DNA from: Streptantibioticus cattleyicolor NRRL 8057 = DSM 46488
GTDB lineage: Bacteria > Actinomycetota > Actinomycetes > Streptomycetales > Streptomycetaceae
Assembly (NCBI RefSeq): GCF_000240165.1
Contig: NC_017586.1
Span: 1,116,001 to 1,180,000 of the forward strand
Direction: 5' to 3'
DNA length: 64,000 bases
Shown: positions 1-64,000 of the stretch, piece after piece
Layout: every line of letters starts with the position of its first letter
Position numbering within the stretch: position 1 is the stretch's first letter
Notes under the pieces: model-generated
What the model was told of the DNA's origin: nothing
What the model saw: the letters and a program-made list of their open reading frames with translations, nothing else
Database searches by the model: none
Translations under genes and position numbers: made by a program

Positions 1-1
1 G

Positions 2-1270
2 CACCCCTCCCACCAGCCCCGGCCCGACCGGGTGGACCCGTACACGGCGCTGGAGCAGACCGTGCGGGATTGGGAGGAGTGGTCGGCCCGGTGCCGTTAC
101 CAGGGGCCGTGGCGGGACGCGGTGATGCGGTCGCTGATCACCTTGAAGGCGCTCACCTTCGCGCCCAGCGGCGGCATCGTGGCGGCGGCGACCACCTCGC
201 TCCCGGAGAAGCTGGGCGGGGTGCGCAACTGGGACTACCGGTTCTGCTGGCTGCGGGACGCCACGCTGACCCTGGGCGCGCTGGTGGAGAGCGGCTACCT
301 GAAGGAGGCGGAGGCCTGGCGGGACTGGCTGCTGCGCGCGGTCGCCGGCGACCCGGCCGACCTCCAGATCATGTACGGCCTCGCCGGTGAGCGGCGGTTG
401 CCCGAGTTCGAGGTGGAGTGGCTGCCCGGGTACGCCGGCTCGGCGCCGGTGCGGGTCGGCAACGCCGCCGTCGACCAGCTCCAGCTCGACGTGTACGGCG
501 AGGTGATGGACTCGCTCTACCTGGCCCGCGAGTGCGGTCTGCCGTACAAGCCGCACGCCTGGGACATCCAGCGCTCGCTGATGGACTTCCTGGAGTCCAA
601 CTGGCGTGATCCCGACGAGGGGTTGTGGGAGATCCGCGGGCCGCGGCGGCACTTCGTGCACTCCAAGGTGATGGCCTGGGTCGCCGCCGACCGCACGGTG
701 CGCACCATGGAGGCCCACCCGGGGCTGCGCGGGGACGTCGACCGGTGGCGGGCGATGCGCGCGGACGTCCACCGCGAGGTGTGCGAGAAGGGCTTCGACA
801 CCGAACGCAACACCTTCACCCAGTACTACGGCTCCCGGGAGCTGGACGCGGCCACGCTGCTGATACCCCGGGTGGGGTTCCTGCCGCCGGACGACCCCCG
901 GGTGATCGGCACCGTGGACGCCGTCCAGGCCGGGCTGGACCACGGCGGCTTCGTGCGCCGGTACACCATCGAGGAGCAGTCGGTGGACGGGCTCCCCGGT
1001 GACGAGGGGGCCTTCCTGGCGTGTTCGTTCTGGCTGGCCGACGCGCTCGCCGCGATCGGCCGCCACACCCAGGCCCGGGCGCTCTTCGAACGGCTGCTGT
1101 CGCTCCGCAACGACGTGGGGCTGCTGGCCGAGGAGTGGGACCCCGACGCGCGCCGTCAGATCGGCAACTTCCCGCAGGCGTTCAGCCACGTCGGCCTGGT
1201 CAACACCGCGCTGGGGCTGGCGCAGGGGGCCTCCGTTCCCGTACCGGCCTCGAATCCGGTGCCGCGCTGA
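2..1270 (+). CDS. GH15 family glycoside hydrolase (glucoamylase/trehalase-like), 5' end cut by window
   Basis: The reading frame is open from base 2 with no convincing start, so the gene begins upstream; about 422 C-terminal residues are visible. These are the catalytic (alpha/alpha)6 barrel of family GH15, whose bacterial members hydrolyse trehalose or terminal glucose linkages. Visible hallmarks are RNWDYRFCWLRDA early in the barrel, GDEGAFLACSFW (its Glu is the expected general acid) and EEWDP...GNFPQAFSH near the end (its Glu is the expected base). GH15 proteins of this type are about 600 residues, so the N-terminal beta domain is missing here. No signal peptide can be judged. An SDR gene starts 14 bases downstream. 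Substrate cannot be decided from sequence. Confidence 0.85.
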   Translation, partial: HPSHQPRPDRVDPYTALEQTVRDWEEWSARCRYQGPWRDAVMRSLITLKALTFAPSGGIVAAATTSLPEKLGGVRNWDYRFCWLRDATLTLGALVESGYLKEAEAWRDWLLRAVAGDPADLQIMYGLAGERRLPEFEVEWLPGYAGSAPVRVGNAAVDQLQLDVYGEVMDSLYLARECGLPYKPHAWDIQRSLMDFLESNWRDPDEGLWEIRGPRRHFVHSKVMAWVAADRTVRTMEAHPGLRGDVDRWRAMRADVHREVCEKGFDTERNTFTQYYGSRELDAATLLIPRVGFLPPDDPRVIGTVDAVQAGLDHGGFVRRYTIEEQSVDGLPGDEGAFLACSFWLADALAAIGRHTQARALFERLLSLRNDVGLLAEEWDPDARRQIGNFPQAFSHVGLVNTALGLAQGASVPVPASNPVPR

Positions 1271-1284
1271 GGCACCATGTGGGC

Positions 1285-2046
1285 ATGGATCTTGGGCTGA
1301 AGGACAGGGTGTACGTGCTCACCGGGGCGACCCGGGGGCTCGGCCTGGCCACCGCGCGCGAGCTGGTGGCCGACGGGGCGCGGGTGGTGGTCAGCGGGCG
1401 CCGTGAGGAGTCCGTGGCCAGGGCGGCCGAAGCGCTGGGCGGCCCGGCGCAGGCGGTGGGGGCGGCCGCCGACAACGCCGACCCGGCCGCCGCCGAGCGG
1501 CTGATCGCGGCGGCCGGTGCCGCCTTCGGCCGCTTCGACGGGGTGCTGATCAGCGTGGGCGGCCCGCCGGCCGGCGCCACCGACGCGATGGGCGACACCC
1601 AGTGGCGGGACGCCTTCGAGACGGTCTTCCTCGGCGCGGCCCGGATGGCCCGGACGGCGGCGGAGCGGCTCGGCGAGGGCGGGGTGATCGCCTTCGTGCT
1701 CTCCGCCTCGGTGCACGAACCCATCCCGGGGCTGGCGATCTCCAACGGACTGCGTCCGGGGCTGGCCGGGCTCGCCAAGACCATGGCCAACGAGCTGGGC
1801 CCGCGCGGGATCCGGGTGGTCGGCCTGCTCCCGTCCCGTATCGACACCGACCGGGTACGGGAGCTGGACGCCATCGGCGGCGACCCGGAGGCGGCCCGGG
1901 AACGCAACAGCGCGGCGATCCCGCTGCGCCGCTACGGCACCCCGGAGGAGTTCGGCCGCACGGCCGCGTTCCTGCTCTCGCCGGCCGCGTCCTACCTGAC
2001 CGGCCTCATGCTGCCGGTGGACGGCGGCTTCCGGCACGGTTTCTGA
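1285..2046 (+). CDS. SDR family oxidoreductase, atypical (no YxxxK)
   Basis: A 253-residue Rossmann-fold protein of normal SDR length. The NAD(P)-binding TGATRGLG lies at residues 13-20 and a C-terminal PVDGGF motif is present. The start is the ATG 14 bases after the GH15 stop; the longer frame only extends into the upstream gene. The usual Ser-Tyr-xxx-Lys active site is not seen: the segment reads SASVHEPIPGLAISNGLRPG, with Ser-Asn where Tyr is expected, as in a known SDR subgroup resembling 3-oxoacyl-ACP reductases. Substrate is unknown, and the enzyme may be redox-inactive or use another mechanism. Probably cotranscribed with the GH15 gene. Confidence 0.85.
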   Translation: MDLGLKDRVYVLTGATRGLGLATARELVADGARVVVSGRREESVARAAEALGGPAQAVGAAADNADPAAAERLIAAAGAAFGRFDGVLISVGGPPAGATDAMGDTQWRDAFETVFLGAARMARTAAERLGEGGVIAFVLSASVHEPIPGLAISNGLRPGLAGLAKTMANELGPRGIRVVGLLPSRIDTDRVRELDAIGGDPEAARERNSAAIPLRRYGTPEEFGRTAAFLLSPAASYLTGLMLPVDGGFRHGF

Positions 2047-2053
2047 CGGCACG

Positions 2054-2668
2054 TCAGGCAACTCGGCGGGCGCGGTGGCGTCGGCCGGTCATCCGCACCT
2101 CGGTGCGGAGCATGAGGCCGGTCGCGGTACGGGCGCGTTCGAGCGGTTCGCCGGCGAGCGCGGCGAGGACGGCGGCCGGCTCGGCGTCCGGGCGGAGCAC
2201 CACCCACACCCGGGCGCGGGGCGCGGCGCGGCGGCCGGTGAGGACGGCCCGGGCGCGGGCCACCCCGGGCAGCGCCGCGATGTCGGCGGCGAGCGCCTCC
2301 TCCAGCGCCCGGCCGCGCAGCCGTACCTCACCGGCCCCGCCCCGGGCCACCCGCACCCGGGCGACCCGTTGCCGGCCGAACTGGGCCAGCAGCCACCACA
2401 GCGCGGCCAGCGCGAGCACGCTCAGCCCCGAGAAGACCGCCGGCCACCACCACGGCTCGCCCCGGTAGCGCACGCGGGCCCCGGCGGGCAGCAGCACGTC
2501 GGTACCGGAGTGGTACGGCCACCACCACGACGGCAGGGTCAGCCCCCAGGTGCGCGGCAGGTCGAAGCCGATCAGCAGGACGGCCGCGCCCACCGCGAAG
2601 AGCACGGCGCCGGTCAGGGCCAGCAGTGCCCGGTTGGCCGCCCGCGTCTCACCCGGTGTCGCCCGCAA
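2054..2668 (-). CDS. AmaP-like membrane anchor protein of Asp23 module
   Basis: A 204-residue protein with two hydrophobic segments (about residues 12-34 and 76-96) and a basic C-terminal cytoplasmic part. This matches actinobacterial proteins annotated as alkaline shock response membrane anchor (AmaP), which tether Asp23 proteins to the membrane. The start appears to be TTG at 2668, 7 bases after the previous stop, with a GGGGGTGAG ribosome site upstream; no better ATG or GTG is available. It is the last gene of a five-gene minus-strand module with two Asp23/Gls24 proteins. Its 3' end meets the convergent SDR gene with only 7 bases between stops, around a CTGACG/CGTCAG dyad. Confidence 0.7.
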   Translation of the reverse strand: MRATPGETRAANRALLALTGAVLFAVGAAVLLIGFDLPRTWGLTLPSWWWPYHSGTDVLLPAGARVRYRGEPWWWPAVFSGLSVLALAALWWLLAQFGRQRVARVRVARGGAGEVRLRGRALEEALAADIAALPGVARARAVLTGRRAAPRARVWVVLRPDAEPAAVLAALAGEPLERARTATGLMLRTEVRMTGRRHRARRVA

Positions 2669-2675
2669 CGCCGGC

Positions 2676-3218
2676 TCACCCCCGCTTCGCGCGGCGCACC
2701 CGGACGCGTACCGCCGGACGCGGCACGCCGCCCAGGACGCCGACGGTCCGCGCCAGCGCCGCCGTCACGTCCGCCCGCACCCGCGGCAGCTCGCGGAAGT
2801 GCGCGTCCGCCCGGACCCGGATCCGCCGCCGGCCGACCCGCACCCGCGCGGCCCGCACCCCGGCGACGGCCACGGTACGGTCGCGGACCAGCCAGGCGGC
2901 GGTGGACCGGTCGACCGCGGCGCGCAGCGGACGGCCCGGGGTACGCAGCGGCAGCAGCGCGCGCAGCCCGGGGGTGACGGCCAGCGCGATCAGCCACAGC
3001 CCGGCGAAGGCGGCCACGGCGGCGCCGGTGAGCACCCACACGTCGTCCAGCCGGCGGCGGGCCAGCTCGCCGGCGACCGTGCGGCGCCAGGCCATCGCCG
3101 GGCGCCCGGCGCGTACCGCGGCGATGTCGTACAGGAGGGCGCCGGCGACCACCAGGACCGCCAGCGCGACGAGCCCGGCCGGGACGCGGCGCGACGCCCA
3201 CAGGCGCCGGGCGGTCAC
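2676..3218 (-). CDS. DUF6286-like membrane protein of Asp23 module
   Basis: A 180-residue protein with hydrophobic segments near residues 13-33 and 62-82 and an Arg/Val-rich C-terminal domain. This is the usual look of the DUF6286 proteins found in actinobacterial Asp23/Gls24 operons. The GTG start at 3218 overlaps the stop of the upstream Asp23 gene by four bases (GTGA), which fixes the start and suggests translational coupling; a longer open frame upstream reads through the neighbouring gene and is not used. Function is unknown; presumably part of an envelope-stress membrane complex. Confidence 0.72.
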   Translation of the reverse strand: MTARRLWASRRVPAGLVALAVLVVAGALLYDIAAVRAGRPAMAWRRTVAGELARRRLDDVWVLTGAAVAAFAGLWLIALAVTPGLRALLPLRTPGRPLRAAVDRSTAAWLVRDRTVAVAGVRAARVRVGRRRIRVRADAHFRELPRVRADVTAALARTVGVLGGVPRPAVRVRVRRAKRG

Positions 3219-3616
3219 CGCACCCTCCCGGTGCCCGCGGCGGTGGTGGCGCCGGAGTGCAGCCGTTCGACGTCGACCGCGACCTCGGTGACGTCCACCC
3301 CGGCGAGGGCGCCGACCCGTTCGGCGACGTGCCGCCCGAGCCGGGTGCCCACCGCGGCCAGGTCGGCGGGGTAGCCCAGGTGCACCGCGAGCCGGATGGT
3401 GGCCCGTCCCCGGCCGCCGCGGCGCCGGCGAGGGGCGTGGACGGTCACCCAGGCCCGCGGACGGCGGTGGCGGTGCGGTACGTGCTCGTGCCCCGGGGCC
3501 CCGCCGAGCGCCTCCCGGGCGGCGTGCGCGGCGAGTTTGGCGATCACCCGGTCGGCGATCCGCAGGGCGCCGCGCTCGGCGGCGGCCACCGGTCCGCCGT
3601 GCTCCGCGGTGCTCAC
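3215..3616 (-). CDS. Asp23/Gls24 family envelope stress protein (second copy)
   Basis: A 133-residue Asp23/Gls24-type protein. The core reads RGALRIADRVIAKLAAHAAR at residues 15-34 (the family start is 'ADxVIxKIA'), followed by a beta-strand segment with VHLGYPADLAAVG and ending VTEVAVDVERL. These are small cytoplasmic proteins held at the membrane in cell-envelope stress responses. The ATG at 3616 overlaps the stop of the preceding small membrane protein (ATGA). It is shorter and more Arg-rich than the first Asp23 copy at 3854-4306, so the two are probably not interchangeable. Confidence 0.78.
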   Translation of the reverse strand: MSTAEHGGPVAAAERGALRIADRVIAKLAAHAAREALGGAPGHEHVPHRHRRPRAWVTVHAPRRRRGGRGRATIRLAVHLGYPADLAAVGTRLGRHVAERVGALAGVDVTEVAVDVERLHSGATTAAGTGRVR

Positions 3617-3819
3617 CGGCGGCGCTCCCGGCCGTACTCGCCGCCCAGGTCACCGCCCTGGAAGAACTCCCCCGGCCGGTAACCGCGCTCCACCAGCCGA
3701 CCGGCCAGCAGCCCGATCGCGCCGAGCGCCGCCACCAGCAGGAAGGCCCAGAAACCGCCGAAGTACCCGGCGAAACCCAGGGCCATCCCGGCGGCCAGCC
3801 CCACCACGGCCATGCTCAT
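3613..3819 (-). CDS. small membrane protein of Asp23 module
   Basis: A 68-residue protein with two closely spaced hydrophobic stretches (residues 4-18 and 21-40) and a charged tail ending GEYGRERRR. Similar small membrane proteins (DUF2273-like) sit between Asp23 genes in actinobacteria. The ATG at 3819 has a GGGAGCGGACG ribosome site; a second ATG lies two codons later. The stop overlaps the next gene's start. Function unknown, probably a membrane component of the module. Confidence 0.65.
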   Translation of the reverse strand: MSMAVVGLAAGMALGFAGYFGGFWAFLLVAALGAIGLLAGRLVERGYRPGEFFQGGDLGGEYGRERRR

Positions 3820-3853
3820 CGTCCGCTCCCGTCGTCGCGCCGCCGCACCGGTC

Positions 3854-4306
3854 TCACTGGATCCTCGGCTCCGGTTCTTCCTCTTCCTCGTCGGGCAGCT
3901 TCACGTCGTCCACCGCGACGTTGACCTCGACCACTTCCAGGCCGGTCATCCGCTCGACGGCGGCGATCACGTTCTCCCGTACCGCCCGGGCCACGTCGGC
4001 GATGGGGACCCCGTAGTCGACGATGATGTCCAGGTCGAGGGCGGTCTGCACCTCGCCGACCTCGGCCTTGACGCCCCGGGCGGCGGACCTGGCGCCGCCG
4101 GGCACCCGGTCGCGTACCGCGCCGAGGGTGCGGGCGAAGCCGCTGCCCATCGCGTACACCCCGACCACCTCGCGGGCGGCGAGGCCGGCGATCTTCTCGA
4201 CCACCCCGTCGGCGATGGTGGTGCGCCCCCGTTCGCCGGGGGCGACGCCGGATCCGGTACGGGAACGGGCGGCACCGGTCGCCGCCTGCTGCGCGCTGTC
4301 GGTCAT
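3854..4306 (-). CDS. Asp23/Gls24 family envelope stress protein (first copy)
   Basis: A 150-residue protein with the full Asp23 core: GRTTIADGVVEKIAGLAARE (about residues 27-46), GVYAMGSG, a central strand DLDIIVDYGVPIADVARAVR and the ending GLEVVEVNVAVDDV, then a short acidic tail. The ATG at 4306 follows GAAGGGACTCGCC; an in-frame extension to 4441 is not favoured because it lacks a ribosome site and is low-complexity. It heads the five-gene module (Asp23, small membrane protein, Asp23, DUF6286, AmaP). By family it should act at the cytoplasmic face of the membrane. Confidence 0.82.
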   Translation of the reverse strand: MTDSAQQAATGAARSRTGSGVAPGERGRTTIADGVVEKIAGLAAREVVGVYAMGSGFARTLGAVRDRVPGGARSAARGVKAEVGEVQTALDLDIIVDYGVPIADVARAVRENVIAAVERMTGLEVVEVNVAVDDVKLPDEEEEEPEPRIQ

Positions 4307-4425
4307 GGCGAGTCCCTTCGTCGCACGTCGGACGCCCCGCCCGCGGCCCACCCTAGGCGCCTTCGCGGGGTGCCGCGCGGCGAGCGGGGGCGGCGCGCCG
4401 CCGTCCGGGGCACGCCCGACGTCGA

Positions 4426-4468
4426 ACGGCAGCCGCCGCACCGGGACTCGCGGTGCGGCGGCTGCCGT
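4426..4468 (-). terminator. 18-bp-arm hairpin downstream of enoyl-CoA hydratase gene
   Basis: Perfect inverted repeat: arms at 4426-4443 and 4451-4468 with a 7-base loop, 22 bases after the hydratase stop (minus direction). There is no clear U-tract, as is common in streptomycetes. It separates the hydratase gene from the Asp23 module. Confidence 0.75.
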
Positions 4469-4490
4469 GGTGTGGAGGTGGGGGGCGGGG

Positions 4491-5300
4491 CTACTCGCCG
4501 ACGCCCGCGAGGTCGCGCAGCCGGCGGCCCTGGGCGGCCCGCTCGGCGGCGCGCTGCTCGTCGTAGCCGCGCGGGGCGGCGTCCCGCAGCAGCGCCTTGG
4601 TCTCGATGACCGCGTCCCGGGGGGCGGCGAGCAGCGCGGCGGTCAGGTCGGCCACCGCGGCGTCGAGTTCGCCGCCGGGCACCACCAGGTTGGCCAGGCC
4701 GATCCGCTCGGCCTCGGCGGCCTGGACGTAGCGGCCGGTGACGCAGATCTCCAACGCCCGGGCGTACCCCACCAGTTCGGTCAGCGGCTTGGTGCCGGCC
4801 AGGTCGGGGACGAGCCCCAGGCTGGTCTCGCGCATCGCGAACTGCGCGTCGTCGGCGCAGACCCGCAGGTCGCAGGCGAGGGCGAGCTGGAACCCGGCAC
4901 CGATGGCGTGCCCTTGGACGGCGGCGACGCTGATGACGTCGTTCCGCCGCCACCAGGTGAACGCCTCCTGGTAGGCGGCGATCGTCGCGTCCAGCTCGGC
5001 GGCGTCACCGCGGGCGAGGTCGAGGAACGACGGCTCGCCCGCTATGCCCTCCGGGGTGAACGCCTGCCGGTCGAGGCCGGCCGAGAACGAGACGCCCTCG
5101 GCGCGCAGCACCACCACCCGGACGCTGCCCGGCAGCGTCCGGCCGGCCTCGGCCAGGGCCCGCCACAGGGCGGGCGACTGGACGTTGCGCTTGGCCGCGT
5201 TGGCCAGGGTGACGGTGGCGACGGCGCCGTCCACGGTGAGCCGTACGCCGTCACGGTCGAGCAGTGCCGGGGCGGATACGGCGGGGGCGGGTTCGGACAT
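4491..5300 (-). CDS. enoyl-CoA hydratase/isomerase family protein
   Basis: A 269-residue crotonase-fold protein. The CoA/oxyanion-hole segments are SFSAGLD (residues 71-77) and GHAIGAGFQLALACD (130-144), followed by MRETSLGLVPDLAGT. Classical enoyl-CoA hydratases carry Glu in the 'GGGCELA' position; here it is Gln (GAGFQLA), while a Glu remains in RETSLG. One of the two catalytic acids is therefore missing, so the reaction may be isomerase- or hydrolase-like rather than hydration. The gene stands alone on the minus strand, with a strong terminator downstream and a Gbn-like gene upstream. Substrate unknown. Confidence 0.85.
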   Translation of the reverse strand: MSEPAPAVSAPALLDRDGVRLTVDGAVATVTLANAAKRNVQSPALWRALAEAGRTLPGSVRVVVLRAEGVSFSAGLDRQAFTPEGIAGEPSFLDLARGDAAELDATIAAYQEAFTWWRRNDVISVAAVQGHAIGAGFQLALACDLRVCADDAQFAMRETSLGLVPDLAGTKPLTELVGYARALEICVTGRYVQAAEAERIGLANLVVPGGELDAAVADLTAALLAAPRDAVIETKALLRDAAPRGYDEQRAAERAAQGRRLRDLAGVGE

Positions 5301-5414
5301 CGGGGTACCTCCGAGCGGCCGGCGGACGTTGATTACCGAAGAGTAACCGCCACTGCCGCCCGCGTTCGCACCGCGGGTGCCCGGCCGACACCGGCCGGAG
5401 GTGTCCCGGCCGGG

Positions 5415-5636
5415 TCAGCCCGTCGCCGCCTTCTTGCCCCTGGTGGCGCCTCCACGACCGCGCAGAGTCACACCGGACTCGCTCAGCATCCGGTGCACGA
5501 ATCCGTAGGAACGGCCGGTCTCTTCGGCCAATGCCCGGATACTCGCACCGGAGTCGTACTTCTTCTTCAGGTCTGCCGCGAGCTTTTCGCGCGCGGCGCC
5601 GGTCACCCGGCTGCCCTTCTTCAGAGTCTCGGCCAC
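5415..5636 (-). CDS. gbn: Gbn-like GATC-binding nucleoid-associated protein
   Basis: A 73-residue basic protein with a helix-turn-helix around residues 31-52 (ASIRALAEETGRSYGFVHRM) and a Lys/Arg/Gly tail. Length, sequence and position (near the ABC-F gene and upstream of the pit and cob genes) match Gbn (SCO1839 of S. coelicolor), an actinobacterial nucleoid-associated protein that recognises GATC and affects development. The GTG at 5636 is chosen because GAGGAGGCACGG precedes it; the long upstream extension has no family support. Homology is recalled, not searched. Five GATC sites lie in the 330 bases upstream, so autoregulation is possible. Confidence 0.85.
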   Translation of the reverse strand: MAETLKKGSRVTGAAREKLAADLKKKYDSGASIRALAEETGRSYGFVHRMLSESGVTLRGRGGATRGKKAATG

Positions 5637-6083
5637 CCGTGCCTCCTCTAGGGAAGTGCGCTCTGGACTCTCATGATCACCCCTCGGGCGCTTCCTGGCC
5701 ACCCATTCGACAAGGTCCGTGAAAACAACATCGGGTCCGGCCGGATTCGATTGCCCGTGGCATTGCCCGGCCCCGCCGGGAATTCCGTCCGCGCGGCATT
5801 CCGCGCCCGGACCGGATGGCGCGGCGAATTCGCTGGTCATCACGGTGAGTAAGGAGCACGGGGGCCATTCACCGCTGATCATCGCGGACAACCACCCGTG
5901 CGGGTGAGGCGGGCAGGGGGTACGAGGGATCCTCACGCAGATGACGGATCACGCATCGGCCGAATGATCCACAGGGCCGACCGGCGGACGCCGACCCGCG
6001 GCGGGCGCGGAACGGGACGCGCCGCCGGACGCGGGGTCCGGCGGCGCGAGGGGCGTCCCCGCCCCGTGGTGTCCTCCTGGGCG
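5637..6083. other. intergenic region between gbn and ABC-F gene, with clustered GATC sites
   Basis: No gene is supported in these 447 bases, which are less GC-rich than their surroundings. They hold GATC tetramers at 5675, 5877, 5928, 5947 and 5966; the last three are exactly 19 bases apart. The right end holds the ABC-F terminator hairpin. The gbn promoter must lie here, but no convincing -35/-10 pair was picked. Confidence 0.6.
6018..6048 (-). terminator. terminator hairpin of ABC-F gene
   Basis: 13-bp perfect arms (6018-6030 and 6036-6048) with a 5-base loop, starting 36 bases after the ABC-F stop in the minus direction. There is no U-tract. A competing outer pairing GGGACGC/GCGTCCC also exists. 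Confidence 0.7.
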
Positions 6084-7682
6084 TCAGGCCAGCGAGACCA
6101 GGTCGGCGTACTCGTCGCCCCACAGGTCCTCGACGCCGTCCGGGAGCAGGATGATCCGTTCCGGCTGGAGCGCCTCGACCGCGCCCTCGTCGTGGGTGAC
6201 CAGCACCACGGCGCCGGTGAACGAGTGGAGCGCGCCGAGGATCTCCTCGCGGCTGGCCGGGTCGAGGTTGTTGGTGGGCTCGTCGAGCAGGAGGACGTTG
6301 GCGCTGGAGACCACCAGGGTGGCCAGGGCCAGCCGGGTCTTCTCGCCGCCGGAGAGCACCCCGGCCGGCTTGTCCACGTCGTCCCCGGAGAACAGGAACG
6401 AGCCGAGGATCTTGCGGACCTCGACCAGGTCCATGTCGGGCGCGGCGGAGCGCATGTTCTCCAGCACCGTGCGGTCCGGGTCGAGGGTCTCGTGCTCCTG
6501 GGCGTAGTAGCCGAGCTTGAGGCCGTGGCCCGGTTCGACCTTGCCGGTGTCGGGCTGTTCGACGCCGGCCAGCAGACGCAGCAGGGTGGTCTTGCCGGCG
6601 CCGTTGAGGCCGAGGATGACGACCCGGGAGCCCTTGTCGATGGCGAGGTCGACGTCGGTGAAGATCTCCAGCGAGCCGTAGGACTTGGAGAGCCCGGTGG
6701 CCATCAGCGGGGTCTTGCCGCACGGCGCGGGCTCCGGGAAGCGCAGCTTGGCCACCTTGTCGGACTGGCGCACCGACTCCAGCCCGGCGAGCAGCTTGTC
6801 GGCGCGGCGCGCCATGTTCTGCGCGGCGACGGTCTTGGTGGCCTTGGCGCGCATCTTGTCGGCCTGGGCGTTGAGCGCGGCGGCCTTCTTCTCGGCGTTG
6901 GCCCGCTCCCGCTTGCGGCGCCGCTCGTCGGCCTCGCGCTGGGCCTGGTAGAGCTTCCAGCCCATGTTGTAGACGTCGATCACCGAGCGGTTGGCGTCCA
7001 GGTGGAAGACCTTGTTGACGACGGTCTCGACGAGGTTGATGTCGTGCGAGATGACGACGAAGCCGCCGCTGTAGGTCTTGAGGTAGTCGCGCAGCCAGCT
7101 GATGGAGTCGGCGTCGAGGTGGTTGGTGGGCTCGTCCAGCAGCAGGGTGTCGGCGTCGGAGAAGAGGATCCGGGCCAGTTCGACGCGGCGGCGCTGACCG
7201 CCGGAGAGGGTGTGCAGCGGCTGGCCGAGCACCCGGTCGGGGAGCCCCAGCGCGGCGGCGATGGTGGCCGCCTCCGCCTCGGCCGCGTAACCGCCCCGGG
7301 TGAGGAACTCGGTCTCCAGGCGGGCGTACTTCTTCATGGCGTTGTCGCGGGTGGCGCCCTTGCCGTTGGCCATCCGCTCCTCGTTCTCGCGCATCTTGCG
7401 CAGGACGACGTCGAGGCCGCGGGCGGCGAGGATGCGGTCGCGGGCGAGGACGTCGAGGTCGCCGGTGCGCGGGTCCTGGGGCAGGTAGCCGATCTCCCCG
7501 GAGCGGGCGACCGTCCCCGCCGCGGGCTGGCCCTCCCCGGCGAGCACCTTCGTCAGCGTGGTCTTGCCGGCGCCGTTGCGGCCGACCAGGCCGATGCGGT
7601 CGCCCTTGGCGATGCGGAAGGTGGCGGACTCGATGAGGACACGGGCGCCGGCGCGCAGCTCAAGGCCGGTGGCGGTGATCAC
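6084..7682 (-). CDS. ABC-F family ATP-binding protein
   Basis: A 532-residue soluble protein with two ABC ATPase domains and no membrane segments, which is the ABC-F pattern (ribosome-acting translation factors or antibiotic-resistance proteins). Visible motifs: Walker A GRNGAGKTT (about 34-42), signature LSGGQRRR, DEPTNHLD, a charged Lys/Arg/Ala-rich interdomain linker, the second Walker A GLNGAGKTT, LSGGEKTR and DEPTNNLD. The GTG start at 7682 has AGGAG 8 bases upstream. The 120-base leader contains a 7-codon uORF and a terminator-like hairpin, as seen upstream of drug-inducible ABC-F genes. Whether it protects ribosomes from an antibiotic or is housekeeping cannot be told from sequence. 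Confidence 0.9.
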   Translation of the reverse strand: MITATGLELRAGARVLIESATFRIAKGDRIGLVGRNGAGKTTLTKVLAGEGQPAAGTVARSGEIGYLPQDPRTGDLDVLARDRILAARGLDVVLRKMRENEERMANGKGATRDNAMKKYARLETEFLTRGGYAAEAEAATIAAALGLPDRVLGQPLHTLSGGQRRRVELARILFSDADTLLLDEPTNHLDADSISWLRDYLKTYSGGFVVISHDINLVETVVNKVFHLDANRSVIDVYNMGWKLYQAQREADERRRKRERANAEKKAAALNAQADKMRAKATKTVAAQNMARRADKLLAGLESVRQSDKVAKLRFPEPAPCGKTPLMATGLSKSYGSLEIFTDVDLAIDKGSRVVILGLNGAGKTTLLRLLAGVEQPDTGKVEPGHGLKLGYYAQEHETLDPDRTVLENMRSAAPDMDLVEVRKILGSFLFSGDDVDKPAGVLSGGEKTRLALATLVVSSANVLLLDEPTNNLDPASREEILGALHSFTGAVVLVTHDEGAVEALQPERIILLPDGVEDLWGDEYADLVSLA

Positions 7683-7741
7683 GGAACGGGCTCCTGGCGG
7701 GAAGGGACGGCATGCGGACGGGTTCGTCGCCGCGTGAAGAA

Positions 7742-7764
7742 GCCCGCCGCGGACACGGGCGGGC
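7742..7764 (-). promoter_or_regulatory. candidate attenuator hairpin in ABC-F leader
   Basis: On the minus strand GCCCGCC (7764-7758) pairs with GGCGGGC (7748-7742) across a 9-base loop and is followed directly by TTCTTC. It lies between the uORF stop and the ABC-F start, the place expected for a ribosome-controlled transcription attenuator. The upstream CGCCGC can instead pair with a GCGGCG further downstream, giving a possible alternative fold. Confidence 0.4.
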
Positions 7765-7782
7765 GAGCGGCGTCACAGCCGT

Positions 7783-7806
7783 CTAATCCGTGAGAAGAAC
7801 TGCCAT
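7783..7806 (-). CDS. candidate leader peptide MAVLLTD
   Basis: A seven-codon reading frame (Met-Ala-Val-Leu-Leu-Thr-Asp, TAG stop) in the leader of the ABC-F gene. A TAGACT -10 element on the minus strand (7818-7813) ends six bases before the ATG, so a transcript starting at the A would be leaderless; no ribosome-binding site is present, which agrees with that. Leader peptides of this size control several antibiotic-inducible ABC-F genes. This is inference from layout; the peptide could be chance. Confidence 0.35.
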   Translation of the reverse strand: MAVLLTD

Positions 7807-7812
7807 GGAGCC

Positions 7813-7818
7813 AGTCTA
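7813..7818 (-). promoter_or_regulatory. candidate -10 element for the ABC-F transcript
   Basis: TAGACT on the minus strand fits the streptomycete TAnnnT -10 consensus and sits six bases before the leader-peptide ATG. No good -35 is seen at 17-18 bases; that position falls inside the large palindrome at 7824-7878. Confidence 0.4.
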
Positions 7819-7823
7819 CCGGT

Positions 7824-7878
7824 GGCCTGCAACCGCATTACCCGGCCCGGCGGAGGCCGGGTGAAGCGGTTGCAGGCC
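7824..7878. repeat. long inverted repeat upstream of the ABC-F promoter
   Basis: Outer arms of 13 bp (7824-7836 and 7866-7878, GGCCTGCAACCGC and its complement) continue, after one mismatch, one A-U and one G-U pair, into 8-bp inner arms (7840-7847 and 7855-7862), giving one nearly continuous 24-bp stem with a 7-base loop. It could be an operator, or a terminator for the upstream minus-strand gene whose stop is 424 bases away. Confidence 0.7.
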
Positions 7879-8300
7879 CCGCCCGGCGCCGGCCCCCGCG
7901 CCCCGGAAGCCCCGGGGCCGGTCCCGGCCGGGGCAGGCCAAGCGTCCGGCGTACCGGGCCCCGGGCGGGGGCCACGGACCGGGGCCGCCGTCCGGGCGCC
8001 CCACGGCCCGGCCACCCGGGACCGGCTCCCGACCGGGACGGGCCGAACGCCCGAGGCACCGGGCCGACGCCACCGCCCGAGGGCACCGCGTTTCGGCCTC
8101 CGGGGCGGCCCGGACGTCCGGGGTGCCGAAACCCGGGCCAACAGGGGCGGGGCCGGGCGGGGGCCGTATCGAGGCACCGGGCCCCGGGCCCGCGCGGGCA
8201 GCCCGGGCGGAGGCCACCGTCCGAGGGCACCGCGGCCCGGCCCCGGGGCGGGCCCCCGCCGGGGACGGGCCACACGCCGGGGCGCCCCGGCCCGGACGGG
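7879..8300. repeat. GC-extreme degenerate repeat block, no gene
   Basis: About 420 bases, well above the already high local GC, built from variants of CCCGGGCC-, GAGGCACCGGGCC- and GGGACGGGCC-like words. The best pairs are 8069-8090 with 8213-8234 (21 of 22 identical, 144 bases apart) and the identical 13-mer GAGGCACCGGGCC at 8053 and 8171. Open frames exist in several phases on both strands but have no ribosome sites, no family look and only compositional proline/arginine/glycine content, so none is called. Confidence 0.65.
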
Positions 8301-8301
8301 G

Positions 8302-9669
8302 CTATTCGCCGCCGGTGTGGACCTCGAAGGCGGCTCGGCGGACGATCTTGGCGAGGGCGGGGTCGGGCAGGGCGGCGGCGAGGGCGACGAGGACCTGGAC
8401 GATGCGGGGGTGGCCGGTTTCGCGGATCTCGTCGAGGAGGCGGGGCACGGAGCCCTGGACGGCGGTGTCGAGGTGGGCGAGGAGCAGGTGGCCCTCGCCG
8501 TGGTCGGCGACGGCGGCGGCGGTGTCCACCCAGAGCCAGGTGGCCTCCTCGCGGGTGAGCAGCGCCATCTGCTCCTCCGGCGGGCACCCCTGCTGCTCGG
8601 CGAGCCACAGCAGCGCGTACGGCCGCAGCCGGGGCTCGTCGACGACCGCGCTGACCGCGGGCTCGGCGGGGGCCCCCACGGTCCGCAGCGCCTCGAAGGC
8701 GAGACCGCGCAGCAGGGCGTCGTCGCCCCGGGCGACCTGGAGCAGTTCGGCGACGGCCTGGCCGACCGGACGGGCGGCGAGCCAGGCCCGGTACTCCACC
8801 CGGGCCGGGCCGGGCGAGTAGTGCGAGCAGGCGCGCAGCAGGTCCTCGGCGGACTGCTCGATGTGCCCGGCCGGACCCTGCGCGGCCACGCAGATCTGCT
8901 CCAGCTTGACCCACACCGCCCAGTTGCCGAGCGGGGTCAGCGCCACCTCCCCGTCCCCGGCGCGCGGACGCAGCGCGCCCACCTCGACCAGCGCGTCCAG
9001 CGTCCAGTCGAGGAGGCCGGGCAGCGGGTCGGCGCCGCCGTCGGCGGGGGGCTCGTGGCGTTCGGTACGCAGTTCGGCCACCCGCTGGCGCAGCAGGTCG
9101 AGCAGGACGGGGACGGCCACCGGGCCGGAGGACAGGTGGAGCAGCGAGAGCAGTTGCGGGGCGGCCTCGACGACCTCGGCGACCAGGGCGTGGTCGGAGC
9201 CGCAGGGGGCGGGGTGACACAGCGACCAGGCGTCGAAGAGGGCGACCCAGCCGCGCAGCACGGCGGTGTCGTCCCGGTCCCAGGCGCTCAGCCGCCAGCC
9301 GGGGTGGGCCGCGCCGTCGCGCAGCTCGACCAGCCCGGCCAGCCGGGCGCGGTCCCATCCGACCTGGACCTGACGCGGCGTCAGCTCCAGTGCGGCGGCG
9401 GCGCGTTGGAGTTCCGGGTCGGGCAGGGTGCCGCCGGGGGCGGGCCTGGGCGGGGCGGCCCGGCCGCCGACGGTGGCGGTCCAGCGGGCGAGGCGGACCG
9501 CGTCGGCCAGTACGGCCCGGGCCTGGGCGGCGAGTTCGTCCGGCGCCGGGGTGCCCTCGGGGGGACGGGGCGGCCCGGCGCGCCTGGCCGCGGTGGCCCG
9601 GCGCACGTTGGGAACGGGCCGGGGGGATACGAGCCGGAGCCTGGTGTCACGCTGGGAACGAGACGTCAC
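8302..9669 (-). CDS. uncharacterised helical-repeat-like protein (paralogue of 52163-53662)
   Basis: A 455-residue cytoplasmic protein that I do not recognise as a named family. It shares layout and scattered identity with the protein at 52163-53662: LARW near the N-terminus, a GLVE segment, a central VALTPLG / VRLTPLG motif, a later AARGD/VARGD segment followed by 'GxxAEPA' and 'LWL', a W-x-x-x-DT segment, and a C-terminal 'HP..VL.A....PD.AxAK..R.AAF'. The alternating helices suggest HEAT-like repeats. The GTG at 9669 is preferred over an upstream TTG at 9705; neither has a clear ribosome site, so the start is uncertain. It lies between the GC-repeat block and a secreted hydrolase gene. Confidence 0.6.
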   Translation of the reverse strand: MTSRSQRDTRLRLVSPRPVPNVRRATAARRAGPPRPPEGTPAPDELAAQARAVLADAVRLARWTATVGGRAAPPRPAPGGTLPDPELQRAAAALELTPRQVQVGWDRARLAGLVELRDGAAHPGWRLSAWDRDDTAVLRGWVALFDAWSLCHPAPCGSDHALVAEVVEAAPQLLSLLHLSSGPVAVPVLLDLLRQRVAELRTERHEPPADGGADPLPGLLDWTLDALVEVGALRPRAGDGEVALTPLGNWAVWVKLEQICVAAQGPAGHIEQSAEDLLRACSHYSPGPARVEYRAWLAARPVGQAVAELLQVARGDDALLRGLAFEALRTVGAPAEPAVSAVVDEPRLRPYALLWLAEQQGCPPEEQMALLTREEATWLWVDTAAAVADHGEGHLLLAHLDTAVQGSVPRLLDEIRETGHPRIVQVLVALAAALPDPALAKIVRRAAFEVHTGGE

Positions 9670-9821
9670 GACAGCAGTCTTACGGGTGAGCCCCCGGAAA
9701 CCCAAACGAGCATCCGCCGACCCTCCGCCACACCGCCGTCACCTGCGGCGACGCAACCGTCCCCGGGCCCTGGGCCGGACGCGGGACCCCGGCCCCGGCC
9801 GGCCGGGCGGGCGCGCCCGGG

Positions 9822-10958
9822 CTAGACCAGCGGGGTCAGGAAGCGCCGCAGGGCCTCCTCGTAGCCGGTGGGGTCGGCGTTCCACATCGCCTGGTGCTCG
9901 GCCCGCGGGACGGTGCGCAGGGTGACCAGGTCGGGGCGGCGGGCGGCCAGCTCGCGGGAGGGTTCCCAGGGGGCGATGGTGTCGTCGGGGCCGTGCACCA
10001 CCAGGGTGGGCACGGTGAGCCGGTCGGGCTCGGCGGAGTCGGCGAGCCGCTCGGCGTGCAGGCCGGTACGTCCCTGGGCGGCCCGGACCGCCAGCGGCAC
10101 CAGGGCGTCGGGCACGTGGTGGCTGCGGGCCACCCCGCGCACCGCGGCCTGCCACTCCAGCACCGGCGAATCGAGGATCAGGCCGCTGACGTGGCCGCGC
10201 AGCGGCGAGTGGTCGGCCACCCGCAGCGCCATCGCGGCCCCGGTGGACCAGCCGTGCAGCACCACGCGCCGGGCACCGCCGCGCACGGCGTACCGCAGCG
10301 CGGCGTCCACGTCGGCCCACTCGGTGTCGCCGAGGTGGCCGATGCGGTCGGCGGAGTCCGGGGCGCCGGGGTCGTTGCGGTAGCTGATCAGGAGCGCCGG
10401 CATCCGGGCGCGCCGCCAGAACGGCAGCAGGTTGAGCGGGTGCTCCCGGGTGGTGCCCAGCCCGTGCACGGCGATCACCCAGGTGTCCCGCGCCCCGTCC
10501 GTCAACCAGGCGGGCATCGGCCCGAGTTCGCCGTCCACGGTGACGTCGTGGAAGGCGACGCCGTGCGCCTGGGCGGGGTCGCCGGTGTGGAGCTGCGGGG
10601 TGATCCGTACCCGGGTGCCCGGCCGGAAGTCGCCGAACTGGACGCTCTCCAGCTCGCGGGTGACCGAGTCGGGACGGGTCTCCACCACCGGCCCGACCAC
10701 GGCGTGGCAGCCGGCCCCGGCGAGCCCGTAGCGCCCCGGGCGCACCGAGGTCAGGCAGCGGCTGAGGGTGATCCGGCCGGGTTCGACGCGGTGCACGGTC
10801 AGCGGGGGCGCCTGCTGGGCGGGCGGGCCGGCCAGCGCGGTGCCGCCGTGCCGGGGCCGCAGCGCCAGATCGCAGACGTACCGGCCGGCGGCCACGGTGG
10901 CCAGACCGGCACCGGCACAGGTGGCGGCGAGCAGCGCCGCGGTACGCACCGTACGCAT
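9822..10958 (-). CDS. alpha/beta hydrolase with N-terminal membrane anchor or signal
   Basis: About 378 residues from the ATG at 10958, where GGAG is 8 bases upstream (another ATG lies at 10964). The N-terminus (RTVRTAALLAATCAGAGLATVAAG) is a signal peptide or membrane anchor. The C-terminal half is an alpha/beta-hydrolase: VIAVHGLGTTREH oxyanion region, nucleophile elbow HGWSTGAA, VHGPDDTIAP carrying the acid, and a late EHQAMW carrying the catalytic His. This looks like a serine ester or amide hydrolase acting outside or at the membrane. Substrate unknown. Confidence 0.8.
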   Translation of the reverse strand: MRTVRTAALLAATCAGAGLATVAAGRYVCDLALRPRHGGTALAGPPAQQAPPLTVHRVEPGRITLSRCLTSVRPGRYGLAGAGCHAVVGPVVETRPDSVTRELESVQFGDFRPGTRVRITPQLHTGDPAQAHGVAFHDVTVDGELGPMPAWLTDGARDTWVIAVHGLGTTREHPLNLLPFWRRARMPALLISYRNDPGAPDSADRIGHLGDTEWADVDAALRYAVRGGARRVVLHGWSTGAAMALRVADHSPLRGHVSGLILDSPVLEWQAAVRGVARSHHVPDALVPLAVRAAQGRTGLHAERLADSAEPDRLTVPTLVVHGPDDTIAPWEPSRELAARRPDLVTLRTVPRAEHQAMWNADPTGYEEALRRFLTPLV

Positions 10959-11039
10959 ACGCATTTCTCCAGGGTCGCGGGCGGCCCCGGGGCGGGCCAC
11001 CGGAGGCGGACCGGACGGGTGGTGCCCGGGGCGCCGGTC

Positions 11040-11690
11040 CTACCGTTGCGACTGCCCGTAATGGCGTAGTTCATGGCCGGCCTCGGCCAGTTCGGCCGGG
11101 GAGAGCACGGCCGGGGTGCCGACGGCCGCGGCGGCGAGCCAGACCCGGCACATCCATTCCAGCTGCCGGGTGTTGTCGTACGCCTCGTCCAGGGTGCGGC
11201 CGGTCACCACGGTGCCGTGGTTGCGCAGCAGGCAGCCGGTGCGGTCGCGCAGCGCCTCCAGCATGGCGTCGGCGAGTTCCGGGGAGCCGAAGGTGGCGTA
11301 GCGGGCGACGCGTACCGGTCCGCCGAGGGCGGCGCAGATGTAGTGGACCGGGGGGACCTCGTCCACCAGGGTGGAGACGGCGGTGGCGTGGGCGGCGTGG
11401 GTGTGCACCATGGCCCGGGCGTCGGTCTCCCGGTAGACCGCCAGGTGCATCGGGACCTCGCTGGTGGGGCGGAGCCGGCCGAACCGCTGCTTGCCGGAGA
11501 GGTCGACGGCGGTGAGGTCCCGCTGCCGGAGCCGGTCGTAGTGCACCCCGCTCGGGGTGACCAGCACCAGGTCGCCGACGCGCACCGAGACGTTGCCGGA
11601 GGTGCCGACCACCAGGCCGTCCGCCGCGGTCCGGCGGGCGACGGCCACGAGGTCGCGCCAGGCGTCGTCGAGGTCCTTGTACCAGTCCAT
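11040..11690 (-). CDS. class II aldolase/adducin family protein (fuculose-phosphate aldolase-like)
   Basis: A 216-residue class II aldolase, normal length for L-fuculose-phosphate aldolase. Motifs: GTSGNVSVRVGD near residue 29, VTPSGVHYD, SEVPMHLAVY, the Zn-binding THAAHAT and a later LLRNHGTVVTG with the third metal His. Such enzymes cleave sugar phosphates to dihydroxyacetone phosphate plus an aldehyde. The ATG at 11690 is chosen over a longer frame because of the family N-terminus (MDWYKDLDDAWRDLV). It is divergent from the FAD enzyme at 11824. No sugar kinase or isomerase is nearby, so the substrate is not indicated. Confidence 0.85.
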   Translation of the reverse strand: MDWYKDLDDAWRDLVAVARRTAADGLVVGTSGNVSVRVGDLVLVTPSGVHYDRLRQRDLTAVDLSGKQRFGRLRPTSEVPMHLAVYRETDARAMVHTHAAHATAVSTLVDEVPPVHYICAALGGPVRVARYATFGSPELADAMLEALRDRTGCLLRNHGTVVTGRTLDEAYDNTRQLEWMCRVWLAAAAVGTPAVLSPAELAEAGHELRHYGQSQR

Positions 11691-11751
11691 GCCGCCCCGC
11701 CTCTCTTGTCGTCCGCCGCACCGGAGCCCTTTGATCCTGACACGTTGTCCA

Positions 11752-11781
11752 TTGATCGGCCCCTGACAGGAGCAGTAACGT
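11752..11781 (+). promoter_or_regulatory. candidate promoter of the FAD-dependent oxidoreductase gene
   Basis: TTGATC at 11752-11757 and TAACGT at 11776-11781 are separated by 18 bases, matching a housekeeping-type streptomycete promoter. It would give a 5' leader of about 36 bases before the ATG at 11824. Confidence 0.4.
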
Positions 11782-11823
11782 CCGCCACCACGAACGGCAG
11801 CATCATCGGGGCGGGAGCTGGGC

Positions 11824-13215
11824 ATGACGACCGTCAACGGCGGCATCTCCTACTGGTACGCGGCGAACGGGCTCCCCGCGCCGCGCGAGCCGCTGCCCGG
11901 GGACGCCACGGCCGACGTGTGCGTGGTCGGCGGCGGCTACACCGGGCTGTGGACGGCGTACTACCTGAAGAAGGCGGCGCCGTTCCTGCGGATCACCGTG
12001 CTGGAGAAGGACTTCTGCGGTTACGGGGCCTCCGGACGCAACGGCGGCTGGCTCTACAACGGCGTGGCCGGCCGCGACCGGTACGCCAGGCTGCACGGCC
12101 GGGAGGCGGCGGTGCGGTTGCAGCGGGCGATGAACGACACCGTGGACGAGGTGATCCGGGTCGCCGCCGAGGAGGGCATCGACGCCGGGGTCCACAAGGG
12201 CGGGGTGCTGGAGGTGGCCACCTGCCCGGCGCAGCTGGCCCGGCTGAAGGCGTTCCACGCGGCCGAGGTGGCGTTCGGGGAGACCGACCGGGTACTGCTG
12301 GGGGCACGGGAGACCGCCGAGCGGATCCGGGTGGCCGGGGCCGCCGGTGCCACCTGGACCCCGCACGGCGCCCGCCTCGACCCGGTGCGGCTGGTGCGGG
12401 GGCTGGCCGCCGTGGTGGAGGCGCTGGGCGTGGTGATCCACGAGTCGACCCCGGTGACCCGCATCCGCGCCCAGCAGGCGCGGACCCCGTACGGCACGGT
12501 GCGGGCGCCGTACGTGCTGCGGTGCACCGAGGGGTTCACGGCGGCACTGGAGGGGCAGCGGCGCACCTGGCTGCCGATGAACTCCTCGATGATCGTCACC
12601 GAGCCGCTGCCGGAGCGGGTGTGGGAGCGCATCGGCTGGGAGGGCCGCGAGACGCTGGGCGACCTGGCGCACGCGTACATGTACGCGCAGCGCACCGAGG
12701 ACGGCCGGATCGCGCTCGGCGGCCGGGGGGTGCCGTACCGGTTCGGGTCGCGCACCGACAACGACGGGCGCACCCGGCCGGCCACCGTGGCGGCGCTGCG
12801 GGAGATCCTGGTGCGTCTCTTCCCGGCCGCCGCCGGGGCGGCGGTCGACCACGCCTGGTCGGGGGTGCTGGGGGTGCCGCGGGACTGGTGCGCCGCGGTG
12901 GAGCTGGACCGCACCACGGGGCTGGGCTGGGCCGGGGGTTACGTGGGCAGCGGGGTGGCCACCGCCAACCTGGCCGCGCGCACCCTGTGCGATCTGGTGC
13001 GGCTCGACTCCGGACAGGGCGGGGCGACCGGGCTGACCACGCTGCCGTGGGTCTCCCACCGGGTACGGCGCTGGGAGCCGGAGCCGCTGCGCTGGCTCGG
13101 GGTGCACACCCTGTACGCCGCCTACCGGACGGCCGACCGCCGCGAGCGCGCCGGCCGCACGGCACACACGGACCCGGTGGCCCGGCTGGCGGACCGGATC
13201 TCCGGGCGGGGCTAG
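11824..13215 (+). CDS. FAD-dependent oxidoreductase (DAO family, amine-oxidase-like)
   Basis: A 463-residue flavoprotein. The dinucleotide-binding VCVVGGGYTGLWTAYYLKK lies near residues 32-50, then GYGASGRNGGW, typical of the DadA/PuuB group that oxidises amines, amino acids or gamma-glutamylputrescine with O2. A C-terminal GYVGSGVATANLAART completes FAD binding. The ATG at 11824 starts the protein naturally (MTTVNGGISYWYA). It is divergent from the aldolase gene. No polyamine or amino-acid cluster is adjacent, so the substrate is open. Confidence 0.85.
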   Translation: MTTVNGGISYWYAANGLPAPREPLPGDATADVCVVGGGYTGLWTAYYLKKAAPFLRITVLEKDFCGYGASGRNGGWLYNGVAGRDRYARLHGREAAVRLQRAMNDTVDEVIRVAAEEGIDAGVHKGGVLEVATCPAQLARLKAFHAAEVAFGETDRVLLGARETAERIRVAGAAGATWTPHGARLDPVRLVRGLAAVVEALGVVIHESTPVTRIRAQQARTPYGTVRAPYVLRCTEGFTAALEGQRRTWLPMNSSMIVTEPLPERVWERIGWEGRETLGDLAHAYMYAQRTEDGRIALGGRGVPYRFGSRTDNDGRTRPATVAALREILVRLFPAAAGAAVDHAWSGVLGVPRDWCAAVELDRTTGLGWAGGYVGSGVATANLAARTLCDLVRLDSGQGGATGLTTLPWVSHRVRRWEPEPLRWLGVHTLYAAYRTADRRERAGRTAHTDPVARLADRISGRG

Positions 13216-13226
13216 CGCCGGGTGTT

Positions 13227-13260
13227 CCGCCGCCCGCGCGGGCGCTCAGGCGTGCGGCGG
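13227..13260 (+). terminator. candidate terminator after the FAD oxidoreductase gene
   Basis: CCGCCGC (13227-13233) pairs with GCGGCGG (13254-13260), and an inner CCCGCGCGGG palindrome lies between them, 12 bases after the stop. No U-tract. Confidence 0.4.
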
Positions 13261-13358
13261 GGCCGGCCGCACCGCCCGTCGCCTCAGCGCGCCCTGGCGG
13301 GCCGGTCGGGGGGTGCGATGGTGAAGGGGTCGCGGTGACCGCCGGGAGGATGCCGTCA

Positions 13359-13380
13359 GTTCACCTTCCGTTCATTCTCG
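13359..13380 (+). promoter_or_regulatory. PHO box (PhoP operator) upstream of pit
   Basis: Two adjacent 11-base direct repeats, GTTCACCTTCC and GTTCATTCTCG, match the streptomycete PhoP direct-repeat unit almost perfectly; a weaker third unit (GTCCGTACGGT) follows. The box ends 49 bases before the transporter ATG. It implies control by the PhoR-PhoP phosphate-starvation system. Confidence 0.85.
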
Positions 13381-13429
13381 GTCCGTACGGTCGCCGCGTC
13401 TCTGCCCGCTCGAACGATTGCCTGGGTGA

Positions 13430-14701
13430 ATGGACCACATCACGTTGCTCGTCGGAGTCGTGATCGTCACCGCGCTCGTGTTCGACTTCACGAACGGCTT
13501 CCACGACACCGCCAACGCCATGGCGACCACCATCTCCACCGGGGCGATGAAGCCGAGAGCGGCCGTGGCGATGGCCGCGGTGCTCAACCTGGCCGGGGCG
13601 TTCCTGTCGGTGCAGGTCGCCAAGACCATCTCGGGCGGCATCATCGACGAGAAGGCCGGGGTGCACCCGGAAGTGATCTTCGCCGGGCTGATCGGCGCGA
13701 TCGTGTGGAACCTGGTGACCTGGCTGGCCGGGCTGCCGTCCAGTTCCTCGCACGCCCTGTTCGGCGGGTTGATCGGGGCCACCTTGGCCTCGGTGGGCGT
13801 CCACGGGGTGCACGCCGACGCGATCGTGATGAAGGTGCTGATCCCGGCGGTGGCCTCCCCGCTGATCGCCGGGATCGCCTCGGCGCTGGCCACCCGGGCG
13901 ACCTACCGGATCGGGCGCGGCGCGGACCCGGCGGCCACCGCCAAGGGTTACCGGGCCGGGCAGATCGCCTCGGCCGGGCTGGTCTCGCTGGCCCACGGCA
14001 CCAGCGACGGGCAGAAGACGATGGGCGTGATCACCCTGGCGCTGGTGACCGGCGGCCTGGTGGCGCCGCACGCCGACCCGCCGCTGTGGGTGATCGTGGC
14101 GGCCGGTGCCGCCATGGCGCTGGGTACGTACGTCGGCGGCTGGCGGATCATCCGCACCCTGGGCAAGGGGCTCACCGACATCCAGCCGCAGCAGGGCTTC
14201 GCCGCCCAGACCGGGGCCGCGACGGTGATCCTCGCCTCGTCCCACCTGGGCTTCGCGCTCTCCACCACGCACGTGTGCTCCGGCGCGGTGCTCGGGGCCG
14301 GGGTCGGCCGCAAGGGCGCCGTGGTGCGGTGGGGCACGGCCGGCCGGATGGCCGCCTCCTGGGTGATCACGCTGCCCGCCGCCGGGCTCGTGGCGTCCGG
14401 CGCCGCCCTCCTGTCCGAGCAGGGCACCTGGGGCGTGATCGTGGTCGGCGCGATCGGGCTGGCGGTGGGGCTGGCCGCGTGGCTGGTCTCACAGCGCAAG
14501 CCGGTGGACCACACCAACGTCAACGACGTGGCGCCGGTGGCGGAGCCCGCCGCCGAAGCCGCCGAGGAGGGCTTCGACCCGTTCGCCCCGGCCGTGGCGC
14601 CCGTCGCGCCGCTGACGGCCGTGCTGCCGGCGCCGGCGGCCTCCGTTCCCCCCGTGGTCCCGGCCGCCCCGGCCGCCGCACAGAAGGAAGCGCTGCTGTG
14701 A
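13430..14701 (+). CDS. pitH2: low-affinity inorganic phosphate transporter, Pit family (PitH2-like)
   Basis: A 423-residue multi-pass membrane protein of the PiT family, which imports metal-phosphate driven by the proton gradient. Both duplicated signatures are seen: DFTNGFHDTANAMATTIST at the N-terminus and LAHGTSDGQKTMGVI midway, plus SSSSHALFGGLIGA and STTHVCSGAVLGAGVG pore segments. A Pro/Ala-rich cytoplasmic tail of about 60 residues ends the protein. The PHO box upstream and the location just before a cobalamin cluster match PitH2 of S. coelicolor. The stop overlaps the next small gene (GTGA). Symbol given by similarity in role and position. Confidence 0.88.
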   Translation: MDHITLLVGVVIVTALVFDFTNGFHDTANAMATTISTGAMKPRAAVAMAAVLNLAGAFLSVQVAKTISGGIIDEKAGVHPEVIFAGLIGAIVWNLVTWLAGLPSSSSHALFGGLIGATLASVGVHGVHADAIVMKVLIPAVASPLIAGIASALATRATYRIGRGADPAATAKGYRAGQIASAGLVSLAHGTSDGQKTMGVITLALVTGGLVAPHADPPLWVIVAAGAAMALGTYVGGWRIIRTLGKGLTDIQPQQGFAAQTGAATVILASSHLGFALSTTHVCSGAVLGAGVGRKGAVVRWGTAGRMAASWVITLPAAGLVASGAALLSEQGTWGVIVVGAIGLAVGLAAWLVSQRKPVDHTNVNDVAPVAEPAAEAAEEGFDPFAPAVAPVAPLTAVLPAPAASVPPVVPAAPAAAQKEALL

Positions 14702-14919
14702 AGATCGACTGGGCGGGCTTCGCCTCGGTGCTCGGCGTCGGCGTGGGCGTCACGGTGGCGCTGGTCGCGCTGTTCACGCTGGGCGTGGCGGGGCTGGCGA
14801 AGCAGGCCCCGGCGGGCCCCGGCGGTCAGACCGCCTCAGCCCGGCGGGCGGGCGCCTACCTGTGCTTCGCGCTGTGCACGGCGGCGGTGGCCTACGGGAT
14901 CTGGCTCATCGTCGGCTGA
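14698..14919 (+). CDS. small membrane protein coupled to pit
   Basis: A 73-residue protein starting at the GTG that overlaps the pit stop. It has two hydrophobic segments (about residues 8-33 and 51-71) joined by a short polar loop. Small proteins of this form follow pit genes in streptomycetes, which suggests an accessory role in phosphate uptake; this is inferred from position only. Confidence 0.7.
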   Translation: MKIDWAGFASVLGVGVGVTVALVALFTLGVAGLAKQAPAGPGGQTASARRAGAYLCFALCTAAVAYGIWLIVG

Positions 14920-15000
14920 ACCGCCGTGGCCGGCCCGTGCGTCGGGCCGGCCTTCCCGTCTCCACCTGCGCATACACCCCGTGGGGGCGCTCACACAAGG

Positions 15001-15030
15001 TTGACGCGCGTTCGCGGCCCATGGTGGACT
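15001..15030 (+). promoter_or_regulatory. candidate promoter of the cobalamin operon
   Basis: TTGACG (15001-15006) and TGGACT (15025-15030) with an 18-base spacer. A start near 15037 would put the riboswitch at the very 5' end of the transcript. Confidence 0.45.
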
Positions 15031-15032
15031 TC

Positions 15033-15212
15033 GCGGTGCCATACGGCGCTATGCCCAACGGCGACAGCAGAGGAAGCCGGTGCGAATCCGGCGCGGTCCC
15101 GCCACTGTCACCGGGGAGCACGTCCCCACCCGAGCGTCACGGCCGCGTGAGCGGCTGGAAGGCCGGGGGCGTGCCGATCCGGGAGCCAGGAGACTCTCGT
15201 CGCCGGTCACGT
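15033..15212 (+). ncRNA. cobalamin (adenosylcobalamin) riboswitch
   Basis: The segment shows the conserved B12-riboswitch elements in order: GCGGTGCCATACGGCGC start, GAAGCCGGTGCGAATCCGGC, GCGGTCCCGCCACTGT (B12-box region), a variable stem-rich part, and GGGAGCCAGGAGACTC closing the core. It sits 100 bases upstream of cobD and would repress the operon when cobalamin is plentiful, as known for this class. Ends are approximate. A small CAGGG/CCCTG hairpin follows at about 15218-15233. Confidence 0.92.
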
Positions 15213-15249
15213 CGAACCAGGGCGCGGACCCTGAGTGAGGACTTCTGCC

Positions 15250-15312
15250 ATGCCCGGCACACCGCCCCCACCCCTGCCGACGAGGCCGTCCCGAGGCGCG
15301 ACGGCGGACTGA
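15250..15312 (+). CDS. candidate 20-codon leader ORF between riboswitch and cobD
   Basis: Starts with ATG at 15250 after GTGAGG (9-base spacing), encodes a Pro-rich 20-residue peptide beginning MPGTPPPPLPTRPS and ends with TGA five bases before the cobD ATG. cobD itself has only a weak ribosome site. Translation of this ORF could be the step the riboswitch controls, with cobD coupled to it. Unproven; a chance ORF is possible. Confidence 0.35.
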   Translation: MPGTPPPPLPTRPSRGATAD

Positions 15313-15316
15313 ACCG

Positions 15317-16255
15317 ATGCGTGCCGATCGCTTCTTCGCGTACGGCGCCGCCCTGGGCTACACCTGCGACCTGCTCGCCGGTGACCCGCGCCGGGCGCAT
15401 CCGGTGGCCGCGTTCGGCCGGGCCGCCTCGGCGGCGGAGCGCCGGCTGTGGCGGGACGACCGGGGCCGGGGCGCGCTCTTCACCGCGGTGTGCGCGGGCG
15501 GGGTGCTGGCCGCCGGGTACGCCGCCGAGCGGCTGACCCGCCGTTCCCCGTTGGCCGCCACCGCGCTGGGCGCCGTGGTGACCTGGTCGGTGCTGGGCGG
15601 TACGTCGCTGGGGCGGGAGGCCCGGGCGGTGGCCGCGGCGCTGGCGGACGGGGACCTGACGGCGGCCCGGGAACGGCTGCCGCACCTGTGCGGCCGGGAT
15701 CCGCAGGCGCTGGACGGGCCGCAGATCGCCCGTGCCGTGGTCGAGTCGGTGGCCGAGAACACCTCCGACGCGGTGGTCGGCGCGCTGGTGTGGGGGGCGA
15801 TCGGCGGGGTGCCGGGGCTCGCCGCCTTCCGGGCGGTCAACACGCTGGACGCGATGGTGGGTCACCGTTCGCCGCGTTACCGGCGGTTCGGCTGGGCGGC
15901 GGCCCGGCTCGACGACGTGCTGGGGTGGCCGGGCGCCCGGCTGACCGCGTTGCTGGCGACCGTGGCCGGACCCGATCCGCGCGGCGCCTGGCGGGTGTGG
16001 CGGGACGACGGACGGCGCCACCCGAGCCCCAACGCGGGGCCGGTGGAGGCGTCGTTCGCGGGCGCGTTGGGCGTCCGGCTGGGCGGCACGCTGTCGTACG
16101 GCGGGCGGGTGGAGCACCGGCCGGTGCTGGGCGCGGCCGGGCGGCCGGTCGAGGTGGCCGATGTGGAGCGCGCGGTGCGGCTGTCGCGCCGGGTGGGGTT
16201 GCTGGCGCTGGCGGTCTGCGCCGGTGCGGGGCTGGTGTCGAGGAGGCGTCGGTGA
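15317..16255 (+). CDS. cobD: adenosylcobinamide-phosphate synthase CobD/CbiB
   Basis: A 312-residue integral membrane protein that attaches the aminopropanol arm to adenosylcobyric acid. Typical motifs: DLLAGDPRRAHPVAAFGR at the N-terminus, ARAVVESVAENTSDAVV, FRAVNTLDAMVGHRSPRYRR and a C-terminal PNAGPVEASFAGALGVRLGG. The ATG at 15317 fits the family start. First structural gene after the cobalamin riboswitch; its stop overlaps cobQ by four bases. Confidence 0.93.
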   Translation: MRADRFFAYGAALGYTCDLLAGDPRRAHPVAAFGRAASAAERRLWRDDRGRGALFTAVCAGGVLAAGYAAERLTRRSPLAATALGAVVTWSVLGGTSLGREARAVAAALADGDLTAARERLPHLCGRDPQALDGPQIARAVVESVAENTSDAVVGALVWGAIGGVPGLAAFRAVNTLDAMVGHRSPRYRRFGWAAARLDDVLGWPGARLTALLATVAGPDPRGAWRVWRDDGRRHPSPNAGPVEASFAGALGVRLGGTLSYGGRVEHRPVLGAAGRPVEVADVERAVRLSRRVGLLALAVCAGAGLVSRRRR

Positions 16256-17760
16256 CAGGCGGACTGCTGGTGGCCGGGACCACCTCGGACGCGGGCAAGA
16301 GCGTGGTGACCGCCGGGATCTGCCGGTGGCTGGTGCGGCGGGGTGTGCGGGTGGCGCCGTTCAAGGCGCAGAACATGTCGCTCAACTCCTTCGTCACCCG
16401 CGGCGGCGCCGAGATCGGCCGGGCCCAGGCGATGCAGGCGCAGGCCGCGCGGGTGGAGCCGACGGCGCTGATGAACCCGGTGCTGCTCAAGCCGGGCGGG
16501 GAGAGCAGCAGCCAGGTGGTGCTGCTGGGCAGGCCGGTGGGTGAGTTGAGCGCACGGGGCTACCATGACGGGCGGCAGCGGGAGTTGCTGGGCACCGTCA
16601 CCGACTGCCTGGCCGAACTGCGCCGTACCCACGACGTGGTGATCTGCGAGGGGGCCGGCAGCCCGGCCGAGATCAACCTGCGGCGCAGCGACATCGTCAA
16701 CATGGGGCTGGCGCGGGCCGCGCGGCTGCCGGTGGTGGTGGTCGGCGACATAGACCGCGGCGGGGTCTTCGCCTCGTTCTTCGGCACCACCGCGCTCCTG
16801 GACCGCGAGGACCAGGCGCTGATCGCCGGCTACCTGGTCAACAAGTTCCACGGTGACGTGACGCTGCTGGAGCCGGGGCTGGAGAGCCTCCGGAAACTGA
16901 CGGGCCGTCAGACGCTGGGGGTGCTGCCGTTCCGGCACGGCCTGGGCATCGACGAGGAGGACGGGCTGCGGGTGTCGTTGCGCGGCACCGTGCGCGAGTC
17001 GGCCGTGACGCCCCCGTACGGGGAGGACGTGCTGCGGGTCGCGGTGGCCGCGGTGCCGCTGATGTCCAACTTCACCGACGTGGACGCGCTCGCCGCCGAA
17101 CCCGGGGTCGTGGTGCGCTTCGTGGACCGCCCCGAGGAGCTGGCCGACGCCGACCTGGTGGTGCTGCCCGGCACCCGCGGCACGGTACGGGCGCTGGCCT
17201 GGCTGCGGGAGCGCGGGCTGGCCGACGCCGTGGTGCGCCGGGCCGCCGAGGGCCGTCCGGTGCTGGGCATCTGCGGCGGCTTCCAGATGCTCGGCGAGGT
17301 CGTCGAGGACGACGTCGAGTCCCGCGCCGGCACCGTCGAGGCGCTGGGCGTGCTGCCGGTACGGGTGCGGTTCGCCGCCGAAAAGACGCTGGCCCGGCCG
17401 TCCGGCAAGGAGTTCGGCGAACCCGTGGAGGGCTACGAGATCCACCACGGGGTGGCCGAGGTGCGCGGCGGCGACGAGGCGTTCCTGGACGGCTGCCGGG
17501 TCGGCGCGGTGTGGGGCACCCACTGGCACGGCTCGCTGGAGAGCGACGGTTTCCGCCGGGCGTTCCTGCGCCGGGTGGCGAAGGCGGCGGGGCGCCGTTT
17601 CGTCCCCGCGCCGGACACCTCCTTCGGCGCGCTGCGCGAGGAGCAGCTCGACCGGCTCGGCGATCTGATCGAGGAGCACGCGGACACCGCGGCACTGCTG
17701 CGGCTGATCGAGGACGGCGTTCCGGCCGGCCTCCCCTTCCTTCCCCCGGGAGCACCGTGA
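16252..17760 (+). CDS. cobQ: cobyric acid synthase CobQ/CbiP
   Basis: A 502-residue glutamine-dependent amidotransferase that amidates four side chains of adenosylcobyrinic acid a,c-diamide. The N-terminal ATP-binding domain has GTTSDAGKSVVTAGICRWL at residues 6-24 and PFKAQNMSLNSFVT; the C-terminal class I glutaminase-like domain has LGICGGFQMLG (nucleophile Cys) and GTHWHGSLES (His). Start is GTG at 16252 with AGGAGGCGTCG upstream, overlapping the cobD stop. Length is normal. Confidence 0.95.
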   Translation: MTGGLLVAGTTSDAGKSVVTAGICRWLVRRGVRVAPFKAQNMSLNSFVTRGGAEIGRAQAMQAQAARVEPTALMNPVLLKPGGESSSQVVLLGRPVGELSARGYHDGRQRELLGTVTDCLAELRRTHDVVICEGAGSPAEINLRRSDIVNMGLARAARLPVVVVGDIDRGGVFASFFGTTALLDREDQALIAGYLVNKFHGDVTLLEPGLESLRKLTGRQTLGVLPFRHGLGIDEEDGLRVSLRGTVRESAVTPPYGEDVLRVAVAAVPLMSNFTDVDALAAEPGVVVRFVDRPEELADADLVVLPGTRGTVRALAWLRERGLADAVVRRAAEGRPVLGICGGFQMLGEVVEDDVESRAGTVEALGVLPVRVRFAAEKTLARPSGKEFGEPVEGYEIHHGVAEVRGGDEAFLDGCRVGAVWGTHWHGSLESDGFRRAFLRRVAKAAGRRFVPAPDTSFGALREEQLDRLGDLIEEHADTAALLRLIEDGVPAGLPFLPPGAP

Positions 17761-20700
17761 ACAACGAGCACACCGTTGCGCTGCTGTCCACCGCCGACAC
17801 CGACCTGCTGGCCGCCCGGGCCTGCGGTGCCGCCTACCGGACCGGCAACCCGACCCGGCTGACCGCGGAGGACCTGCCCGCGCTGCTGGACGGCGTCACG
17901 GTCGCCGTGGTCCGGCTGCTGGGCGGCAAACGGGCCTGGGAGGAGGGGCTGGCGGCGCTGGCCGCGAGCGGGGTGCCGACCGTGCTGCTGGGCGGCGAGG
18001 CGGTGCCGGACGCGGAGCTGATGGCGATGTCCTCGGTGCCGGCCGGCGTGGTGGCCGAGGCGCTGCGCTACCTGGTCGAGGGCGGCCCGCGCAACCTCGC
18101 CGAGCTGGCCCGCTTCCTGACCGACACCGTGGCCCTGACCGGCGAGGGGTTCGCCCCGCCGGAGCCGATGCCCGCCTACGGGGTGCACGGCTCCTACCAG
18201 CTCAAGGAGGACCGCCCCACGGTCGGCGTGCTCTTCTACCGGGCCCACGAACTCTCCGGCAACACCGCGTTCGTGGACACCCTGTGCGAGGCGATCGAGG
18301 CCAAGGGCGCCAATCCGCTGCCGGTGTACTGCGGTTCACTACGCGGTGCCGACCCGGGGCTGTACGAACTGCTGGGGCGGGCGGACGCGCTGGTGGCCAC
18401 GGTGCTCGCGGCCGGCGGCACGGTCGCCTCGGACGCCTCGGCCGGCGGCGACGAGGAGGCGTGGGACGTCGGCGCGCTCGCCGAGCTGGACGTGCCGGTG
18501 CTCCAGGGGCTCTGCCTCACCTCGTCGCGGGCGGCCTGGGAGGCGTCGGACGCGGCGCTGACCCCGATGGACGCGGCGATGCAGGTGGCCATCCCGGAGT
18601 TCGACGGCCGGCTGATCACCGTTCCGTTCTCCTTCAAGGAGACCGGCGACGACGACGTACCGGTCTACGTCGCCGACCCCGAGCGGGCCGGGCGGGTGGC
18701 CGGGATCGCGGTGCGCCACGCGGCGCTGCGCCACAAGGCCGACGCGGACAAGAAGCTCGCCCTGGTCTTCACCGCGTACCCCACCAAGCACTCCCGGGTC
18801 GGCAACGCCGTCGGGCTGGACACCCCGGCCTCCGCGGTGCGGCTGCTGGACGCGCTGCGGGCGGCCGGGTACGACACCGGCGACCACCCGGACGACGGCG
18901 ACGAGCTGATCCACCGGCTGATCGCGGCCGGCGGCCACGACGTGGAATGGCTCACCGAGGAGCAGTTGGCGGCGGCCCCGGCGCGGGTTCCGCTGGCGGA
19001 CTACCGGGAGTGGTTCGCCACGCTCGACCCGGCGCTGCGCGAGGCGATGCTGGAGCACTGGGGGGAGCCGCCGGGCTCGCTCTACGTGGACGGCGACGAG
19101 ATCGTGCTGGCCTCGCTGCGCTTCGGCAACGTGGTGATCATGATCCAGCCGCCGCGCGGCTTCGGGGAGAACCCGATCGCCATCTACCACGACCCCGACC
19201 TGCCGCCCTCCCACCACTACCTGGCCGCCTACCGCTGGCTGGAGCGGTCGTTCGGCGCCGACGCCGTCGTCCACCTGGGCAAGCACGGCACCATGGAGTG
19301 GCTGCCGGGCAAGGGACTCGGCCTGTCCCGGGGGTGCGCGCCCGACGCGGTGCTGGGCGAACTGCCGCTGGTCTACCCGTTCATCGTCAACGACCCCGGT
19401 GAGGGCACCCAGGCCAAGCGGCGCGGCCACGCCACCGTGGTCGACCACCTGGTCCCGCCGATGGCCCGCGCCGACTCCTACGGCGACCTCGCCAAGCTGG
19501 AGCAACTGCTGGACGAGTACGCGCTCGTCAGCGACCTGGACCCGGCGAAGGCACCGGCCGTGCGCGGCCAGATCTGGACGCTGGTGCGGGCCGCCGAGCT
19601 CCACCACGACCTCCAGGTGGACGAGCAGCCCGATGAGGACGAGTTCGACGAGTTCGTCATGCACATCGACGGCTGGCTGTGCGAGATCAAGGACGTGCAG
19701 ATCCGTGACGGCCTGCACATCCTGGGCGGCGGCCCGGTCGGCGAGGCACGGGTCAACCTGGTGCTGGCGGTGCTGCGGTCGGCGCAGATCTGGGGTGGAA
19801 CCGCGGGGGCTCTGCCGGGGCTGCGGGCGTCGCTGGCGGCCGAATACGGGCTGGTGGAACGGGAGTTGCTGGCCGAGCCGGGGGCCCGGGTGGCGGTTCC
19901 GGAGGCGCTGACCGCGCTGGCCGAGGGCCCGGCGCGCACCGCCTCGGACGCGATCGACCTGCTGGAACGGGTCGCCCGGCGGCTCGCCGAGACGCTGGAG
20001 GCCCGCGACTGGGCCGTCCCCGAGGCCGCCGCGGTGGTGGCCGAGGTGACCGGGCGCGACATCCCCGACGCGGTGCGGGTGCTGGAGTTCGCCTGCGCCG
20101 AGGTGGTGCCGCGGCTGGCCCGTACCGACGACGAGATCGAGAACGTGCTGCGCGCGCTGCGCGGCGGCTACGTCCCGGCCGGCCCGTCCGGCTCGCCCAC
20201 CCGGGGCCTGGTCAACGTGTTGCCGACCGGGCGCAACTTCTACTCGGTGGACCCCAAGGCGATCCCCTCCCGGCTCGCCTGGGACGTCGGCTCGGCGCTG
20301 GCCGACTCGCTGCTCGCCCGCCACCTCGCCGACACCGGCGCCTACCCCAGGTCGGTGGGGCTGACGGTGTGGGGCACCTCGTGCATGCGCACCCAGGGCG
20401 ACGACATCGCCGAGATCCTGGCGCTGCTGGGGTGCCGTCCGGTGTGGGACGACGCCTCGCGCCGGGTGACCGGGTTCGAGATCGTGCCCGCCGCCGAACT
20501 GGGCCGCCCCCGCGTCGACGTCACGGTGCGCATCTCCGGCTTCTTCCGGGACGCCTTCCCGCACGTGGTCGCCCTGGTGGACGACGCGGTGCGGGCCGTC
20601 GCCGAACTCGACGAGGACGCCGAGGCCAACTACGTACGGGCGCACGCCGACGAGGACACCGCCGCCCACGGCGACCGGCGGCGCGCCACCGCCCGGATCT

Positions 20701-21416
20701 TCGGCTCCAAGCCGGGCGCCTACGGTGCCGGTCTGCTGCCGCTGATCGACGCCCGCAACTGGCGTTCCGACGCCGACCTCGCCGAGGTCTACGCGGTGTG
20801 GGGCGGCTACGCCTACGGCCGCGGCCTCGACGGCAGCCCGGCGCGCGGTGACATGGAGGCGGCCTTCCGCCGGATCCAGGTGGCCGCCAAGAACGTCGAC
20901 ACCCGCGAGCACGACATCGCCGACGCCGACGACTACTTCCAGTACCACGGCGGCATGGTGGCCATGGTCCGCCACCTGACCGGCGCCTCCCCGCAGGCGT
21001 ACGTCGGCGACAGCGCGCTGACCGACCAGGTCAGGACCCGCACGCTGGCCGAGGAGACGCACCGGGTCTTCCGCGCCCGGGTGGTCAACCCGCGCTGGAT
21101 GGCGGCGATGCGGCGCCACGGCTACAAGGGCGCCTTCGAGATGGCGGCCACCGTGGACTACCTCTTCGGCTACGACGCCACGGCCGGCGTGGTGGACGAC
21201 TGGATGTACGAGAAGCTCGCGAGCGCCTACGTCTTCGCGCCGGAGAACCGCGAGTTCATGAAGAAGTCCAACCCGTGGGCGCTGCGCGGGATCAGCGAGC
21301 GGCTGCTGGAGGCCGCCGAGCGCGGCCTGTGGGCCGAGCCGGACGCGGAGACGCTGGAGCGGCTGCGCGAGACGTACCTGGAACTCGAAGGCGATCTGGA
21401 GGGCGGCGACGCATGA
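17757..21416 (+). CDS. cobN: cobaltochelatase large subunit CobN
   Basis: A 1219-residue CobN/BchH-type subunit that binds the corrin substrate (hydrogenobyrinic acid a,c-diamide in the oxygen-dependent route) and inserts cobalt with an AAA+ partner. A family signature is HLGKHGTMEWLPGKGLGLS in the middle; the C-terminal WALRGISERLLEA is also typical. The GTG at 17757 overlaps the cobQ stop; longer frames run into cobQ. The partner AAA+ gene follows with a 4-base overlap. Length fits the family. Confidence 0.95.
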   Translation: MNNEHTVALLSTADTDLLAARACGAAYRTGNPTRLTAEDLPALLDGVTVAVVRLLGGKRAWEEGLAALAASGVPTVLLGGEAVPDAELMAMSSVPAGVVAEALRYLVEGGPRNLAELARFLTDTVALTGEGFAPPEPMPAYGVHGSYQLKEDRPTVGVLFYRAHELSGNTAFVDTLCEAIEAKGANPLPVYCGSLRGADPGLYELLGRADALVATVLAAGGTVASDASAGGDEEAWDVGALAELDVPVLQGLCLTSSRAAWEASDAALTPMDAAMQVAIPEFDGRLITVPFSFKETGDDDVPVYVADPERAGRVAGIAVRHAALRHKADADKKLALVFTAYPTKHSRVGNAVGLDTPASAVRLLDALRAAGYDTGDHPDDGDELIHRLIAAGGHDVEWLTEEQLAAAPARVPLADYREWFATLDPALREAMLEHWGEPPGSLYVDGDEIVLASLRFGNVVIMIQPPRGFGENPIAIYHDPDLPPSHHYLAAYRWLERSFGADAVVHLGKHGTMEWLPGKGLGLSRGCAPDAVLGELPLVYPFIVNDPGEGTQAKRRGHATVVDHLVPPMARADSYGDLAKLEQLLDEYALVSDLDPAKAPAVRGQIWTLVRAAELHHDLQVDEQPDEDEFDEFVMHIDGWLCEIKDVQIRDGLHILGGGPVGEARVNLVLAVLRSAQIWGGTAGALPGLRASLAAEYGLVERELLAEPGARVAVPEALTALAEGPARTASDAIDLLERVARRLAETLEARDWAVPEAAAVVAEVTGRDIPDAVRVLEFACAEVVPRLARTDDEIENVLRALRGGYVPAGPSGSPTRGLVNVLPTGRNFYSVDPKAIPSRLAWDVGSALADSLLARHLADTGAYPRSVGLTVWGTSCMRTQGDDIAEILALLGCRPVWDDASRRVTGFEIVPAAELGRPRVDVTVRISGFFRDAFPHVVALVDDAVRAVAELDEDAEANYVRAHADEDTAAHGDRRRATARIFGSKPGAYGAGLLPLIDARNWRSDADLAEVYAVWGGYAYGRGLDGSPARGDMEAAFRRIQVAAKNVDTREHDIADADDYFQYHGGMVAMVRHLTGASPQAYVGDSALTDQVRTRTLAEETHRVFRARVVNPRWMAAMRRHGYKGAFEMAATVDYLFGYDATAGVVDDWMYEKLASAYVFAPENREFMKKSNPWALRGISERLLEAAERGLWAEPDAETLERLRETYLELEGDLEGGDA

Positions 21417-23470
21417 GCACCACCACCCCTTACCCGTTCACGGCGATCGTCGGGATGGCCGATCTGCGGCTGGCGCTGCTGCTCAACGCCGTCTCCCCGG
21501 CGGTGGGCGGGGTGCTGGTGCGCGGTGAGAAGGGGACCGCCAAGTCGACCGCGGTACGGGCGCTGTCGGCCCTGATGCCGCCGGTCGAGGTGGTCCCCGG
21601 GTGCCGTTTCTCGTGCGACCCGGCGGCGCCCGACCCGGGCTGCCCGGACGGCCCGCACCCGGCGGACGCGGGCGGCGCGACCCGTGCGGCCCGCATGGTC
21701 GAGCTGCCGGTCGGCGCCTCGGAGGACCGGCTCGTCGGCGCCCTGGACATCGAACGCGCCCTCGCCGAGGGGAAGAAGGCCTTCGAGCCGGGCCTGCTGG
21801 CCGCGGCCCACCGCGGGCTGCTCTACGTCGACGAGGTCAACCTGCTGCACGACGCGCTGGTCGACCTGCTGCTGGACGCCGCCGCGATGGGCGCCTGCTA
21901 CGTGGAGCGGGAGGGCGTCTCGGTGCGCCACGCGGCCCGCTTCCTGCTGGTGGGCACGATGAACCCGGAGGAGGGCGAGCTGCGTCCGCAGCTGCTGGAC
22001 CGCTTCGGGCTCACCGTGGAGGTGGCCGCCTCGCGGGAGGCGGACGAGCGGGTCGAGGTGGTGCGCCGCCGGCTCGCCTACGACGACGACCCGGCCGCCT
22101 TCGCGGCGCGCTGGGCGGCCGAGGAGGAGGCGCTGCGCGAGCGGATCGCCGCGGCGCGGGCGCTGCTGCCGTCGGTGGTGCTCGGTGACGCGGCGCTGCG
22201 CCAGATCGCCGCGGTGTGCGCCGCGTTCGACGTGGACGGGATGCGCGCCGACATCGTCACCGCCCGTACCGCCACCGCGCTGGCCGCCTGGGCGGGCCGC
22301 ACCCAGGTGCTCGCCGAGGACGTGCGGCAGGCCGCGCTGCTGGCGCTGCCGCACCGGCGCCGCCGCAACCCGTTCGACGCGCCGGGCCTGGACGAGCGGC
22401 AACTCGACGACACCTTGCGGGAGTTCGGCGGCGACGACGACCCGGACCCGGACGGACCGGACGGCCCCGACGGGCCGGGCGGCGGCGGGCCGGACGGCCC
22501 CGGCGGACAGCCCCCGCGCGAGTCCGGGGAGGACGACGGCCAGTCGCCACCGCCCTCCCCCTCCCCCACGCCCGGACCGGGCGAGGCGACCGGGAACGAG
22601 GCGGCCGAGGGCGAGCCGCGCGGCGCGGGCAGCGGCGGCGGTGAGCAGGCGGCGGCCCCGGCCGGAGAGCCGTTCAAGGCCCGCACCCTGACCGTGGCCG
22701 GCCTCGGCGACGGGGCGGCCGGGCGGCGTTCCCGGGCCCGTACCGACCATGGCCGCACCATCGGCGCCCGCCGCCCGCAGGGCCCGCTCACCCGGCTCCA
22801 CCTGGCCGCCACCGTGCACGCCGCCGCGCCGCACCAGCGCGCCCGGGGCCGCAGCGGACCGGGGCTGGTGCTGCGCAAGGACGACCTGCGCCAGGCGGTG
22901 CGCGAGGGCCGCGAGGGCAACCTGGTGCTCTTCGTGGTGGACGCCTCCGGCTCGATGGCGGCCCGGCAGCGGATGACGGCCGTCAAGGGCGCCGTGCTCT
23001 CCTTGCTGCTCGACGCCTACCAGCGGCGCGACAAGGTGGGGCTGATCACCTTCCGGGGCACCGGCGCCGAGCTGGCGCTGCCGCCCACCTCGTCGGTGGA
23101 GGTCGGGGCCGCCCGGCTGGAGCGGCTGCCCACCGGTGGCCGTACCCCGCTGGCCGCCGGGCTCGCCAAGGCCCGGGAGGTGCTGCGGGTGGAGCGGCTG
23201 CGGGATCCGGCACGGCGCCCGCTGCTGCTGGTGGTGACCGACGGCCGGGCCACCGGCGGGCCGGAACCGGTGGCGCTGGCCACCCGGGCCGCCCGGCAGC
23301 TCGCCGCCGACCAGGTGGCCTCGGTGGTGGTGGACTGCGAGTCCGGGCCGGTGCGGCTGGGTCTGGCGGGCGCGCTCGCCCGCGACCTGGCGGGCACCGC
23401 GGTGACGCTGGAGGAGTTGCGCGCGGACACCGTGTCCGCCGTGGTACGGGACGCGAGGAGGGCCGCGTAA
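21413..23470 (+). CDS. ChlI/ChlD-type AAA+ chelatase subunit, likely CobN partner
   Basis: A 685-residue fusion of a BchI/ChlI AAA+ domain and a ChlD von Willebrand domain. The Walker A is GEKGTAKST (about residues 36-44), Walker B LLYVDEVNLL, then a Pro/Asp/Gly-rich linker at about 330-430, and the MIDAS motif VDASGSMA in the C-terminal domain. It is annotated in relatives as magnesium chelatase, but lying between cobN and cobO with 4-base and 1-base overlaps it most probably powers cobalt insertion in place of CobS/CobT. No chlorophyll genes are present. Start ATG at 21413. Confidence 0.9.
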   Translation: MSTTTPYPFTAIVGMADLRLALLLNAVSPAVGGVLVRGEKGTAKSTAVRALSALMPPVEVVPGCRFSCDPAAPDPGCPDGPHPADAGGATRAARMVELPVGASEDRLVGALDIERALAEGKKAFEPGLLAAAHRGLLYVDEVNLLHDALVDLLLDAAAMGACYVEREGVSVRHAARFLLVGTMNPEEGELRPQLLDRFGLTVEVAASREADERVEVVRRRLAYDDDPAAFAARWAAEEEALRERIAAARALLPSVVLGDAALRQIAAVCAAFDVDGMRADIVTARTATALAAWAGRTQVLAEDVRQAALLALPHRRRRNPFDAPGLDERQLDDTLREFGGDDDPDPDGPDGPDGPGGGGPDGPGGQPPRESGEDDGQSPPPSPSPTPGPGEATGNEAAEGEPRGAGSGGGEQAAAPAGEPFKARTLTVAGLGDGAAGRRSRARTDHGRTIGARRPQGPLTRLHLAATVHAAAPHQRARGRSGPGLVLRKDDLRQAVREGREGNLVLFVVDASGSMAARQRMTAVKGAVLSLLLDAYQRRDKVGLITFRGTGAELALPPTSSVEVGAARLERLPTGGRTPLAAGLAKAREVLRVERLRDPARRPLLLVVTDGRATGGPEPVALATRAARQLAADQVASVVVDCESGPVRLGLAGALARDLAGTAVTLEELRADTVSAVVRDARRAA

Positions 23471-24066
23471 TGCCGCAGGGCAAACCGAGTGTGGTACCGG
23501 ACGACGGGCTGACGACCCGGCAGCGGCGCAACCGGCCGTTGCTGATCGTGCACACCGGACCCGGCAAGGGGAAGTCCACGGCGGCCTTCGGGCTGGCGCT
23601 GCGCGCCTGGAACCAGGGGTGGCCGGTCGGGGTCTTCCAGTTCGTCAAGTCCGCCAAGTGGCGGGTGGGCGAGGAGCGGGCGCTGCGGGTGCTCGGCGAC
23701 TCCGGCGAGGGCGGCGCCGTCACCTGGCACAAGATGGGCGAGGGCTGGTCGTGGGTGCAGCGCGACATCGCCTCCAGCGAGGACGCGGCCCGGGAGGGCT
23801 GGGAGCAGGTCAAGCGTGACCTGGCGGCCGAGACGTACCAGCTGTACGTGCTCGACGAGTTCGCGTACCCGATGCACTGGGGCTGGGTCGACACCGACGA
23901 GGTGATCTCGGTGCTGCGCGACCGGCCCGGCTCCCAGCACGTGGTGATCACCGGCCGCAACGCGCCGCAGCCGCTGCTGGACGCGGCCGACCTGGTGACC
24001 GAGATGACGAAGGTCAAGCACCCGATGGACGTCGGGCAGAAGGGCCAGCGGGGCATCGAGTGGTGA
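23470..24066 (+). CDS. cobO: cob(I)yrinic acid a,c-diamide adenosyltransferase
   Basis: A 198-residue CobO/BtuR protein that adds the adenosyl ligand to the cobalt. The P-loop GPGKGKSTAAFGLALRAW is near residue 33, followed by GVFQFVKS and VLDEFAYPMHWGWVD. The ATG overlaps the previous stop (TAATG). Length matches the family. Confidence 0.95.
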   Translation: MPQGKPSVVPDDGLTTRQRRNRPLLIVHTGPGKGKSTAAFGLALRAWNQGWPVGVFQFVKSAKWRVGEERALRVLGDSGEGGAVTWHKMGEGWSWVQRDIASSEDAAREGWEQVKRDLAAETYQLYVLDEFAYPMHWGWVDTDEVISVLRDRPGSQHVVITGRNAPQPLLDAADLVTEMTKVKHPMDVGQKGQRGIEW

Positions 24067-25451
24067 ACGTTCCCCGGCTGGTCGTCGCCGCGCCGGCCTC
24101 CGGGAGCGGCAAGACGACGGTGGCCACCGGGCTGATGGCCGCCCTGGCCGCGCGCGGCCTCGCCGTCTCCGGCCACAAGGTGGGCCCGGACTACATCGAC
24201 CCGGGCTACCACGCGCTGGCCACCGGCCGCCCGGGGCGCAACCTGGACGCCTACCTGTGCGGCCCGGAGCGGATCGCGCCGTTGTTCCGGCACGGCGCGG
24301 CCGGTGCCGAGGTCGCCGTGGTCGAGGGCGTGATGGGGCTCTACGACGGCGCCGCCGGGCTGGGCGAGACGGCCTCGACGGCGCAGGTGGCCAAGGTGCT
24401 GCGGGCGCCGGTGGTGCTGGTGGTGGACGCCTCGTCGCAGTCGCGTTCGGTGGCCGCCCTGGTGCACGGCTTCGCGTCGTGGGACCCGGAGGTGCGGATC
24501 GGCGGCGTGGTGCTCAACAAGGTGGGCTCCGAACGCCACGAGGAGTTGCTGCGGGAGGCGCTGGACGCCTCCGGGGTGCCCGTCCTCGGGGTGCTGCGCC
24601 GGGACGCCTCGCTGGTGACGCCCGCCCGCCACCTGGGCCTGGTGCCGGTGGCCGAGCGGCGTGCCGAGGCGGTGGCCGCGGTACGGGACATGGCCGGCCG
24701 GGTCGCCGCCGGCTGCGACCTGGAGGCGCTGCTGGCGCTGGCCCGCAGCGCGCCGCCGCTGGACGTGCCGCCGTGGGAGGCGGCGGTCGCCGTCGGCGGC
24801 GCGGTGGCCGGGCCCGGGGCGGGCGGCGGTGCCGGGGCGCCGGGGCCGGTGGTGGCGGTGGCCGGCGGGCCGGCGTTCACCTTCTCCTACGCCGAGCACG
24901 CCGAGTTGCTGACCGCCGCGGGCGCCCGGGTGGTGGCGTTCGACCCGCTGCGTGACGAACGGCTGCCACGGGGCACCGCCGGGCTGGTGATCGGCGGCGG
25001 CTTCCCCGAGGTGTACGCCCCGGAGCTGTCGGCCAACGAGCCGTTGCGGGCCGCGGTGGCCGCGTTCGCCGCCGCCGGCGGCCCGGTGGCCGCCGAGTGC
25101 GCCGGACTGCTGTACCTGGCGCGGGAATTGGACGGCCGGCCGATGTGCGGGGTGCTGGACGTACGGGCCCGGATGGCGGAACGGCTGACCCTGGGCTACC
25201 GGGAGGCGGTGGCGCTCGGGGACAGTGTGCTGGCGGCGGCCGGCACCCGGGTGCGCGGCCACGAGTTCCACCGCACGGTGACCGAGCCGGGGTCGGGCGA
25301 GCCGCCGGCCGGCCCCGCCTGGGGGCTGACCGGGCCGCGGCGCCGGGGCGAGGGCTTTGTCCATGAGGGCGTGCACGCCTCCTATCTCCATGTGCACTGG
25401 GCGGCCGAACCGTCGATCGCCCGCAGGTTCGTCGAGAGGTGCGCGGCATGA
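24063..25451 (+). CDS. cobB: cobyrinate a,c-diamide synthase CobB/CbiA
   Basis: A 462-residue ATP- and glutamine-dependent amidotransferase acting on the a and c carboxylates. N-terminal APASGSGKTTVATGLMAAL, HKVGPDYIDPGYH and VVEGVMGLYDGA; C-terminal glutaminase-like domain with GGGFPEVYA and AAECAGLLYL (nucleophile Cys). Two tandem GTG codons exist; the one at 24063 overlaps the cobO stop and is preferred. A short Gly/Pro-rich linker joins the halves. Confidence 0.95.
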   Translation: MNVPRLVVAAPASGSGKTTVATGLMAALAARGLAVSGHKVGPDYIDPGYHALATGRPGRNLDAYLCGPERIAPLFRHGAAGAEVAVVEGVMGLYDGAAGLGETASTAQVAKVLRAPVVLVVDASSQSRSVAALVHGFASWDPEVRIGGVVLNKVGSERHEELLREALDASGVPVLGVLRRDASLVTPARHLGLVPVAERRAEAVAAVRDMAGRVAAGCDLEALLALARSAPPLDVPPWEAAVAVGGAVAGPGAGGGAGAPGPVVAVAGGPAFTFSYAEHAELLTAAGARVVAFDPLRDERLPRGTAGLVIGGGFPEVYAPELSANEPLRAAVAAFAAAGGPVAAECAGLLYLARELDGRPMCGVLDVRARMAERLTLGYREAVALGDSVLAAAGTRVRGHEFHRTVTEPGSGEPPAGPAWGLTGPRRRGEGFVHEGVHASYLHVHWAAEPSIARRFVERCAA

Positions 25452-26176
25452 GCAGCCGTCTGATCGGGGTCGGGGTGGGCCCCGGCGATCCGGAGCTGGT
25501 GACGGTCAAGGGCGTGGCCGCGCTGCGGTCGGCCGAGGTGGTGGTGGTGCCCGTGATGGACACCCTGGAGCGCGGCCGGGCGGAGGCCACCGTGCTGCAC
25601 TACGTGGACGCCGCCAAGGTGGTGCGGGTGGTCTTCGCGCTCAACGAGCGCCAGGACCGGGCCCGTCGGGAGGCCGCCTGGGACGCGGCCGGCCGGCGGG
25701 TGGCCGGGCTGCTGGGCGACCACGCCACGGTGGCCTTCGCCACCATCGGCGACCCCAACGTGTACTCGACGTTCACCTACCTCGCGCAGACGGTCTGCGC
25801 GCTGGTGCCCGGGCTGGTGGTGGAGACGGTGCCGGGTATCACCGCCATGCAGGACCTGGCGGCCCGTTCCGGCGCGGTGCTCACCGAGGGCACCGAGCCG
25901 CTGACCCTGGTGCCGGTGACCGCGGGCTCGGCGGTGCTCAAGGAGGCGCTGACCGGGCCGGGCACGGTGGTGGCGTACAAGTTCGGCCGGCTGGCCGAGG
26001 AGGTGGCCGGGGTGCTGCGGGAGACCGGCCGCACCGAGGACGCGGTGTGGGGGTCGGCGCTCGGTCTGCCGGAGGAGTCGATCCGCCCGGCGTCGGAGCT
26101 GCTCGACGGCCCGCTGCCGTATCTGTCCACGCTGATCGCTCCCGCCCGCCGGGAGAGCCGAGGAGGCAAGCTGTGA
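25448..26176 (+). CDS. cobI: precorrin-2 C20-methyltransferase
   Basis: A 242-residue SAM-dependent tetrapyrrole methylase. The N-terminal GVGVGPGDPELVTVKG (SAM-binding loop 1) and GDPNVYSTF are diagnostic of CobI/CbiL, followed by VPGITAMQDLAA. It makes precorrin-3A or its cobalt form. The ATG at 25448 overlaps the cobB stop (ATGA). Length normal. Confidence 0.93.
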   Translation: MSSRLIGVGVGPGDPELVTVKGVAALRSAEVVVVPVMDTLERGRAEATVLHYVDAAKVVRVVFALNERQDRARREAAWDAAGRRVAGLLGDHATVAFATIGDPNVYSTFTYLAQTVCALVPGLVVETVPGITAMQDLAARSGAVLTEGTEPLTLVPVTAGSAVLKEALTGPGTVVAYKFGRLAEEVAGVLRETGRTEDAVWGSALGLPEESIRPASELLDGPLPYLSTLIAPARRESRGGKL

Positions 26177-26973
26177 CCGGCAAGGTGACGATCGTCGGGG
26201 CCGGGCCGGGCGCGGCCGACCTGCTGACGTTCCGGGCGGCGCGGGCGATCGCCGAGGCCGACGTGGTGATCTGGGCGGCCAGCCTGGTGCAGGCCGAGGT
26301 GCTGGAGCACGCGCGGCCCGGGGCGGAGATCCTGGACTCGGCGGCGATGTCGCTGGAGGACGTGGTGGCCGTCTACCGCAGGGCCGCCGAGGAGGGGCTG
26401 CGGGTGGCCCGGATCCACTCCGGCGACCCGGCGTTGTGGGGCGGCACCCAGGAACAGCTCGACCACTGCGCCGGGTTGGGGCTGGCCACCGAGGTGGTGC
26501 CGGGGGTCTCGGCGTTCTCCGCGGTGGCGGCCGTGGCGCAACGGGAGCTGACCGTGCCGGAGGTGGCGCAGTCGGTGATCCTGACCCGGCTGGGCGGCGG
26601 CAAGACGCCGATGCCGCCGGGTGAGGAGGTCCGGGAGTTCGCCCGGCACGGCACCACGATGGCGGTCTTCCTCTCCGCGGCCCGGTCCGGACAGCTGGCG
26701 GCCGAGCTGACCGAGGGCGGCTACCCGCCGGACACCCCGGTGATCGTCGCCTACCAGGCCACCTGGCCGGAGGAGCTGGTGCTGCGCTGCACCGTCGGCA
26801 CGCTGGAGGAGACCGTCAAGGAACACAAGCTGTGGAAGCACACGCTGTTCCTCGTCGGCCCGGCGCTGTCGGCCACCGGCACCCGTTCCCACCTGTACCA
26901 CCCCGGGCACTTCCACGGTTACCGCAAGGCCGACCCGGCGGCCCGCAAGGCGCTGCGCGCCTCGCGCGGGTAA
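26173..26973 (+). CDS. cobM: precorrin-4 C11-methyltransferase
   Basis: A 266-residue tetrapyrrole methylase of the CobM/CbiF type: VTIVGAGPGAADLLTFRAA, VVIWAASLVQ, RIHSGDPALWGG and VPGVSAFSAVAA. The GTG at 26173 follows AGGAGGCAAGCT and overlaps the cobI stop. The C-terminus (SHLYHPGHFHGYR) is typical of actinobacterial CobM. Confidence 0.94.
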   Translation: MTGKVTIVGAGPGAADLLTFRAARAIAEADVVIWAASLVQAEVLEHARPGAEILDSAAMSLEDVVAVYRRAAEEGLRVARIHSGDPALWGGTQEQLDHCAGLGLATEVVPGVSAFSAVAAVAQRELTVPEVAQSVILTRLGGGKTPMPPGEEVREFARHGTTMAVFLSAARSGQLAAELTEGGYPPDTPVIVAYQATWPEELVLRCTVGTLEETVKEHKLWKHTLFLVGPALSATGTRSHLYHPGHFHGYRKADPAARKALRASRG

Positions 26974-27015
26974 CCCCTCGGCACCGCGAACGACCCCCGA
27001 CGAAGGAGCACTCAC

Positions 27016-28713
27016 GTGATCGGCCTGATCGCCGCCACCGCGGCCGGCGCCGCCGCCCGCGACCGGCTGGCCACCGCCTGGCCGGAGACCACCGCCGTCT
27101 ACGACGGCCCGGTCAAGGAGGCCGTCGCCCGCGCCTTCGCCGAGTGCGACCGGCTGGTGTGCTTCCTGGCCACCGGCGCGGTGGTGCGGCTGGTGACGCC
27201 GCTGCTGGCGGACAAGGCCACCGACCCCGGGGTGGTCTGCGTGGACGAGGCGCAGCAGCACGCGGTGGCCCTGCTGGGCGGCCACGAGGGCGGCGCCAAC
27301 GAACTGGCGCACGCGGTGGGCGAGGTGCTGGGCTGCCGCCCGGTGGTGACCACGGCCACCGACGCGGTCGGCCTGCCGGGGCTGGACACCCTGGGCTGGC
27401 CGGTGGAGGGCGCGGTGGCGGCGGTGAGCCGCGCGATGCTCGACGGTGACCCGGTACGACTGGACGCCCATGACGTCCACCCCCTTCCTGCTCTGCCACC
27501 CAACGTAACGGCGACCACTGACAGTGACGTCCGGCTGGTGGTCGGCGACCGGGTCGAGGAGTTGGACGGGCGCACCGCGGTGCTGCGTCCGCCGTCCCTG
27601 GTGGTCGGGGTGGGCGCCAGCAGGGGGGCGCCGACCCGGGAGGTGCGGGAACTGGTGGAGTCGGCGCTGGCCGGCGCGGGGCTGTCGGCGCGCAGCGTGG
27701 CCGCGCTCGCCACCGTCGACGCCAAGGCGGACGAGCCGGGCGTGGTGGCGACCGCGGAGCACTTCGGGGTGCCGCTGCTGACGTATCCGGCGGCGGCGCT
27801 GGAGGCGATCGAGGTGCCCAACCCGTCGGCCGCGCCGCTGGCCGCGGTGGGCACCCCGTCGGTCGCCGAGGCCGCCGCGCTGGCCGCCGCGCCCGGCGGT
27901 GAACTCCTGGTCCCCAAGCGGAAGTCGGCCCCCGAGGGGCGGGCCGCGATGGCCACCGCCGCGGTGGCCCGGCGCCGTCCGCGCGGCCGGCTCGCGGTGG
28001 TCGGCCTCGGCCCCGGCGCCCGCGACCTGCTCACCCCGCGGGCCCGTACCGAACTGCGGCGCGCGTCGGTGGTGGTCGGCCTGGACCAGTACGTGGACCA
28101 GATCCGCGATCTGCTGCGGCCGGGCACCCGGGTGCTGGAGTCCGGGCTGGGCGCGGAGGAGGAGCGGGCGCGCACGGCGGTGGCGCAGGCCCGGGCCGGG
28201 CACGCGGTGGCGCTGATCGGCAGCGGTGACGCGGGGGTCTACGCGATGGCGTCGCCGGCGCTGGCCGAGGCGACCGCGGACATCGACGTGACCGGGGTGC
28301 CCGGGGTGACCGCGGCGCTGGCCGCGGCGGCGGTGCTGGGCGCGCCGCTCGGCCACGACCACGTCTCGATCAGCCTGTCGGACCTGCACACCCCGTGGGA
28401 GGTGATCGAGCGGCGGGTGCGGGCGGCGGCCGAGGCCGATCTGGTGGTCACCTTCTACAACCCGCGCAGCCGGGGCCGCGACTGGCAACTGCCCAAGGCG
28501 CTGGAGATCCTGGCCGCCCACCGCTCCCCCGGCACCCCGGTCGGCGTGGTGCACGCCGCCTCGCGCCCCGACGAGCGCGGCGAGGTCACCACGCTGGCCG
28601 CGCTCGACGTGACCACGGTGGACATGGTGACCGTGGTGACCGTCGGCAACACCGCCACCCGCGAGGTGGCCGGCCGCATGGTGACCCCGCGCGGCTACCG
28701 CTGGCAGAGCTGA
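27016..28713 (+). CDS. cobJ: CbiG-CbiH fusion (precorrin-3B/cobalt-factor III C17-methyltransferase)
   Basis: A 565-residue fusion. The N-terminal third resembles CbiG (FLATGAVVRLVTPLL, VVCVDEAQQHAVALLGGHEGGAN; then a CbiG C-terminal domain with VVGVGASRGAP), which opens the lactone in the oxygen-independent pathway. From about residue 325 it is a tetrapyrrole methylase, CobJ/CbiH: AVVGLGPGARDLLTPRA, GSGDAGVYAMASP and VTFYNPRSRGRDWQL. The GTG has GAAGGAG upstream. The fusion is common in actinobacteria. Confidence 0.93.
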   Translation: MIGLIAATAAGAAARDRLATAWPETTAVYDGPVKEAVARAFAECDRLVCFLATGAVVRLVTPLLADKATDPGVVCVDEAQQHAVALLGGHEGGANELAHAVGEVLGCRPVVTTATDAVGLPGLDTLGWPVEGAVAAVSRAMLDGDPVRLDAHDVHPLPALPPNVTATTDSDVRLVVGDRVEELDGRTAVLRPPSLVVGVGASRGAPTREVRELVESALAGAGLSARSVAALATVDAKADEPGVVATAEHFGVPLLTYPAAALEAIEVPNPSAAPLAAVGTPSVAEAAALAAAPGGELLVPKRKSAPEGRAAMATAAVARRRPRGRLAVVGLGPGARDLLTPRARTELRRASVVVGLDQYVDQIRDLLRPGTRVLESGLGAEEERARTAVAQARAGHAVALIGSGDAGVYAMASPALAEATADIDVTGVPGVTAALAAAAVLGAPLGHDHVSISLSDLHTPWEVIERRVRAAAEADLVVTFYNPRSRGRDWQLPKALEILAAHRSPGTPVGVVHAASRPDERGEVTTLAALDVTTVDMVTVVTVGNTATREVAGRMVTPRGYRWQS

Positions 28714-28761
28714 CCGCTTCCGTCCCCGCTTCCCGTCGCAACGAGCAAGGAGACCCCTCGC

Positions 28762-29721
28762 ATGACCTCGTCCCCGCAACCCGCGTCCGACGCCGCCGCG
28801 CCGCAACCGCCCGCCCCCGCCCTGCTGCTCGTGGGGCACGGCACGCGGGACGAGGCGGGCGCGGAGGCGTTCCGGTCCTTCGTCCGGGAACTCGGCGAGC
28901 GCAACCCGCAGTTGCCGGTGGGCGGAGGGTTCATCGAGCTGTCGCCGCCGCCGCTGGCGGACGCGGTGGCCGAGCTGGTCGAGCGGGGGGTGCGGCGGTT
29001 CGCCGCGGTGCCGCTGGTGCTGGTCTCGGCGGGCCACGCCAAGGGCGACATCCCGGCCGCGCTCGCCCGTGAGGAGCGGCGCCACCCGGGCACCAGCTAC
29101 GCCTACGGCCGTCCGCTGGGGCCGCACCCGGGGCTGCTGAAGGTGCTGGAGCGGCGGCTGGACGAGGCGCTGGGCGAGTCCGCGCGCACCCCGGCCGACC
29201 GGGCGCGGACCACGGTGCTGCTGGTGGGCCGGGGGTCCACCGACCCGGACGCCAACGCCGAGGTGTTCAAGGTGGCCCGACTGCTGTGGGAGGGGCGCGG
29301 GTACGCGAACGTGGAGACCGCGTTCGTCTCCCTCGCCGCACCTGACGTACCGTCAGGTCTGGACCGGTGCGCCAGGCTCGGCGCCGAGCGGATCGTGGTG
29401 CTGCCCTACTTCCTGTTCACCGGGGTGCTCCCGGACCGGGTGCGGCAGCAGGCGCAGGGCTGGGCGGACGCCCACCCGGAGGTCGAGGTGCGCCACGCGG
29501 ACGTCATCGGCCCCACCGAGGAACTGGTCGAGCTGGTGATGGAGCGCTACCGCGAGACGCTCACCGGCGACCTGCGGATGAACTGCGACTCGTGCGTGTA
29601 CCGGATAGCGCTGCCCGGTTTCGAGGAGCGCGTCGGCATGCCGCAGCAGCCGCACCACCACCCCGACGACCCCTCGCACGGCCACGGCCACCACGACCAC
29701 GGCCATGTCCACTCCCACTGA
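28762..29721 (+). CDS. cbiX: CbiX-type sirohydrochlorin chelatase with MxCxxC and His-rich tail
   Basis: A 319-residue long-form CbiX. Two half-domains are visible: LLLVGHGTRDEAG near residue 25 and VLLVGRGSTDPDANAEVFK near 153. The C-terminus carries MNCDSCVYR (the MxCxxC motif linked to an Fe-S centre in Bacillus megaterium CbiX) and a tail with many His residues, probably metal-holding. It may insert cobalt or iron into sirohydrochlorin. Good ribosome site AAGGAG before the ATG. The 3' end overlaps cobC by 17 bases. Confidence 0.9.
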   Translation: MTSSPQPASDAAAPQPPAPALLLVGHGTRDEAGAEAFRSFVRELGERNPQLPVGGGFIELSPPPLADAVAELVERGVRRFAAVPLVLVSAGHAKGDIPAALAREERRHPGTSYAYGRPLGPHPGLLKVLERRLDEALGESARTPADRARTTVLLVGRGSTDPDANAEVFKVARLLWEGRGYANVETAFVSLAAPDVPSGLDRCARLGAERIVVLPYFLFTGVLPDRVRQQAQGWADAHPEVEVRHADVIGPTEELVELVMERYRETLTGDLRMNCDSCVYRIALPGFEERVGMPQQPHHHPDDPSHGHGHHDHGHVHSH

Positions 29722-30760
29722 CGACGGCCACGACCTGCGCCACCACGGCGACGCCGAGGTGCGTGACGCGGGCGCGGACCTGACCGACCTGGCCGTCAAC
29801 GTCCGTACCCGCACGCCCCCGGCGTGGCTCACCGCGCGCATCACCGCCTCGCTGAGCACGCTCGCCGCCTATCCGGACGGCCGGGCGGCCCGCCGCGCGG
29901 TGGCCGCCCGGCACGGCCGTCCCACGGAGGAGGTGCTGCTGACGGCGGGCGCGGCGGAGGCGTTCGTGCTGCTGGCCCGGGCGCTGGCGGCACGCCGGCC
30001 GACCGTGGTGCACCCGCAGTTCACCGAGCCGGAGGCGGCGCTGCGGGACGCCGGCCACCGGGTGCACCGGGTGGTGCTGCGGGAGGAGGACGGTTTCCGG
30101 CTGGACCCGGCCGCGGTGCCGCGGGAAGCCGACCTGGTGGTGGTGGGCAACCCCACCAACCCGACCTCGGTGCTCCATCCGGCCGCCGATCTGGCCGCGT
30201 TGGCGCGTCCCGGGCGCGTCCTGGTGGTGGACGAGGCGTTCATGGACGCGGTGCCCGGCGAGAGCGGGTCGCTGGCCGGACGGCGTGACCTGCCCGGTCT
30301 GGTGGTGCTGCGCAGCCTGACCAAGACCTGGGGGCTGGCGGGGCTGCGGATCGGGTACGTGCTCGCCGCCCCCGAGGTGATCGCCGCGCTGAGCCGGGCG
30401 CAGCCGCTGTGGCCGGTCTCCACCCCGGCGCTGGCGGCGGCCGAGGCGTGCTGCGAGCCGGCCGCGCTGGCCGAGGCGGAGCGGGCGGCGCTGACCATCG
30501 CCCGGGACCGGGCCCATCTGCTGGACCGGCTCGCCGCGTTGGCCCGGGTCCATGTGGTGACCCCGGCCGCCGGCCCCTTCCTGCTGCTGCGCCTGGACCG
30601 GGCGGACGGGGTTCGGGAACGCTTGCGCGACCTGGGGTTCGCCGTCCGCCGGGCCGACACCTTCCCCGGTCTCGGACCGCGGTGGCTGCGCACCGCGGTC
30701 CGGGACCGGGAGACCAGCGACCGGTTCGCCGAGGCGCTGGAGAAGGCGCTGGCGGGGTGA
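29705..30760 (+). CDS. cobC: CobC-like PLP-dependent aminotransferase/decarboxylase
   Basis: A 351-residue fold-type I PLP enzyme like mycobacterial Rv2231c. Residues include VVGNPTNPTSVLHP, VVDEAFMDAVPGE and the PLP-Lys segment LRSLTKTWGLAGLRIGYV. By homology with CobD of Salmonella (threonine-phosphate decarboxylase) it likely supplies (R)-1-amino-2-propanol phosphate for the nucleotide loop. It begins within the cbiX tail, 17 bases overlapped, and is the last gene of the cobalamin operon. Confidence 0.88.
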   Translation: MSTPTDDGHDLRHHGDAEVRDAGADLTDLAVNVRTRTPPAWLTARITASLSTLAAYPDGRAARRAVAARHGRPTEEVLLTAGAAEAFVLLARALAARRPTVVHPQFTEPEAALRDAGHRVHRVVLREEDGFRLDPAAVPREADLVVVGNPTNPTSVLHPAADLAALARPGRVLVVDEAFMDAVPGESGSLAGRRDLPGLVVLRSLTKTWGLAGLRIGYVLAAPEVIAALSRAQPLWPVSTPALAAAEACCEPAALAEAERAALTIARDRAHLLDRLAALARVHVVTPAAGPFLLLRLDRADGVRERLRDLGFAVRRADTFPGLGPRWLRTAVRDRETSDRFAEALEKALAG

Positions 30761-30779
30761 GCGCCGCCGCGGGGCCGGG

Positions 30780-33593
30780 TCAGTCGCCGAGTTCCTGCGG
30801 CGGCGTGTCGCGGCCGGGCACCTCGTCGGGGCCGAGGATCCGCCGGTCACCGGGGTAGGGGCGGGCCCAGCCGGTGGCCGCGTACCAGTCGACGCGGTTG
30901 AGCTGTGCCGGGTTGACCTGGTCGAGCTGGGGCTTGGCGCCGCCGGTCCGCTGGAGCCGGCTCCACGCCTCCCACTGCCGGGCCAACTCCTTGACGTGGG
31001 CGGGCACTTCGGGCCGGCCGGCGGCGGAGGCCGTCGAGGCGTCGGCGGCCCGACCCGCTGCGGACTTGAGCCCGAGGTCCAGCGGGATCTCGTTGGGCCG
31101 GGCGGTGTAGGGGGTGAGGTCCGGGTGGTCGGTGAAGACGTCGTACATCGGCTCGGCGGCCCGGTCCACCTGGTTCATCGGCTGCGCCCCGAGGATCTGC
31201 TCGATGGTGCGCACCACGTTGACCTGGGAGTAGTACGTGGACACCACGGTGCCGCGCTTGGCGTAGGGGCTGGCCACCCACAGCGGGGCGCGGTGGCCGT
31301 CCACGTGGTCGGTGCCGTTCTGGGAGTCGTCCTCCAGGACGAAGACGGCGCTGTCCTTCCAGAACGGGCTGTGCGAGATCGTGTCGACGATCCGGCCGAC
31401 GGCGAGGTCGTTGTCGGCGACCATGGCGGTGGGGAACGGGTCCTTGCCGCTGATGCCGTTGGTGTGGTCCTGCGGGAGCTGGATGAAGGTGAGGTCGGCC
31501 AGCTTGCCGGTCCTCACCGCCTGGGCGAAGTGGCGCTGCCAGATGTCCACCCGGTACTGGTCGGGGATGTCGGTGTCGAACGTCGGGTAGTCCGGGTGGT
31601 TCATGGCGTTGACCGACGGCACGTCGGAGGTGGTCGGGTAGGCGCCGATCGGGGTGGCGAGGGGGCCGGTCGCCTTGCCCTCCAGCACCCGCGCGTCGTG
31701 GTACCACTGGGCCCAGGTGGGGGCGCCGGTGGCGGGCAGCGCGATGTTGCCGGCGTATTCGCTGTAGTCGTCCACCGTCTTGCCGGCCCGCCGCACGGTG
31801 TCCCACAGGAAGCCGCTGCGCTGATAGGCCAGGGCGTCGTTGCCGAGCGCCGGGTAGCTGCGGTAGAAGGCGCCGAACTCCTTCTCCAGGTAGTCGTTGG
31901 CGTCCGCCTGCACCAGCCAGTTGTGGCCGTCGGCGGAGAGCGTCCCGATGTCGTAGAAGTTGTCCATCAGGGCGTAACGCCCGGCCAGCGCGTGCAGGTT
32001 GGGCGTCACGTGCCGCCCGAACTGGGCCAGCGACGGGTCGCCGTCGCCCTTGCCCATGTCGCCGAGCACCTGGTCGTAGGTGCGGTTCTCCTTGTCGATC
32101 AGGAAGACGTGCTTGATCTTCGACGGGCTGCCCAGCCGCGCCGGGATCACGGTGGGCCGGTCCGCCGCCGTGCCGTAGCCGGATCCGCGGCGCAGCAGCT
32201 TCTCCCAGTCGTTGTCGACGAAGACCTGGTGCGTCAGCTTGCCGAGCGCGGCGTGGCTGGGCGGGGTGAACGTGGTCACCGAGCCGGTGTCGTCGTAGGT
32301 GTTGTGGCCGGTGGCCGGATTGGTGCCGGGGCCCTCGGAGACGGTGGAGAAGGCGCCGCGGGTGCCGATGCCCTTGTCGTTGGTGACCACGACGCGGCCG
32401 GTGGCGGCGGAGCGCTGGACGGCCACCGGGTACCAGTCGGTGGGGATCAGCCCCTCGTAGCGCACCGGGGCGCGTCCGCCGTCCCACCGGTACTGGGCCA
32501 GGGCGTTGTCCCGGCCGATGCTGACCAGCAGGGTGTGCGGGCCGGCGAAGGCGAGCGCGTTGGGGTAGCTGCCGACCGAGGAGCCGGGCAGCGGGTTGAC
32601 GTTGAAGGTCTGGGTGACCCGCCTGGTGCGGGTGTCGATCACCGAGACGCTGTCGTCACCGGAGTCGGCCACCAGCAGCGAGGTGCCGGCCAGGGTGAGC
32701 GCGCTGGGCTCCAGGCCGACCCGCACGGTGCTCTTCTCGGTGCCGGAGGCGAGGTCGATCACGGAGACGGTGCCGTTGGTGACGCGGCCGTCCCGGGCGT
32801 CGGCGACCACCTGGCTGCCGTCGGTGGTGTTGGTGCGGTCGCCGGGCTTCGGGGGCCGGCCGCCCTCGTTGGAGACGAACGCCTCGCCGCCGGTGACGAC
32901 CACCTGGCGCGGGGCGATGCCGACGGGTATCTGGCGCACCAGGGTGTTGGTGGCGGTGTCGACCACGCCCAGGGTGTTGCTGCCGTTGAGGGCGACGTAG
33001 AGCTTGCCGCCGTCCGCGGAGAGCGCCATGCCGGACGGCAGGGCGCTGCCGTGCGGGCCGGTGAGCTTGACGACCACCGGCGCGCCGGTGACCTTGCCGT
33101 CCGGGCCGACGGTGAACCGGGCGAGGTCGGAGCTCTGCGGGAACCACAGGGTGCGGCCGTCCGGCGAGTACAGCGGCCCGTCGGCGGCCACCTTGCCGTC
33201 GCCGATCTTCCTGTCGCCGGCCGCGCCGGTGCCGACCTGCTGGACGACGGCGCCGGTGGCCACGTCCATGATGGTCAGGTAGCCGGTGCCCTGCCGGTAG
33301 GTGAGGGCGGCCAGCTTGCGGCCGTCGGGGCTGAGGGTGCTGGAGACCAGCCGCCCGTCGCCCACCAGGTGGCGGTCGCCGAGCGGGGTGATGCGCTGGT
33401 TGTCCGGCAGCAGGATGCCCTTGGCGGTCCGCTGCCCGTCGACCTTGTCGGTGCCGAAGCCGCCGAACGCTCCGGTGACCCCGGCCGCGGCGGCTGCCGC
33501 GGTGACCCCGAAGGCGGCGGTGACGGCGAGCGCGGCGATCGCCGTCCCGCGCAGCCCCTTGGGTCCGCTGCTGTGTCTGTGCCCCATCCTCAT
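30780..33593 (-). CDS. secreted beta-propeller / phosphoesterase protein
   Basis: A 937-residue exported protein. It starts at the ATG at 33593 with AGGGGACCAG before it, and a signal peptide covers about residues 12-40. Residues from about 60 to 450 contain YVTN-type beta-propeller repeats (SPDGRKLAALTY, SADGGKLYVALNG, VVDTATNTLV, VSVIDTRTRRV). The C-terminal half is a phosphoesterase domain related to acid phosphatases: IKHVFLIDKENRTYDQVLGD, GTLSADGHNW, FVLEDDSQNGTDHVDGHRAP. Probably hydrolyses phosphate esters outside the cell. The long upstream frame extension is not real. Monocistronic; convergent with cobC. Confidence 0.85.
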   Translation of the reverse strand: MRMGHRHSSGPKGLRGTAIAALAVTAAFGVTAAAAAAGVTGAFGGFGTDKVDGQRTAKGILLPDNQRITPLGDRHLVGDGRLVSSTLSPDGRKLAALTYRQGTGYLTIMDVATGAVVQQVGTGAAGDRKIGDGKVAADGPLYSPDGRTLWFPQSSDLARFTVGPDGKVTGAPVVVKLTGPHGSALPSGMALSADGGKLYVALNGSNTLGVVDTATNTLVRQIPVGIAPRQVVVTGGEAFVSNEGGRPPKPGDRTNTTDGSQVVADARDGRVTNGTVSVIDLASGTEKSTVRVGLEPSALTLAGTSLLVADSGDDSVSVIDTRTRRVTQTFNVNPLPGSSVGSYPNALAFAGPHTLLVSIGRDNALAQYRWDGGRAPVRYEGLIPTDWYPVAVQRSAATGRVVVTNDKGIGTRGAFSTVSEGPGTNPATGHNTYDDTGSVTTFTPPSHAALGKLTHQVFVDNDWEKLLRRGSGYGTAADRPTVIPARLGSPSKIKHVFLIDKENRTYDQVLGDMGKGDGDPSLAQFGRHVTPNLHALAGRYALMDNFYDIGTLSADGHNWLVQADANDYLEKEFGAFYRSYPALGNDALAYQRSGFLWDTVRRAGKTVDDYSEYAGNIALPATGAPTWAQWYHDARVLEGKATGPLATPIGAYPTTSDVPSVNAMNHPDYPTFDTDIPDQYRVDIWQRHFAQAVRTGKLADLTFIQLPQDHTNGISGKDPFPTAMVADNDLAVGRIVDTISHSPFWKDSAVFVLEDDSQNGTDHVDGHRAPLWVASPYAKRGTVVSTYYSQVNVVRTIEQILGAQPMNQVDRAAEPMYDVFTDHPDLTPYTARPNEIPLDLGLKSAAGRAADASTASAAGRPEVPAHVKELARQWEAWSRLQRTGGAKPQLDQVNPAQLNRVDWYAATGWARPYPGDRRILGPDEVPGRDTPPQELGD

Positions 33594-33745
33594 CTGGTCC
33601 CCTGTCGTGTGCCGTGGCGTCGGAACGGGCGTCGGGCGCCGACCGTAGCGGTGTACGTGAACATGACGAGTGGGAGCGAAGTGGCCCGCGGACGGCCGGT
33701 CGGTGAACGTATCGGGCGGGCAACGCCTGCCGGTCGGGCGGGAGT

Positions 33746-34198
33746 TCAGGTGGTGTCGAAGCAGCCGTCGAACTCGTAGAGCGGGTTGGTGCGGGTACGG
33801 CCGTCGGCGCCCTGGACGCGTTGCTGGCCGACGAGGGTCGCCGGGCCCTGCGCGCTGTAGCAGCCGTTGGGTTCGACGTGCACCTCGTAGCCGATGGGCT
33901 GGGTGATCCCGCTGGGGGCCGGCCAGTGCACCAGGCAGACCCAGTCGTCGCCGGGGCCGCTGCCGCCCGCCGCCCTTCCGCCCTTGCCGCACCGCGCCCA
34001 GGTGTCCGGCGGCGGGGTGTTGTCCGCGCCGTGCAGCTGGACCTGCTGGAGGACGAAGAGCCGGCGGAACTCGGGGCCCACCGAGCCGGCGAGCCGGTCG
34101 GCGGTGATCTCCGGCGTCCCGCACGCGGCGGCCCCGGCCAGCGTCACGGCGGCGAGGAGGGCGGTCACGGCGCCCTTGCGCGCTTTCCTCACGGTCAC
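33746..34198 (-). CDS. small secreted lipoprotein linked to ABC exporter
   Basis: A 150-residue protein with a basic N-terminus and a lipobox-like LAGAAAC at about residues 20-26, so probably lipid-anchored outside. The mature part has four more Cys (CGKGG, VCLVHW, NGCYS, DGCFDTT), which could form two disulfides. The GTG start overlaps the permease stop (GTGA), indicating coupling. I do not recognise the family. It may be a substrate-linked or protective partner of the transporter. Confidence 0.68.
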   Translation of the reverse strand: MTVRKARKGAVTALLAAVTLAGAAACGTPEITADRLAGSVGPEFRRLFVLQQVQLHGADNTPPPDTWARCGKGGRAAGGSGPGDDWVCLVHWPAPSGITQPIGYEVHVEPNGCYSAQGPATLVGQQRVQGADGRTRTNPLYEFDGCFDTT

Positions 34199-35067
34199 CC
34201 CTTGGTGAAGTCACGGCGCCGGAAGAGCGCCCCGGCGACGGCCAGGCAGACGACCAGGTATCCGGCGCTCACCAACGCCCCCTCGATCAGCGGCCCGTGG
34301 TACGGCGCCGCCCGCGCCAGCCCGTGCCAGGCGTCGAACGGCGTGGTGAGCAGCGCGTGCCGTACCCCGGCGAGCACCGGCCCGCCGCCCACGTACGCCA
34401 GCAGCTGCATCACCAGCCCGGCCAGCACCGGTACGCCGATCCCGGCGGCGGTGTGCCGGGTGGCGACCGAGCAGAGCACGCCGAGCGCGGTGAAGCCGAG
34501 CGCGGGCGGCAGGGCGGTCAGCCAGGCGAGGACGACCAGAGCGGCGGCGTGCCCCGGGCCCAGTCGGGTGCCGTCCAGCACCACCAGCGGCTCACGGCCG
34601 ACGAGCAGCACCCCGGCGGCCAGGCTGCTCACCCCGGCGAGGGCGACCACCACCACGGTGAAGGTGGCGGCGGCCAGCACCTTGCCGGCGAAGAGCCGGC
34701 CACGGCCCAGGGACCTGGTCAGGATCGTCTTCCAGGTGCCGTGGTGGTCCTCGGCGGCGAAGATGTCCCCGGCGACCAGGCAGGTGAGCACCGGGAACGC
34801 CCACTGCCCGGCGAACCCCAGCACCACCAGCGGGACGGCGAACCCGGTGTCGTGCACCCAGCGCCCGAAGAGGGTGTCGGAGGGCACGGTGTCCTGGGTG
34901 TTCAGCGCCAGCGTGAAGACGAACGGCGCCAGCAGGCAGATCGCGGTGACGGCCCGGATCCGCCACTGGGCGCAGAGCTTCTCCAGCTCCCACAGGTAGA
35001 CCACGCCGGTCCCGCCGCGGGTGCGCCCGGTCGCGGCGGGCCGGTCCGTGGTGGCGACGGCGGTCAT
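34195..35067 (-). CDS. ABC transporter permease
   Basis: A 290-residue membrane protein with about six hydrophobic segments (AVTAICLLAPFVFTLAL, VPLVVLGFAGQWAFPVL, FTVVVVALAGVSSLAAGVLL and others) and the FAAEDHHGTWKTILTRSLGR loop typical of ABC-2 permeases. The ATG at 35067 overlaps the ATPase stop; longer frames run through the ATPase gene. With the adjacent ATPase it forms an exporter of unknown substrate. Confidence 0.85.
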   Translation of the reverse strand: MTAVATTDRPAATGRTRGGTGVVYLWELEKLCAQWRIRAVTAICLLAPFVFTLALNTQDTVPSDTLFGRWVHDTGFAVPLVVLGFAGQWAFPVLTCLVAGDIFAAEDHHGTWKTILTRSLGRGRLFAGKVLAAATFTVVVVALAGVSSLAAGVLLVGREPLVVLDGTRLGPGHAAALVVLAWLTALPPALGFTALGVLCSVATRHTAAGIGVPVLAGLVMQLLAYVGGGPVLAGVRHALLTTPFDAWHGLARAAPYHGPLIEGALVSAGYLVVCLAVAGALFRRRDFTKG

Positions 35068-35975
35068 GGCTCGCCCCTTCCGGTGCCGGTGAGCGTCAGG
35101 AAGAGCGATTCCAGCGGGGTGGCCCGAAGGCTCAGCGCGCGTACCGCGACGCCGTCCCGGCCGAGCGCGAGCACGTAGGCGTCGAGCGCGTCGGGGGCGG
35201 CGCGCACCGCGAGGCCGCCGTCGGGGTGGCCGGCCGCGGTGACCCCGGGGGTGGCCGCGGCGGCCCGCGCCGCCGCCTCGTCGTCGCTGGTCCGCAGGTG
35301 GTGGGCGGGGTCCGGGGCGCGGGACCGCAGGTCGGCGAGGGAGCCGGTGTAGGCGACGCGGCCGGCGCTCAGGACGGTCACGTCGTCGCAGACCTCCTCC
35401 ACCTCGGCCATGTTGTGACTGCTGAGCAGGACGGTCAGGCCGTCGGCGGCGAGTTCGCGCACCAGGCGGCGCATGTCGCGGACGCCGGCGGGGTCCAGGC
35501 CGTTGGCGGGTTCGTCGAGCACCAGCAGGCGCGGGGCGCGCAGCAGGGCGGCGGCGATGCCCAACCGCTGGCGCATGCCGAAGGAGTAGCCGCCGACCTT
35601 GGCGCGGTGGCGACCGGCGAGCCCGACCCGGTCGAGGGCGGCGTCGATCCGCCCGGGGGCCGCGCCGCCGTCGAGGTCGGCCAGGAGCGCCAGGTTGCGG
35701 CCGGCCGACAGGTACGGGTAGAAGCGCGGGCTCTCCACGAAGCCGGCCACCCCGTCCAGGCCGCCCGGCGGGCGCTCCCGGCCGAGCAGCCGCAGCGTTC
35801 CGGCGTCCGGGCGCACCAGCCCGAACAGCATCCGCAACACCGTGGTCTTCCCCGCCCCGTTGGGCCCCAGCAGCCCGTGCACCCCGCCGACCGCCACCGT
35901 CAGATCGACGCCGGCCACCGCCGTGGTCGCACCGAATCGTTTCACCAGCCCCCGCGCCTCGACCGCCGTCCCCAA
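35064..35975 (-). CDS. ABC transporter ATP-binding protein
   Basis: A 303-residue ATPase: Walker A LLGPNGAGKTTVLRML near residue 35, YSFGMRQRLGIAAALL as signature, LLVLDEPANGLDP as Walker B and SSHNMAEVEEVCDDV as the H-loop. This is the DrrA/CcmA-like exporter type. The signature reads SFGMR rather than SGGQR, a common variant in this group. The start is TTG at 35975 with AGGGGG 9 bases upstream; no ATG fits. First gene of a three-gene operon with the permease and lipoprotein. Confidence 0.87.
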   Translation of the reverse strand: MGTAVEARGLVKRFGATTAVAGVDLTVAVGGVHGLLGPNGAGKTTVLRMLFGLVRPDAGTLRLLGRERPPGGLDGVAGFVESPRFYPYLSAGRNLALLADLDGGAAPGRIDAALDRVGLAGRHRAKVGGYSFGMRQRLGIAAALLRAPRLLVLDEPANGLDPAGVRDMRRLVRELAADGLTVLLSSHNMAEVEEVCDDVTVLSAGRVAYTGSLADLRSRAPDPAHHLRTSDDEAAARAAAATPGVTAAGHPDGGLAVRAAPDALDAYVLALGRDGVAVRALSLRATPLESLFLTLTGTGRGEP

Positions 35976-36104
35976 CCGCCCGCACCCCCTCGCCCGTTGC
36001 CGTCAACGGCTGTGAACGTAGGGCCGGCCGGCGTACGGCGGAAGACGCGCGGAGGAACAACGGATGCCGCCCGGGCTACAGCGCCGGAGCGACGGAGGCA
36101 TGAT

Positions 36105-36123
36105 CGTCAACCAAGGGTTGACG
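36105..36123. promoter_or_regulatory. operator-like palindrome 1 upstream of the ClpC2-like gene
   Basis: A perfect 19-bp dyad CGTCAACC-AAG-GGTTGACG overlapping the -35 hexamer. An almost identical dyad lies 28 bases further on (centre to centre). Likely a repressor site; the adjacent gene encodes its own HTH domain. Confidence 0.75.
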
Positions 36124-36146
36124 CTCCGGTATCGACAACCTACGGT
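36118..36146 (+). promoter_or_regulatory. promoter of the ClpC2-like gene (leaderless)
   Basis: TTGACG (36118-36123), 17-base spacer, TACGGT (36141-36146), an excellent streptomycete housekeeping promoter. The -10 ends six bases before the ATG, so transcription should begin at or next to the A of the start codon, giving a leaderless mRNA. No ribosome-binding site is present. Confidence 0.7.
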
Positions 36147-36151
36147 TGACG
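36133..36151. promoter_or_regulatory. operator-like palindrome 2 upstream of the ClpC2-like gene
   Basis: CGACAACC-TAC-GGTTGACG, the same dyad as at 36105 with one mismatch, covering the -10 element up to the start codon. Occupancy would block RNA polymerase. Confidence 0.72.
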
Positions 36152-36152
36152 C

Positions 36153-36950
36153 ATGTCGAAGAACCCCGTACGGCTCGACGACCTGATCGAGCACGTCCTC
36201 AACCGCAACCCGGAGGCCGACGCCCTCCAGCACCTCTCCGACGCCGTGGAGACCTCCACGCACCTCGGCGAGGTCGCCGACCACCTCATCGGCCACTTCG
36301 TGGACCAGGCCCGCCGCGCCGGCGCCTCCTGGACCGAGATCGGCCAGCACATGGGGGTGAGCAAGCAGGCGGCGCAGAAGCGCTTCGTCCCCAAGGAGAC
36401 CGAGCCTGACGAGCTGCTGGAGGCGGCCCCCGGCTCCAACCTGTTCACCCGGTTCACCGCGCGCGCCCGCACGGCGGTGGAGAACGCCCAGCAGTACGCG
36501 CGCTCGCTCGGCGGCGAACTCATCGGCTCGGAGCACCTGTTGCTCGCGCTGCTGGACGACTCCCAGGGCCTGGCCGTCAAGGCCGTCGAGGCCCTGGGCG
36601 CCCCCGCCGAGCAGGTCCGCGAGGTGGTGCTGACCGCCCTCGGCCAAGGTGAGGCGTCCGACAAGGACCGGCTGCGCTTCAGCCGCGGCGCCAAGAAGAC
36701 GCTCCAGCTCGCGCTGCGCGAGGCGCTCCACCTCGGCCACAACTACATCGGCACCGAGCACCTGCTGCTCGGCCTGCTGCGCAACGAGGGCGAACTCGGC
36801 GCCGAGATCCTCATCGGCCTCGGCGTCACCCGCGAACGCACCGAGGAGTGGGTGGTCGCCCTGCTCGACCAGTACCTGAAGTCCGGTGGCGAGCAGGGCG
36901 GTCAGCGGGAGACGTCCGAGGGCGGCGAGAAGACCGACGGCGGCGACTGA
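36153..36950 (+). CDS. ClpC2-like protein: HTH plus two Clp N-terminal repeats, no ATPase
   Basis: A 265-residue protein. Residues about 58-79 (SWTEIGQHMGVSKQAAQKRF) form a helix-turn-helix; residues about 98-165 and 175-243 are two Clp N-terminal repeats (SEHLLLALLDD; TEHLLLGLLRNEG). There are no AAA+ domains, so it cannot unfold proteins. This is the layout of mycobacterial ClpC2, which binds ClpC1-targeting natural products such as cyclomarin and represses its own gene. Two tandem palindromes over its leaderless promoter fit the same autoregulation. An acidic/Gly tail ends the protein. Ligand and DNA binding are inferred. Confidence 0.82.
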   Translation: MSKNPVRLDDLIEHVLNRNPEADALQHLSDAVETSTHLGEVADHLIGHFVDQARRAGASWTEIGQHMGVSKQAAQKRFVPKETEPDELLEAAPGSNLFTRFTARARTAVENAQQYARSLGGELIGSEHLLLALLDDSQGLAVKAVEALGAPAEQVREVVLTALGQGEASDKDRLRFSRGAKKTLQLALREALHLGHNYIGTEHLLLGLLRNEGELGAEILIGLGVTRERTEEWVVALLDQYLKSGGEQGGQRETSEGGEKTDGGD

Positions 36951-36970
36951 GCCGCTCAGCCCACCACTGC

Positions 36971-38062
36971 TCAGCCCACCACGCGGCCCCGCAGCACGAT
37001 CCGCCGCGGGGCCGCCAACACCCGTACGTCCGCCCGCGGATCGGCCTCGTAGACCACCAGGTCGGCCGGGGCGCCCTCGTCCAGCAGCGGTCGGCCCAGC
37101 CACCGGCGTGCCCCCCAGGTGGCCGCCGAGACCGCCGCCACCTGCGGGATCCCCGCCTCCACCAGTTCGGCCACCTCGTCGGCCACCAGTCCGTGCGGCA
37201 GCGAACCGCCCGCGTCGGTGCCGGTGAAGACCGGGATGCCGGCGTCGTAGGCGGCGCGCACCGTGTCGTAACGGCGGGCGTGCAACCGCCGCATGTGCGC
37301 CGACCAGTTGGGGAACTTGGCCTCGCCGCCGTCGGCGAGCCGGGGGAAGGTGGCGATGTTCACCAGCGTCGGCACGATGGCCACCCCGCGTTCGGCGAAC
37401 AGCGGGATGGTCTCCTCGGTGAGCCCGGTGGCGTGCTCCACGCAGTCGATGCCCGCCTCGACCAGGTCGGCCAGCGAGTCCTCGGCGAAGCAGTGCGCGG
37501 TCACCCGGGCGCCCTCCTCGTGGGCGGCGGCGATCGCCTCCTCGATCGCCCAACGCGGCCAGCAGGGCGCCAGATCACCCACCGAACGGTCGATCCAGTC
37601 CCCCACCAGCTTGACCCAGCCGTCCCCGCGCCGGGCCTCGCGGCGTACGTACGCGGCCAGGTCGCCCGGCTCGATCTCGTGCGCGTAGTTGCGGATGTAG
37701 CGGCGGGTGCGGGCGATGTGGCGCCCGGCCCGCACGATCCTCGGCAGGTCGGCGCGGTCGTCCACCCAGCGGGTGTCGGCGGGCGAACCGGCGTCCCGCA
37801 GCAGCAGGGCCCCGGCGTCCCGGTCGGCCAGCGCCTGCTTCTCCGAGGTGGCCTCGTCCACCGCGCCGTGCGCGTCGAGGCCCACGTGGCAGTGGGCGTC
37901 CACCAGACCGGGCAGCACCCAGCCGGTGACCGTCCGCACGTCCCGGGCGGTGGCCGGAGGCCGGTAGGTGATCCGGCCGCCGACCACCCACAGCTCGTCG
38001 CGGACCTCCTCCGGTCCGACCAGCACCCGGCCCTTGATGTGCAGCACCGCGCCATCCGTCAT
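36971..38062 (-). CDS. amidohydrolase family protein
   Basis: A 363-residue metal-dependent hydrolase. The metal motif VLPGLVDAHCHVGLD lies at about residues 48-62, a candidate metal Lys sits in WVKLVGDW, further metal His residues in ARVTAHCFAED and CVEHATGL, and the catalytic Asp in VFTGTDAGGSLPHG. Such enzymes hydrolyse cyclic amides, imidazolonepropionate-like compounds or dipeptides (prolidase-like). The ATG at 38062 is chosen; the longer frame runs antisense through the aminotransferase. It is divergent from the class V aminotransferase gene. Substrate unknown. Confidence 0.87.
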   Translation of the reverse strand: MTDGAVLHIKGRVLVGPEEVRDELWVVGGRITYRPPATARDVRTVTGWVLPGLVDAHCHVGLDAHGAVDEATSEKQALADRDAGALLLRDAGSPADTRWVDDRADLPRIVRAGRHIARTRRYIRNYAHEIEPGDLAAYVRREARRGDGWVKLVGDWIDRSVGDLAPCWPRWAIEEAIAAAHEEGARVTAHCFAEDSLADLVEAGIDCVEHATGLTEETIPLFAERGVAIVPTLVNIATFPRLADGGEAKFPNWSAHMRRLHARRYDTVRAAYDAGIPVFTGTDAGGSLPHGLVADEVAELVEAGIPQVAAVSAATWGARRWLGRPLLDEGAPADLVVYEADPRADVRVLAAPRRIVLRGRVVG

Positions 38063-38149
38063 GGACAGGACTCTACGAGCCCGCGGGCGCCGCCGGACCG
38101 CCGGGTACGCTCGGCGAAACCCCCTGACCGTCCGGGAAGGCGACACGCA

Positions 38150-39253
38150 GTGACACACCCGTCCCCCATCACCCCGCACCCCCTGCTGGACCTCGAACCG
38201 CTCACCGCGGCGCGGTTCGCCGCCATCGAGCGCAAGGTCGCGGCCCTGCTCGGCACCACGCAGGACATCGTGGTCATGCAGGGCGAGGCGCTGCTGCCGC
38301 TGGAGGGGTGCATCCGCTCCGCCGCCCGCCCCGGCTCCACCGCGCTCAACGTGGTCACCGGGCCGTACGGGCAGACCTTCGGCGGCTGGCTGCGGGACTG
38401 CGGGGTCACCGTGGTCGACCTCGCGGTGCCGTACCACACGGCGGCCGGCGCCGAGCAGGTGGCGCGGGCGCTGGCGGAACACCCGCGGATCGACTTCGTC
38501 TCCCTGGTCCACGCCGAGGCGGCGACCGGCAACACCAACCCGGTGCCCGAGATCGCCGAGGCGGTACGGGCGCACGGCGCGCTGCTGATGGTGGACGCCG
38601 TCGCCTCGGTCGCCGCCGAACCGCTGCTGCCCGAGGCGTGGGGCGTCGACCTGTGCGTCATCGGCGCCCAGAAGGCCATGGGCGGCCCGGCCGGGGTCTC
38701 CGCGGTCTCGGTGAGCGAGCGCGCCTGGCAGCGCATGGCCGACAACCCGGCCGCGCCGCGCCGCTCCTACCTGTCGCTGCTGGACTGGAAGGAACGCTGG
38801 ATCGACACCGGCCGCGCCGCGCTGCCGCACGCCCCGGCCCAGTTGGAGATGCTCGCCCTCGACGCCTGCCTGGACCGCGTCGAGCACGACGGCCTCGACG
38901 CGGTGACCGGCCGCCACCGGTCCGCCGCCGTCGCTACCCGGGCCGGGGTACGGGCGCTGGGCGACGGCGTCGAGCCGTACGTGCGCCTCGACCACGAGGC
39001 GGCCCCGGTGGCGACCACGCTGCGCACCACCGGCGACGCCCGCGAGATCGTCGCCGCCGCGCTCCGGGCCGACCCCGCCGTGCCGCTGACCGCGGGCGGC
39101 GGCGCCCTCGCCAAGGAGATGATCCGCGTCAACCACTACGGTCCGGACGCCCAGTTGCCGGTGATCCACCGTTCCCTCTCCGCGCTCGCCACCGCCTTGG
39201 ACGCCGACCCGGCCGCCGCCCTGGAGGCCGCCTCCGCCGCCTGGTCCGCCTGA
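38150..39253 (+). CDS. class V aminotransferase (PLP enzyme)
   Basis: A 367-residue fold-type I enzyme of the serine-pyruvate/alanine-glyoxylate aminotransferase group. Visible: GPYGQTFGGWL, LVHAEAATGNTNPV, LLMVDAVASVAAEPL, the PLP-Lys segment CVIGAQKAMGGPAGVSAVSV and a late NHYGPDA. The GTG at 38150 follows GGGAAGGCGACACGCA. A clear terminator lies 40 bases downstream. Divergent from the amidohydrolase, suggesting a shared amino-compound pathway, unproven. Confidence 0.86.
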   Translation: MTHPSPITPHPLLDLEPLTAARFAAIERKVAALLGTTQDIVVMQGEALLPLEGCIRSAARPGSTALNVVTGPYGQTFGGWLRDCGVTVVDLAVPYHTAAGAEQVARALAEHPRIDFVSLVHAEAATGNTNPVPEIAEAVRAHGALLMVDAVASVAAEPLLPEAWGVDLCVIGAQKAMGGPAGVSAVSVSERAWQRMADNPAAPRRSYLSLLDWKERWIDTGRAALPHAPAQLEMLALDACLDRVEHDGLDAVTGRHRSAAVATRAGVRALGDGVEPYVRLDHEAAPVATTLRTTGDAREIVAAALRADPAVPLTAGGGALAKEMIRVNHYGPDAQLPVIHRSLSALATALDADPAAALEAASAAWSA

Positions 39254-39293
39254 CGCCGTCCGGCCCCGGGCAGCACGCACCACCCGGTCCACG

Positions 39294-39317
39294 ACGCCCG
39301 CCATGGCGGGCGTTTTT
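39294..39317 (+). terminator. intrinsic terminator of the class V aminotransferase gene
   Basis: The palindrome ACGCCCGCCATGGCGGGCGT (39294-39313) is followed by a run of T through 39317, a textbook Rho-independent terminator 40 bases after the stop. Confidence 0.88.
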
Positions 39318-39529
39318 CCGCGTGCCGCCCGGGCAAACCTCCCGCCGCGCCGCTCACCGCGATATCCATATTTCTCCGGCGGAATTCCGAGAATTCACGG
39401 AGCGCATTCGCCCGTTCTCTTCTGCCCAGCCTCCGGCGGGCTAAACACCAAGATTTCACAGCGGTCCGGCGGCCGATTCCAGGCGTGTTCCGGGGAGGTT
39501 ACCCAGGTGTGACCGACTCCACAACGCGC

Positions 39530-39561
39530 CCGATGTGCCCGGACATATCCGGGCACATCGG
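39530..39561. promoter_or_regulatory. 14-bp-arm palindrome upstream of ectA
   Basis: Arms at 39530-39543 (CCGATGTGCCCGGA) and 39548-39561 are perfect complements, with a CATA loop. It lies between an already sufficient terminator and the ect operon, so an operator or structured RNA is more likely than a second terminator. Confidence 0.6.
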
Positions 39562-39664
39562 TACGCAGAACCGCCCGTCGGCCACGATGTTCGCGTGCGC
39601 GTGATAACACAAGCAGGGCTTTCAGGTAACCCCGCGCCCCGATGCATTTCGCTTTTTCGCTGGG

Positions 39665-39670
39665 TAAATT
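39665..39670 (+). promoter_or_regulatory. candidate -10 of the ect operon
   Basis: TAAATT fits TAnnnT and ends eight bases before the ectA ATG. There is no ribosome-binding site, so a leaderless or nearly leaderless transcript is possible. The -35 region (TGCATT at 16 bases) is poor, which would fit control by an alternative sigma factor or activator. Confidence 0.35.
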
Positions 39671-39678
39671 CATCCCGC

Positions 39679-40209
39679 ATGACCGCCACGTCGGAAGAAC
39701 TTCTGCCCGCTGAGCCGGAACGCCGGACGGATTTCCGGTTGGACACGCCTTCGGTGGACGACGGCGCCGCGATCTGGCGGATCGCCCGTGACTCCAAGGC
39801 ACTGGACCTCAACTCGTCGTACAGCTATCTGCTCTGGTGCCGCGACTTCGCCGGCACATCCGTGGTGGCGCGGGACGAAACCGGCACCCCGGTGGGTTTC
39901 GTGACCGGTTACGTACGCCCCGAGCGCCCCGGGACGCTGGTCGTCTGGCAGGTGGCGGTGGACGGCGCGTACCGCGGACGCGGACTCGCCGCGGCGATGC
40001 TCGACGGTCTGGCCGAACGGGCCGCCGAGGCCGGCATCCGTCACCTGGAGACCACCATCACCCCGGACAACGAGGCGTCCAACCGGCTGTTCACCTCCTT
40101 CGGGGCGCGGCACGGCGCCGCGGTCGAGCGCGAAGTGCTCTTCCACGGCGGCCAGTTCCCGGACCCGCACGCGCCCGAGGTGCTGTACCGCATAGGCCCG
40201 CTGACCTGA
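39679..40209 (+). CDS. ectA: L-2,4-diaminobutyrate N-gamma-acetyltransferase
   Basis: A 176-residue GNAT enzyme for the second step of ectoine synthesis. Family features: FRLDTPSVDDGAAIWRIARD, LDLNSSYSYLLWCRDF, the acetyl-CoA loop VDGAYRGRGLAAAML and TTITPDNEASNRLF. Followed by ectB, ectC and ectD in order. The ATG at 39679 has no ribosome site but a candidate -10 just upstream. A 144-base gap with a tandem repeat precedes ectB. Confidence 0.95.
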   Translation: MTATSEELLPAEPERRTDFRLDTPSVDDGAAIWRIARDSKALDLNSSYSYLLWCRDFAGTSVVARDETGTPVGFVTGYVRPERPGTLVVWQVAVDGAYRGRGLAAAMLDGLAERAAEAGIRHLETTITPDNEASNRLFTSFGARHGAAVEREVLFHGGQFPDPHAPEVLYRIGPLT

Positions 40210-40231
40210 CCCGCTGACCGACCCGCTGCCC

Positions 40232-40278
40232 CGACCCCTGGCCGACCCGACCCCTGGCCGACCCGACCCCTGGCCGAC
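40232..40278. repeat. three tandem copies of a 16-bp unit between ectA and ectB
   Basis: The unit CGACCCCTGGCCGACC starts at 40232, 40248 and 40264; the third copy lacks the last base. Copies are otherwise identical, which suggests recent slippage. It lies 23 bases after the ectA stop. Confidence 0.9.
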
Positions 40279-40353
40279 ACCCGGCCGGCGCCTTTCCCTC
40301 GCCGGCCGCGCATTCCCCCCTCTTCCCCTCACATCAGCCCCGAGGAGATCACG

Positions 40354-41622
40354 GTGACCATCACCCCGCCCGAGTTGAGCATCTTCGAGTCGCTGGAGTC
40401 CGAGGTCCGCAGCTACTGCCGTGGCTGGCCCGCGGTGTTCGACCGCGCGCAGGGCAGCCGGCTCTACGACGAGGACGGCCACAGCTACCTGGACTTCTTC
40501 TCCGGTGCGGGCGCCCTCAACTACGGCCACAACAACCCGGTACTCAAACGCGCGTTGCTGGACTATCTGGAACGCGACGGCATCACCCACGGCCTCGACA
40601 TGAGCACCACGGCCAAACGCCGCTTCCTCAGCTCGTTCCAGGAGGTGGTGCTCGCCCCGCGCGGCCTGGACTACAAGGTGATGTTCCCCGGCCCCACCGG
40701 CACCAACGCCGTGGAGGCCGCGCTCAAACTGGCCCGCAAGGTCAAGGGCCGCGAGGCGATCGTCTCGTTCACCAACGCCTTCCACGGCATGTCGCTGGGG
40801 TCGCTGGCGGTCACCGGCAACGCCTTCAAGCGGGCCGGCGCCGGCATCCCGCTGGTGCACGGCACCCCGATGCCGTTCGACCACTACCTGGACGGTCGCG
40901 TCCCGGACTTCCTGTGGTTCGAGCGCCTGCTGGAGGACTCCGGCTCCGGCCTCAACCAGCCCGCCGCGGTCATCGTGGAGACCATCCAGGGCGAGGGCGG
41001 CATCAACGTCGCCCGCCCCGAATGGCTGCGCGGCCTGGCCGAGTTGTGCCGACGGCGCGACATGCTGCTGATCGTCGACGACATCCAGATGGGGTGCGGG
41101 CGCACCGGCCCGTTCTTCTCCTTCGAGGAGGCCGGCATCGTCCCGGACATCGTCACCCTGTCCAAGTCCATCGGCGGCTACGGCATGCCGATGTCGCTGA
41201 CGCTCTTCAAGCCGGAGCTGGACATCTGGGAGCCCGGCGAGCACAACGGCACCTTCCGCGGCAACAACCCGGCGTTCGTCACCGCGACGGCCGCGCTGGA
41301 GGCGTACTGGGCGGACGGCCAGATGGAGAAGCAGACCGTGGCCCGCGGTGAGCAGGTGGAGGCCGCGCTGCGGGAGATCGCCGCCGAGCACCCGCGGTCC
41401 GGCGCCACGTACCGGGGGCGGGGGCTGGTGTGGGGGCTGGAGTTCACCGACCCGGCCCGGGCCGGCGCCGTCTGCCGCCGCGCCTTCGAGCTGGGGCTGC
41501 TGCTGGAGACCTCCGGGCCGGAGAGCGAGGTCGTCAAGCTGCTGCCGGCCCTGACCGTCTCCCCCGACGAACTCGACGAGGGGCTGCGCACCCTGGCCCG
41601 CGCGGTCCGCGACACCGCCTGA
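40354..41622 (+). CDS. ectB: diaminobutyrate-2-oxoglutarate transaminase
   Basis: A 422-residue class III aminotransferase that converts aspartate semialdehyde to L-2,4-diaminobutyrate with glutamate. Motifs: [53 protein letters not shown] and the PLP-Lys [12 protein letters not shown]. The GTG at 40354 is preceded by CGAGGAGATCACG. Length matches EctB. Confidence 0.96.
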
Positions 41623-41702
41623 CCGCACCCCCGCGCCCGTCCGCGCGTCCGGCGCCGACCGGGCGCCGAGAACCCCGTACCGACAGAAAGGCACACGTCA
41701 CC

Positions 41703-42107
41703 GTGATCGTCCGCTCGTTCAAGGACATCGAAGGCACCGACCGGCATGTGAAGGCCGCGTCGGGCACCTGGGAGAGCAAGCGCATCGTCCTCGCCCGGGA
41801 GGGCGTCGGCTTCTCGCTGCACGAGACGGTCCTCTACGCGGGCACCGAGACGTCGATGTGGTACGCCAACCACATCGAGGCGGTGCTGTGCGTCGAGGGC
41901 GAGGCGGAGCTGACCAACGACGAGACGGGTGAGAAGCACTGGATCACCCCGGGCACGATGTATCTGCTGGACGGCCACGAGAAGCACACGCTGCGTCCGA
42001 AGACCGACTTCCGCTGCGTGTGCGTCTTCAACCCGCCGGTCACCGGCCGTGAGGACCACGACGAGAACGGGGTCTACCCGCTGCTCACCGAGCCCGCCGG
42101 CGCCTGA
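41703..42107 (+). CDS. ectC: ectoine synthase
   Basis: A 134-residue cupin that cyclises N-gamma-acetyl-diaminobutyrate to ectoine. It begins with the canonical VIVRSF and has [36 protein letters not shown] and [20 protein letters not shown], including the Glu and two His that hold iron. The GTG at 41703 is the only start that fits; AAAGG lies 11 bases upstream. Confidence 0.96.
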
Positions 42108-42116
42108 GCCGGGTCC

Positions 42117-42157
42117 GCTCCCCCCTCTCCCTCGTCCCTCCCTCCTCCCTCCTCCCG
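42117..42157 (+). other. polypyrimidine tract between ectC and ectD
   Basis: A 41-base stretch of almost only C and T (one G) on the coding strand, ending before the AAAGGAG ribosome site of ectD. Its purpose is unknown; such unpaired tracts can act as RNA-processing or Rho-loading sites. Confidence 0.6.
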
Positions 42158-42179
42158 ACGACGCCCTGAAAGGAGCCGT

Positions 42180-43079
42180 ATGACCACCGCCCCCGAGCGC
42201 ATCGCCGACGTCTACCCGACCCGTGGCGCCACCGAGGTGGCCGTTCCGCGCCAGGACCCGGTGGTGTGGTCCGGGCCCGACGCCCCCGGGCCGATCCGCC
42301 CGGCCGAGCTGAGCGGCTTCGAACGCGACGGGTTCCTCACCGTCGACCAGCTCATCACCCCCGAGGAAGTCGTCCGCTACCGCGCCGAGTTGGACCGGCT
42401 GATCGCCGATCCGGCGGTCCGGGCCGACGAACGGTCGATCGTCGAGCCGAAGTCGCAGGACGTACGGTCCGTCTTCGAGGTCCACCGGATCAGCGAGGTC
42501 TTCGCCGAACTCGTCCGCGACCCGCGGGTGCTGGACCGCGCCCGGCAGATCCTCGGCTCGGACGTCTACGTCCACCAGAGCCGGGTCAACGTCAAGCCCG
42601 GCTTCGGGGCCAGCGGCTTCTACTGGCACTCCGACTTCGAGACCTGGCACGCCGAGGACGGGCTGCCGCGGATGCGTACCGTCTCGGTCTCCATCGCGCT
42701 GACCGACAACCACCCGACCAACGGCGGCTTGATGATCATGCCGGGGTCGCACCGGACGTTCATCGGGTGCGCCGGTGAGACCCCGCTGGACAACTACAAG
42801 CAGTCGCTGAAGATGCAGGAGGCGGGGACCCCCTCGCACCAGGCGCTGAGCGAACTCGCCGAAGCCCACGGCATCAAGCTCTTCACCGGCCCGGCCGGCT
42901 CCGCCACCTGGTTCGACTGCAACTGCATGCACGGCTCCGGGGACAACATCACCCCGTTCCCGCGCAGCAACGTCTTCATCGTCTTCAACAGCGTGGAGAA
43001 CACCGCCGTCGAGCCGTACGCCGCCCCGGCGCGCCGTCCGGAGTTCATCGGCGCGCGGGACTTCACCCCGGTGCGCTGA
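42180..43079 (+). CDS. ectD: ectoine 5-hydroxylase
   Basis: A 299-residue 2-oxoglutarate/Fe(II) dioxygenase that makes 5-hydroxyectoine. The signature FYWHSDFETWHAEDGLPRMR contains the iron His-x-Asp; GGLMIMPGSHRTFI and the distal NCMHGSGDNITPFPRSN (third iron His and oxoglutarate Arg) follow. The ATG has AAAGGAG five bases upstream. Its presence indicates hydroxyectoine production, common in streptomycetes. Confidence 0.96.
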   Translation: MTTAPERIADVYPTRGATEVAVPRQDPVVWSGPDAPGPIRPAELSGFERDGFLTVDQLITPEEVVRYRAELDRLIADPAVRADERSIVEPKSQDVRSVFEVHRISEVFAELVRDPRVLDRARQILGSDVYVHQSRVNVKPGFGASGFYWHSDFETWHAEDGLPRMRTVSVSIALTDNHPTNGGLMIMPGSHRTFIGCAGETPLDNYKQSLKMQEAGTPSHQALSELAEAHGIKLFTGPAGSATWFDCNCMHGSGDNITPFPRSNVFIVFNSVENTAVEPYAAPARRPEFIGARDFTPVR

Positions 43080-43089
43080 CCGGCACCGG
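43068..43089. terminator. candidate hairpin at the ectD stop
   Basis: CCGGTGC (43068-43074) pairs with GCACCGG (43083-43089) around the ectD stop codon, in the 16-base gap between convergent genes. Weak evidence for bidirectional termination. Confidence 0.35.
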
Positions 43090-43095
43090 TAGGAC

Positions 43096-43800
43096 CTACA
43101 GGCCGGCGGGCCACTTGTAGTCGTTGGGGACCTTCATGGTGGCCCCGCCCGGCCCGTAGACAAGGGCGATCTCGTCGTGAGCGTTGAGCACGATCGCGGC
43201 GGGGTCGCCCTTGACCTGTTTGCCGTTGACGTACGCGCGCAGTTCCTTGCCGCCGCCCGCCTTGAGCCCGCCGATGTGGTCGGCGGAGAGCGCCACGTCC
43301 CACTCGGTCATGAACTGGCCGAGGGTGAACGTGGACTTCACCGGTGACTCGATGTGGATCACGCCGGAGGTGTCGTGGGTGTGCAGCGGGCTGATGCGCT
43401 GCTCCTGCTCGTCGATGCCGATGAAGGCCGGCACGGTGACCGGCTTGCCGTCGGCCAGCACGTCGAGGTGGGTGTGGATGTGCATGACCTGGCCCTCGGC
43501 GCCGAGCATGGGCAGCCCGGCGGCCCGGACCCGGGCGGTGGCGTCGGTGGGCGCGGCCCACGGCGGCGGCGTGGTGCGCCCCTCGGCGGTGGTGCGCGGG
43601 TGCTGGGGTACGCCGGAGCCGTCGCCCCCGCCGTCCGCGCCGGGTGTGGTGGCCGGTGCGCTCGGGCCGGGTGAGTGGGTGGCCGCCTTGGCGTCGGTGC
43701 CGGTGGGGCCGCAGGCCGCGAGGGCCGCTCCGGCCAAGGCGGCGAACGCGGTCGCGGTGACGGGCAGGAGGCGGCGGGTGCGGGAGGTGCGGTCGGCCAC
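43096..43800 (-). CDS. secreted lipoprotein of unknown function
   Basis: A 234-residue protein from the GTG at 43800, which has GAAGGA 8 bases upstream; the in-frame ATG at 43890 lies in AT-rich operator DNA and is rejected. A signal sequence with lipobox LAAC ends near residue 29, followed by a Thr/Pro/Gly-rich linker and a folded domain with many His (VMHIHTHLDVLADG, ISPLHTHDTSGVIHIES) that looks metal-binding. I do not know its function. Two TAGCG..CACTA-type palindromes lie just upstream. Confidence 0.72.
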   Translation of the reverse strand: MADRTSRTRRLLPVTATAFAALAGAALAACGPTGTDAKAATHSPGPSAPATTPGADGGGDGSGVPQHPRTTAEGRTTPPPWAAPTDATARVRAAGLPMLGAEGQVMHIHTHLDVLADGKPVTVPAFIGIDEQEQRISPLHTHDTSGVIHIESPVKSTFTLGQFMTEWDVALSADHIGGLKAGGGKELRAYVNGKQVKGDPAAIVLNAHDEIALVYGPGGATMKVPNDYKWPAGL

Positions 43801-43877
43801 GGCAGGGGTCCTTCGGTCGGCGTAGGGCGGTGGGCCCGAGCGCCGCCCAGGATAGCCGCGCTGCCCCCGCTTCTTTT

Positions 43878-43944
43878 TTCTAGCGCTCACTATAGAAGGC
43901 GTGCTACGGTGACGTCATCACGTTTTTTAGCGGGCGCTATAGAA
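43878..43944. promoter_or_regulatory. two direct-repeat operator-like palindromes
   Basis: TTCTAGCGCTCACTATAGAA (43878-43897) and TTTTAGCGGGCGCTATAGAA (43925-43944) are 17/20 identical, 47 bases apart, each with a TAGYG-nn-CRCTA core like a TetR-family operator. The first overlaps a TATAGT -10 on the minus strand, so it may control the lipoprotein gene. The second lies immediately before a strong ribosome site on the plus strand that leads into no credible gene. Confidence 0.6.
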
Positions 43945-43963
43945 GCGAGGGGAGGGGTGTGTC

Positions 43964-45553
43964 TCAGGAAGATGTGGCGGGCGGGGCGGTCCTGGCCGGG
44001 GCCTGCTCGAAGGCGCCGTCCACCCGGCGGGGCAGGGCGGACGGGTTGTCGTCGCGCAGTTCCGGTGGCAGGAGCGCGGGCGGGGTGTCCTGGTGGACCA
44101 CGGGGCGCAGCCAGCGTTCGACGGCGGTGGCGCCGACCGACGTCGAGGTCGAGGTGGTGGCCGGGTAGGGGCCTCCGTGGTGCTGGGCGGGGGCCACGGC
44201 GACCCCGGTCGGCCAGCCGTTCACCAGCACACGGCCGGCCAGCGGGGTCAGCCGGGCCAGCAGCTCGGCGGCGCTTCCCGTACCGGCGGCCTCGGCGCGG
44301 GACAGGTGCGCGGTGGCGGTGAGGTTGCCGGCGAGCCGGGCCAGCACCGCGGCGACCTCGGCGGTGCCGGCCGGGCCGTCCTGGTAGCGGGCGACCACGG
44401 TGACCGGGCCGAAGCACTCCTCGGTCAGCAGGTCGTGCGGGCCTTCCGCGGCGAGCCGGGCGGCGGGCACGGTGAGGAAGCCGGGGCGCACGGTGAGCGG
44501 TGCCCCGTCCGTCCCGCCGGGGCCGGGTGCGACGGGGGCGGTCACCTCGGGCAGCGCGGCCCGCTCCCGGACCCCGGCCAGGAAGCGCTCCCGCATCCGG
44601 ACGTCCAGCAGGACCCCGGCCGGGGCCTCGGCGACGGCCCCGGCGAGGGCGGCCACCAGGCGGTCCCCCGCGTCCCCGGCCGGGACGAGGACGAGCCCCG
44701 GCTTGGTGCAGAACTGGCCGTTGCCCAGGGTGAAGGAGGCGGCCAGACCGGTGCCGATCTCCTCGGCGCGTTCGGCGGCGGCAGCGGCGGTGACCACCAC
44801 GGGGTTGAGGCTGCCCAGTTCGCCGTGGAAGGGGATGGGCCGCGGGCGGGCCGCCGCGGCGTCGTGCAGCGCCCGGCCGCCGGCCACCGACCCGGTGAAC
44901 CCGGCGGCGGCCACCAGGGGGTGGGCGACCAGGTCGGTCCCGGCCCGGAAGCCGTGCACCAACGAGACGACCGCCTCCGGGAGTCCGGCCTCGGCGGCGG
45001 CGCGGCGCAGCAGCGCGGCGCAGAGTTCGGAGGTGGCCGGGTGGTCGGGGTGGGCCTTGACGACGACCGAGCAGCCGGCGGCGAGGGCGCTCGCGGTGTC
45101 GCCGCCGGGCACGGAAAAGGCGAGGGGGAAGTTGCTCGCGGAGTAGACGGCGACGACGCCGATGGGCACCTTGTAGCGGCGCAGATCGGGGCGGGGCGCC
45201 GGGACGGCGTGCGGATCGGCGTGGTCGATCCGCACGTCGAGGAAGGCGCCCTCGTCCACCAGGTCGGCGAAGAACCGGAGTTGGAAGGTGGTGCGGGCGA
45301 GTTCACCGGTGAGCCGGGGGGCGCCGAGCGCGGTCTCGGCGTCGGCGGTGGACACCAGACGGTCGGCGGCGCCGTCGAGCAGATCGGCGGCGGTGCGCAG
45401 CAGCCGGGCCCGGGCGGCGCGGTCGGCGAGCGCGGGCAGGGCGGCTGCCGCCGCGGTGACGGCCGCGTCCACCTCGGCCGCCGTGGCCTCGACCGCCACC
45501 TGCTCCCGTGGCTTCCCGGTGCGGGGGTCGACGCTCCAGACTGGTACGGGCAC
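43964..45553 (-). CDS. 2,5-dioxovalerate (alpha-ketoglutarate semialdehyde) dehydrogenase
   Basis: A 529-residue aldehyde dehydrogenase of the NADP-dependent ketoglutarate-semialdehyde group. Catalytic Glu in PIPFHGELGSLNPVV, catalytic Cys in LGNGQFCTKPGLVLVP, cofactor segment GVVAVYSASNFPLAF. It would turn 2,5-dioxopentanoate from uronate, glucarate or pentose breakdown into 2-oxoglutarate. GTG start at 45553 with AGGAGG 8 bases upstream. Divergent from an IclR regulator with a shared palindromic operator. The partner dehydratase is at 50198-51136. Confidence 0.88.
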   Translation of the reverse strand: MPVPVWSVDPRTGKPREQVAVEATAAEVDAAVTAAAAALPALADRAARARLLRTAADLLDGAADRLVSTADAETALGAPRLTGELARTTFQLRFFADLVDEGAFLDVRIDHADPHAVPAPRPDLRRYKVPIGVVAVYSASNFPLAFSVPGGDTASALAAGCSVVVKAHPDHPATSELCAALLRRAAAEAGLPEAVVSLVHGFRAGTDLVAHPLVAAAGFTGSVAGGRALHDAAAARPRPIPFHGELGSLNPVVVTAAAAAERAEEIGTGLAASFTLGNGQFCTKPGLVLVPAGDAGDRLVAALAGAVAEAPAGVLLDVRMRERFLAGVRERAALPEVTAPVAPGPGGTDGAPLTVRPGFLTVPAARLAAEGPHDLLTEECFGPVTVVARYQDGPAGTAEVAAVLARLAGNLTATAHLSRAEAAGTGSAAELLARLTPLAGRVLVNGWPTGVAVAPAQHHGGPYPATTSTSTSVGATAVERWLRPVVHQDTPPALLPPELRDDNPSALPRRVDGAFEQAPARTAPPATSS

Positions 45554-45605
45554 GGAAGGAACCTCCTGGCCTGTCTCGGCGTGAGGACGGTCGGACGCCG
45601 CACAA

Positions 45606-45627
45606 CGTGTTCGCTATGCTGAACACG
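45606..45627. promoter_or_regulatory. IclR-type operator between the dehydrogenase and iclR genes
   Basis: Perfect inverted repeat CGTGTTC-N8-GAACACG, typical of IclR-family sites. It overlaps a TATGCT -10 (45615-45620) on the plus strand, so the regulator probably represses itself and the divergent dehydrogenase gene. Confidence 0.65.
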
Positions 45628-45694
45628 GTTTTTGCTCGTGAACTCGGCGGGAGCCTACTGGCGGTCTCCCGCCCGGAACAAGAGGGGTTCGGCC

Positions 45695-46465
45695 ATGCCG
45701 GTCGGCGAAGGCGGCGGCACGCAGGTGAAGTCGGCGGTACGCACCGTCGAACTGCTGGAGTTCTTCGCGGGGCGCCCCGGGATGCACAGCCTGGCCGCGG
45801 TGCAGGAGGCGACGAGGTACCCCAAGTCCAGCCTCTACATGCTGCTGCGCACCCTGGTCGACCTGGGCTGGGTGGAGACCGACGCCACCGGCACCCGGTA
45901 CGGGATCGGGGTGCGGGCGCTGCTGGTCGGCACCTCCTACATCGACGGCGACGAGGTGGTGGCGGCGGCCCGGCCGACGCTCGACCGGCTCTCCGACGAC
46001 ACCACCGAGACCATCCACCTCGCCCGGCTCGACGGCACCAACGTGGTCTACCTGGCCACCCGCCAGTCGCAGCACTACCTACGGCCGTTCACCCGGGTGG
46101 GACGCCGGCTGCCGGCGCACAGCACCGCGCTGGGCAAGGCGCTGCTGGCCACCTATCCCGACGAGCAGGTGCGCACGATGCTCCCGAAGACCCTCGACGC
46201 GCTGACCGAGCACACCATCACCGACCGGGAACGGCTCATCGAGGAACTGCGCACCATCCGCGAGCGCGGGTACGCGGTGGACCGCGAGGAGAACACCGTG
46301 GGGCTGCGCTGCTTCGGGGTGGCGCTCCCCTACCGCACCCCGGCGCGCGACGCGATCAGCTGCTCGGTCCCGGTGGCCCGGCTGTCCCCGGCGCACGAAC
46401 AGACCATCAAGGACGCGCTCTTCGACGCCCGCGACCGCCTCACCCTGGCCACCCGGCATCTGTGA
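45695..46465 (+). CDS. IclR family transcriptional regulator
   Basis: A 256-residue regulator. N-terminal winged helix (VKSAVRTVELLEFFAGRPG, SLAAVQEATRYPKSSLYMLLRTL) and C-terminal ligand domain (VGRRLPAHSTALGKALLA, ITDRERLIEELRTIRERGYAVD, EENTVGLRCFGVAL). The ATG at 45695 has AGAGGGG upstream; the longer frame lacks support. It likely senses a sugar-acid intermediate and controls the divergent dioxovalerate dehydrogenase. Confidence 0.9.
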   Translation: MPVGEGGGTQVKSAVRTVELLEFFAGRPGMHSLAAVQEATRYPKSSLYMLLRTLVDLGWVETDATGTRYGIGVRALLVGTSYIDGDEVVAAARPTLDRLSDDTTETIHLARLDGTNVVYLATRQSQHYLRPFTRVGRRLPAHSTALGKALLATYPDEQVRTMLPKTLDALTEHTITDRERLIEELRTIRERGYAVDREENTVGLRCFGVALPYRTPARDAISCSVPVARLSPAHEQTIKDALFDARDRLTLATRHL

Positions 46466-46886
46466 CCCGGCGCGCGCCGCGCCCGCCCGGACCCGTTCCC
46501 CTGATCCGCCGCCGGTCCGCCGGTGGCCGACGTGCCGAAGAATCCTCCGTCCCCGGACGGAAACCGGGTGACCGGCCGCGTCGCGGCTAGCCTCGCTGGA
46601 GGCGGCGGGTGAAGGGATCCGAGGTGACGTCAGCGGAGGCGGCCGGCGGGCCCGAGGCCCCGGCACGGACGGCGGTGCGAGGCGTGGTCGTCCGGCCAAC
46701 GCCCGTCCCGCCAGGGCGCCTTCGGCGTGGTGAGCCCCGGCCTCAGCCCCGCCGCCGGGACGTCCCCGTGGCGGCCGGCGGGCCGGCCCGCGCCCCGTCA
46801 TGAGCGTCCGCGAGGGCACCCGCCGCCCCGAAGGGCCCCGCCGCTCCGCGCGCCGCCTTCCGTTCCGCTCCGTTCAGGAGGAACCG
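46466..46886 (+). other. intergenic region before the P450 gene, no supported gene
   Basis: 421 bases with an open frame at 46609-46803 (GTG, 64 codons, Arg/Pro-rich, no recognised family) that I do not call. The P450 ribosome site AGGAGGAACCG lies at the right end. TAGCCT at 46587 could be a -10 but has no good -35. Confidence 0.5.
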
Positions 46887-48266
46887 ATGCACGACGTGGT
46901 GAACTGCCCCAGCGCACCGGGCGGCCTGCCGCTGATCGGCCACACGCTGGCCGTCCTCGGCCGGCCGCTGTCCTTCTTCGAGTCCACCCGCACCGACGAT
47001 CCGCTGGTCCGGGTGGTCATCGGCCGCCTTCAGGTCTACCTCGCCAACGACCCCGACCTCGTGCACCGCATCCAGGTGGACACCGACACCTTCGAACGCG
47101 GCCGGTTCTTCGAGGTGCTGGCCGGCCACTTCGACAACCCGCCGATCGCCTCCAACGGCCCGGCCCACCGCGGCCAACGCCGGGCGTTGAAGCCGGTGTT
47201 CAACCGGCCGAGCGTGCGGCAGTACACCGACGCCATCGTGGAGGAGGCCGAGGCGCTGGCCGCCGGATGGCGGCCGGGCCGGCTGCCCGACGTGCGGCAG
47301 CAGCTCTCCGATGTCGTCGCCTGCACCGTCCTGCGCTGCCTGTTCAGCACCGAACTGTCCACCGAGGACGTCCACGACATCCAGCGGACCATCTACCAGG
47401 TGGCCCGCCGGCTGCTGCCCGGCACCCTCCTGCCGGCCGCCGTGACCCAGGTGCCCACCCCCGGCAACCGGCGGCTGGCCGAGGCGATGGGCCGCTTCCG
47501 CGTCCTGGTGGAACGGCTCGTCCGGGAACGCGAGGAGCACGGCCAGGGCCACCACGACGCGCTCTCCGCGCTGCTGCACGCCCGGCACGGGGCCACCGGC
47601 CGGCCGCTGACCCCGCGCGAGATCCGCGGCGAGTTCCTGGTCCTGCTCTTCGCCGCGCTGGAGACCACCAGCACCACGCTGGCCTGGGCGCTGTACGAGA
47701 TCGCCACCCACCCGCGGGTGGCCGCGCGGCTGGCCGACGAGGTCGACGCCGTGCTGCGGGACGGCCCGGCCACCTACGACGGGCTGCAGCGCATGCCGTA
47801 TCTGCGGCAGGTGCTCCACGAGACGCTGCGGCTGCACCCGCCCACGCTCTTCACCCGGCGCACCCGGCACGCGGTCACCCTGGCCGGGGTCGCCGTCCCG
47901 GCCGGCGCCGAAGTGGGCTACAGCCCGCGCGCGATGCACCGCCACCCGGGGCTCCACCGCGACCCGGCGCGCTTCGACCCGTCACGGATCGGCAGCGAGG
48001 GGGCACTGCCGCAGGGCGCGTTCTTCCCCTTCGGGGTCGGCGCCCACCGCTGCATCGGCGAACACCTGGCGATGACCACCATGGCGGCGGTCGTCGCGGC
48101 CGTCGTCGCCCGCTGGACGATCCGCCTCCCACCCCGCGTCCGCGTCCGCGAGACGATCAGCTCCATGCCCCACCCCGACTCCCTCCCCCTCCAACTCACC
48201 ACGCGCCCCTCGGCCTCGCGGCGCAGCGCCCGCTACGCGACCGCCCGCTACAGTCACCCGGCATGA
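46887..48266 (+). CDS. cytochrome P450
   Basis: A 459-residue P450. I-helix AALETTSTT (about 256-264), ExxR as ETLR (312-315), and the heme loop FFPFGVGAHRCIGEHLA with the Cys ligand at about residue 389. The start is ATG 46887 after AGGAGGAACCG; the upstream frame is not needed. Spacing resembles bacterial P450s such as the CYP170-like group that act on terpenoids, but no terpene cyclase or redox partner is adjacent. Its stop overlaps the next methyltransferase by four bases (ATGA), so both probably act on one product. Confidence 0.92.
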   Translation: MHDVVNCPSAPGGLPLIGHTLAVLGRPLSFFESTRTDDPLVRVVIGRLQVYLANDPDLVHRIQVDTDTFERGRFFEVLAGHFDNPPIASNGPAHRGQRRALKPVFNRPSVRQYTDAIVEEAEALAAGWRPGRLPDVRQQLSDVVACTVLRCLFSTELSTEDVHDIQRTIYQVARRLLPGTLLPAAVTQVPTPGNRRLAEAMGRFRVLVERLVREREEHGQGHHDALSALLHARHGATGRPLTPREIRGEFLVLLFAALETTSTTLAWALYEIATHPRVAARLADEVDAVLRDGPATYDGLQRMPYLRQVLHETLRLHPPTLFTRRTRHAVTLAGVAVPAGAEVGYSPRAMHRHPGLHRDPARFDPSRIGSEGALPQGAFFPFGVGAHRCIGEHLAMTTMAAVVAAVVARWTIRLPPRVRVRETISSMPHPDSLPLQLTTRPSASRRSARYATARYSHPA

Positions 48267-49051
48267 CCTCACAGGAGACCGGCCACACCCGCCGGGCGTC
48301 GTCGTTCGGCGGGAGTGCGGGCGCTTACGCCGACCATCGGCCCGACTACCCGCAGGCCGCGGTGGCGTGGGCGTTGCGACCGCTCGCCGGACGGCCATCG
48401 GGCGGGGCCGCCGACGACCGCCCGCACCTGCTCGATCTGGGCGCCGGCACCGGCAAGCTCACCGGCGTGCTGCTGCGTACCGGCCACCGGGTCACCGCGG
48501 TGGAACCGGATCCGCAGATGGCGGACGAGTTGCGGCGGCGGGAGCCGGGGGTGCCCGTGCTGGCCGGGCGGGGCGAGGAGATCCCGTTGCCGGACGGTTC
48601 GGTGGACGCCGTCCTGATCGGCCAGGCGTTCCACTGGTTCGACCCGCGGCTCGCGCTGCCGGAGATCGCCCGGGTGCTCACCCAGGGCGGGGTGCTCGCC
48701 GGGCTGTGGAACGCCGACGACGACCGGGTGCCGTGGGTGGCGGGCCTGGCCGAGGTGTCCGGGGTCCAGGTGTCGTTCACCGGGTGGCCCGAGGAGCCGA
48801 TGATCCCCGGGCACCCGTCGTACACCCCGGTCGAGCGCGGAACGTTCCCGCACGCGCAGCGCCGTACCGCCGACTCGCTCACCGCGACCCTCGCGACGCA
48901 CTCGCGGTTCCTGGTGCTCCCCGCGGAGGAGCGGCGGCGGGGGCTGGAGAGGGTGCGCGATTACCTGGGCGGGCGGCCGGAGACGGCGTGCGGGGAGTTC
49001 GAGCTGCCGCTGGTCACCCTCGTCGAGCGCTGCGTGATCGCCCCCGGCTGA
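48263..49051 (+). CDS. class I SAM-dependent methyltransferase
   Basis: A 262-residue enzyme. SAM motif I HLLDLGAGTGKLTGVLL at about residues 55-71, an acidic VTAVEPDPQM after strand 2 and AVLIGQAFHWFDPRLAL (motif IV region). The ATG overlaps the P450 stop, so translation is coupled. The acceptor is unknown; relatives are ubiE-like small-molecule methyltransferases. A terminator hairpin follows. Confidence 0.88.
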   Translation: MTSQETGHTRRASSFGGSAGAYADHRPDYPQAAVAWALRPLAGRPSGGAADDRPHLLDLGAGTGKLTGVLLRTGHRVTAVEPDPQMADELRRREPGVPVLAGRGEEIPLPDGSVDAVLIGQAFHWFDPRLALPEIARVLTQGGVLAGLWNADDDRVPWVAGLAEVSGVQVSFTGWPEEPMIPGHPSYTPVERGTFPHAQRRTADSLTATLATHSRFLVLPAEERRRGLERVRDYLGGRPETACGEFELPLVTLVERCVIAPG

Positions 49052-49059
49052 CGGGCGGC

Positions 49060-49091
49060 GGCCGGGGCCGGGGACGCCCCCGGGCCCGGCC
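49060..49091. terminator. bidirectional terminator hairpin between convergent genes
   Basis: GGCCGGGGCCGGGG (49060-49073) faces CCCCCGGGCCCGGCC (49077-49091) with a tight loop; it lies between the methyltransferase stop (49051) and the aldo/keto reductase stop (49098). Confidence 0.6.
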
Positions 49092-49097
49092 GGGGGC

Positions 49098-50072
49098 TCA
49101 CTGGTGGCCGGACACCTCACGCGGGGTGTAGGGGGCCTGGAGGCGTTGGGCTTCCTCGTCGGTGAGTTCCAGGTCGAGCGCGGCCAGGGCGTCGTCGAGG
49201 TGGTGCGGCTTGGTGGCGCCCACGATGGGGGCGGTCACCACGGGGTTGCGCAGCACCCAGGCGAGGGCGACCTGGGCGCGCGGCACGCCGCGTTCCTCGG
49301 CGACCCGGCCGACCTCGTCGACGATCTCGCGGTCCTGGTCGACGTAGAAGGTCTTGCTGCCCTCGTCGGTCTCGGTGCGCGCGGTGCCGACGTCCCAGGG
49401 GCGGGTGAGCCGGCCGCGGGCCAGCGGGCTCCACGGCAGCACCCCGATGCCCTCGTCCGCGCAGAGCGGCAGCATCTCGCGCTCCTCCTCGCGGTAGACG
49501 AGGTTGTAGTGGTTCTGCATGGTGACGAACCGGGTCCAGCCGTTGCGCTCCTGGAGGTGGAGCGCCTTGGCGAACTGCCAGGCGTACATCGAACTCGCCC
49601 CGAGGTAGCGGACCTTGCCCGCCTTGACCACGCCGTGCAGGGCCTCCAGGGTCTCCTCGACCGGGGTGTGCGGGTCCCAGCGGTGGATCTGGTAGAGGTC
49701 AACGTAGTCGGTGCCCAGGCGGCGCAGGCTGTTGTCGATCTCGGTCATGATCGCCTTGCGGGAGAGCCCGGAGCCGTTGGGGCGCCCCGGCCGCATCGGG
49801 AAGTAGACCTTGGTGGCGATGACCACCTCGTCGCGGCGGGTGTAGTCGGCGAGGGCGCGGCCGACGATCTCCTCGCTGGTGCCGTCCGAGTAGTAGTTGG
49901 CGGTGTCGAAGAAGTTGATGCCCGCCTCGATCGCGCGCCGTATGAAGGGGCGGCTGCTCTCCTCGTCCAGCGTCCACGGGTGGGGACCGCGGGTGGGCAC
50001 TCCGTAGCTCATACAGCCGAGGGCCAGTCGTGAGACGTCCAGTCCGGTCCGGCCGAGTTTCACGTACTCCAT
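49098..50072 (-). CDS. aldo/keto reductase
   Basis: A 324-residue NADPH-dependent oxidoreductase of the YghZ/Tas-like group. The catalytic tetrad is visible: Asp in FFDTANYYSDG, Tyr in the same segment, Lys in VVIATKVYFP and His in DLYQIHRWDP; NADP contacts include ...PIVGATKPHHLDDAL. Starts at ATG 50072 (MEYVKLGRTGLDVSRLALG). Single gene between convergent and divergent neighbours. Substrate unknown. Confidence 0.92.
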   Translation of the reverse strand: MEYVKLGRTGLDVSRLALGCMSYGVPTRGPHPWTLDEESSRPFIRRAIEAGINFFDTANYYSDGTSEEIVGRALADYTRRDEVVIATKVYFPMRPGRPNGSGLSRKAIMTEIDNSLRRLGTDYVDLYQIHRWDPHTPVEETLEALHGVVKAGKVRYLGASSMYAWQFAKALHLQERNGWTRFVTMQNHYNLVYREEEREMLPLCADEGIGVLPWSPLARGRLTRPWDVGTARTETDEGSKTFYVDQDREIVDEVGRVAEERGVPRAQVALAWVLRNPVVTAPIVGATKPHHLDDALAALDLELTDEEAQRLQAPYTPREVSGHQ

Positions 50073-50197
50073 GGGTGCCTCTCCGAGTCGGTTTCGGTAA
50101 CGTCGCGCCAGGCGGACGTGATCGTACGGTAGACGTCCAAGATCCGCTCGGGGATTCCCGGGGGCGCGGAGAGCTTCGGCACGGGCCCGTAGCGCGC

Positions 50198-51136
50198 TCA
50201 GCCCTCCGCCGCCAGGGCCAGCCCGCGGTCGATGAGCGCGCCCAGTTCGGCCAGGTGCGCGGCGGTGGGGTCGGACAGCGGCGGACGGACCCCGCCGACC
50301 GGGCAGCCGCGCAGCCGTACCGCCGCCTTGACCAGCGAGACGGCGTATCCCTCGCCCTGGTCGCGCAGTTCGGCCAGCGGCCGGTAGAAGCCGTCGAGCA
50401 GCCGGCCGACGGTGGTGGTGTCGCCGGCGGTCAGGGCGCGCTGGAAGGCGAGGGCGATCTCGGGGGCGAAGCCGAAGACGGCGGAGGAGTAGAGGCGGAC
50501 GCCGATGCCCCGGTAGGCGGGGGCGGTCAGTTCCGCGGTGGGCAGGCCGTTGACGTAGCGCAGGCCGCTGCCGGGGGCCTGATCGCGGACCGCGGAGACG
50601 ATGCGCCGCATCAGTTCCAGGTCGCCCAGGCCGTCCTTGAGGCCGGCGATGCCCGGGGTGCGGGCGAGTTCCACCACGGTGCGGGGGGTGAGGACGGCGG
50701 TGCCACGCTGGTAGACGACGATGTCGAGCGCGGTGCCGGCGGCCAGCGCGGTGTAGTGGCGCAGCAGCCCCGCCTGGTCGCCGGTGACCAGGTACGGGGG
50801 CATGGCCAGCAGTCCGTCGGCGCCGGCCGCTTCGGCGAGCCGGGCGTAGCGCAGCGCGAGCCCGGTGCCGTACCCGGTGCCGGCCACCACCGGCACCCGG
50901 CCCCGCGTGGCCCGTACGGCGGCGGCCACGCAGTCGCGGTACTCCTCCGGGGTGAGCGCGGGGAACTCGCCGGTGCCGCAGCAGGCGAAGACCGCGCCGG
51001 CGCCCGCCGCCACCCCGGCGCCCACGTGCGCCCGGTAGGCGTCCAGTTCGAGCCCGCCGTCCGGGGCGAACGCGGTGACCGGGAAGAACAGCGGGCCGTT
51101 CAGGTCCCTCAGGCGCCCGCGCGACGCTGCGGTCAT
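50198..51136 (-). CDS. 5-dehydro-4-deoxyglucarate dehydratase
   Basis: A 312-residue member of the dihydrodipicolinate synthase/N-acetylneuraminate lyase superfamily. GPLFFPVTAF, FACCGTGEFPALTPEEY, VVAGTGYGTG, VVYQRGTAVL and the Schiff-base Lys in IAGLKDGLGDLELM identify the decarboxylating 5-keto-4-deoxyglucarate dehydratase, which yields 2,5-dioxopentanoate. The ATG at 51136 has GGGGG eight bases upstream. Divergent from a uronate dehydrogenase gene, placing both in oxidative uronate or glucarate breakdown. Confidence 0.88.
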   Translation of the reverse strand: MTAASRGRLRDLNGPLFFPVTAFAPDGGLELDAYRAHVGAGVAAGAGAVFACCGTGEFPALTPEEYRDCVAAAVRATRGRVPVVAGTGYGTGLALRYARLAEAAGADGLLAMPPYLVTGDQAGLLRHYTALAAGTALDIVVYQRGTAVLTPRTVVELARTPGIAGLKDGLGDLELMRRIVSAVRDQAPGSGLRYVNGLPTAELTAPAYRGIGVRLYSSAVFGFAPEIALAFQRALTAGDTTTVGRLLDGFYRPLAELRDQGEGYAVSLVKAAVRLRGCPVGGVRPPLSDPTAAHLAELGALIDRGLALAAEG

Positions 51137-51199
51137 CGGAGGTACCCCCGTCCGGCGCGTTCCGTCAGGCGACATGCGTGCACATTCGTGAACGACGCC

Positions 51200-51229
51200 A
51201 CGCTAAGGCAGCCGCCGGAGGCCGGTCAA
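51200..51229 (-). promoter_or_regulatory. candidate promoter of the dehydratase gene
   Basis: On the minus strand TTGACC (51229-51224) and TAGCGT (51205-51200) are 18 bases apart, giving a leader of about 57 bases before the ATG at 51136. Confidence 0.45.
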
Positions 51230-51322
51230 GCACCCCGGTGGCCCGCTCCGGTGCCTTTCCAGCGGGGTCCGCGATGGACATACTTCTGAACATCATCCAC
51301 GTATAAGCATGGAGGATCCATC

Positions 51323-52141
51323 ATGCCCGCTCCCCGTACCGTCCTGCTGACCGGTGCCGCCGGCGGCGTGGGAACGCTGATGCGCCGTCTGCTGCCGTCC
51401 TACGGCTACCGGCTGCGCCTGCTGGACGTGGTGCCGATCGAGGACGCGGAGGAGGGCACCGAGGTGGTCACCGCGGACCTCGCCGACACCGGGGCGCTGC
51501 GCGCGGCGGTACGCGGCACCGACGCCGTGCTGCACCTGGCCGGCATCTCCCTGGAGGCCGATTTCCCGGAGATCCTGCGCGCCAACGTCGAGGGCACGTA
51601 CCACCTGTACGAGGCCGTCCGCGCCGAGGGCGTGCGGCGGGTGGTCCTCGCCTCCAGCAACCACGCGGTCGGCTTCACCCCGCGCCCGGCCGGGGACGAC
51701 CCGCTGGTCCCGGTCGACACCCCGCACCGCCCGGACACCTTCTACGGCCTGTCCAAGTGCTTCGGCGAGGACCTGGCCTCGCTCTACTGGGACCGGTACG
51801 GCGTCGAGACGGTCTCGGTGCGCATCGGCTCCCTCCAGCCCGAGCCGACCGACGTGCGCATGCTCTCGGTGTGGCTCAGCCCCGCGGACGGCGCCCGGCT
51901 CTTCCACGCCGCGCTCACCGCCGGGGACGTCGGCCACACCGTGGTCTACGGCAGCTCCGCCAACACCCGGCTGTGGTGGGACCTTTCCTCGGCCCGGGCG
52001 CTGGGCTACCAACCGCGCGACGACGCCGAGGCGTTCGCCGCGCGGCTCCTCGCCGAGCAGGGCGAACCCGACCCGGCCCGGCCCGAACACGCCTTCCTGG
52101 GCGGGCAGTTCTGCACCGACCCGCCCAGGTGGGGACGGTGA
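51323..52141 (+). CDS. NAD-dependent uronate dehydrogenase-like epimerase/dehydratase
   Basis: A 272-residue extended SDR. The N-terminal VLLTGAAGGVGTLMRRLL binds NAD; the catalytic Tyr-xxx-Lys is in FYGLSKCFGED, and SSNHAVGF plus RIGSLQPEPTDVRMLSVWLS match uronate dehydrogenases, which oxidise glucuronate or galacturonate to the aldaric lactone. Starts at ATG 51323 after GGAGGATCCATC. Divergent from the 5-dehydro-4-deoxyglucarate dehydratase. The glucarate dehydratase needed between them is not in the window. Confidence 0.85.
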   Translation: MPAPRTVLLTGAAGGVGTLMRRLLPSYGYRLRLLDVVPIEDAEEGTEVVTADLADTGALRAAVRGTDAVLHLAGISLEADFPEILRANVEGTYHLYEAVRAEGVRRVVLASSNHAVGFTPRPAGDDPLVPVDTPHRPDTFYGLSKCFGEDLASLYWDRYGVETVSVRIGSLQPEPTDVRMLSVWLSPADGARLFHAALTAGDVGHTVVYGSSANTRLWWDLSSARALGYQPRDDAEAFAARLLAEQGEPDPARPEHAFLGGQFCTDPPRWGR

Positions 52142-52162
52142 CGGGAACCGCCCGGTGACCGG

Positions 52163-53662
52163 TCAGCCCCGGTCGGCCACCGAACGCGCCCGGAACGCGG
52201 CCTTGCGGGCCGCCTTGGCGGCGCCCCGGTCCGGGTGGAGCCGGCCCATCGCCTCCAGCACGTCGGCGGTGGCCGGGTGGTCCACCCGCCAGGCCGCGTC
52301 GAAGAAGCCGTCGTGCCGGTCGACCAGGTCGCGGACGAGTTCCCGCAGCGGCTCGGGGTCGTCGCCCACGTCGAGCTGGGCGGCGATGGTGTCGATGGTG
52401 AGCCAGAAGACCATCGCCGCGTCCGGCGCCGGAACGTCGGCCGCGCCGCGCTCGGTGAGCCAGACCCGGGCCAGGCCGCCGAGCTGGCGGTCGTCGAGCA
52501 CCTCGCGCAACGCCGGTTCGGCGGCGGTGCCGAGCCGGCTGAGGGTCTGCTGGCAGGCGAGCCGCCGGGCGGGCGCGTCGGGGCCGTCACCGCGCGCCGC
52601 GGCCAGCAGCTCGCGGGCGGCGTCCACCTCCTGGCGGCCAGCCAGCCACGCCTCCGCCTCGGCGTACGCGGCCGGTTCGGGGAAGGTGACCAGCGCGTCC
52701 AGCAGGGTGTCGGCGTTCTGCCCGGCGAGGTCGCCGACCACGGGGGCGGTCACGCCGATGTCCAGCAGCCGGCGGCGCACCCCCGCCGCGCCGAGCGGGG
52801 TCAGCCGCACCATGCCGTACCGGGCGACCTCCTCCTCGGCCAGCTCCGGCTGACCGTCGCCGTCCGGGTCGGCCGGGCGTTCGCCACCGCCGGCGGCGGC
52901 CTCGGCCTCCTCGGCGATGAGCGCCTCGTCCACCGGCCGGTACTCCACCAGACCGGTGGGCATCAGCAGCCGGAAGTGGTCGTCCAGGCGCATCATCGCC
53001 TCGGAGACCTCCTCCAGCACGGCGTCGGTGGGCACCTCCATGTCGTCCGGGACCACCAGGGAGGCGGCGAGCACCGGCAGCGGCACCTCGGGGGCGGCAC
53101 CCGGCTCAGGGAGCACCCCGGTGGCCGCGGCCCGCTCCAGCTCCTCCAGGGCGGTCAGCAGGTAGAGGTTGGCGAGGGCGCCGTCGAGGAAGGCCGCCTC
53201 CTCCTCGGGGCTGCCGGACCGCTCGGCGGGCCAGTCGTCCTCCTCCGCGTCGCTCCACAGCCCGGACGAGGAGGCGGCGGCGATCTCCGCCAGCACCGCG
53301 TCGACGCCGGTGCGCCACAGCCCCAGCACCTCGTCCGGCTCGCCGCCGTCCAGCAGCTCCAGCGCCTTGCCGGGGGCGGCGGCCGCCGGGGCGCCGTCAC
53401 CGTCCGCCGCGATCTCCACCAGACCGGTGTCCACCGCCAGCGCCCACGCCTCCGCGACCTCCTCCGCCGACCCCAACTCCGCGCCCGCCCGGGCGAGTTC
53501 GGCCTCACCCAGCGTGCCGTCGGCGTCCACCGGAACCGTGGGCGCCGCCCAACGGGCGAGCCGCCCGGCCCGTTCGAACAGCGGCGCCGACCGCACCAGT
53601 CGGGCGAGTTCGGCTTCCGGGAGCAGCCGCACCGGCGGCATGTCGCGGCTGTCAGCGGCCAT
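52163..53662 (-). CDS. uncharacterised helical-repeat-like protein (paralogue of 8302-9669)
   Basis: A 499-residue cytoplasmic acidic protein from the ATG at 53662, with GAGGAGAACC upstream. It shares ordered motifs with the protein at 8302-9669: RLARWAAP, GLVEIA, VRLTPLG, LLAAARGD followed by TAAEPA, VWLTERG, WLTIDTIAAQLDV and a C-terminal DHPATADVLEA...AAKAARKAAF. The middle is rich in Asp, Glu and Ala. The repeats look HEAT-like, suggesting a protein-binding scaffold. No family name can be given. It is convergent with the uronate dehydrogenase gene. Confidence 0.65.
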   Translation of the reverse strand: MAADSRDMPPVRLLPEAELARLVRSAPLFERAGRLARWAAPTVPVDADGTLGEAELARAGAELGSAEEVAEAWALAVDTGLVEIAADGDGAPAAAAPGKALELLDGGEPDEVLGLWRTGVDAVLAEIAAASSSGLWSDAEEDDWPAERSGSPEEEAAFLDGALANLYLLTALEELERAAATGVLPEPGAAPEVPLPVLAASLVVPDDMEVPTDAVLEEVSEAMMRLDDHFRLLMPTGLVEYRPVDEALIAEEAEAAAGGGERPADPDGDGQPELAEEEVARYGMVRLTPLGAAGVRRRLLDIGVTAPVVGDLAGQNADTLLDALVTFPEPAAYAEAEAWLAGRQEVDAARELLAAARGDGPDAPARRLACQQTLSRLGTAAEPALREVLDDRQLGGLARVWLTERGAADVPAPDAAMVFWLTIDTIAAQLDVGDDPEPLRELVRDLVDRHDGFFDAAWRVDHPATADVLEAMGRLHPDRGAAKAARKAAFRARSVADRG

Positions 53663-54197
53663 GGGAAAGGTTCTCCTCGTACGGTTCGGCACTGAACGTA
53701 ACGGTCGGTACGGGCGCCCGGACTCCACGCGACCGCCCGCCCACACGCACAGCCTAGTGCGGCGTCGGCCGAGGTTCGCCCGGCGAGGAGCGGCGACCGG
53801 TGCCGTACACCGCGAGGCGCCGGATCGGCCCCCGAGCCGCGCCCGCCCGACCGATCCGACAACGCCGCGAGACGCCGGGCTAGGCGTCGCGACAGGGCAG
53901 ACCGTGGACGAGGCGGCACCGGAGTCGGCACCGGCGGTTCGCCCGGCGAGCGGTGGCGTCCGGTGCGGTGCACCGCGAGGCGCCGGGGCGGCATCCCCCC
54001 GCGGGACACCCCCTGGTCCCGGGCGGCCACGCCCTGGTGGGCGGCGGTTTGTTCACCTGCCCGCCTTGCCTCGCTTCGCACACCTGTCTTGACAACTCCC
54101 TGACAAGCCAAGGAGATTGACGCGCGTAGAGGGGGCCCGTCCGCGGAACCGTCCCCCCTTCCCCTGCCTTCTGCTCCCCGCCAACGGAGGACGTTCC
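53663..54197. other. intergenic region with a 51-bp imperfect direct repeat
   Basis: No gene is supported in these 535 bases. Two related 51-bp segments lie at 53772-53822 and 53936-53986 (same ends GGTTCGCCCGGCGAG and CACCGCGAGGCGCCGG, a few internal differences). TTGACA at 54090-54095 and TTGACG near 54117 could be -35 elements for the secreted nuclease gene, but no matching -10 was convincing. Long frames on the minus strand here are compositional. Confidence 0.55.
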
Positions 54198-56018
54198 GTG
54201 ATGCGCAGACACCCGCGCGGTCCGGTCACCATCGGCGCGTTGTGCGCCGCCGCGCTCGCCGCCGGGCTGCTCGCCGTGCCCGAGGCGTCGGCCGCCCCGA
54301 TCCGGATCCACGACATCCAGGGCACCACCCGCATATCCCCGTTCGCGGGCCGGGACGTGACCGGGGTATCCGGCATCGTCACCGGGGTCCGCGGCTACGG
54401 CTCGTCCAAGGGGTTCTGGATGCAGGACCCGCACCCGGACGCCGACCCGGCCACCAGCGAGGGCGTCTTCGTCTTCACCTCCGCCACCCCCGCCGTGCGG
54501 GTCGGCGACAGCGTCACCGTGGATGCCACGGTGACCGAGTACTACCCCGGCGGCGCCTCGGACGGCGGCCAGTCCGTCACCGAGCTGAGCCGGCCGAAGG
54601 TCACCGTGGTCTCCTCCGGCAACCCGGTGCCGGCCCCGGTGGTGCTGCGCAGCCGCGACATACCCACGCGCTACGCGCCCGACGCGCACGGCGGCAGCAT
54701 CGAGCACCTTCCGCTGCGTCCGGCCGAGTACGCCCTGGACCGCTTCGAATCGCTGGAAGGCATGAACGTCGAGGTGGACGACGCCCGGGTGGTGGGCCCC
54801 ACCGACGCGTACCACGAGTTGTGGGTCACCGCGAAGCCCCGGCAGCACCCCACCCCGCGCGGCGGCACCGTCTACACCGGCTACCGGGACCCCGACTCCG
54901 GCCGCATCCAGGTGCAGTCGCTGATCCCGCTCGCCCAGCGGCCCTTCCCGCAGGCGAACACCGGTGACACCCTCACCGGCGCCACCGCCGGCCCGCTGGA
55001 CTACAACCAGTTCGGCGGATACACCATCGCCGCCACCACGCTGGGCACCCTGCGCTCCGGCGGCCTGAAGCCGGAGGTCACCCGCAAGCAGCGGCGCGGC
55101 GAACTGGCGGTGGCCACCTACAACGTGGAGAACCTGGCCCCCGGCGACAGCGACACCAAGTACCAGCGGCTGGCCACCGGCGTCGTCACCAACCTGGCCG
55201 CGCCCGACATCGTCGCCCTGGAGGAGATCCAGGACAACAGCGGCGCCGCCGACGACGGCACGGTGGCCGCCGACCGCACGGTGGCCAAGTTCGTCGCGGC
55301 CGTCAAGGCGGCGGGCGGCCCGTCCTACGACTGGCGCTCGATCGACCCGGTCGACGACGCCGACGGCGGCCAGCCCGGCGGCAACATCCGGCAGGTCTTC
55401 CTCTTCGACCCGGCCCGGGTCTCCTTCACCGACATCCCCGGCGGTGACGCCACCACCCCGGTCGGGGTGACCCGCGAGCACGGCCACGCCCGGCTGACCG
55501 CCTCCCCCGGCCGGATCGAGCCCGGCGACGCCGCCTGGACCACCAGTCGCAAGCCGCTCGCCGGCCAGTTCTCCTTCCACGGCCGCACGGTCTTCGTGAT
55601 CGCCAACCACTTCAACTCCAAGGGCGGCGACCAGGGCCTCGACAGCCGCTTCCAGCCGCCGGCCCGCACCAGCGAGACCCAGCGCGTCCGCCAGGCCCGG
55701 GTCGAGCACGACTTCGTCGCCAAGCTGCTCGCCGCCGACCGGCACGCCGATGTGATCGCCCTCGGCGACCTCAACGACTACCAGTTCTCCGGCGCCCTGA
55801 AGACCCTCACCGCCGGCGGCGTGCTCACCGACCTGATGAACTCCCTCCCGGCGGACCAGCGTTACTCCTACGTCTACCAGGGCAACTCCCAGGTCCTCGA
55901 CCACATCCTGACCAGCCCGGCGATCCACCGCCCCGACTACGACGTGGTACACATCAACGCGGAGTTCGCCGGTCAGACCAGCGACCACGACCCGCAGATC
56001 GTCCGCATCCGTCCCTGA
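54198..56018 (+). CDS. secreted endonuclease/exonuclease/phosphatase family protein (ExeM/NucH-like)
   Basis: About 606 residues, starting at GTG 54198 (GGAGG seven bases upstream) or the next-codon ATG 54201. A signal peptide ends near ASAAPIRIHDIQG. Residues to about 290 form an OB-like N-terminal part (GVSGIVTGVRGYGSSKGFWM), as in extracellular nucleases. The C-terminal domain is the DNase I-type fold: VATYNVENLAPGD, IVALEEIQDNSG, FVIANHFNSKGGD, VIALGDLNDYQFS and the closing TSDHDPQIVRI. It probably degrades extracellular DNA for nutrients. Followed by a DinB-like gene after 27 bases. Confidence 0.88.
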   Translation: MMRRHPRGPVTIGALCAAALAAGLLAVPEASAAPIRIHDIQGTTRISPFAGRDVTGVSGIVTGVRGYGSSKGFWMQDPHPDADPATSEGVFVFTSATPAVRVGDSVTVDATVTEYYPGGASDGGQSVTELSRPKVTVVSSGNPVPAPVVLRSRDIPTRYAPDAHGGSIEHLPLRPAEYALDRFESLEGMNVEVDDARVVGPTDAYHELWVTAKPRQHPTPRGGTVYTGYRDPDSGRIQVQSLIPLAQRPFPQANTGDTLTGATAGPLDYNQFGGYTIAATTLGTLRSGGLKPEVTRKQRRGELAVATYNVENLAPGDSDTKYQRLATGVVTNLAAPDIVALEEIQDNSGAADDGTVAADRTVAKFVAAVKAAGGPSYDWRSIDPVDDADGGQPGGNIRQVFLFDPARVSFTDIPGGDATTPVGVTREHGHARLTASPGRIEPGDAAWTTSRKPLAGQFSFHGRTVFVIANHFNSKGGDQGLDSRFQPPARTSETQRVRQARVEHDFVAKLLAADRHADVIALGDLNDYQFSGALKTLTAGGVLTDLMNSLPADQRYSYVYQGNSQVLDHILTSPAIHRPDYDVVHINAEFAGQTSDHDPQIVRIRP

Positions 56019-56045
56019 GACGTCCGTACGCCGAGGAGGCCGGTG

Positions 56046-56594
56046 ATGGTGGTGTTCGTGGGCGAGGGGCCCGACGAGCGCGAGACGCTGCTGACGTTCG
56101 TCGCCGAGCAGCGGGCGGCGCTGCGCCGGGCCGCTCTCGGGCTCACCGAGGAGCAGTTGCGGGCGACCCCCACGGCGAGCGCCCTGTCCATCGGCGGGCT
56201 GCTCAAGCACAACGTGGACGTGGAACGCTACTGGACGGTCGGCGTCCTCGACGGCCGCCTTCCAGACGTGCTCCCCCGCGAGTCGGCCCACCGGCCCGAA
56301 GCCCACCGGCTGGCCGACGACGAGACCGGGGCCGGGGTGCTGGCGGCGTACGAGGCGGTGGCGCGCGAGACCGAGCGGATCGTCCGGGCGCTGCCCGGGC
56401 TGGAGGTGGCGGTCACGCTCCCGGACCGTCCCTGGTACCCGCCGGGGACCACCCGCACCGCGCGGTGGATCCTGCTGCACCTGGTGCAGGAGGCGGCCCG
56501 GCACGCCGGCCACGCCGACATCGTCCGCGAGACGCTGGACGGCAAGGGGTCCTTCGAGCTGATCGCCGAGGAGACCGCCGCCGAGCGGGGCTGA
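56046..56594 (+). CDS. DinB/DUF664 family protein
   Basis: A 182-residue four-helix-bundle protein. Three metal-binding His can be placed in LLKHNVDVERYW and the later LLHLVQEAARHAGHADIVRE. Related proteins include thiol-dependent transferases (mycothiol- or bacillithiol-linked). The ATG at 56046 is six bases after AGGAGG; a GTG one codon earlier is less well spaced. Function undetermined. Confidence 0.82.
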   Translation: MVVFVGEGPDERETLLTFVAEQRAALRRAALGLTEEQLRATPTASALSIGGLLKHNVDVERYWTVGVLDGRLPDVLPRESAHRPEAHRLADDETGAGVLAAYEAVARETERIVRALPGLEVAVTLPDRPWYPPGTTRTARWILLHLVQEAARHAGHADIVRETLDGKGSFELIAEETAAERG

Positions 56595-56595
56595 C

Positions 56596-56627
56596 ACGCG
56601 GGTGCCCCCGGCCGGGGGCACCCGCGT
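56596..56627. terminator. bidirectional terminator between DinB-like gene and dapD
   Basis: A perfect 32-bp palindrome (16-bp arms, ACGCGGGTGCCCCCGG and its complement) directly between convergent stops. Confidence 0.85.
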
Positions 56628-56645
56628 ACCGCCTTGCGCGGGGCG

Positions 56646-57641
56646 TCAGTTGTGGCTGTGCAGCGCGGCGTTGAGGCCGCCCCAGGAGCCGCTGCGGGGC
56701 AGTGCCTCGACGGTGCCGGTGACCGAGTTGCGGCGGAAGAGCAGGTTGGCCGCGCCGGAGAGCTGCACGGCCTTGACCACCTCGCCGTCCGGCAGGGTGA
56801 CCCGGGTGCCGGCGGTGACGTACAGGCCGGCCTCGACCACGCAGTCGTCGCCGAGCGAGATGCCGATGCCGGCCTCGGCGCCGAGCAGGCAGCGCTCGCC
56901 GATGGAGACGACCTGCTTGCCGCCGCCGGACAGGGTGCCCATGATCGAGGCGCCGCCGCCGATGTCGGAGCCGTCGCCGACGACGACGCCCTGGCTGATG
57001 CGTCCCTCGACCATGGAGGTGCCCAGGGTGCCGGCGTTGTAGTTGACGAAGCCCTCGTGCATCACGGTGGTGCCGGACGCGAGGTGGGCACCGAGCCGGA
57101 CCCGGTCGGCGTCGCCGATGCGCACCCCGGCGGGGGCCACGTAGTCGGTCATCCGCGGGAACTTGTCGACGCCGTACACCGCGAGGTGCAGGCCCTCGGC
57201 GCGGGCGGCGAGGCGGACCCGCTCGATCGCGTCCACCGGCACCGGGCCCAGCGAGGTCCAGGCGACGTTGGCCAGCAGGCCGAAGATGCCTTCCAGGTTC
57301 TGCCCGTTGGGGCGCACCAGGCGGTGGCTGAGCAGGTGCAGCCGCAGGTAGATGTCGTGGGTGTCGAGCGGCTTGTCGTCCAGCGAGGAGATCACGGTGC
57401 GCACCGCGACCACCTCGACGCCGCGGCGCGGGTCGGGGCCGAGGGCCTTCGGCGCCACCTCGCCCAGCAGTTCCGCGGCACGCTCGGCGGACAGCCGCTC
57501 GGTCCCGGCCGGCCCCGCCTCGGCGGCCAGCTCGGGGGCCGGGAACCAGGTGTCGAGGACGGTGCCGTCGGCGGCGATGGTGGCGAGTCCGGCGGCAACG
57601 GCTCCGGTGGCGCGGGTATCCGTCGTAGGCGTTTCAGTCAT
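56646..57641 (-). CDS. dapD: 2,3,4,5-tetrahydropyridine-2,6-dicarboxylate N-succinyltransferase
   Basis: A 331-residue DapD of the actinobacterial type, acting in lysine and diaminopimelate synthesis. The left-handed beta-helix hexapeptides are evident ([55 protein letters not shown]). The C-terminal [15 protein letters not shown] is family-typical. ATG at 57641. It stands alone, upstream of the suf terminator on the other side. Confidence 0.95.
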
Positions 57642-57730
57642 GGCACGAACGCTAGCCGGTGCCGTCCGGTGACGCTAAACCGGCCCGGATCGCGGGATCC
57701 GGGTTCCACCGGATGCCCCGGGAACGCCGA

Positions 57731-57766
57731 CGGGCCCGCCCCGCGTGGTGGCGCGGAACGGGCCCG
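57731..57766 (-). terminator. terminator of the suf operon
   Basis: CGGGCCCG at 57731-57738 and 57759-57766 enclose CCGCG (57741) and CGGCG-type partner CGCGG (57752), forming an interrupted 13-bp stem with a 6-base loop, 18 bases after the sufT stop. Confidence 0.6.
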
Positions 57767-57783
57767 GGACGTGCCGGACGGCG

Positions 57784-58116
57784 TCAGACGTTGAAGCCCA
57801 GCGCCCGCAGCTGCTCGCGGCCCTCGTCGGTGATCTTGTCGGGGCCCCACGGCGGCATCCAGACCCAGTTGATCTTCAGGTCCTCGACGATGCCCTCGGT
57901 GGCGGAGCGCGCCTGGTCCTCGATGACGTCGGTCAGCGGGCAGGCCGCCGAGGTGAGCGTCATGTCGAGGGTGACGACGTTGGAGTCGTCGATGTGGATG
58001 CCGTAGATCAGGCCCAGGTTGACCACGTCGATCCCGAGCTCGGGGTCGACCACGTCGTACAGGGCCTCCTTGATCTCGTCCTCGGAGGCGAGCTTGGTCG
58101 CCGACTCGTCACTCAT
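57784..58116 (-). CDS. sufT: SufT-like metal-sulfur cluster assembly factor (MIP18/DUF59)
   Basis: A 110-residue DUF59 protein: EDEIKEALYDVVDPELGIDV, VVNLGLIYGI and MTLTSAACPLTDVIEDQ, whose Cys is the conserved one. It helps Fe-S maturation. The ATG at 58116 overlaps the sufU stop by four bases. Last gene of the suf operon. Confidence 0.9.
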   Translation of the reverse strand: MSDESATKLASEDEIKEALYDVVDPELGIDVVNLGLIYGIHIDDSNVVTLDMTLTSAACPLTDVIEDQARSATEGIVEDLKINWVWMPPWGPDKITDEGREQLRALGFNV

Positions 58117-58568
58117 GCCGTCTTCCTTTCGGACAGCGCCTGCGCGGTCGCGTCCTTCCACGCCATCCAGCTCAGCAGCGCGCACTTGACCCGCGCCGGG
58201 TACTTGGAGACACCGGCGAAGGCCACCGCGTCCTCCAGCACCTCTTCCATCGCGTCGTCCGGTTCGATGCGGCCCTTGGACTGCATCAGCTCCAGAAACG
58301 TCTCCTGGACCTTGCGGGCGTCCGCGATCTCCTTGCCGACCAGCAGGTCGTTGAGGACCGAGGCGCTCGCCTGGCTGATGGAACAGCCCTGGCCCTCGTA
58401 GGAGACGTCGGCGATCACCGAGCCGTCCAGCCGGACGCGCAGCGTGATCTCGTCCCCGCACGTCGGGTTGACGTGGTGGACCTCGGCGTCCCCGTCCCGC
58501 AGGCCACGCCCGTGCGGGTGCTTGTAGTGGTCCAGGATCACGTCCTGGTACATCGAATCCAGCTTCAC
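58113..58568 (-). CDS. sufU: Fe-S cluster assembly sulfur-transfer protein SufU
   Basis: A 151-residue NifU-like SufU. It has the three conserved Cys in NPTCGDEITL, GQGCSISQAS and VKCALLSW, and begins KLDSMYQDVILDHYKHPHG. It accepts sulfur from SufS. GTG start at 58568, 14 bases after the sufS stop. Confidence 0.94.
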   Translation of the reverse strand: MKLDSMYQDVILDHYKHPHGRGLRDGDAEVHHVNPTCGDEITLRVRLDGSVIADVSYEGQGCSISQASASVLNDLLVGKEIADARKVQETFLELMQSKGRIEPDDAMEEVLEDAVAFAGVSKYPARVKCALLSWMAWKDATAQALSERKTA

Positions 58569-58582
58569 CAGTCCCGCCTTCG

Positions 58583-59839
58583 TCAGCCGAAGAAGTTCCG
58601 CACGTGTTCCAACCCGGCGACCAGCGCGTCGACCTCGGCCGGGGTGGAGTACAGGTAGAACGACGCCCGGGTGGTCGCCGGAATTCCGTACCGCAGGCAG
58701 ACCGGACGGGCGCAGTGGTGGCCGACCCGGACCGCGATGCCCTGTTCGTCGAGGACCTGGCCCACGTCGTGCGGGTGGATGTCGCCCAGCGTGAAGGAGA
58801 TCGCCGCCCCCCGGTCCTCGGCCGTCGTGGGGCCGATGATCCGCAGGTCGGGCACCTGGGAGAGGCGTTCCACCGCGTAGGTGGTGATGGCGTGCTCGTG
58901 CGCGGCGATGTTCTCCATGCCGATCGAGGTCAGGTAGTCCACGGCCGCGCCCAGCCCGATGGCCTGGGCGATCGGCGGGGTGCCCGCCTCGAACTTGTGC
59001 GGCGCCGGGGCGTAGGTGGACGAGTGCATCGAGACGGTCTCGATCATCTCACCGCCGCCCAGGAACGGCGGCAGGTCCTCCAGCAGCTCCTGGCGGCCCC
59101 AGAGCACGCCGATGCCGGTCGGACCGCACATCTTGTGCCCGGTGAAGGCGACGAAGTCGGCCTGGAGCGCCTGCACGTCCAGCGGCATGTGCGGGGCGGC
59201 CTGCGAGGCGTCGATCACCACCAGGGCGCCCACCTCCTGGGCGCGCCGGACGATCGCCTCGACCGGGTTGACGGTGCCCAGGATGTTGGAGACCAGCACG
59301 AACGAGACGACCTTGGTCTTCTCGGTGATCACCTGGTCGATGGCGGACAGGTCGAGCCGGCCGTCGTCGGTCAGGCCGAACCACTTCAGCTTGGCGCCGG
59401 TGCGCTGGGCGAGCAGCTGCCACGGAACGATGTTGGAGTGGTGCTCCATCTCCGTGATGACTATCTCGGTGCCGCGGTCCACCCGGTAGGGCTCGTCGGC
59501 CCAACCGAGCATGTTGGCCACCAGGTTGAGCGACTCGGAGGCGTTCTTGGTGAAGATCACCTCGTCGCGGCTGGGGGCGTTGACGAACGCGGCGACCTTG
59601 TCCCGCGCGCTCTCGTACCCGGCCGTGGCCTCCTCGGCGAGGACGTGCACGCCGCGGTGGACGTTGGCGTTGTAGTTCTCGTAGTACTCGGCCAGGACGT
59701 CGAGCACCTGGCGCGGCTTCTGCGAGGTCGCCGCGTTGTCCAGGTACACCAGCTTCTTGCCGTCGTGGATCCGGCGGTCCAGGATCGGGAAGTCCTTGCG
59801 GATCGCCTCGGTGTCGAGGAGGCCCGGCAGATGAGTCAC
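58583..59839 (-). CDS. sufS: cysteine desulfurase SufS
   Basis: A 418-residue class V PLP enzyme. VYLDNAATSQKPRQVLD at about residues 31-47, FVLVSNILGTVNPV, the PLP-Lys in FTGHKMCGPTGIGVLWG and the active Cys in VRVGHHCARPVCLRYG. It supplies sulfur for the SufBCD scaffold. Its start overlaps the sufC stop. Confidence 0.95.
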   Translation of the reverse strand: MTHLPGLLDTEAIRKDFPILDRRIHDGKKLVYLDNAATSQKPRQVLDVLAEYYENYNANVHRGVHVLAEEATAGYESARDKVAAFVNAPSRDEVIFTKNASESLNLVANMLGWADEPYRVDRGTEIVITEMEHHSNIVPWQLLAQRTGAKLKWFGLTDDGRLDLSAIDQVITEKTKVVSFVLVSNILGTVNPVEAIVRRAQEVGALVVIDASQAAPHMPLDVQALQADFVAFTGHKMCGPTGIGVLWGRQELLEDLPPFLGGGEMIETVSMHSSTYAPAPHKFEAGTPPIAQAIGLGAAVDYLTSIGMENIAAHEHAITTYAVERLSQVPDLRIIGPTTAEDRGAAISFTLGDIHPHDVGQVLDEQGIAVRVGHHCARPVCLRYGIPATTRASFYLYSTPAEVDALVAGLEHVRNFFG

Positions 59840-60600
59840 TCGGATACGCCGCCTTCCACGTAAGCCGCGTAGCCCTCTTCCTCCAGCTTGTCCGCGAGCT
59901 CGGCGCCGCCGGATTCGACGATGCGGCCCTTGGCGAAGACGTGGACGTGGTCGGGCTTGATGTAGCGCAGGATGCGGGTGTAGTGGGTGATCAGCAGGGT
60001 GCCGACCTCGCCGGTCCCGTGGACCCGGTTGACGCCCTCGGAGACCACGCGCAGCGCGTCGACGTCCAGGCCGGAGTCGGTCTCGTCGAGGATCGCGATC
60101 TTCGGCTTGAGCAGTTCGAGCTGGAGGATCTCGTGGCGCTTCTTCTCGCCGCCGGAGAAGCCCTCGTTGACATTGCGCTCGGCGAAGGACGGGTCGATCT
60201 GGAGCGCCTCCATGGCCTCCTTGACCTCCTTCACCCAGGTGCGAAGCTTCGGGGCCTCGCCGCGCACCGCGGTGGCGGAGGTGCGCAGGAAGTTGGAGAC
60301 CGACACACCCGGCACCTCGACCGGGTACTGCATGGCCAGGAAGACACCGGCCCGGGCCCGCTCGTCGACGGGCATCGCCAGCACGTCCTCACCGTCGAGG
60401 GTGACGGTGCCGCCGGTGACCGTGTACTTGGGGTGGCCGGCCAGCGAGTAGGCCAGGGTCGACTTGCCGGAGCCGTTGGGGCCCATGATGGCGTGGGTCT
60501 CGCCCTGCTTCACGGTCAGGTCGACACCGCGCAGGATCTCCCGCGGGCCGTTCTCGGCCTCGACGGAGACGTGCAGGTCGTGGATCTCAAGCGTTGCCAT
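59836..60600 (-). CDS. sufC: Fe-S cluster assembly ATPase SufC
   Basis: A 254-residue ABC-type ATPase: Walker A GPNGSGKSTLAYSLAG, signature GFSGGEKKRHEILQ, Walker B KIAILDETDSGLDVDAL, and LLITHYTRIL. The glutamate-rich DETDSG variant is standard for SufC. It powers SufBD. Seven bases separate it from the Rieske gene upstream. Confidence 0.96.
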   Translation of the reverse strand: MATLEIHDLHVSVEAENGPREILRGVDLTVKQGETHAIMGPNGSGKSTLAYSLAGHPKYTVTGGTVTLDGEDVLAMPVDERARAGVFLAMQYPVEVPGVSVSNFLRTSATAVRGEAPKLRTWVKEVKEAMEALQIDPSFAERNVNEGFSGGEKKRHEILQLELLKPKIAILDETDSGLDVDALRVVSEGVNRVHGTGEVGTLLITHYTRILRYIKPDHVHVFAKGRIVESGGAELADKLEEEGYAAYVEGGVSE

Positions 60601-60607
60601 GGGTGCC

Positions 60608-60925
60608 TCAGGACTCCTGGGTGACGGAGACGAGCACGTCGTCCCCTTCGATCTTGACGGGGTATACGGGGACGGGCCGCGTGGCGGGCAGCCCGGACGG
60701 CTTGCCGGTGCGCAGGTCGAAGCTGGAGCCGTGCAGCCAGCACTCGATCTGGCAGTCCTCCACCTCGCCCTCGGACAGCGAGACGTTGGCGTGCGAGCAG
60801 ATGTCGTTGATCGCGTAGATCTCGCCCTCGGTGCGGACGATGGACACCGGGGTGCCGTCGAGCTCCACCCGCTTGGGGGTGTCGTCCTCCAGCTCGCTCA
60901 GCGCGCAGGCACGTACGAAACTCAT
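60608..60925 (-). CDS. Rieske [2Fe-2S] ferredoxin in the suf operon
   Basis: A 105-residue small Rieske protein (non-heme oxygenase ferredoxin-like). The cluster ligands are visible as DICSHANVS (Cys43, His45) and ECWLHGSSFD (Cys62, His65). Actinobacterial suf operons often carry this gene between sufD and sufC; it may donate electrons for assembly. The ATG at 60925 overlaps the sufD stop. Confidence 0.92.
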   Translation of the reverse strand: MSFVRACALSELEDDTPKRVELDGTPVSIVRTEGEIYAINDICSHANVSLSEGEVEDCQIECWLHGSSFDLRTGKPSGLPATRPVPVYPVKIEGDDVLVSVTQES

Positions 60926-62091
60926 CCGACGGACTCCTCCAGCTCCTTCTCGATCTTCGCCAGCAGGCGCTCCTCCAGATCGGCGAGGCCGATCTGCTGG
61001 ATCAGTTCCGCGAAGAAGCCGAGGACCACCAGGCGCCGGGCCTCCTTCGCCGGGATGCCGCGGGCCATCAGGTAGAAGAGCTGCTCGTCGTCGAAGCGGC
61101 CGGTGGCCGAGGCGTGGCCGGCGCCGACGATCTCACCGGTCTCGATCTCCAGGTTGGGGACCGAGTCGACCCGGGCGCCGTCGGTGAGCACCAGGTTGCG
61201 GTTGAGCTCGTAGGTGTCGGTGCCCTGGGCCGCCGCGCGGATGAGCACGTCGCCGATCCACACCGCGTGCGCGTCCTTGCCCTGCAGCGCGCCCTTGTAG
61301 GCGACGTTGCTGCGGCAGTGCGGGGTGTCGTGGTCGATGAAGAGCCGGTGCTCCTGGTGCTGGCCGCCCTCGGTGAAGTACAGGCCGTACAGTTCGGCCT
61401 CGCCGCCGGGGGCCGCGTAGACCACCCGCGGGTGGAGGCGGACCAGGTCGCCGCCGAAGGTGACGATCACCGACTTGAAGGTGGCGTCCCGGCCGACCAG
61501 CGCGGTGTGCTGGGCGACGTGCACCGCGGTGTCGTCCCAGTCCTGCACCGAGACCACGGTGACCTTGGCGCCCTCGCCGACGACGTACTCGACGTTGGCG
61601 GCGAGCGTGAGGTCACCGGTGTGGTCGAGGACCACCACGGCCTCGGCGAAGGCGCCGACCTCGACCAGCAGGTGGCCGAAGGCGGTGCCGCCCTCGCCGT
61701 GCACCGAGATCCGCACCGGCTCGGTGAGCACGGTCTCCTTGGGGATGGAGACCACCGAGGCCTTCTCGAAAGAGCTGTACGCCTGGGCCACCACCCGGTC
61801 GACGGGCTTGCCGGCCTTGCCCAGCCGGGCGTCGGCGCGGTCCACGGTCTCCACGGTGACGCCGTCCGGGGCGGTCACCTCGATCCGCGGGGCGCCGGTG
61901 GCCTCGGCGGTGCCGTCGTGCAGGCCGCGCAGCCGCTCCAGCGGCGTGAACCGCCAGTCCTCCTCGCGCCCGGTGGGCACGGGGAAGTCGGCCACGTCGT
62001 AGGACGGGGCGGCGCCGACCCGCGCGTCGGCGGGCTGGCCGACCTGGATCGCACCCTCGGTGGTGCTGCCGGCCGGAAGGGTTTCAGCCAT
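60922..62091 (-). CDS. sufD: Fe-S cluster assembly protein SufD
   Basis: A 389-residue SufD with the central beta-helix and C-terminal helical domain (GHASATGRFDDEQLFYLMARGIP, ARRLVVLGFFAELIQQI). It partners SufB and SufC on the scaffold. The ATG at 62091 lies 69 bases after the sufB stop. Confidence 0.95.
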   Translation of the reverse strand: MAETLPAGSTTEGAIQVGQPADARVGAAPSYDVADFPVPTGREEDWRFTPLERLRGLHDGTAEATGAPRIEVTAPDGVTVETVDRADARLGKAGKPVDRVVAQAYSSFEKASVVSIPKETVLTEPVRISVHGEGGTAFGHLLVEVGAFAEAVVVLDHTGDLTLAANVEYVVGEGAKVTVVSVQDWDDTAVHVAQHTALVGRDATFKSVIVTFGGDLVRLHPRVVYAAPGGEAELYGLYFTEGGQHQEHRLFIDHDTPHCRSNVAYKGALQGKDAHAVWIGDVLIRAAAQGTDTYELNRNLVLTDGARVDSVPNLEIETGEIVGAGHASATGRFDDEQLFYLMARGIPAKEARRLVVLGFFAELIQQIGLADLEERLLAKIEKELEESVG

Positions 62092-62160
62092 GGCTGTCGT
62101 ACTGCTCTCTCTCGGTTGGGAACGTCGCCTGGGAACGCTGCTGGCTTCGGGCCGGGCCGG

Positions 62161-63582
62161 TCAGCCGACCGCGCCTTCCATCTGGAGCTCGATCAGCCGG
62201 TTCAGTTCCAGGGCGTACTCCATCGGCAGCTCGCGCGCGATGGGCTCCACGAAACCACGGACGATCATCGCCATCGCCTCCTGCTCGGTCAGGCCGCGGC
62301 TCATCAGGTAGAAGAGCTGGTCCTCGCTGACCTTGGAGACCGTCGCCTCGTGGCCCATGGAGACGTCGTCCTCGCGGACGTCCACGTAGGGGTAGGTGTC
62401 CGAACGGGAGATGGTGTCCACCAGCAGCGCGTCGCACAGCACGTTGGACTTGGCGCCCTGGGCGCCCTCGCCGATCTCGATCAGACCCCGGTAGGAGGTG
62501 CGGCCACCGCCCCGGGCCACCGACTTGGAGACGATGTTGGAGGAGGTGTTGGGGGCCATGTGCACCATCTTGGCGCCCGCGTCCTGGTGCTGGCCGGCGC
62601 CGGCGAACGCGATCGAGAGCGTCTCGCCCTTGGCGTGCTCGCCCATCAGGTAGACGGCCGGGTACTTCATGGTGACCTTGGAGCCGATGTTGCCGTCGAC
62701 CCACTCCATGGTGGCGCCCTCGTAGGCCACGGCGCGCTTGGTCACCAGGTTGTACACGTTGTTGGACCAGTTCTGGATGGTCGTGTAACGGCACCGGGCG
62801 TTCTTCTTGACGATGATCTCCACGACCGCCGAGTGCAGCGAGTCCGACTTGTAGATCGGCGCGGTGCAGCCCTCGACGTAGTGCACGTAGGCGCCCTCGT
62901 CGACGATGATCAGGGTCCGCTCGAACTGGCCCATGTTCTCGGTGTTGATCCGGAAGTACGCCTGGAGCGGGATCTCCACGTGCACGCCCTTCGGCACGTA
63001 GATGAACGAACCGCCGGACCACACCGCCGTGTTGAGCGCGGCGAACTTGTTGTCACCGGCCGGGATCACGGTGCCGAAGTACTCCTGGAACAGCTCCGGG
63101 TGCTCGCGCAGACCGGTGTCGGTGTCCAGGAAGATGACGCCCTGCTCCTCAAGGTCCTCACGGATCTTGTGGTAGACCACCTCGGACTCGTACTGGGCGG
63201 CCACACCGGCGACCAGGCGCTGCTTCTCGGCCTCGGGGATGCCCAGCTTGTCGTAGGTGTTCTTGATGTCCTCGGGCAGCTCTTCCCAGGACTCCGCCTG
63301 CTTCTCGGTGGAGCGCACGAAGTACTTGATGTTGTCGAAGTCGATGTCCGACAGGTCCGAGCCCCAGGTCGGCATGGGCTTCTTCGCGAAGAGCCCGAGC
63401 CCCTTCAGGCGCAGCTTCAGCATCCACTCCGGCTCGTTCTTCTTCGCCGAGATGTCGCGGACGACCTCTTCGGAAAGCCCGCGCCGGGCGGAGGCGCCGG
63501 CCACGTCCGTGTCGGCCCAGCCGTACTCGTACGTGCCGATGCCTTCGAGCTCCGGGTGAGTGGTCTCCGTAGGAGCAGTCAT
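62161..63582 (-). CDS. sufB: Fe-S cluster assembly protein SufB
   Basis: A 473-residue SufB scaffold subunit. Features: [69 protein letters not shown], and [21 protein letters not shown]. The start is ATG 63582 (GGAGGAACCCCGC upstream), overlapping the upstream regulator stop; a longer frame is antisupported by that overlap. Confidence 0.96.
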
Positions 63583-64000
63583 GCGGGGTTCCTCCCGGAC
63601 GTGCTGGCAGATGCTGATGCAGATGCGTTGGCGTGGTTGGCTTGTGGAACGAACGTCGTGCACACCCCGTCGCCGTGGGCGATGGTGGCCAGACGCTGCA
63701 CATGGGTCCCGAGCAGGCGGGAGAAGACCTCGGCCTCCGCCTCGCAGAGCTGCGGGAACTGCTCGGCGGTGTGCGCCACCGGGCAGTGATGCTGGCAGAG
63801 CTGCTCACCCGCAGCATCGCGCGCCTGACCGGCCACGGCCGGCGCCCTGCGCGTGGTAGCAGCGTACCCGTCCGCGGTCAATGCCTCGGCGAGCGCCCGG
63901 ACCCGCTGCTCGGGAGGTACGTCGGCGAGCGCCGCGGCGTACCGCTCGGCCTGGGCGGCGACCCGGGCGCGGGCGAACTCGGCGACCGCGGCCTCACCGC
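63579..64000 (-). CDS. sufR: SufR-like transcriptional regulator, 5' part cut by the window
   Basis: The C-terminal 139 or so residues of a protein ending just at sufB, with a four-base overlap (ATGA). The sequence includes [22 protein letters not shown] and a further VCTTFVPQA, a Cys pattern matching SufR-type winged-helix repressors that hold a [4Fe-4S] cluster. The N-terminal DNA-binding domain lies beyond the window. A Ser/Ala-rich tail ends the protein. Position before sufB supports autoregulation of the suf operon. Confidence 0.85.

What the first reader, a model, noticed from the sequence alone, without database searches (positions are those of the whole stretch)
36105..36950. ClpC2-like decoy/repressor behind a leaderless promoter with two tandem operators
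The 265-residue product has an HTH plus two Clp N-terminal repeats and no ATPase, the architecture of mycobacterial ClpC2, which binds ClpC1-poisoning natural products and represses its own gene. Here two 19-bp CGTCAACC-N3-GGTTGACG palindromes, 28 bases centre to centre, cover the -35 and -10 of an excellent TTGACG-N17-TACGGT promoter whose -10 ends six bases before the ATG. The whole unit looks like a compact sensor: a Clp-binding toxin binds the repeats, repression is lifted and more decoy is made. In an antibiotic-producing genus this may be self-defence.
Basis: partly seen in the sequence, partly recalled or inferred. Interest (0 to 1): 0.75.

Follow-up and report, generated by a model that had tools for sequence, protein, structure and literature searches.

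The report
ClpC2 autorepressor with tandem operators
This gene is the Streptomyces-family version of a known bacterial 'sponge' protein that soaks up protease-poisoning antibiotics and switches off its own gene, and comparing about 170 relatives indicates which part of the protein reads the DNA: not the part the published model names, but a small helix missing from the published crystal structure.

Summary
36153-36950 encodes a 265-aa ClpC2 ortholog, and two operators 28 bp apart cover the -35 and -10 of a leaderless promoter. So this is a new member of a known kind. Producer self-defence is not supported: 125 of 150 family genomes carry the gene, and no toxin cluster lies beside it.

Beyond that, the comparison bears on which domain reads DNA. 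Taylor et al. place DNA binding in the Clp-like C-terminal domain; their N-terminal crystal fragment ends one residue before the helix-turn-helix recognition helix. In 172 genes, recognition-helix residue 71 (K or R) tracks the operator's outermost base (C or T) far better than any other of 202 tested residues (likelihood ratio 85.6; next 20.7). Residue 76 (K or Q) tracks the innermost base. At least five relatives with the same helix but no Clp domain carry the same tandem operators at their start codons. The N-terminal HTH is therefore very likely the DNA reader and the Clp domain the sensor. A K71R swap with T/A operators would test this directly.

The parts
36105..36123 (.). Operator O1, CGTCAACCAAGGGTTGACG (7-n5-7 palindrome); its right half carries the -35
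   Evidence: 0 mismatches; identical to the published clpC2 operator CGTCAAC-n5-GTTGACG; the tandem pair is found in all 172 relatives analysed
36133..36151 (.). Operator O2, CGACAACCTACGGTTGACG (one mismatch); carries the -10; ends 1 nt before the ATG
   Evidence: spacing 28 bp here, 28 or 29 bp in all relatives
36118..36123 (+). -35 hexamer TTGACG
   Evidence: sequence; TTGAC conserved in 170 of 172
36141..36146 (+). -10 hexamer TACGGT (TANNNT), 17-nt spacer, leaderless start
   Evidence: sequence; TA at this place in 168 of 172 O2 sites against 4 of 172 O1 sites
36153..36950 (+). clpC2, 265 aa
36153..36392 (+). N-terminal dimerisation/HTH domain (residues 1-80); D43 and R54 equal the Mtb dimer salt bridge D46-R57
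   Evidence: phmmer to 8ADA E 2.6e-21; AlphaFold2 helices 8-18, 24-35, 40-55, 60-67, 71-78; Z 11.7 to 8ADA_B
36360..36386 (+). HTH recognition helix S70-K71-Q72-A-A-Q-K76-R-F78; absent from 8ADA, which ends at the residue equal to V69
   Evidence: covariation
36363..36365 (+). codon of K71, covaries with operator base 1
   Evidence: MI 0.733, next 0.20; LR 85.6, next 20.7 among 202 columns
36378..36380 (+). codon of K76, covaries with operator base 7
   Evidence: (K76: C 604 of 612; Q76: C 23 of 76)
36441..36881 (+). double Clp_N domain (residues 97-243), ligand-sensing/sponge domain; F98 and F176 equal Mtb F96 and F172 of the cyclomarin pocket
   Evidence: Pfam PF02861 E 1.1e-26, two stretches; phmmer to Mtb ClpC1 NTD structure 3WDC E 5e-35

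Best explanation
The unit is clpC2: a compact, self-contained sensor-repressor-sponge. A dimer of the N-terminal domain places two HTH recognition helices (S70-F78) on each 7-n5-7 palindrome. K71 near the helix start helps set the outermost base (C:G) and K76 the innermost base (C7). The two operators sit on the -35 and the -10, 28/29 bp apart because that gives a 17/18-bp promoter spacer, so two bound dimers block RNA polymerase at a leaderless promoter. The C-terminal double Clp_N domain, a copy of the ClpC1 substrate-receptor domain, binds Clp-directed peptides or exposed protein segments. That binding weakens operator binding, transcription rises, and the accumulating Clp_N domain soaks up the ligand and spares ClpC1. 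Shown here: orthology, operator architecture, helix-operator covariation, the same operators at relatives without a Clp domain, and a single target per genome. Shown by others in mycobacteria: autorepression, cyclomarin binding and derepression. Inferred: that this protein behaves likewise, that the HTH (not the Clp domain) is the sequence reader, and that ligand binding acts on it allosterically.
For: N-terminal domain matches Mtb ClpC2 8ADA (E 2.6e-21) and the C-terminal domain the ClpC1 NTD (E 5e-35). The operator equals the published one. All 172 distinct relatives have the tandem operators, 28 (110) or 29 (62) bp apart and 1-2 nt before an ATG. Half-site base 1 by residue 71: K has C in 431 of 456, R has T in 181 of 232; this holds at each of the four half-sites, so it is not a promoter effect. 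Residue 71 ranks first of all columns by mutual information (0.733 against 0.20) and by a tree-based dependence test (LR 85.6 against 20.7 for the next of 202 columns). At 70-80% identity outside the HTH, pairs with different residue 71 differ in base 1 by 0.80, same-residue pairs by 0.09. Residue 71 changes 17-18 times on the best trees; 9 and 13 of these fall on the same branch and in the same direction as the base change, 0 opposite. K76 has C at base 7 in 604 of 612 half-sites, Q76 in 23 of 76, with 3 supported independent switches, nearly always concordant and never opposed over random pairings. Relatives without Clp_N (L225, L226, L240 HTH-only; L146, L255 HTH-DUF3887) have tandem 7-n5-7 palindromes 28 bp apart, 1-2 nt before the start (shuffle p about 0.003, the floor, for each; domains of L146, L225, L226 and L240). 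One tandem site per genome, at the clpC2-like gene itself. HTH columns vary least (0.53 bits against 1.60 for the C-terminal domain).
Against: Taylor et al. report that R185A/R189A in the C-terminal domain lowers DNA binding and raises expression 2-fold, and they assign DNA binding there. The second of these arginines is H193 in the window and varies in the family (R in 131 of 172), and R57A in the N-terminal dimer raises expression more (4.6-fold); both fit an HTH reader with auxiliary contacts from the C-terminal domain. RelI, an HTH relative, showed no sign of DNA binding. Many tree branches are weakly supported: only 2-3 residue-71 switches sit on starred branches. Exceptions exist (R71 with C: L183, L227). 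No experiment was done on this protein.
Confidence: 0.85

Rival explanations
1. ClpC2 autorepressor in which the Clp-like C-terminal domain reads the operator, as published; the N-terminal domain only dimerises.
For: R185A/R189A weakens the gel shift and derepresses 2-fold; positive, conserved surface next to the cyclomarin site (PMC10030653).
Against: Operator bases track recognition-helix residues 71 and 76; column 193 shows little dependence (LR 5.0) and H193 in the window coexists with a standard operator. Relatives lacking Clp_N carry the same tandem operators. ClpC1, with a similar charged surface, shows little sequence specificity. The published N-terminal fragment lacked the recognition helix.
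Confidence: 0.1
2. Same autorepressor, but the inducing signal in Streptomycetaceae is misfolded protein or heat rather than a toxin; the sponge role is secondary. (Compatible with the best explanation; it differs only in the signal.)
For: clpC2 is also induced by heat in mycobacteria (section heading). The gene is widespread and not tied to a toxin cluster. The pocket position equal to Mtb F172 is Y in 75 and V or I in 21 of 172 relatives, so cyclomarin-type binding need not be general.
Against: The Clp_N pocket phenylalanines F98 and F176 are kept in the window protein, and host ClpC1 has the F2/F80 pocket, so toxin protection is possible.
Confidence: 0.4
3. Producer self-resistance gene for a ClpC-targeting antibiotic made by this strain.
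For: Mechanistic analogy only. A search for the PF11991 prenyltransferase found none in the genome, but that search had an empty control.
Against: 125 of 150 family genomes have the gene; neighbours are an ABC transporter, an amidohydrolase and ectoine-like genes; the host's ClpC1 target is unaltered at F2/F80.
Confidence: 0.04

Closest known systems
ClpC2 of Mycobacterium tuberculosis (Rv2667) and M. smegmatis (Taylor et al. 2023, PMC10030653; PDB 8ADA, 8AD9)
   Same: N-terminal dimer domain, double Clp_N C-terminal domain, tandem CGTCAAC-n5-GTTGACG operators on the -35/-10, leaderless start, cyclomarin-pocket phenylalanines
   Different: Second C-terminal arginine (Mtb R189) is H193 here; Mtb E181 corresponds to Q185; ligand and regulation untested here; evidence here points to the HTH as the DNA reader
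RelI antitoxin of M. tuberculosis (Rv2664; PMC13284704; PDB 9SDC)
   Same: Homologous HTH-bearing N-terminal domain (E 5.6e-5)
   Different: No Clp_N; binds the RelS toxin; authors found no sign of DNA binding or inverted repeats
HTH-only and HTH-DUF3887 relatives (L225, L226, L240; L146, L255)
   Same: Same HTH, tandem 7-n5-7 palindromes 28 bp apart, 1-2 nt before the start codon
   Different: No Clp domain; operators TGTAAAG/TGTCAAG or CGTAAAG instead of CGTCAAC (L240: TGTCATC/CGTCAAT); signal unknown
ClpC1 N-terminal domain (3WDC and others)
   Same: Double Clp_N fold and drug pocket
   Different: ClpC1 is an ATPase; little specificity for the operator (PMC10030653)

Membership tests
ClpC2 (Rv2667 family) | N-terminal domain homologous to 8ADA with the D46-R57 dimer pair | tested here: met
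   E 2.6e-21; D43 and R54 present and invariant in 42 orthologs
ClpC2 (Rv2667 family) | ClpC1-NTD-like double Clp_N and no AAA+ ATPase | tested here: met
   the ORF ends at residue 265
ClpC2 (Rv2667 family) | CGTCAAC-n5-GTTGACG operator 1-2 nt before the ORF, often repeated upstream, over -35/-10, leaderless | tested here: met
   published definition
ClpC2 (Rv2667 family) | Binds cyclomarin through two phenylalanines | tested here: inconclusive
   F98 and F176 conserved, but Mtb E181 corresponds to Q185; binding itself not testable here
ClpC2 (Rv2667 family) | Represses its own promoter; ligand lifts repression; protects the cell | not testable with these tools
   needs gel shift, reporter and knock-out
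RelS-RelI toxin-antitoxin | Adjacent RelS toxin gene | tested here: not met
   by reading the ORFs: the upstream neighbour is an ABC ATPase on the other strand, the downstream neighbour an amidohydrolase

The most novel reading that the evidence does not exclude
The published assignment of ClpC2 DNA recognition to its Clp-like domain is wrong: an N-terminal HTH with a readable code (residue 71 to operator base 1, residue 76 to base 7) defines an actinobacterial family of leaderless, tandem-operator autorepressors whose sensor part is interchangeable (double Clp_N, DUF3887, or none).
Probability: 0.75. Interest if true: 0.6.

Novelty: new member of a known kind. Interest (0 to 1): 0.5.

Why it matters
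ClpC2 is the cell's own buffer against ClpC1-directed tuberculosis drug leads, so how it senses ligand and lets go of DNA matters for drug design. If the HTH reads DNA and the Clp domain only senses, the switch is allosteric, and the HTH can be combined with other sensor domains, as nature appears to have done. The K71R / C-to-T operator code gives a one-mutation test.

Tried and rejected
Genome-wide regulon: sites with up to 3 mismatches are close to the reversed control (89 against 71), and the only other 1-mismatch site (L003) appears to lie inside a coding region. A dedicated single-target repressor fits better. Paralogs in the same genome: ClpC1, two ClpB-like proteins and a 260-aa double-Clp_N protein without the HTH; no second ClpC2. 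Synteny: the amidohydrolase and aminotransferase neighbours are kept only in the 7 closest relatives, so the neighbourhood says little. Q75R with base 3 T-to-A (L125): a single case, and base 3 varies also with Q75, so no claim. Starred-branch sign tests had too few pairs to reach significance; tree-based likelihood ratios and identity-matched pairs were used instead, so the exact number of independent switches is uncertain. Fold matches below 8ADA (ParB, KorB and other DNA-binding domains, Z about 4-5) are too weak to model DNA contacts. HTH relatives without the tandem operators: DUF2812 fusion L228, mid-protein HTH L092/L244, and several others, so the architecture is not universal to every HTH relative. 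L148 (p about 0.08) and L252 (n4 spacer, p about 0.007) are weaker cases and are not counted among the five.

Full report
What is there. The window holds a 265-codon gene at 36153-36950. Two palindromes, 36105-36123 (perfect) and 36133-36151 (one mismatch), lie 28 bp apart and the second ends one base before the ATG. The right half of the first carries TTGACG, the middle of the second TACGGT, 17 bases apart, so the transcript should start at or next to the ATG. By the E. coli consensus the promoter is only moderate and the generic scan does not list it, but across 172 relatives the -10 'TA' is conserved in operator 2 (168 of 172) and not at the same place of operator 1 (4 of 172). The 28/29-bp operator spacing is therefore the 17/18-bp promoter spacing.

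What it is. Residues 97-243 are a double Clp_N domain, closest to the N-terminal domain of ClpC1 (E 5e-35 to the Mtb ClpC1 structure 3WDC). Residues 4-69 match the N-terminal domain of Mtb ClpC2 (8ADA, E 2.6e-21). The dimer salt-bridge residues D46 and R57 of Mtb correspond to D43 and R54 (residue offset 3 in the alignment), invariant among 42 orthologs. The operator is the published clpC2 operator, CGTCAAC-n5-GTTGACG, one to two nucleotides before the ORF, repeated upstream, over -35 and -10, leaderless (PMC10030653). The paper's alignment species do not include Streptomyces, so this is a new member, not a new kind.

How common. 125 of 150 Streptomycetaceae genomes hold the N-terminal domain at E 1e-6 or better. 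Every one of 172 distinct relatives taken has the tandem operators. The tandem pattern occurs once in 101 genomes, twice in 2, and never in the reversed control. The listed places that were checked by position lie next to the clpC2 gene or a clpC2-like paralog (the second sites in G096 and G119 do too). So ClpC2 looks like a dedicated regulator of itself.

Which part reads the DNA. Taylor et al. propose the C-terminal domain, on the basis of R185A/R189A and the charged surface by the cyclomarin site. Their N-terminal crystal fragment was trimmed by proteolysis to residues 4-72. Residue 72 corresponds to V69 of the window protein, and the AlphaFold2 models put the next helix at 71-78; the fragment ends just before it. 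This helix, S-K-Q-A-A-Q-K-R-F, follows W60-G68 as the second helix of an HTH.

Operators and this helix change together. With K71 the outermost base is C in 431 of 456 half-sites; with R71 it is T in 181 of 232. The trend holds at each of the four half-sites, including those outside the promoter elements. Among all alignment columns residue 71 has by far the highest mutual information with that base (0.733, next 0.20). A dependence test on a tree built without the HTH gives a likelihood ratio of 85.6 for residue 71 and at most 20.7 for any other of 202 tested columns; the column of the published R189 gives 5.0. At equal overall identity (70-80%), pairs that differ at residue 71 differ in the base (0.80), pairs that do not, hardly (0.09). 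The best trees need 17-18 changes of residue 71; 9 and 13 of them fall on the same branch as the matching base change and none opposes. Branch support is weak, so the number of independent events is uncertain: starred branches carry only 2-3. Likewise K76 goes with C at the innermost base (604 of 612), and Q76 with T, G or C about equally (27, 26, 23). This includes a 234-aa paralog family (L126-L141), separate cases (L040, L213, L142/L143) and three supported switches, of which 2.9 on average go the expected way and none the opposite way.

A natural domain swap points the same way. HTH-only relatives L225 (95 aa), L226 (93 aa) and L240 (120 aa), and HTH-DUF3887 fusions L146 and L255, lack Clp_N but have tandem 7-n5-7 palindromes 28 bp apart that end 1-2 nt before the start codon, each at the floor of a shuffle test (Pfam of L146, L225, L226, L240; L255 is 80% identical to L146). 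L252 and L148 have n4 versions with weaker statistics. Several more distant HTH relatives lack them.

Working model. HTH dimers on two operators block the promoter. The Clp_N domain senses a Clp-directed ligand and, by an allosteric step that remains to be shown, loosens DNA binding; the C-terminal arginines may add unspecific backbone contacts, which would explain the mild published mutant effect (2-fold, against 4.6-fold for the N-terminal dimer mutant). The protein then accumulates and soaks up the ligand. In this host the ClpC1 pocket residues F2 and F80 are present and the ClpC2 pocket keeps F98 and F176, so protection is plausible. The true inducer in this genus is unknown. Producer self-defence has no support.

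What is shown and what is inferred. Shown by sequence: gene, operators, promoter geometry, orthology, covariation, Clp-less relatives with the same operators, single target. Shown by others in mycobacteria: repression, cyclomarin binding, derepression, protection. Inferred: the same behaviour here, and the HTH as reader. No paper in the searched library reports the HTH of ClpC2 as the operator reader; the RelI paper names an HTH region by homology only. The library omits most subscription papers and preprints, so prior description cannot be excluded.

Noticed in passing
L126-L141 (234-aa proteins, mostly genus code g3): A second, divergent ClpC2-like paralog family with recognition helix KQAAQQRH and its own tandem operators CGTCAAT/C-n5-(A/G/C)TTGACG.
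   Followed up: partly
L146, L255 (HTH-DUF3887), L225, L226, L240 (HTH-only): Small uncharacterised autoregulator candidates with the ClpC2-type HTH and the same tandem operator architecture but no Clp domain; their sensed signal is unknown.
   Followed up: partly
L007/L009 (genome C1:1381991-1382593): A 260-aa double Clp_N protein without HTH and without ATPase in the same genome; possibly another ClpC decoy or adaptor.
   Followed up: no
window 39535-43079: Genes that look like an ectoine/hydroxyectoine cluster (acetyltransferase, aminotransferase, cupin-like synthase, dioxygenase) downstream of clpC2.
   Followed up: no
recognition helix and -35 of R71 orthologs: K71 orthologs mostly have -35 TTGACG (103 of 114) and R71 orthologs TTGACA (49 of 58), so the specificity switch also changes the promoter toward consensus.
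   Followed up: partly
alignment column 176 (Mtb F172 equivalent): The cyclomarin-pocket Phe is Tyr in 75 of 172 and Val or Ile in 21 relatives, which hints at different ligand ranges.
   Followed up: no
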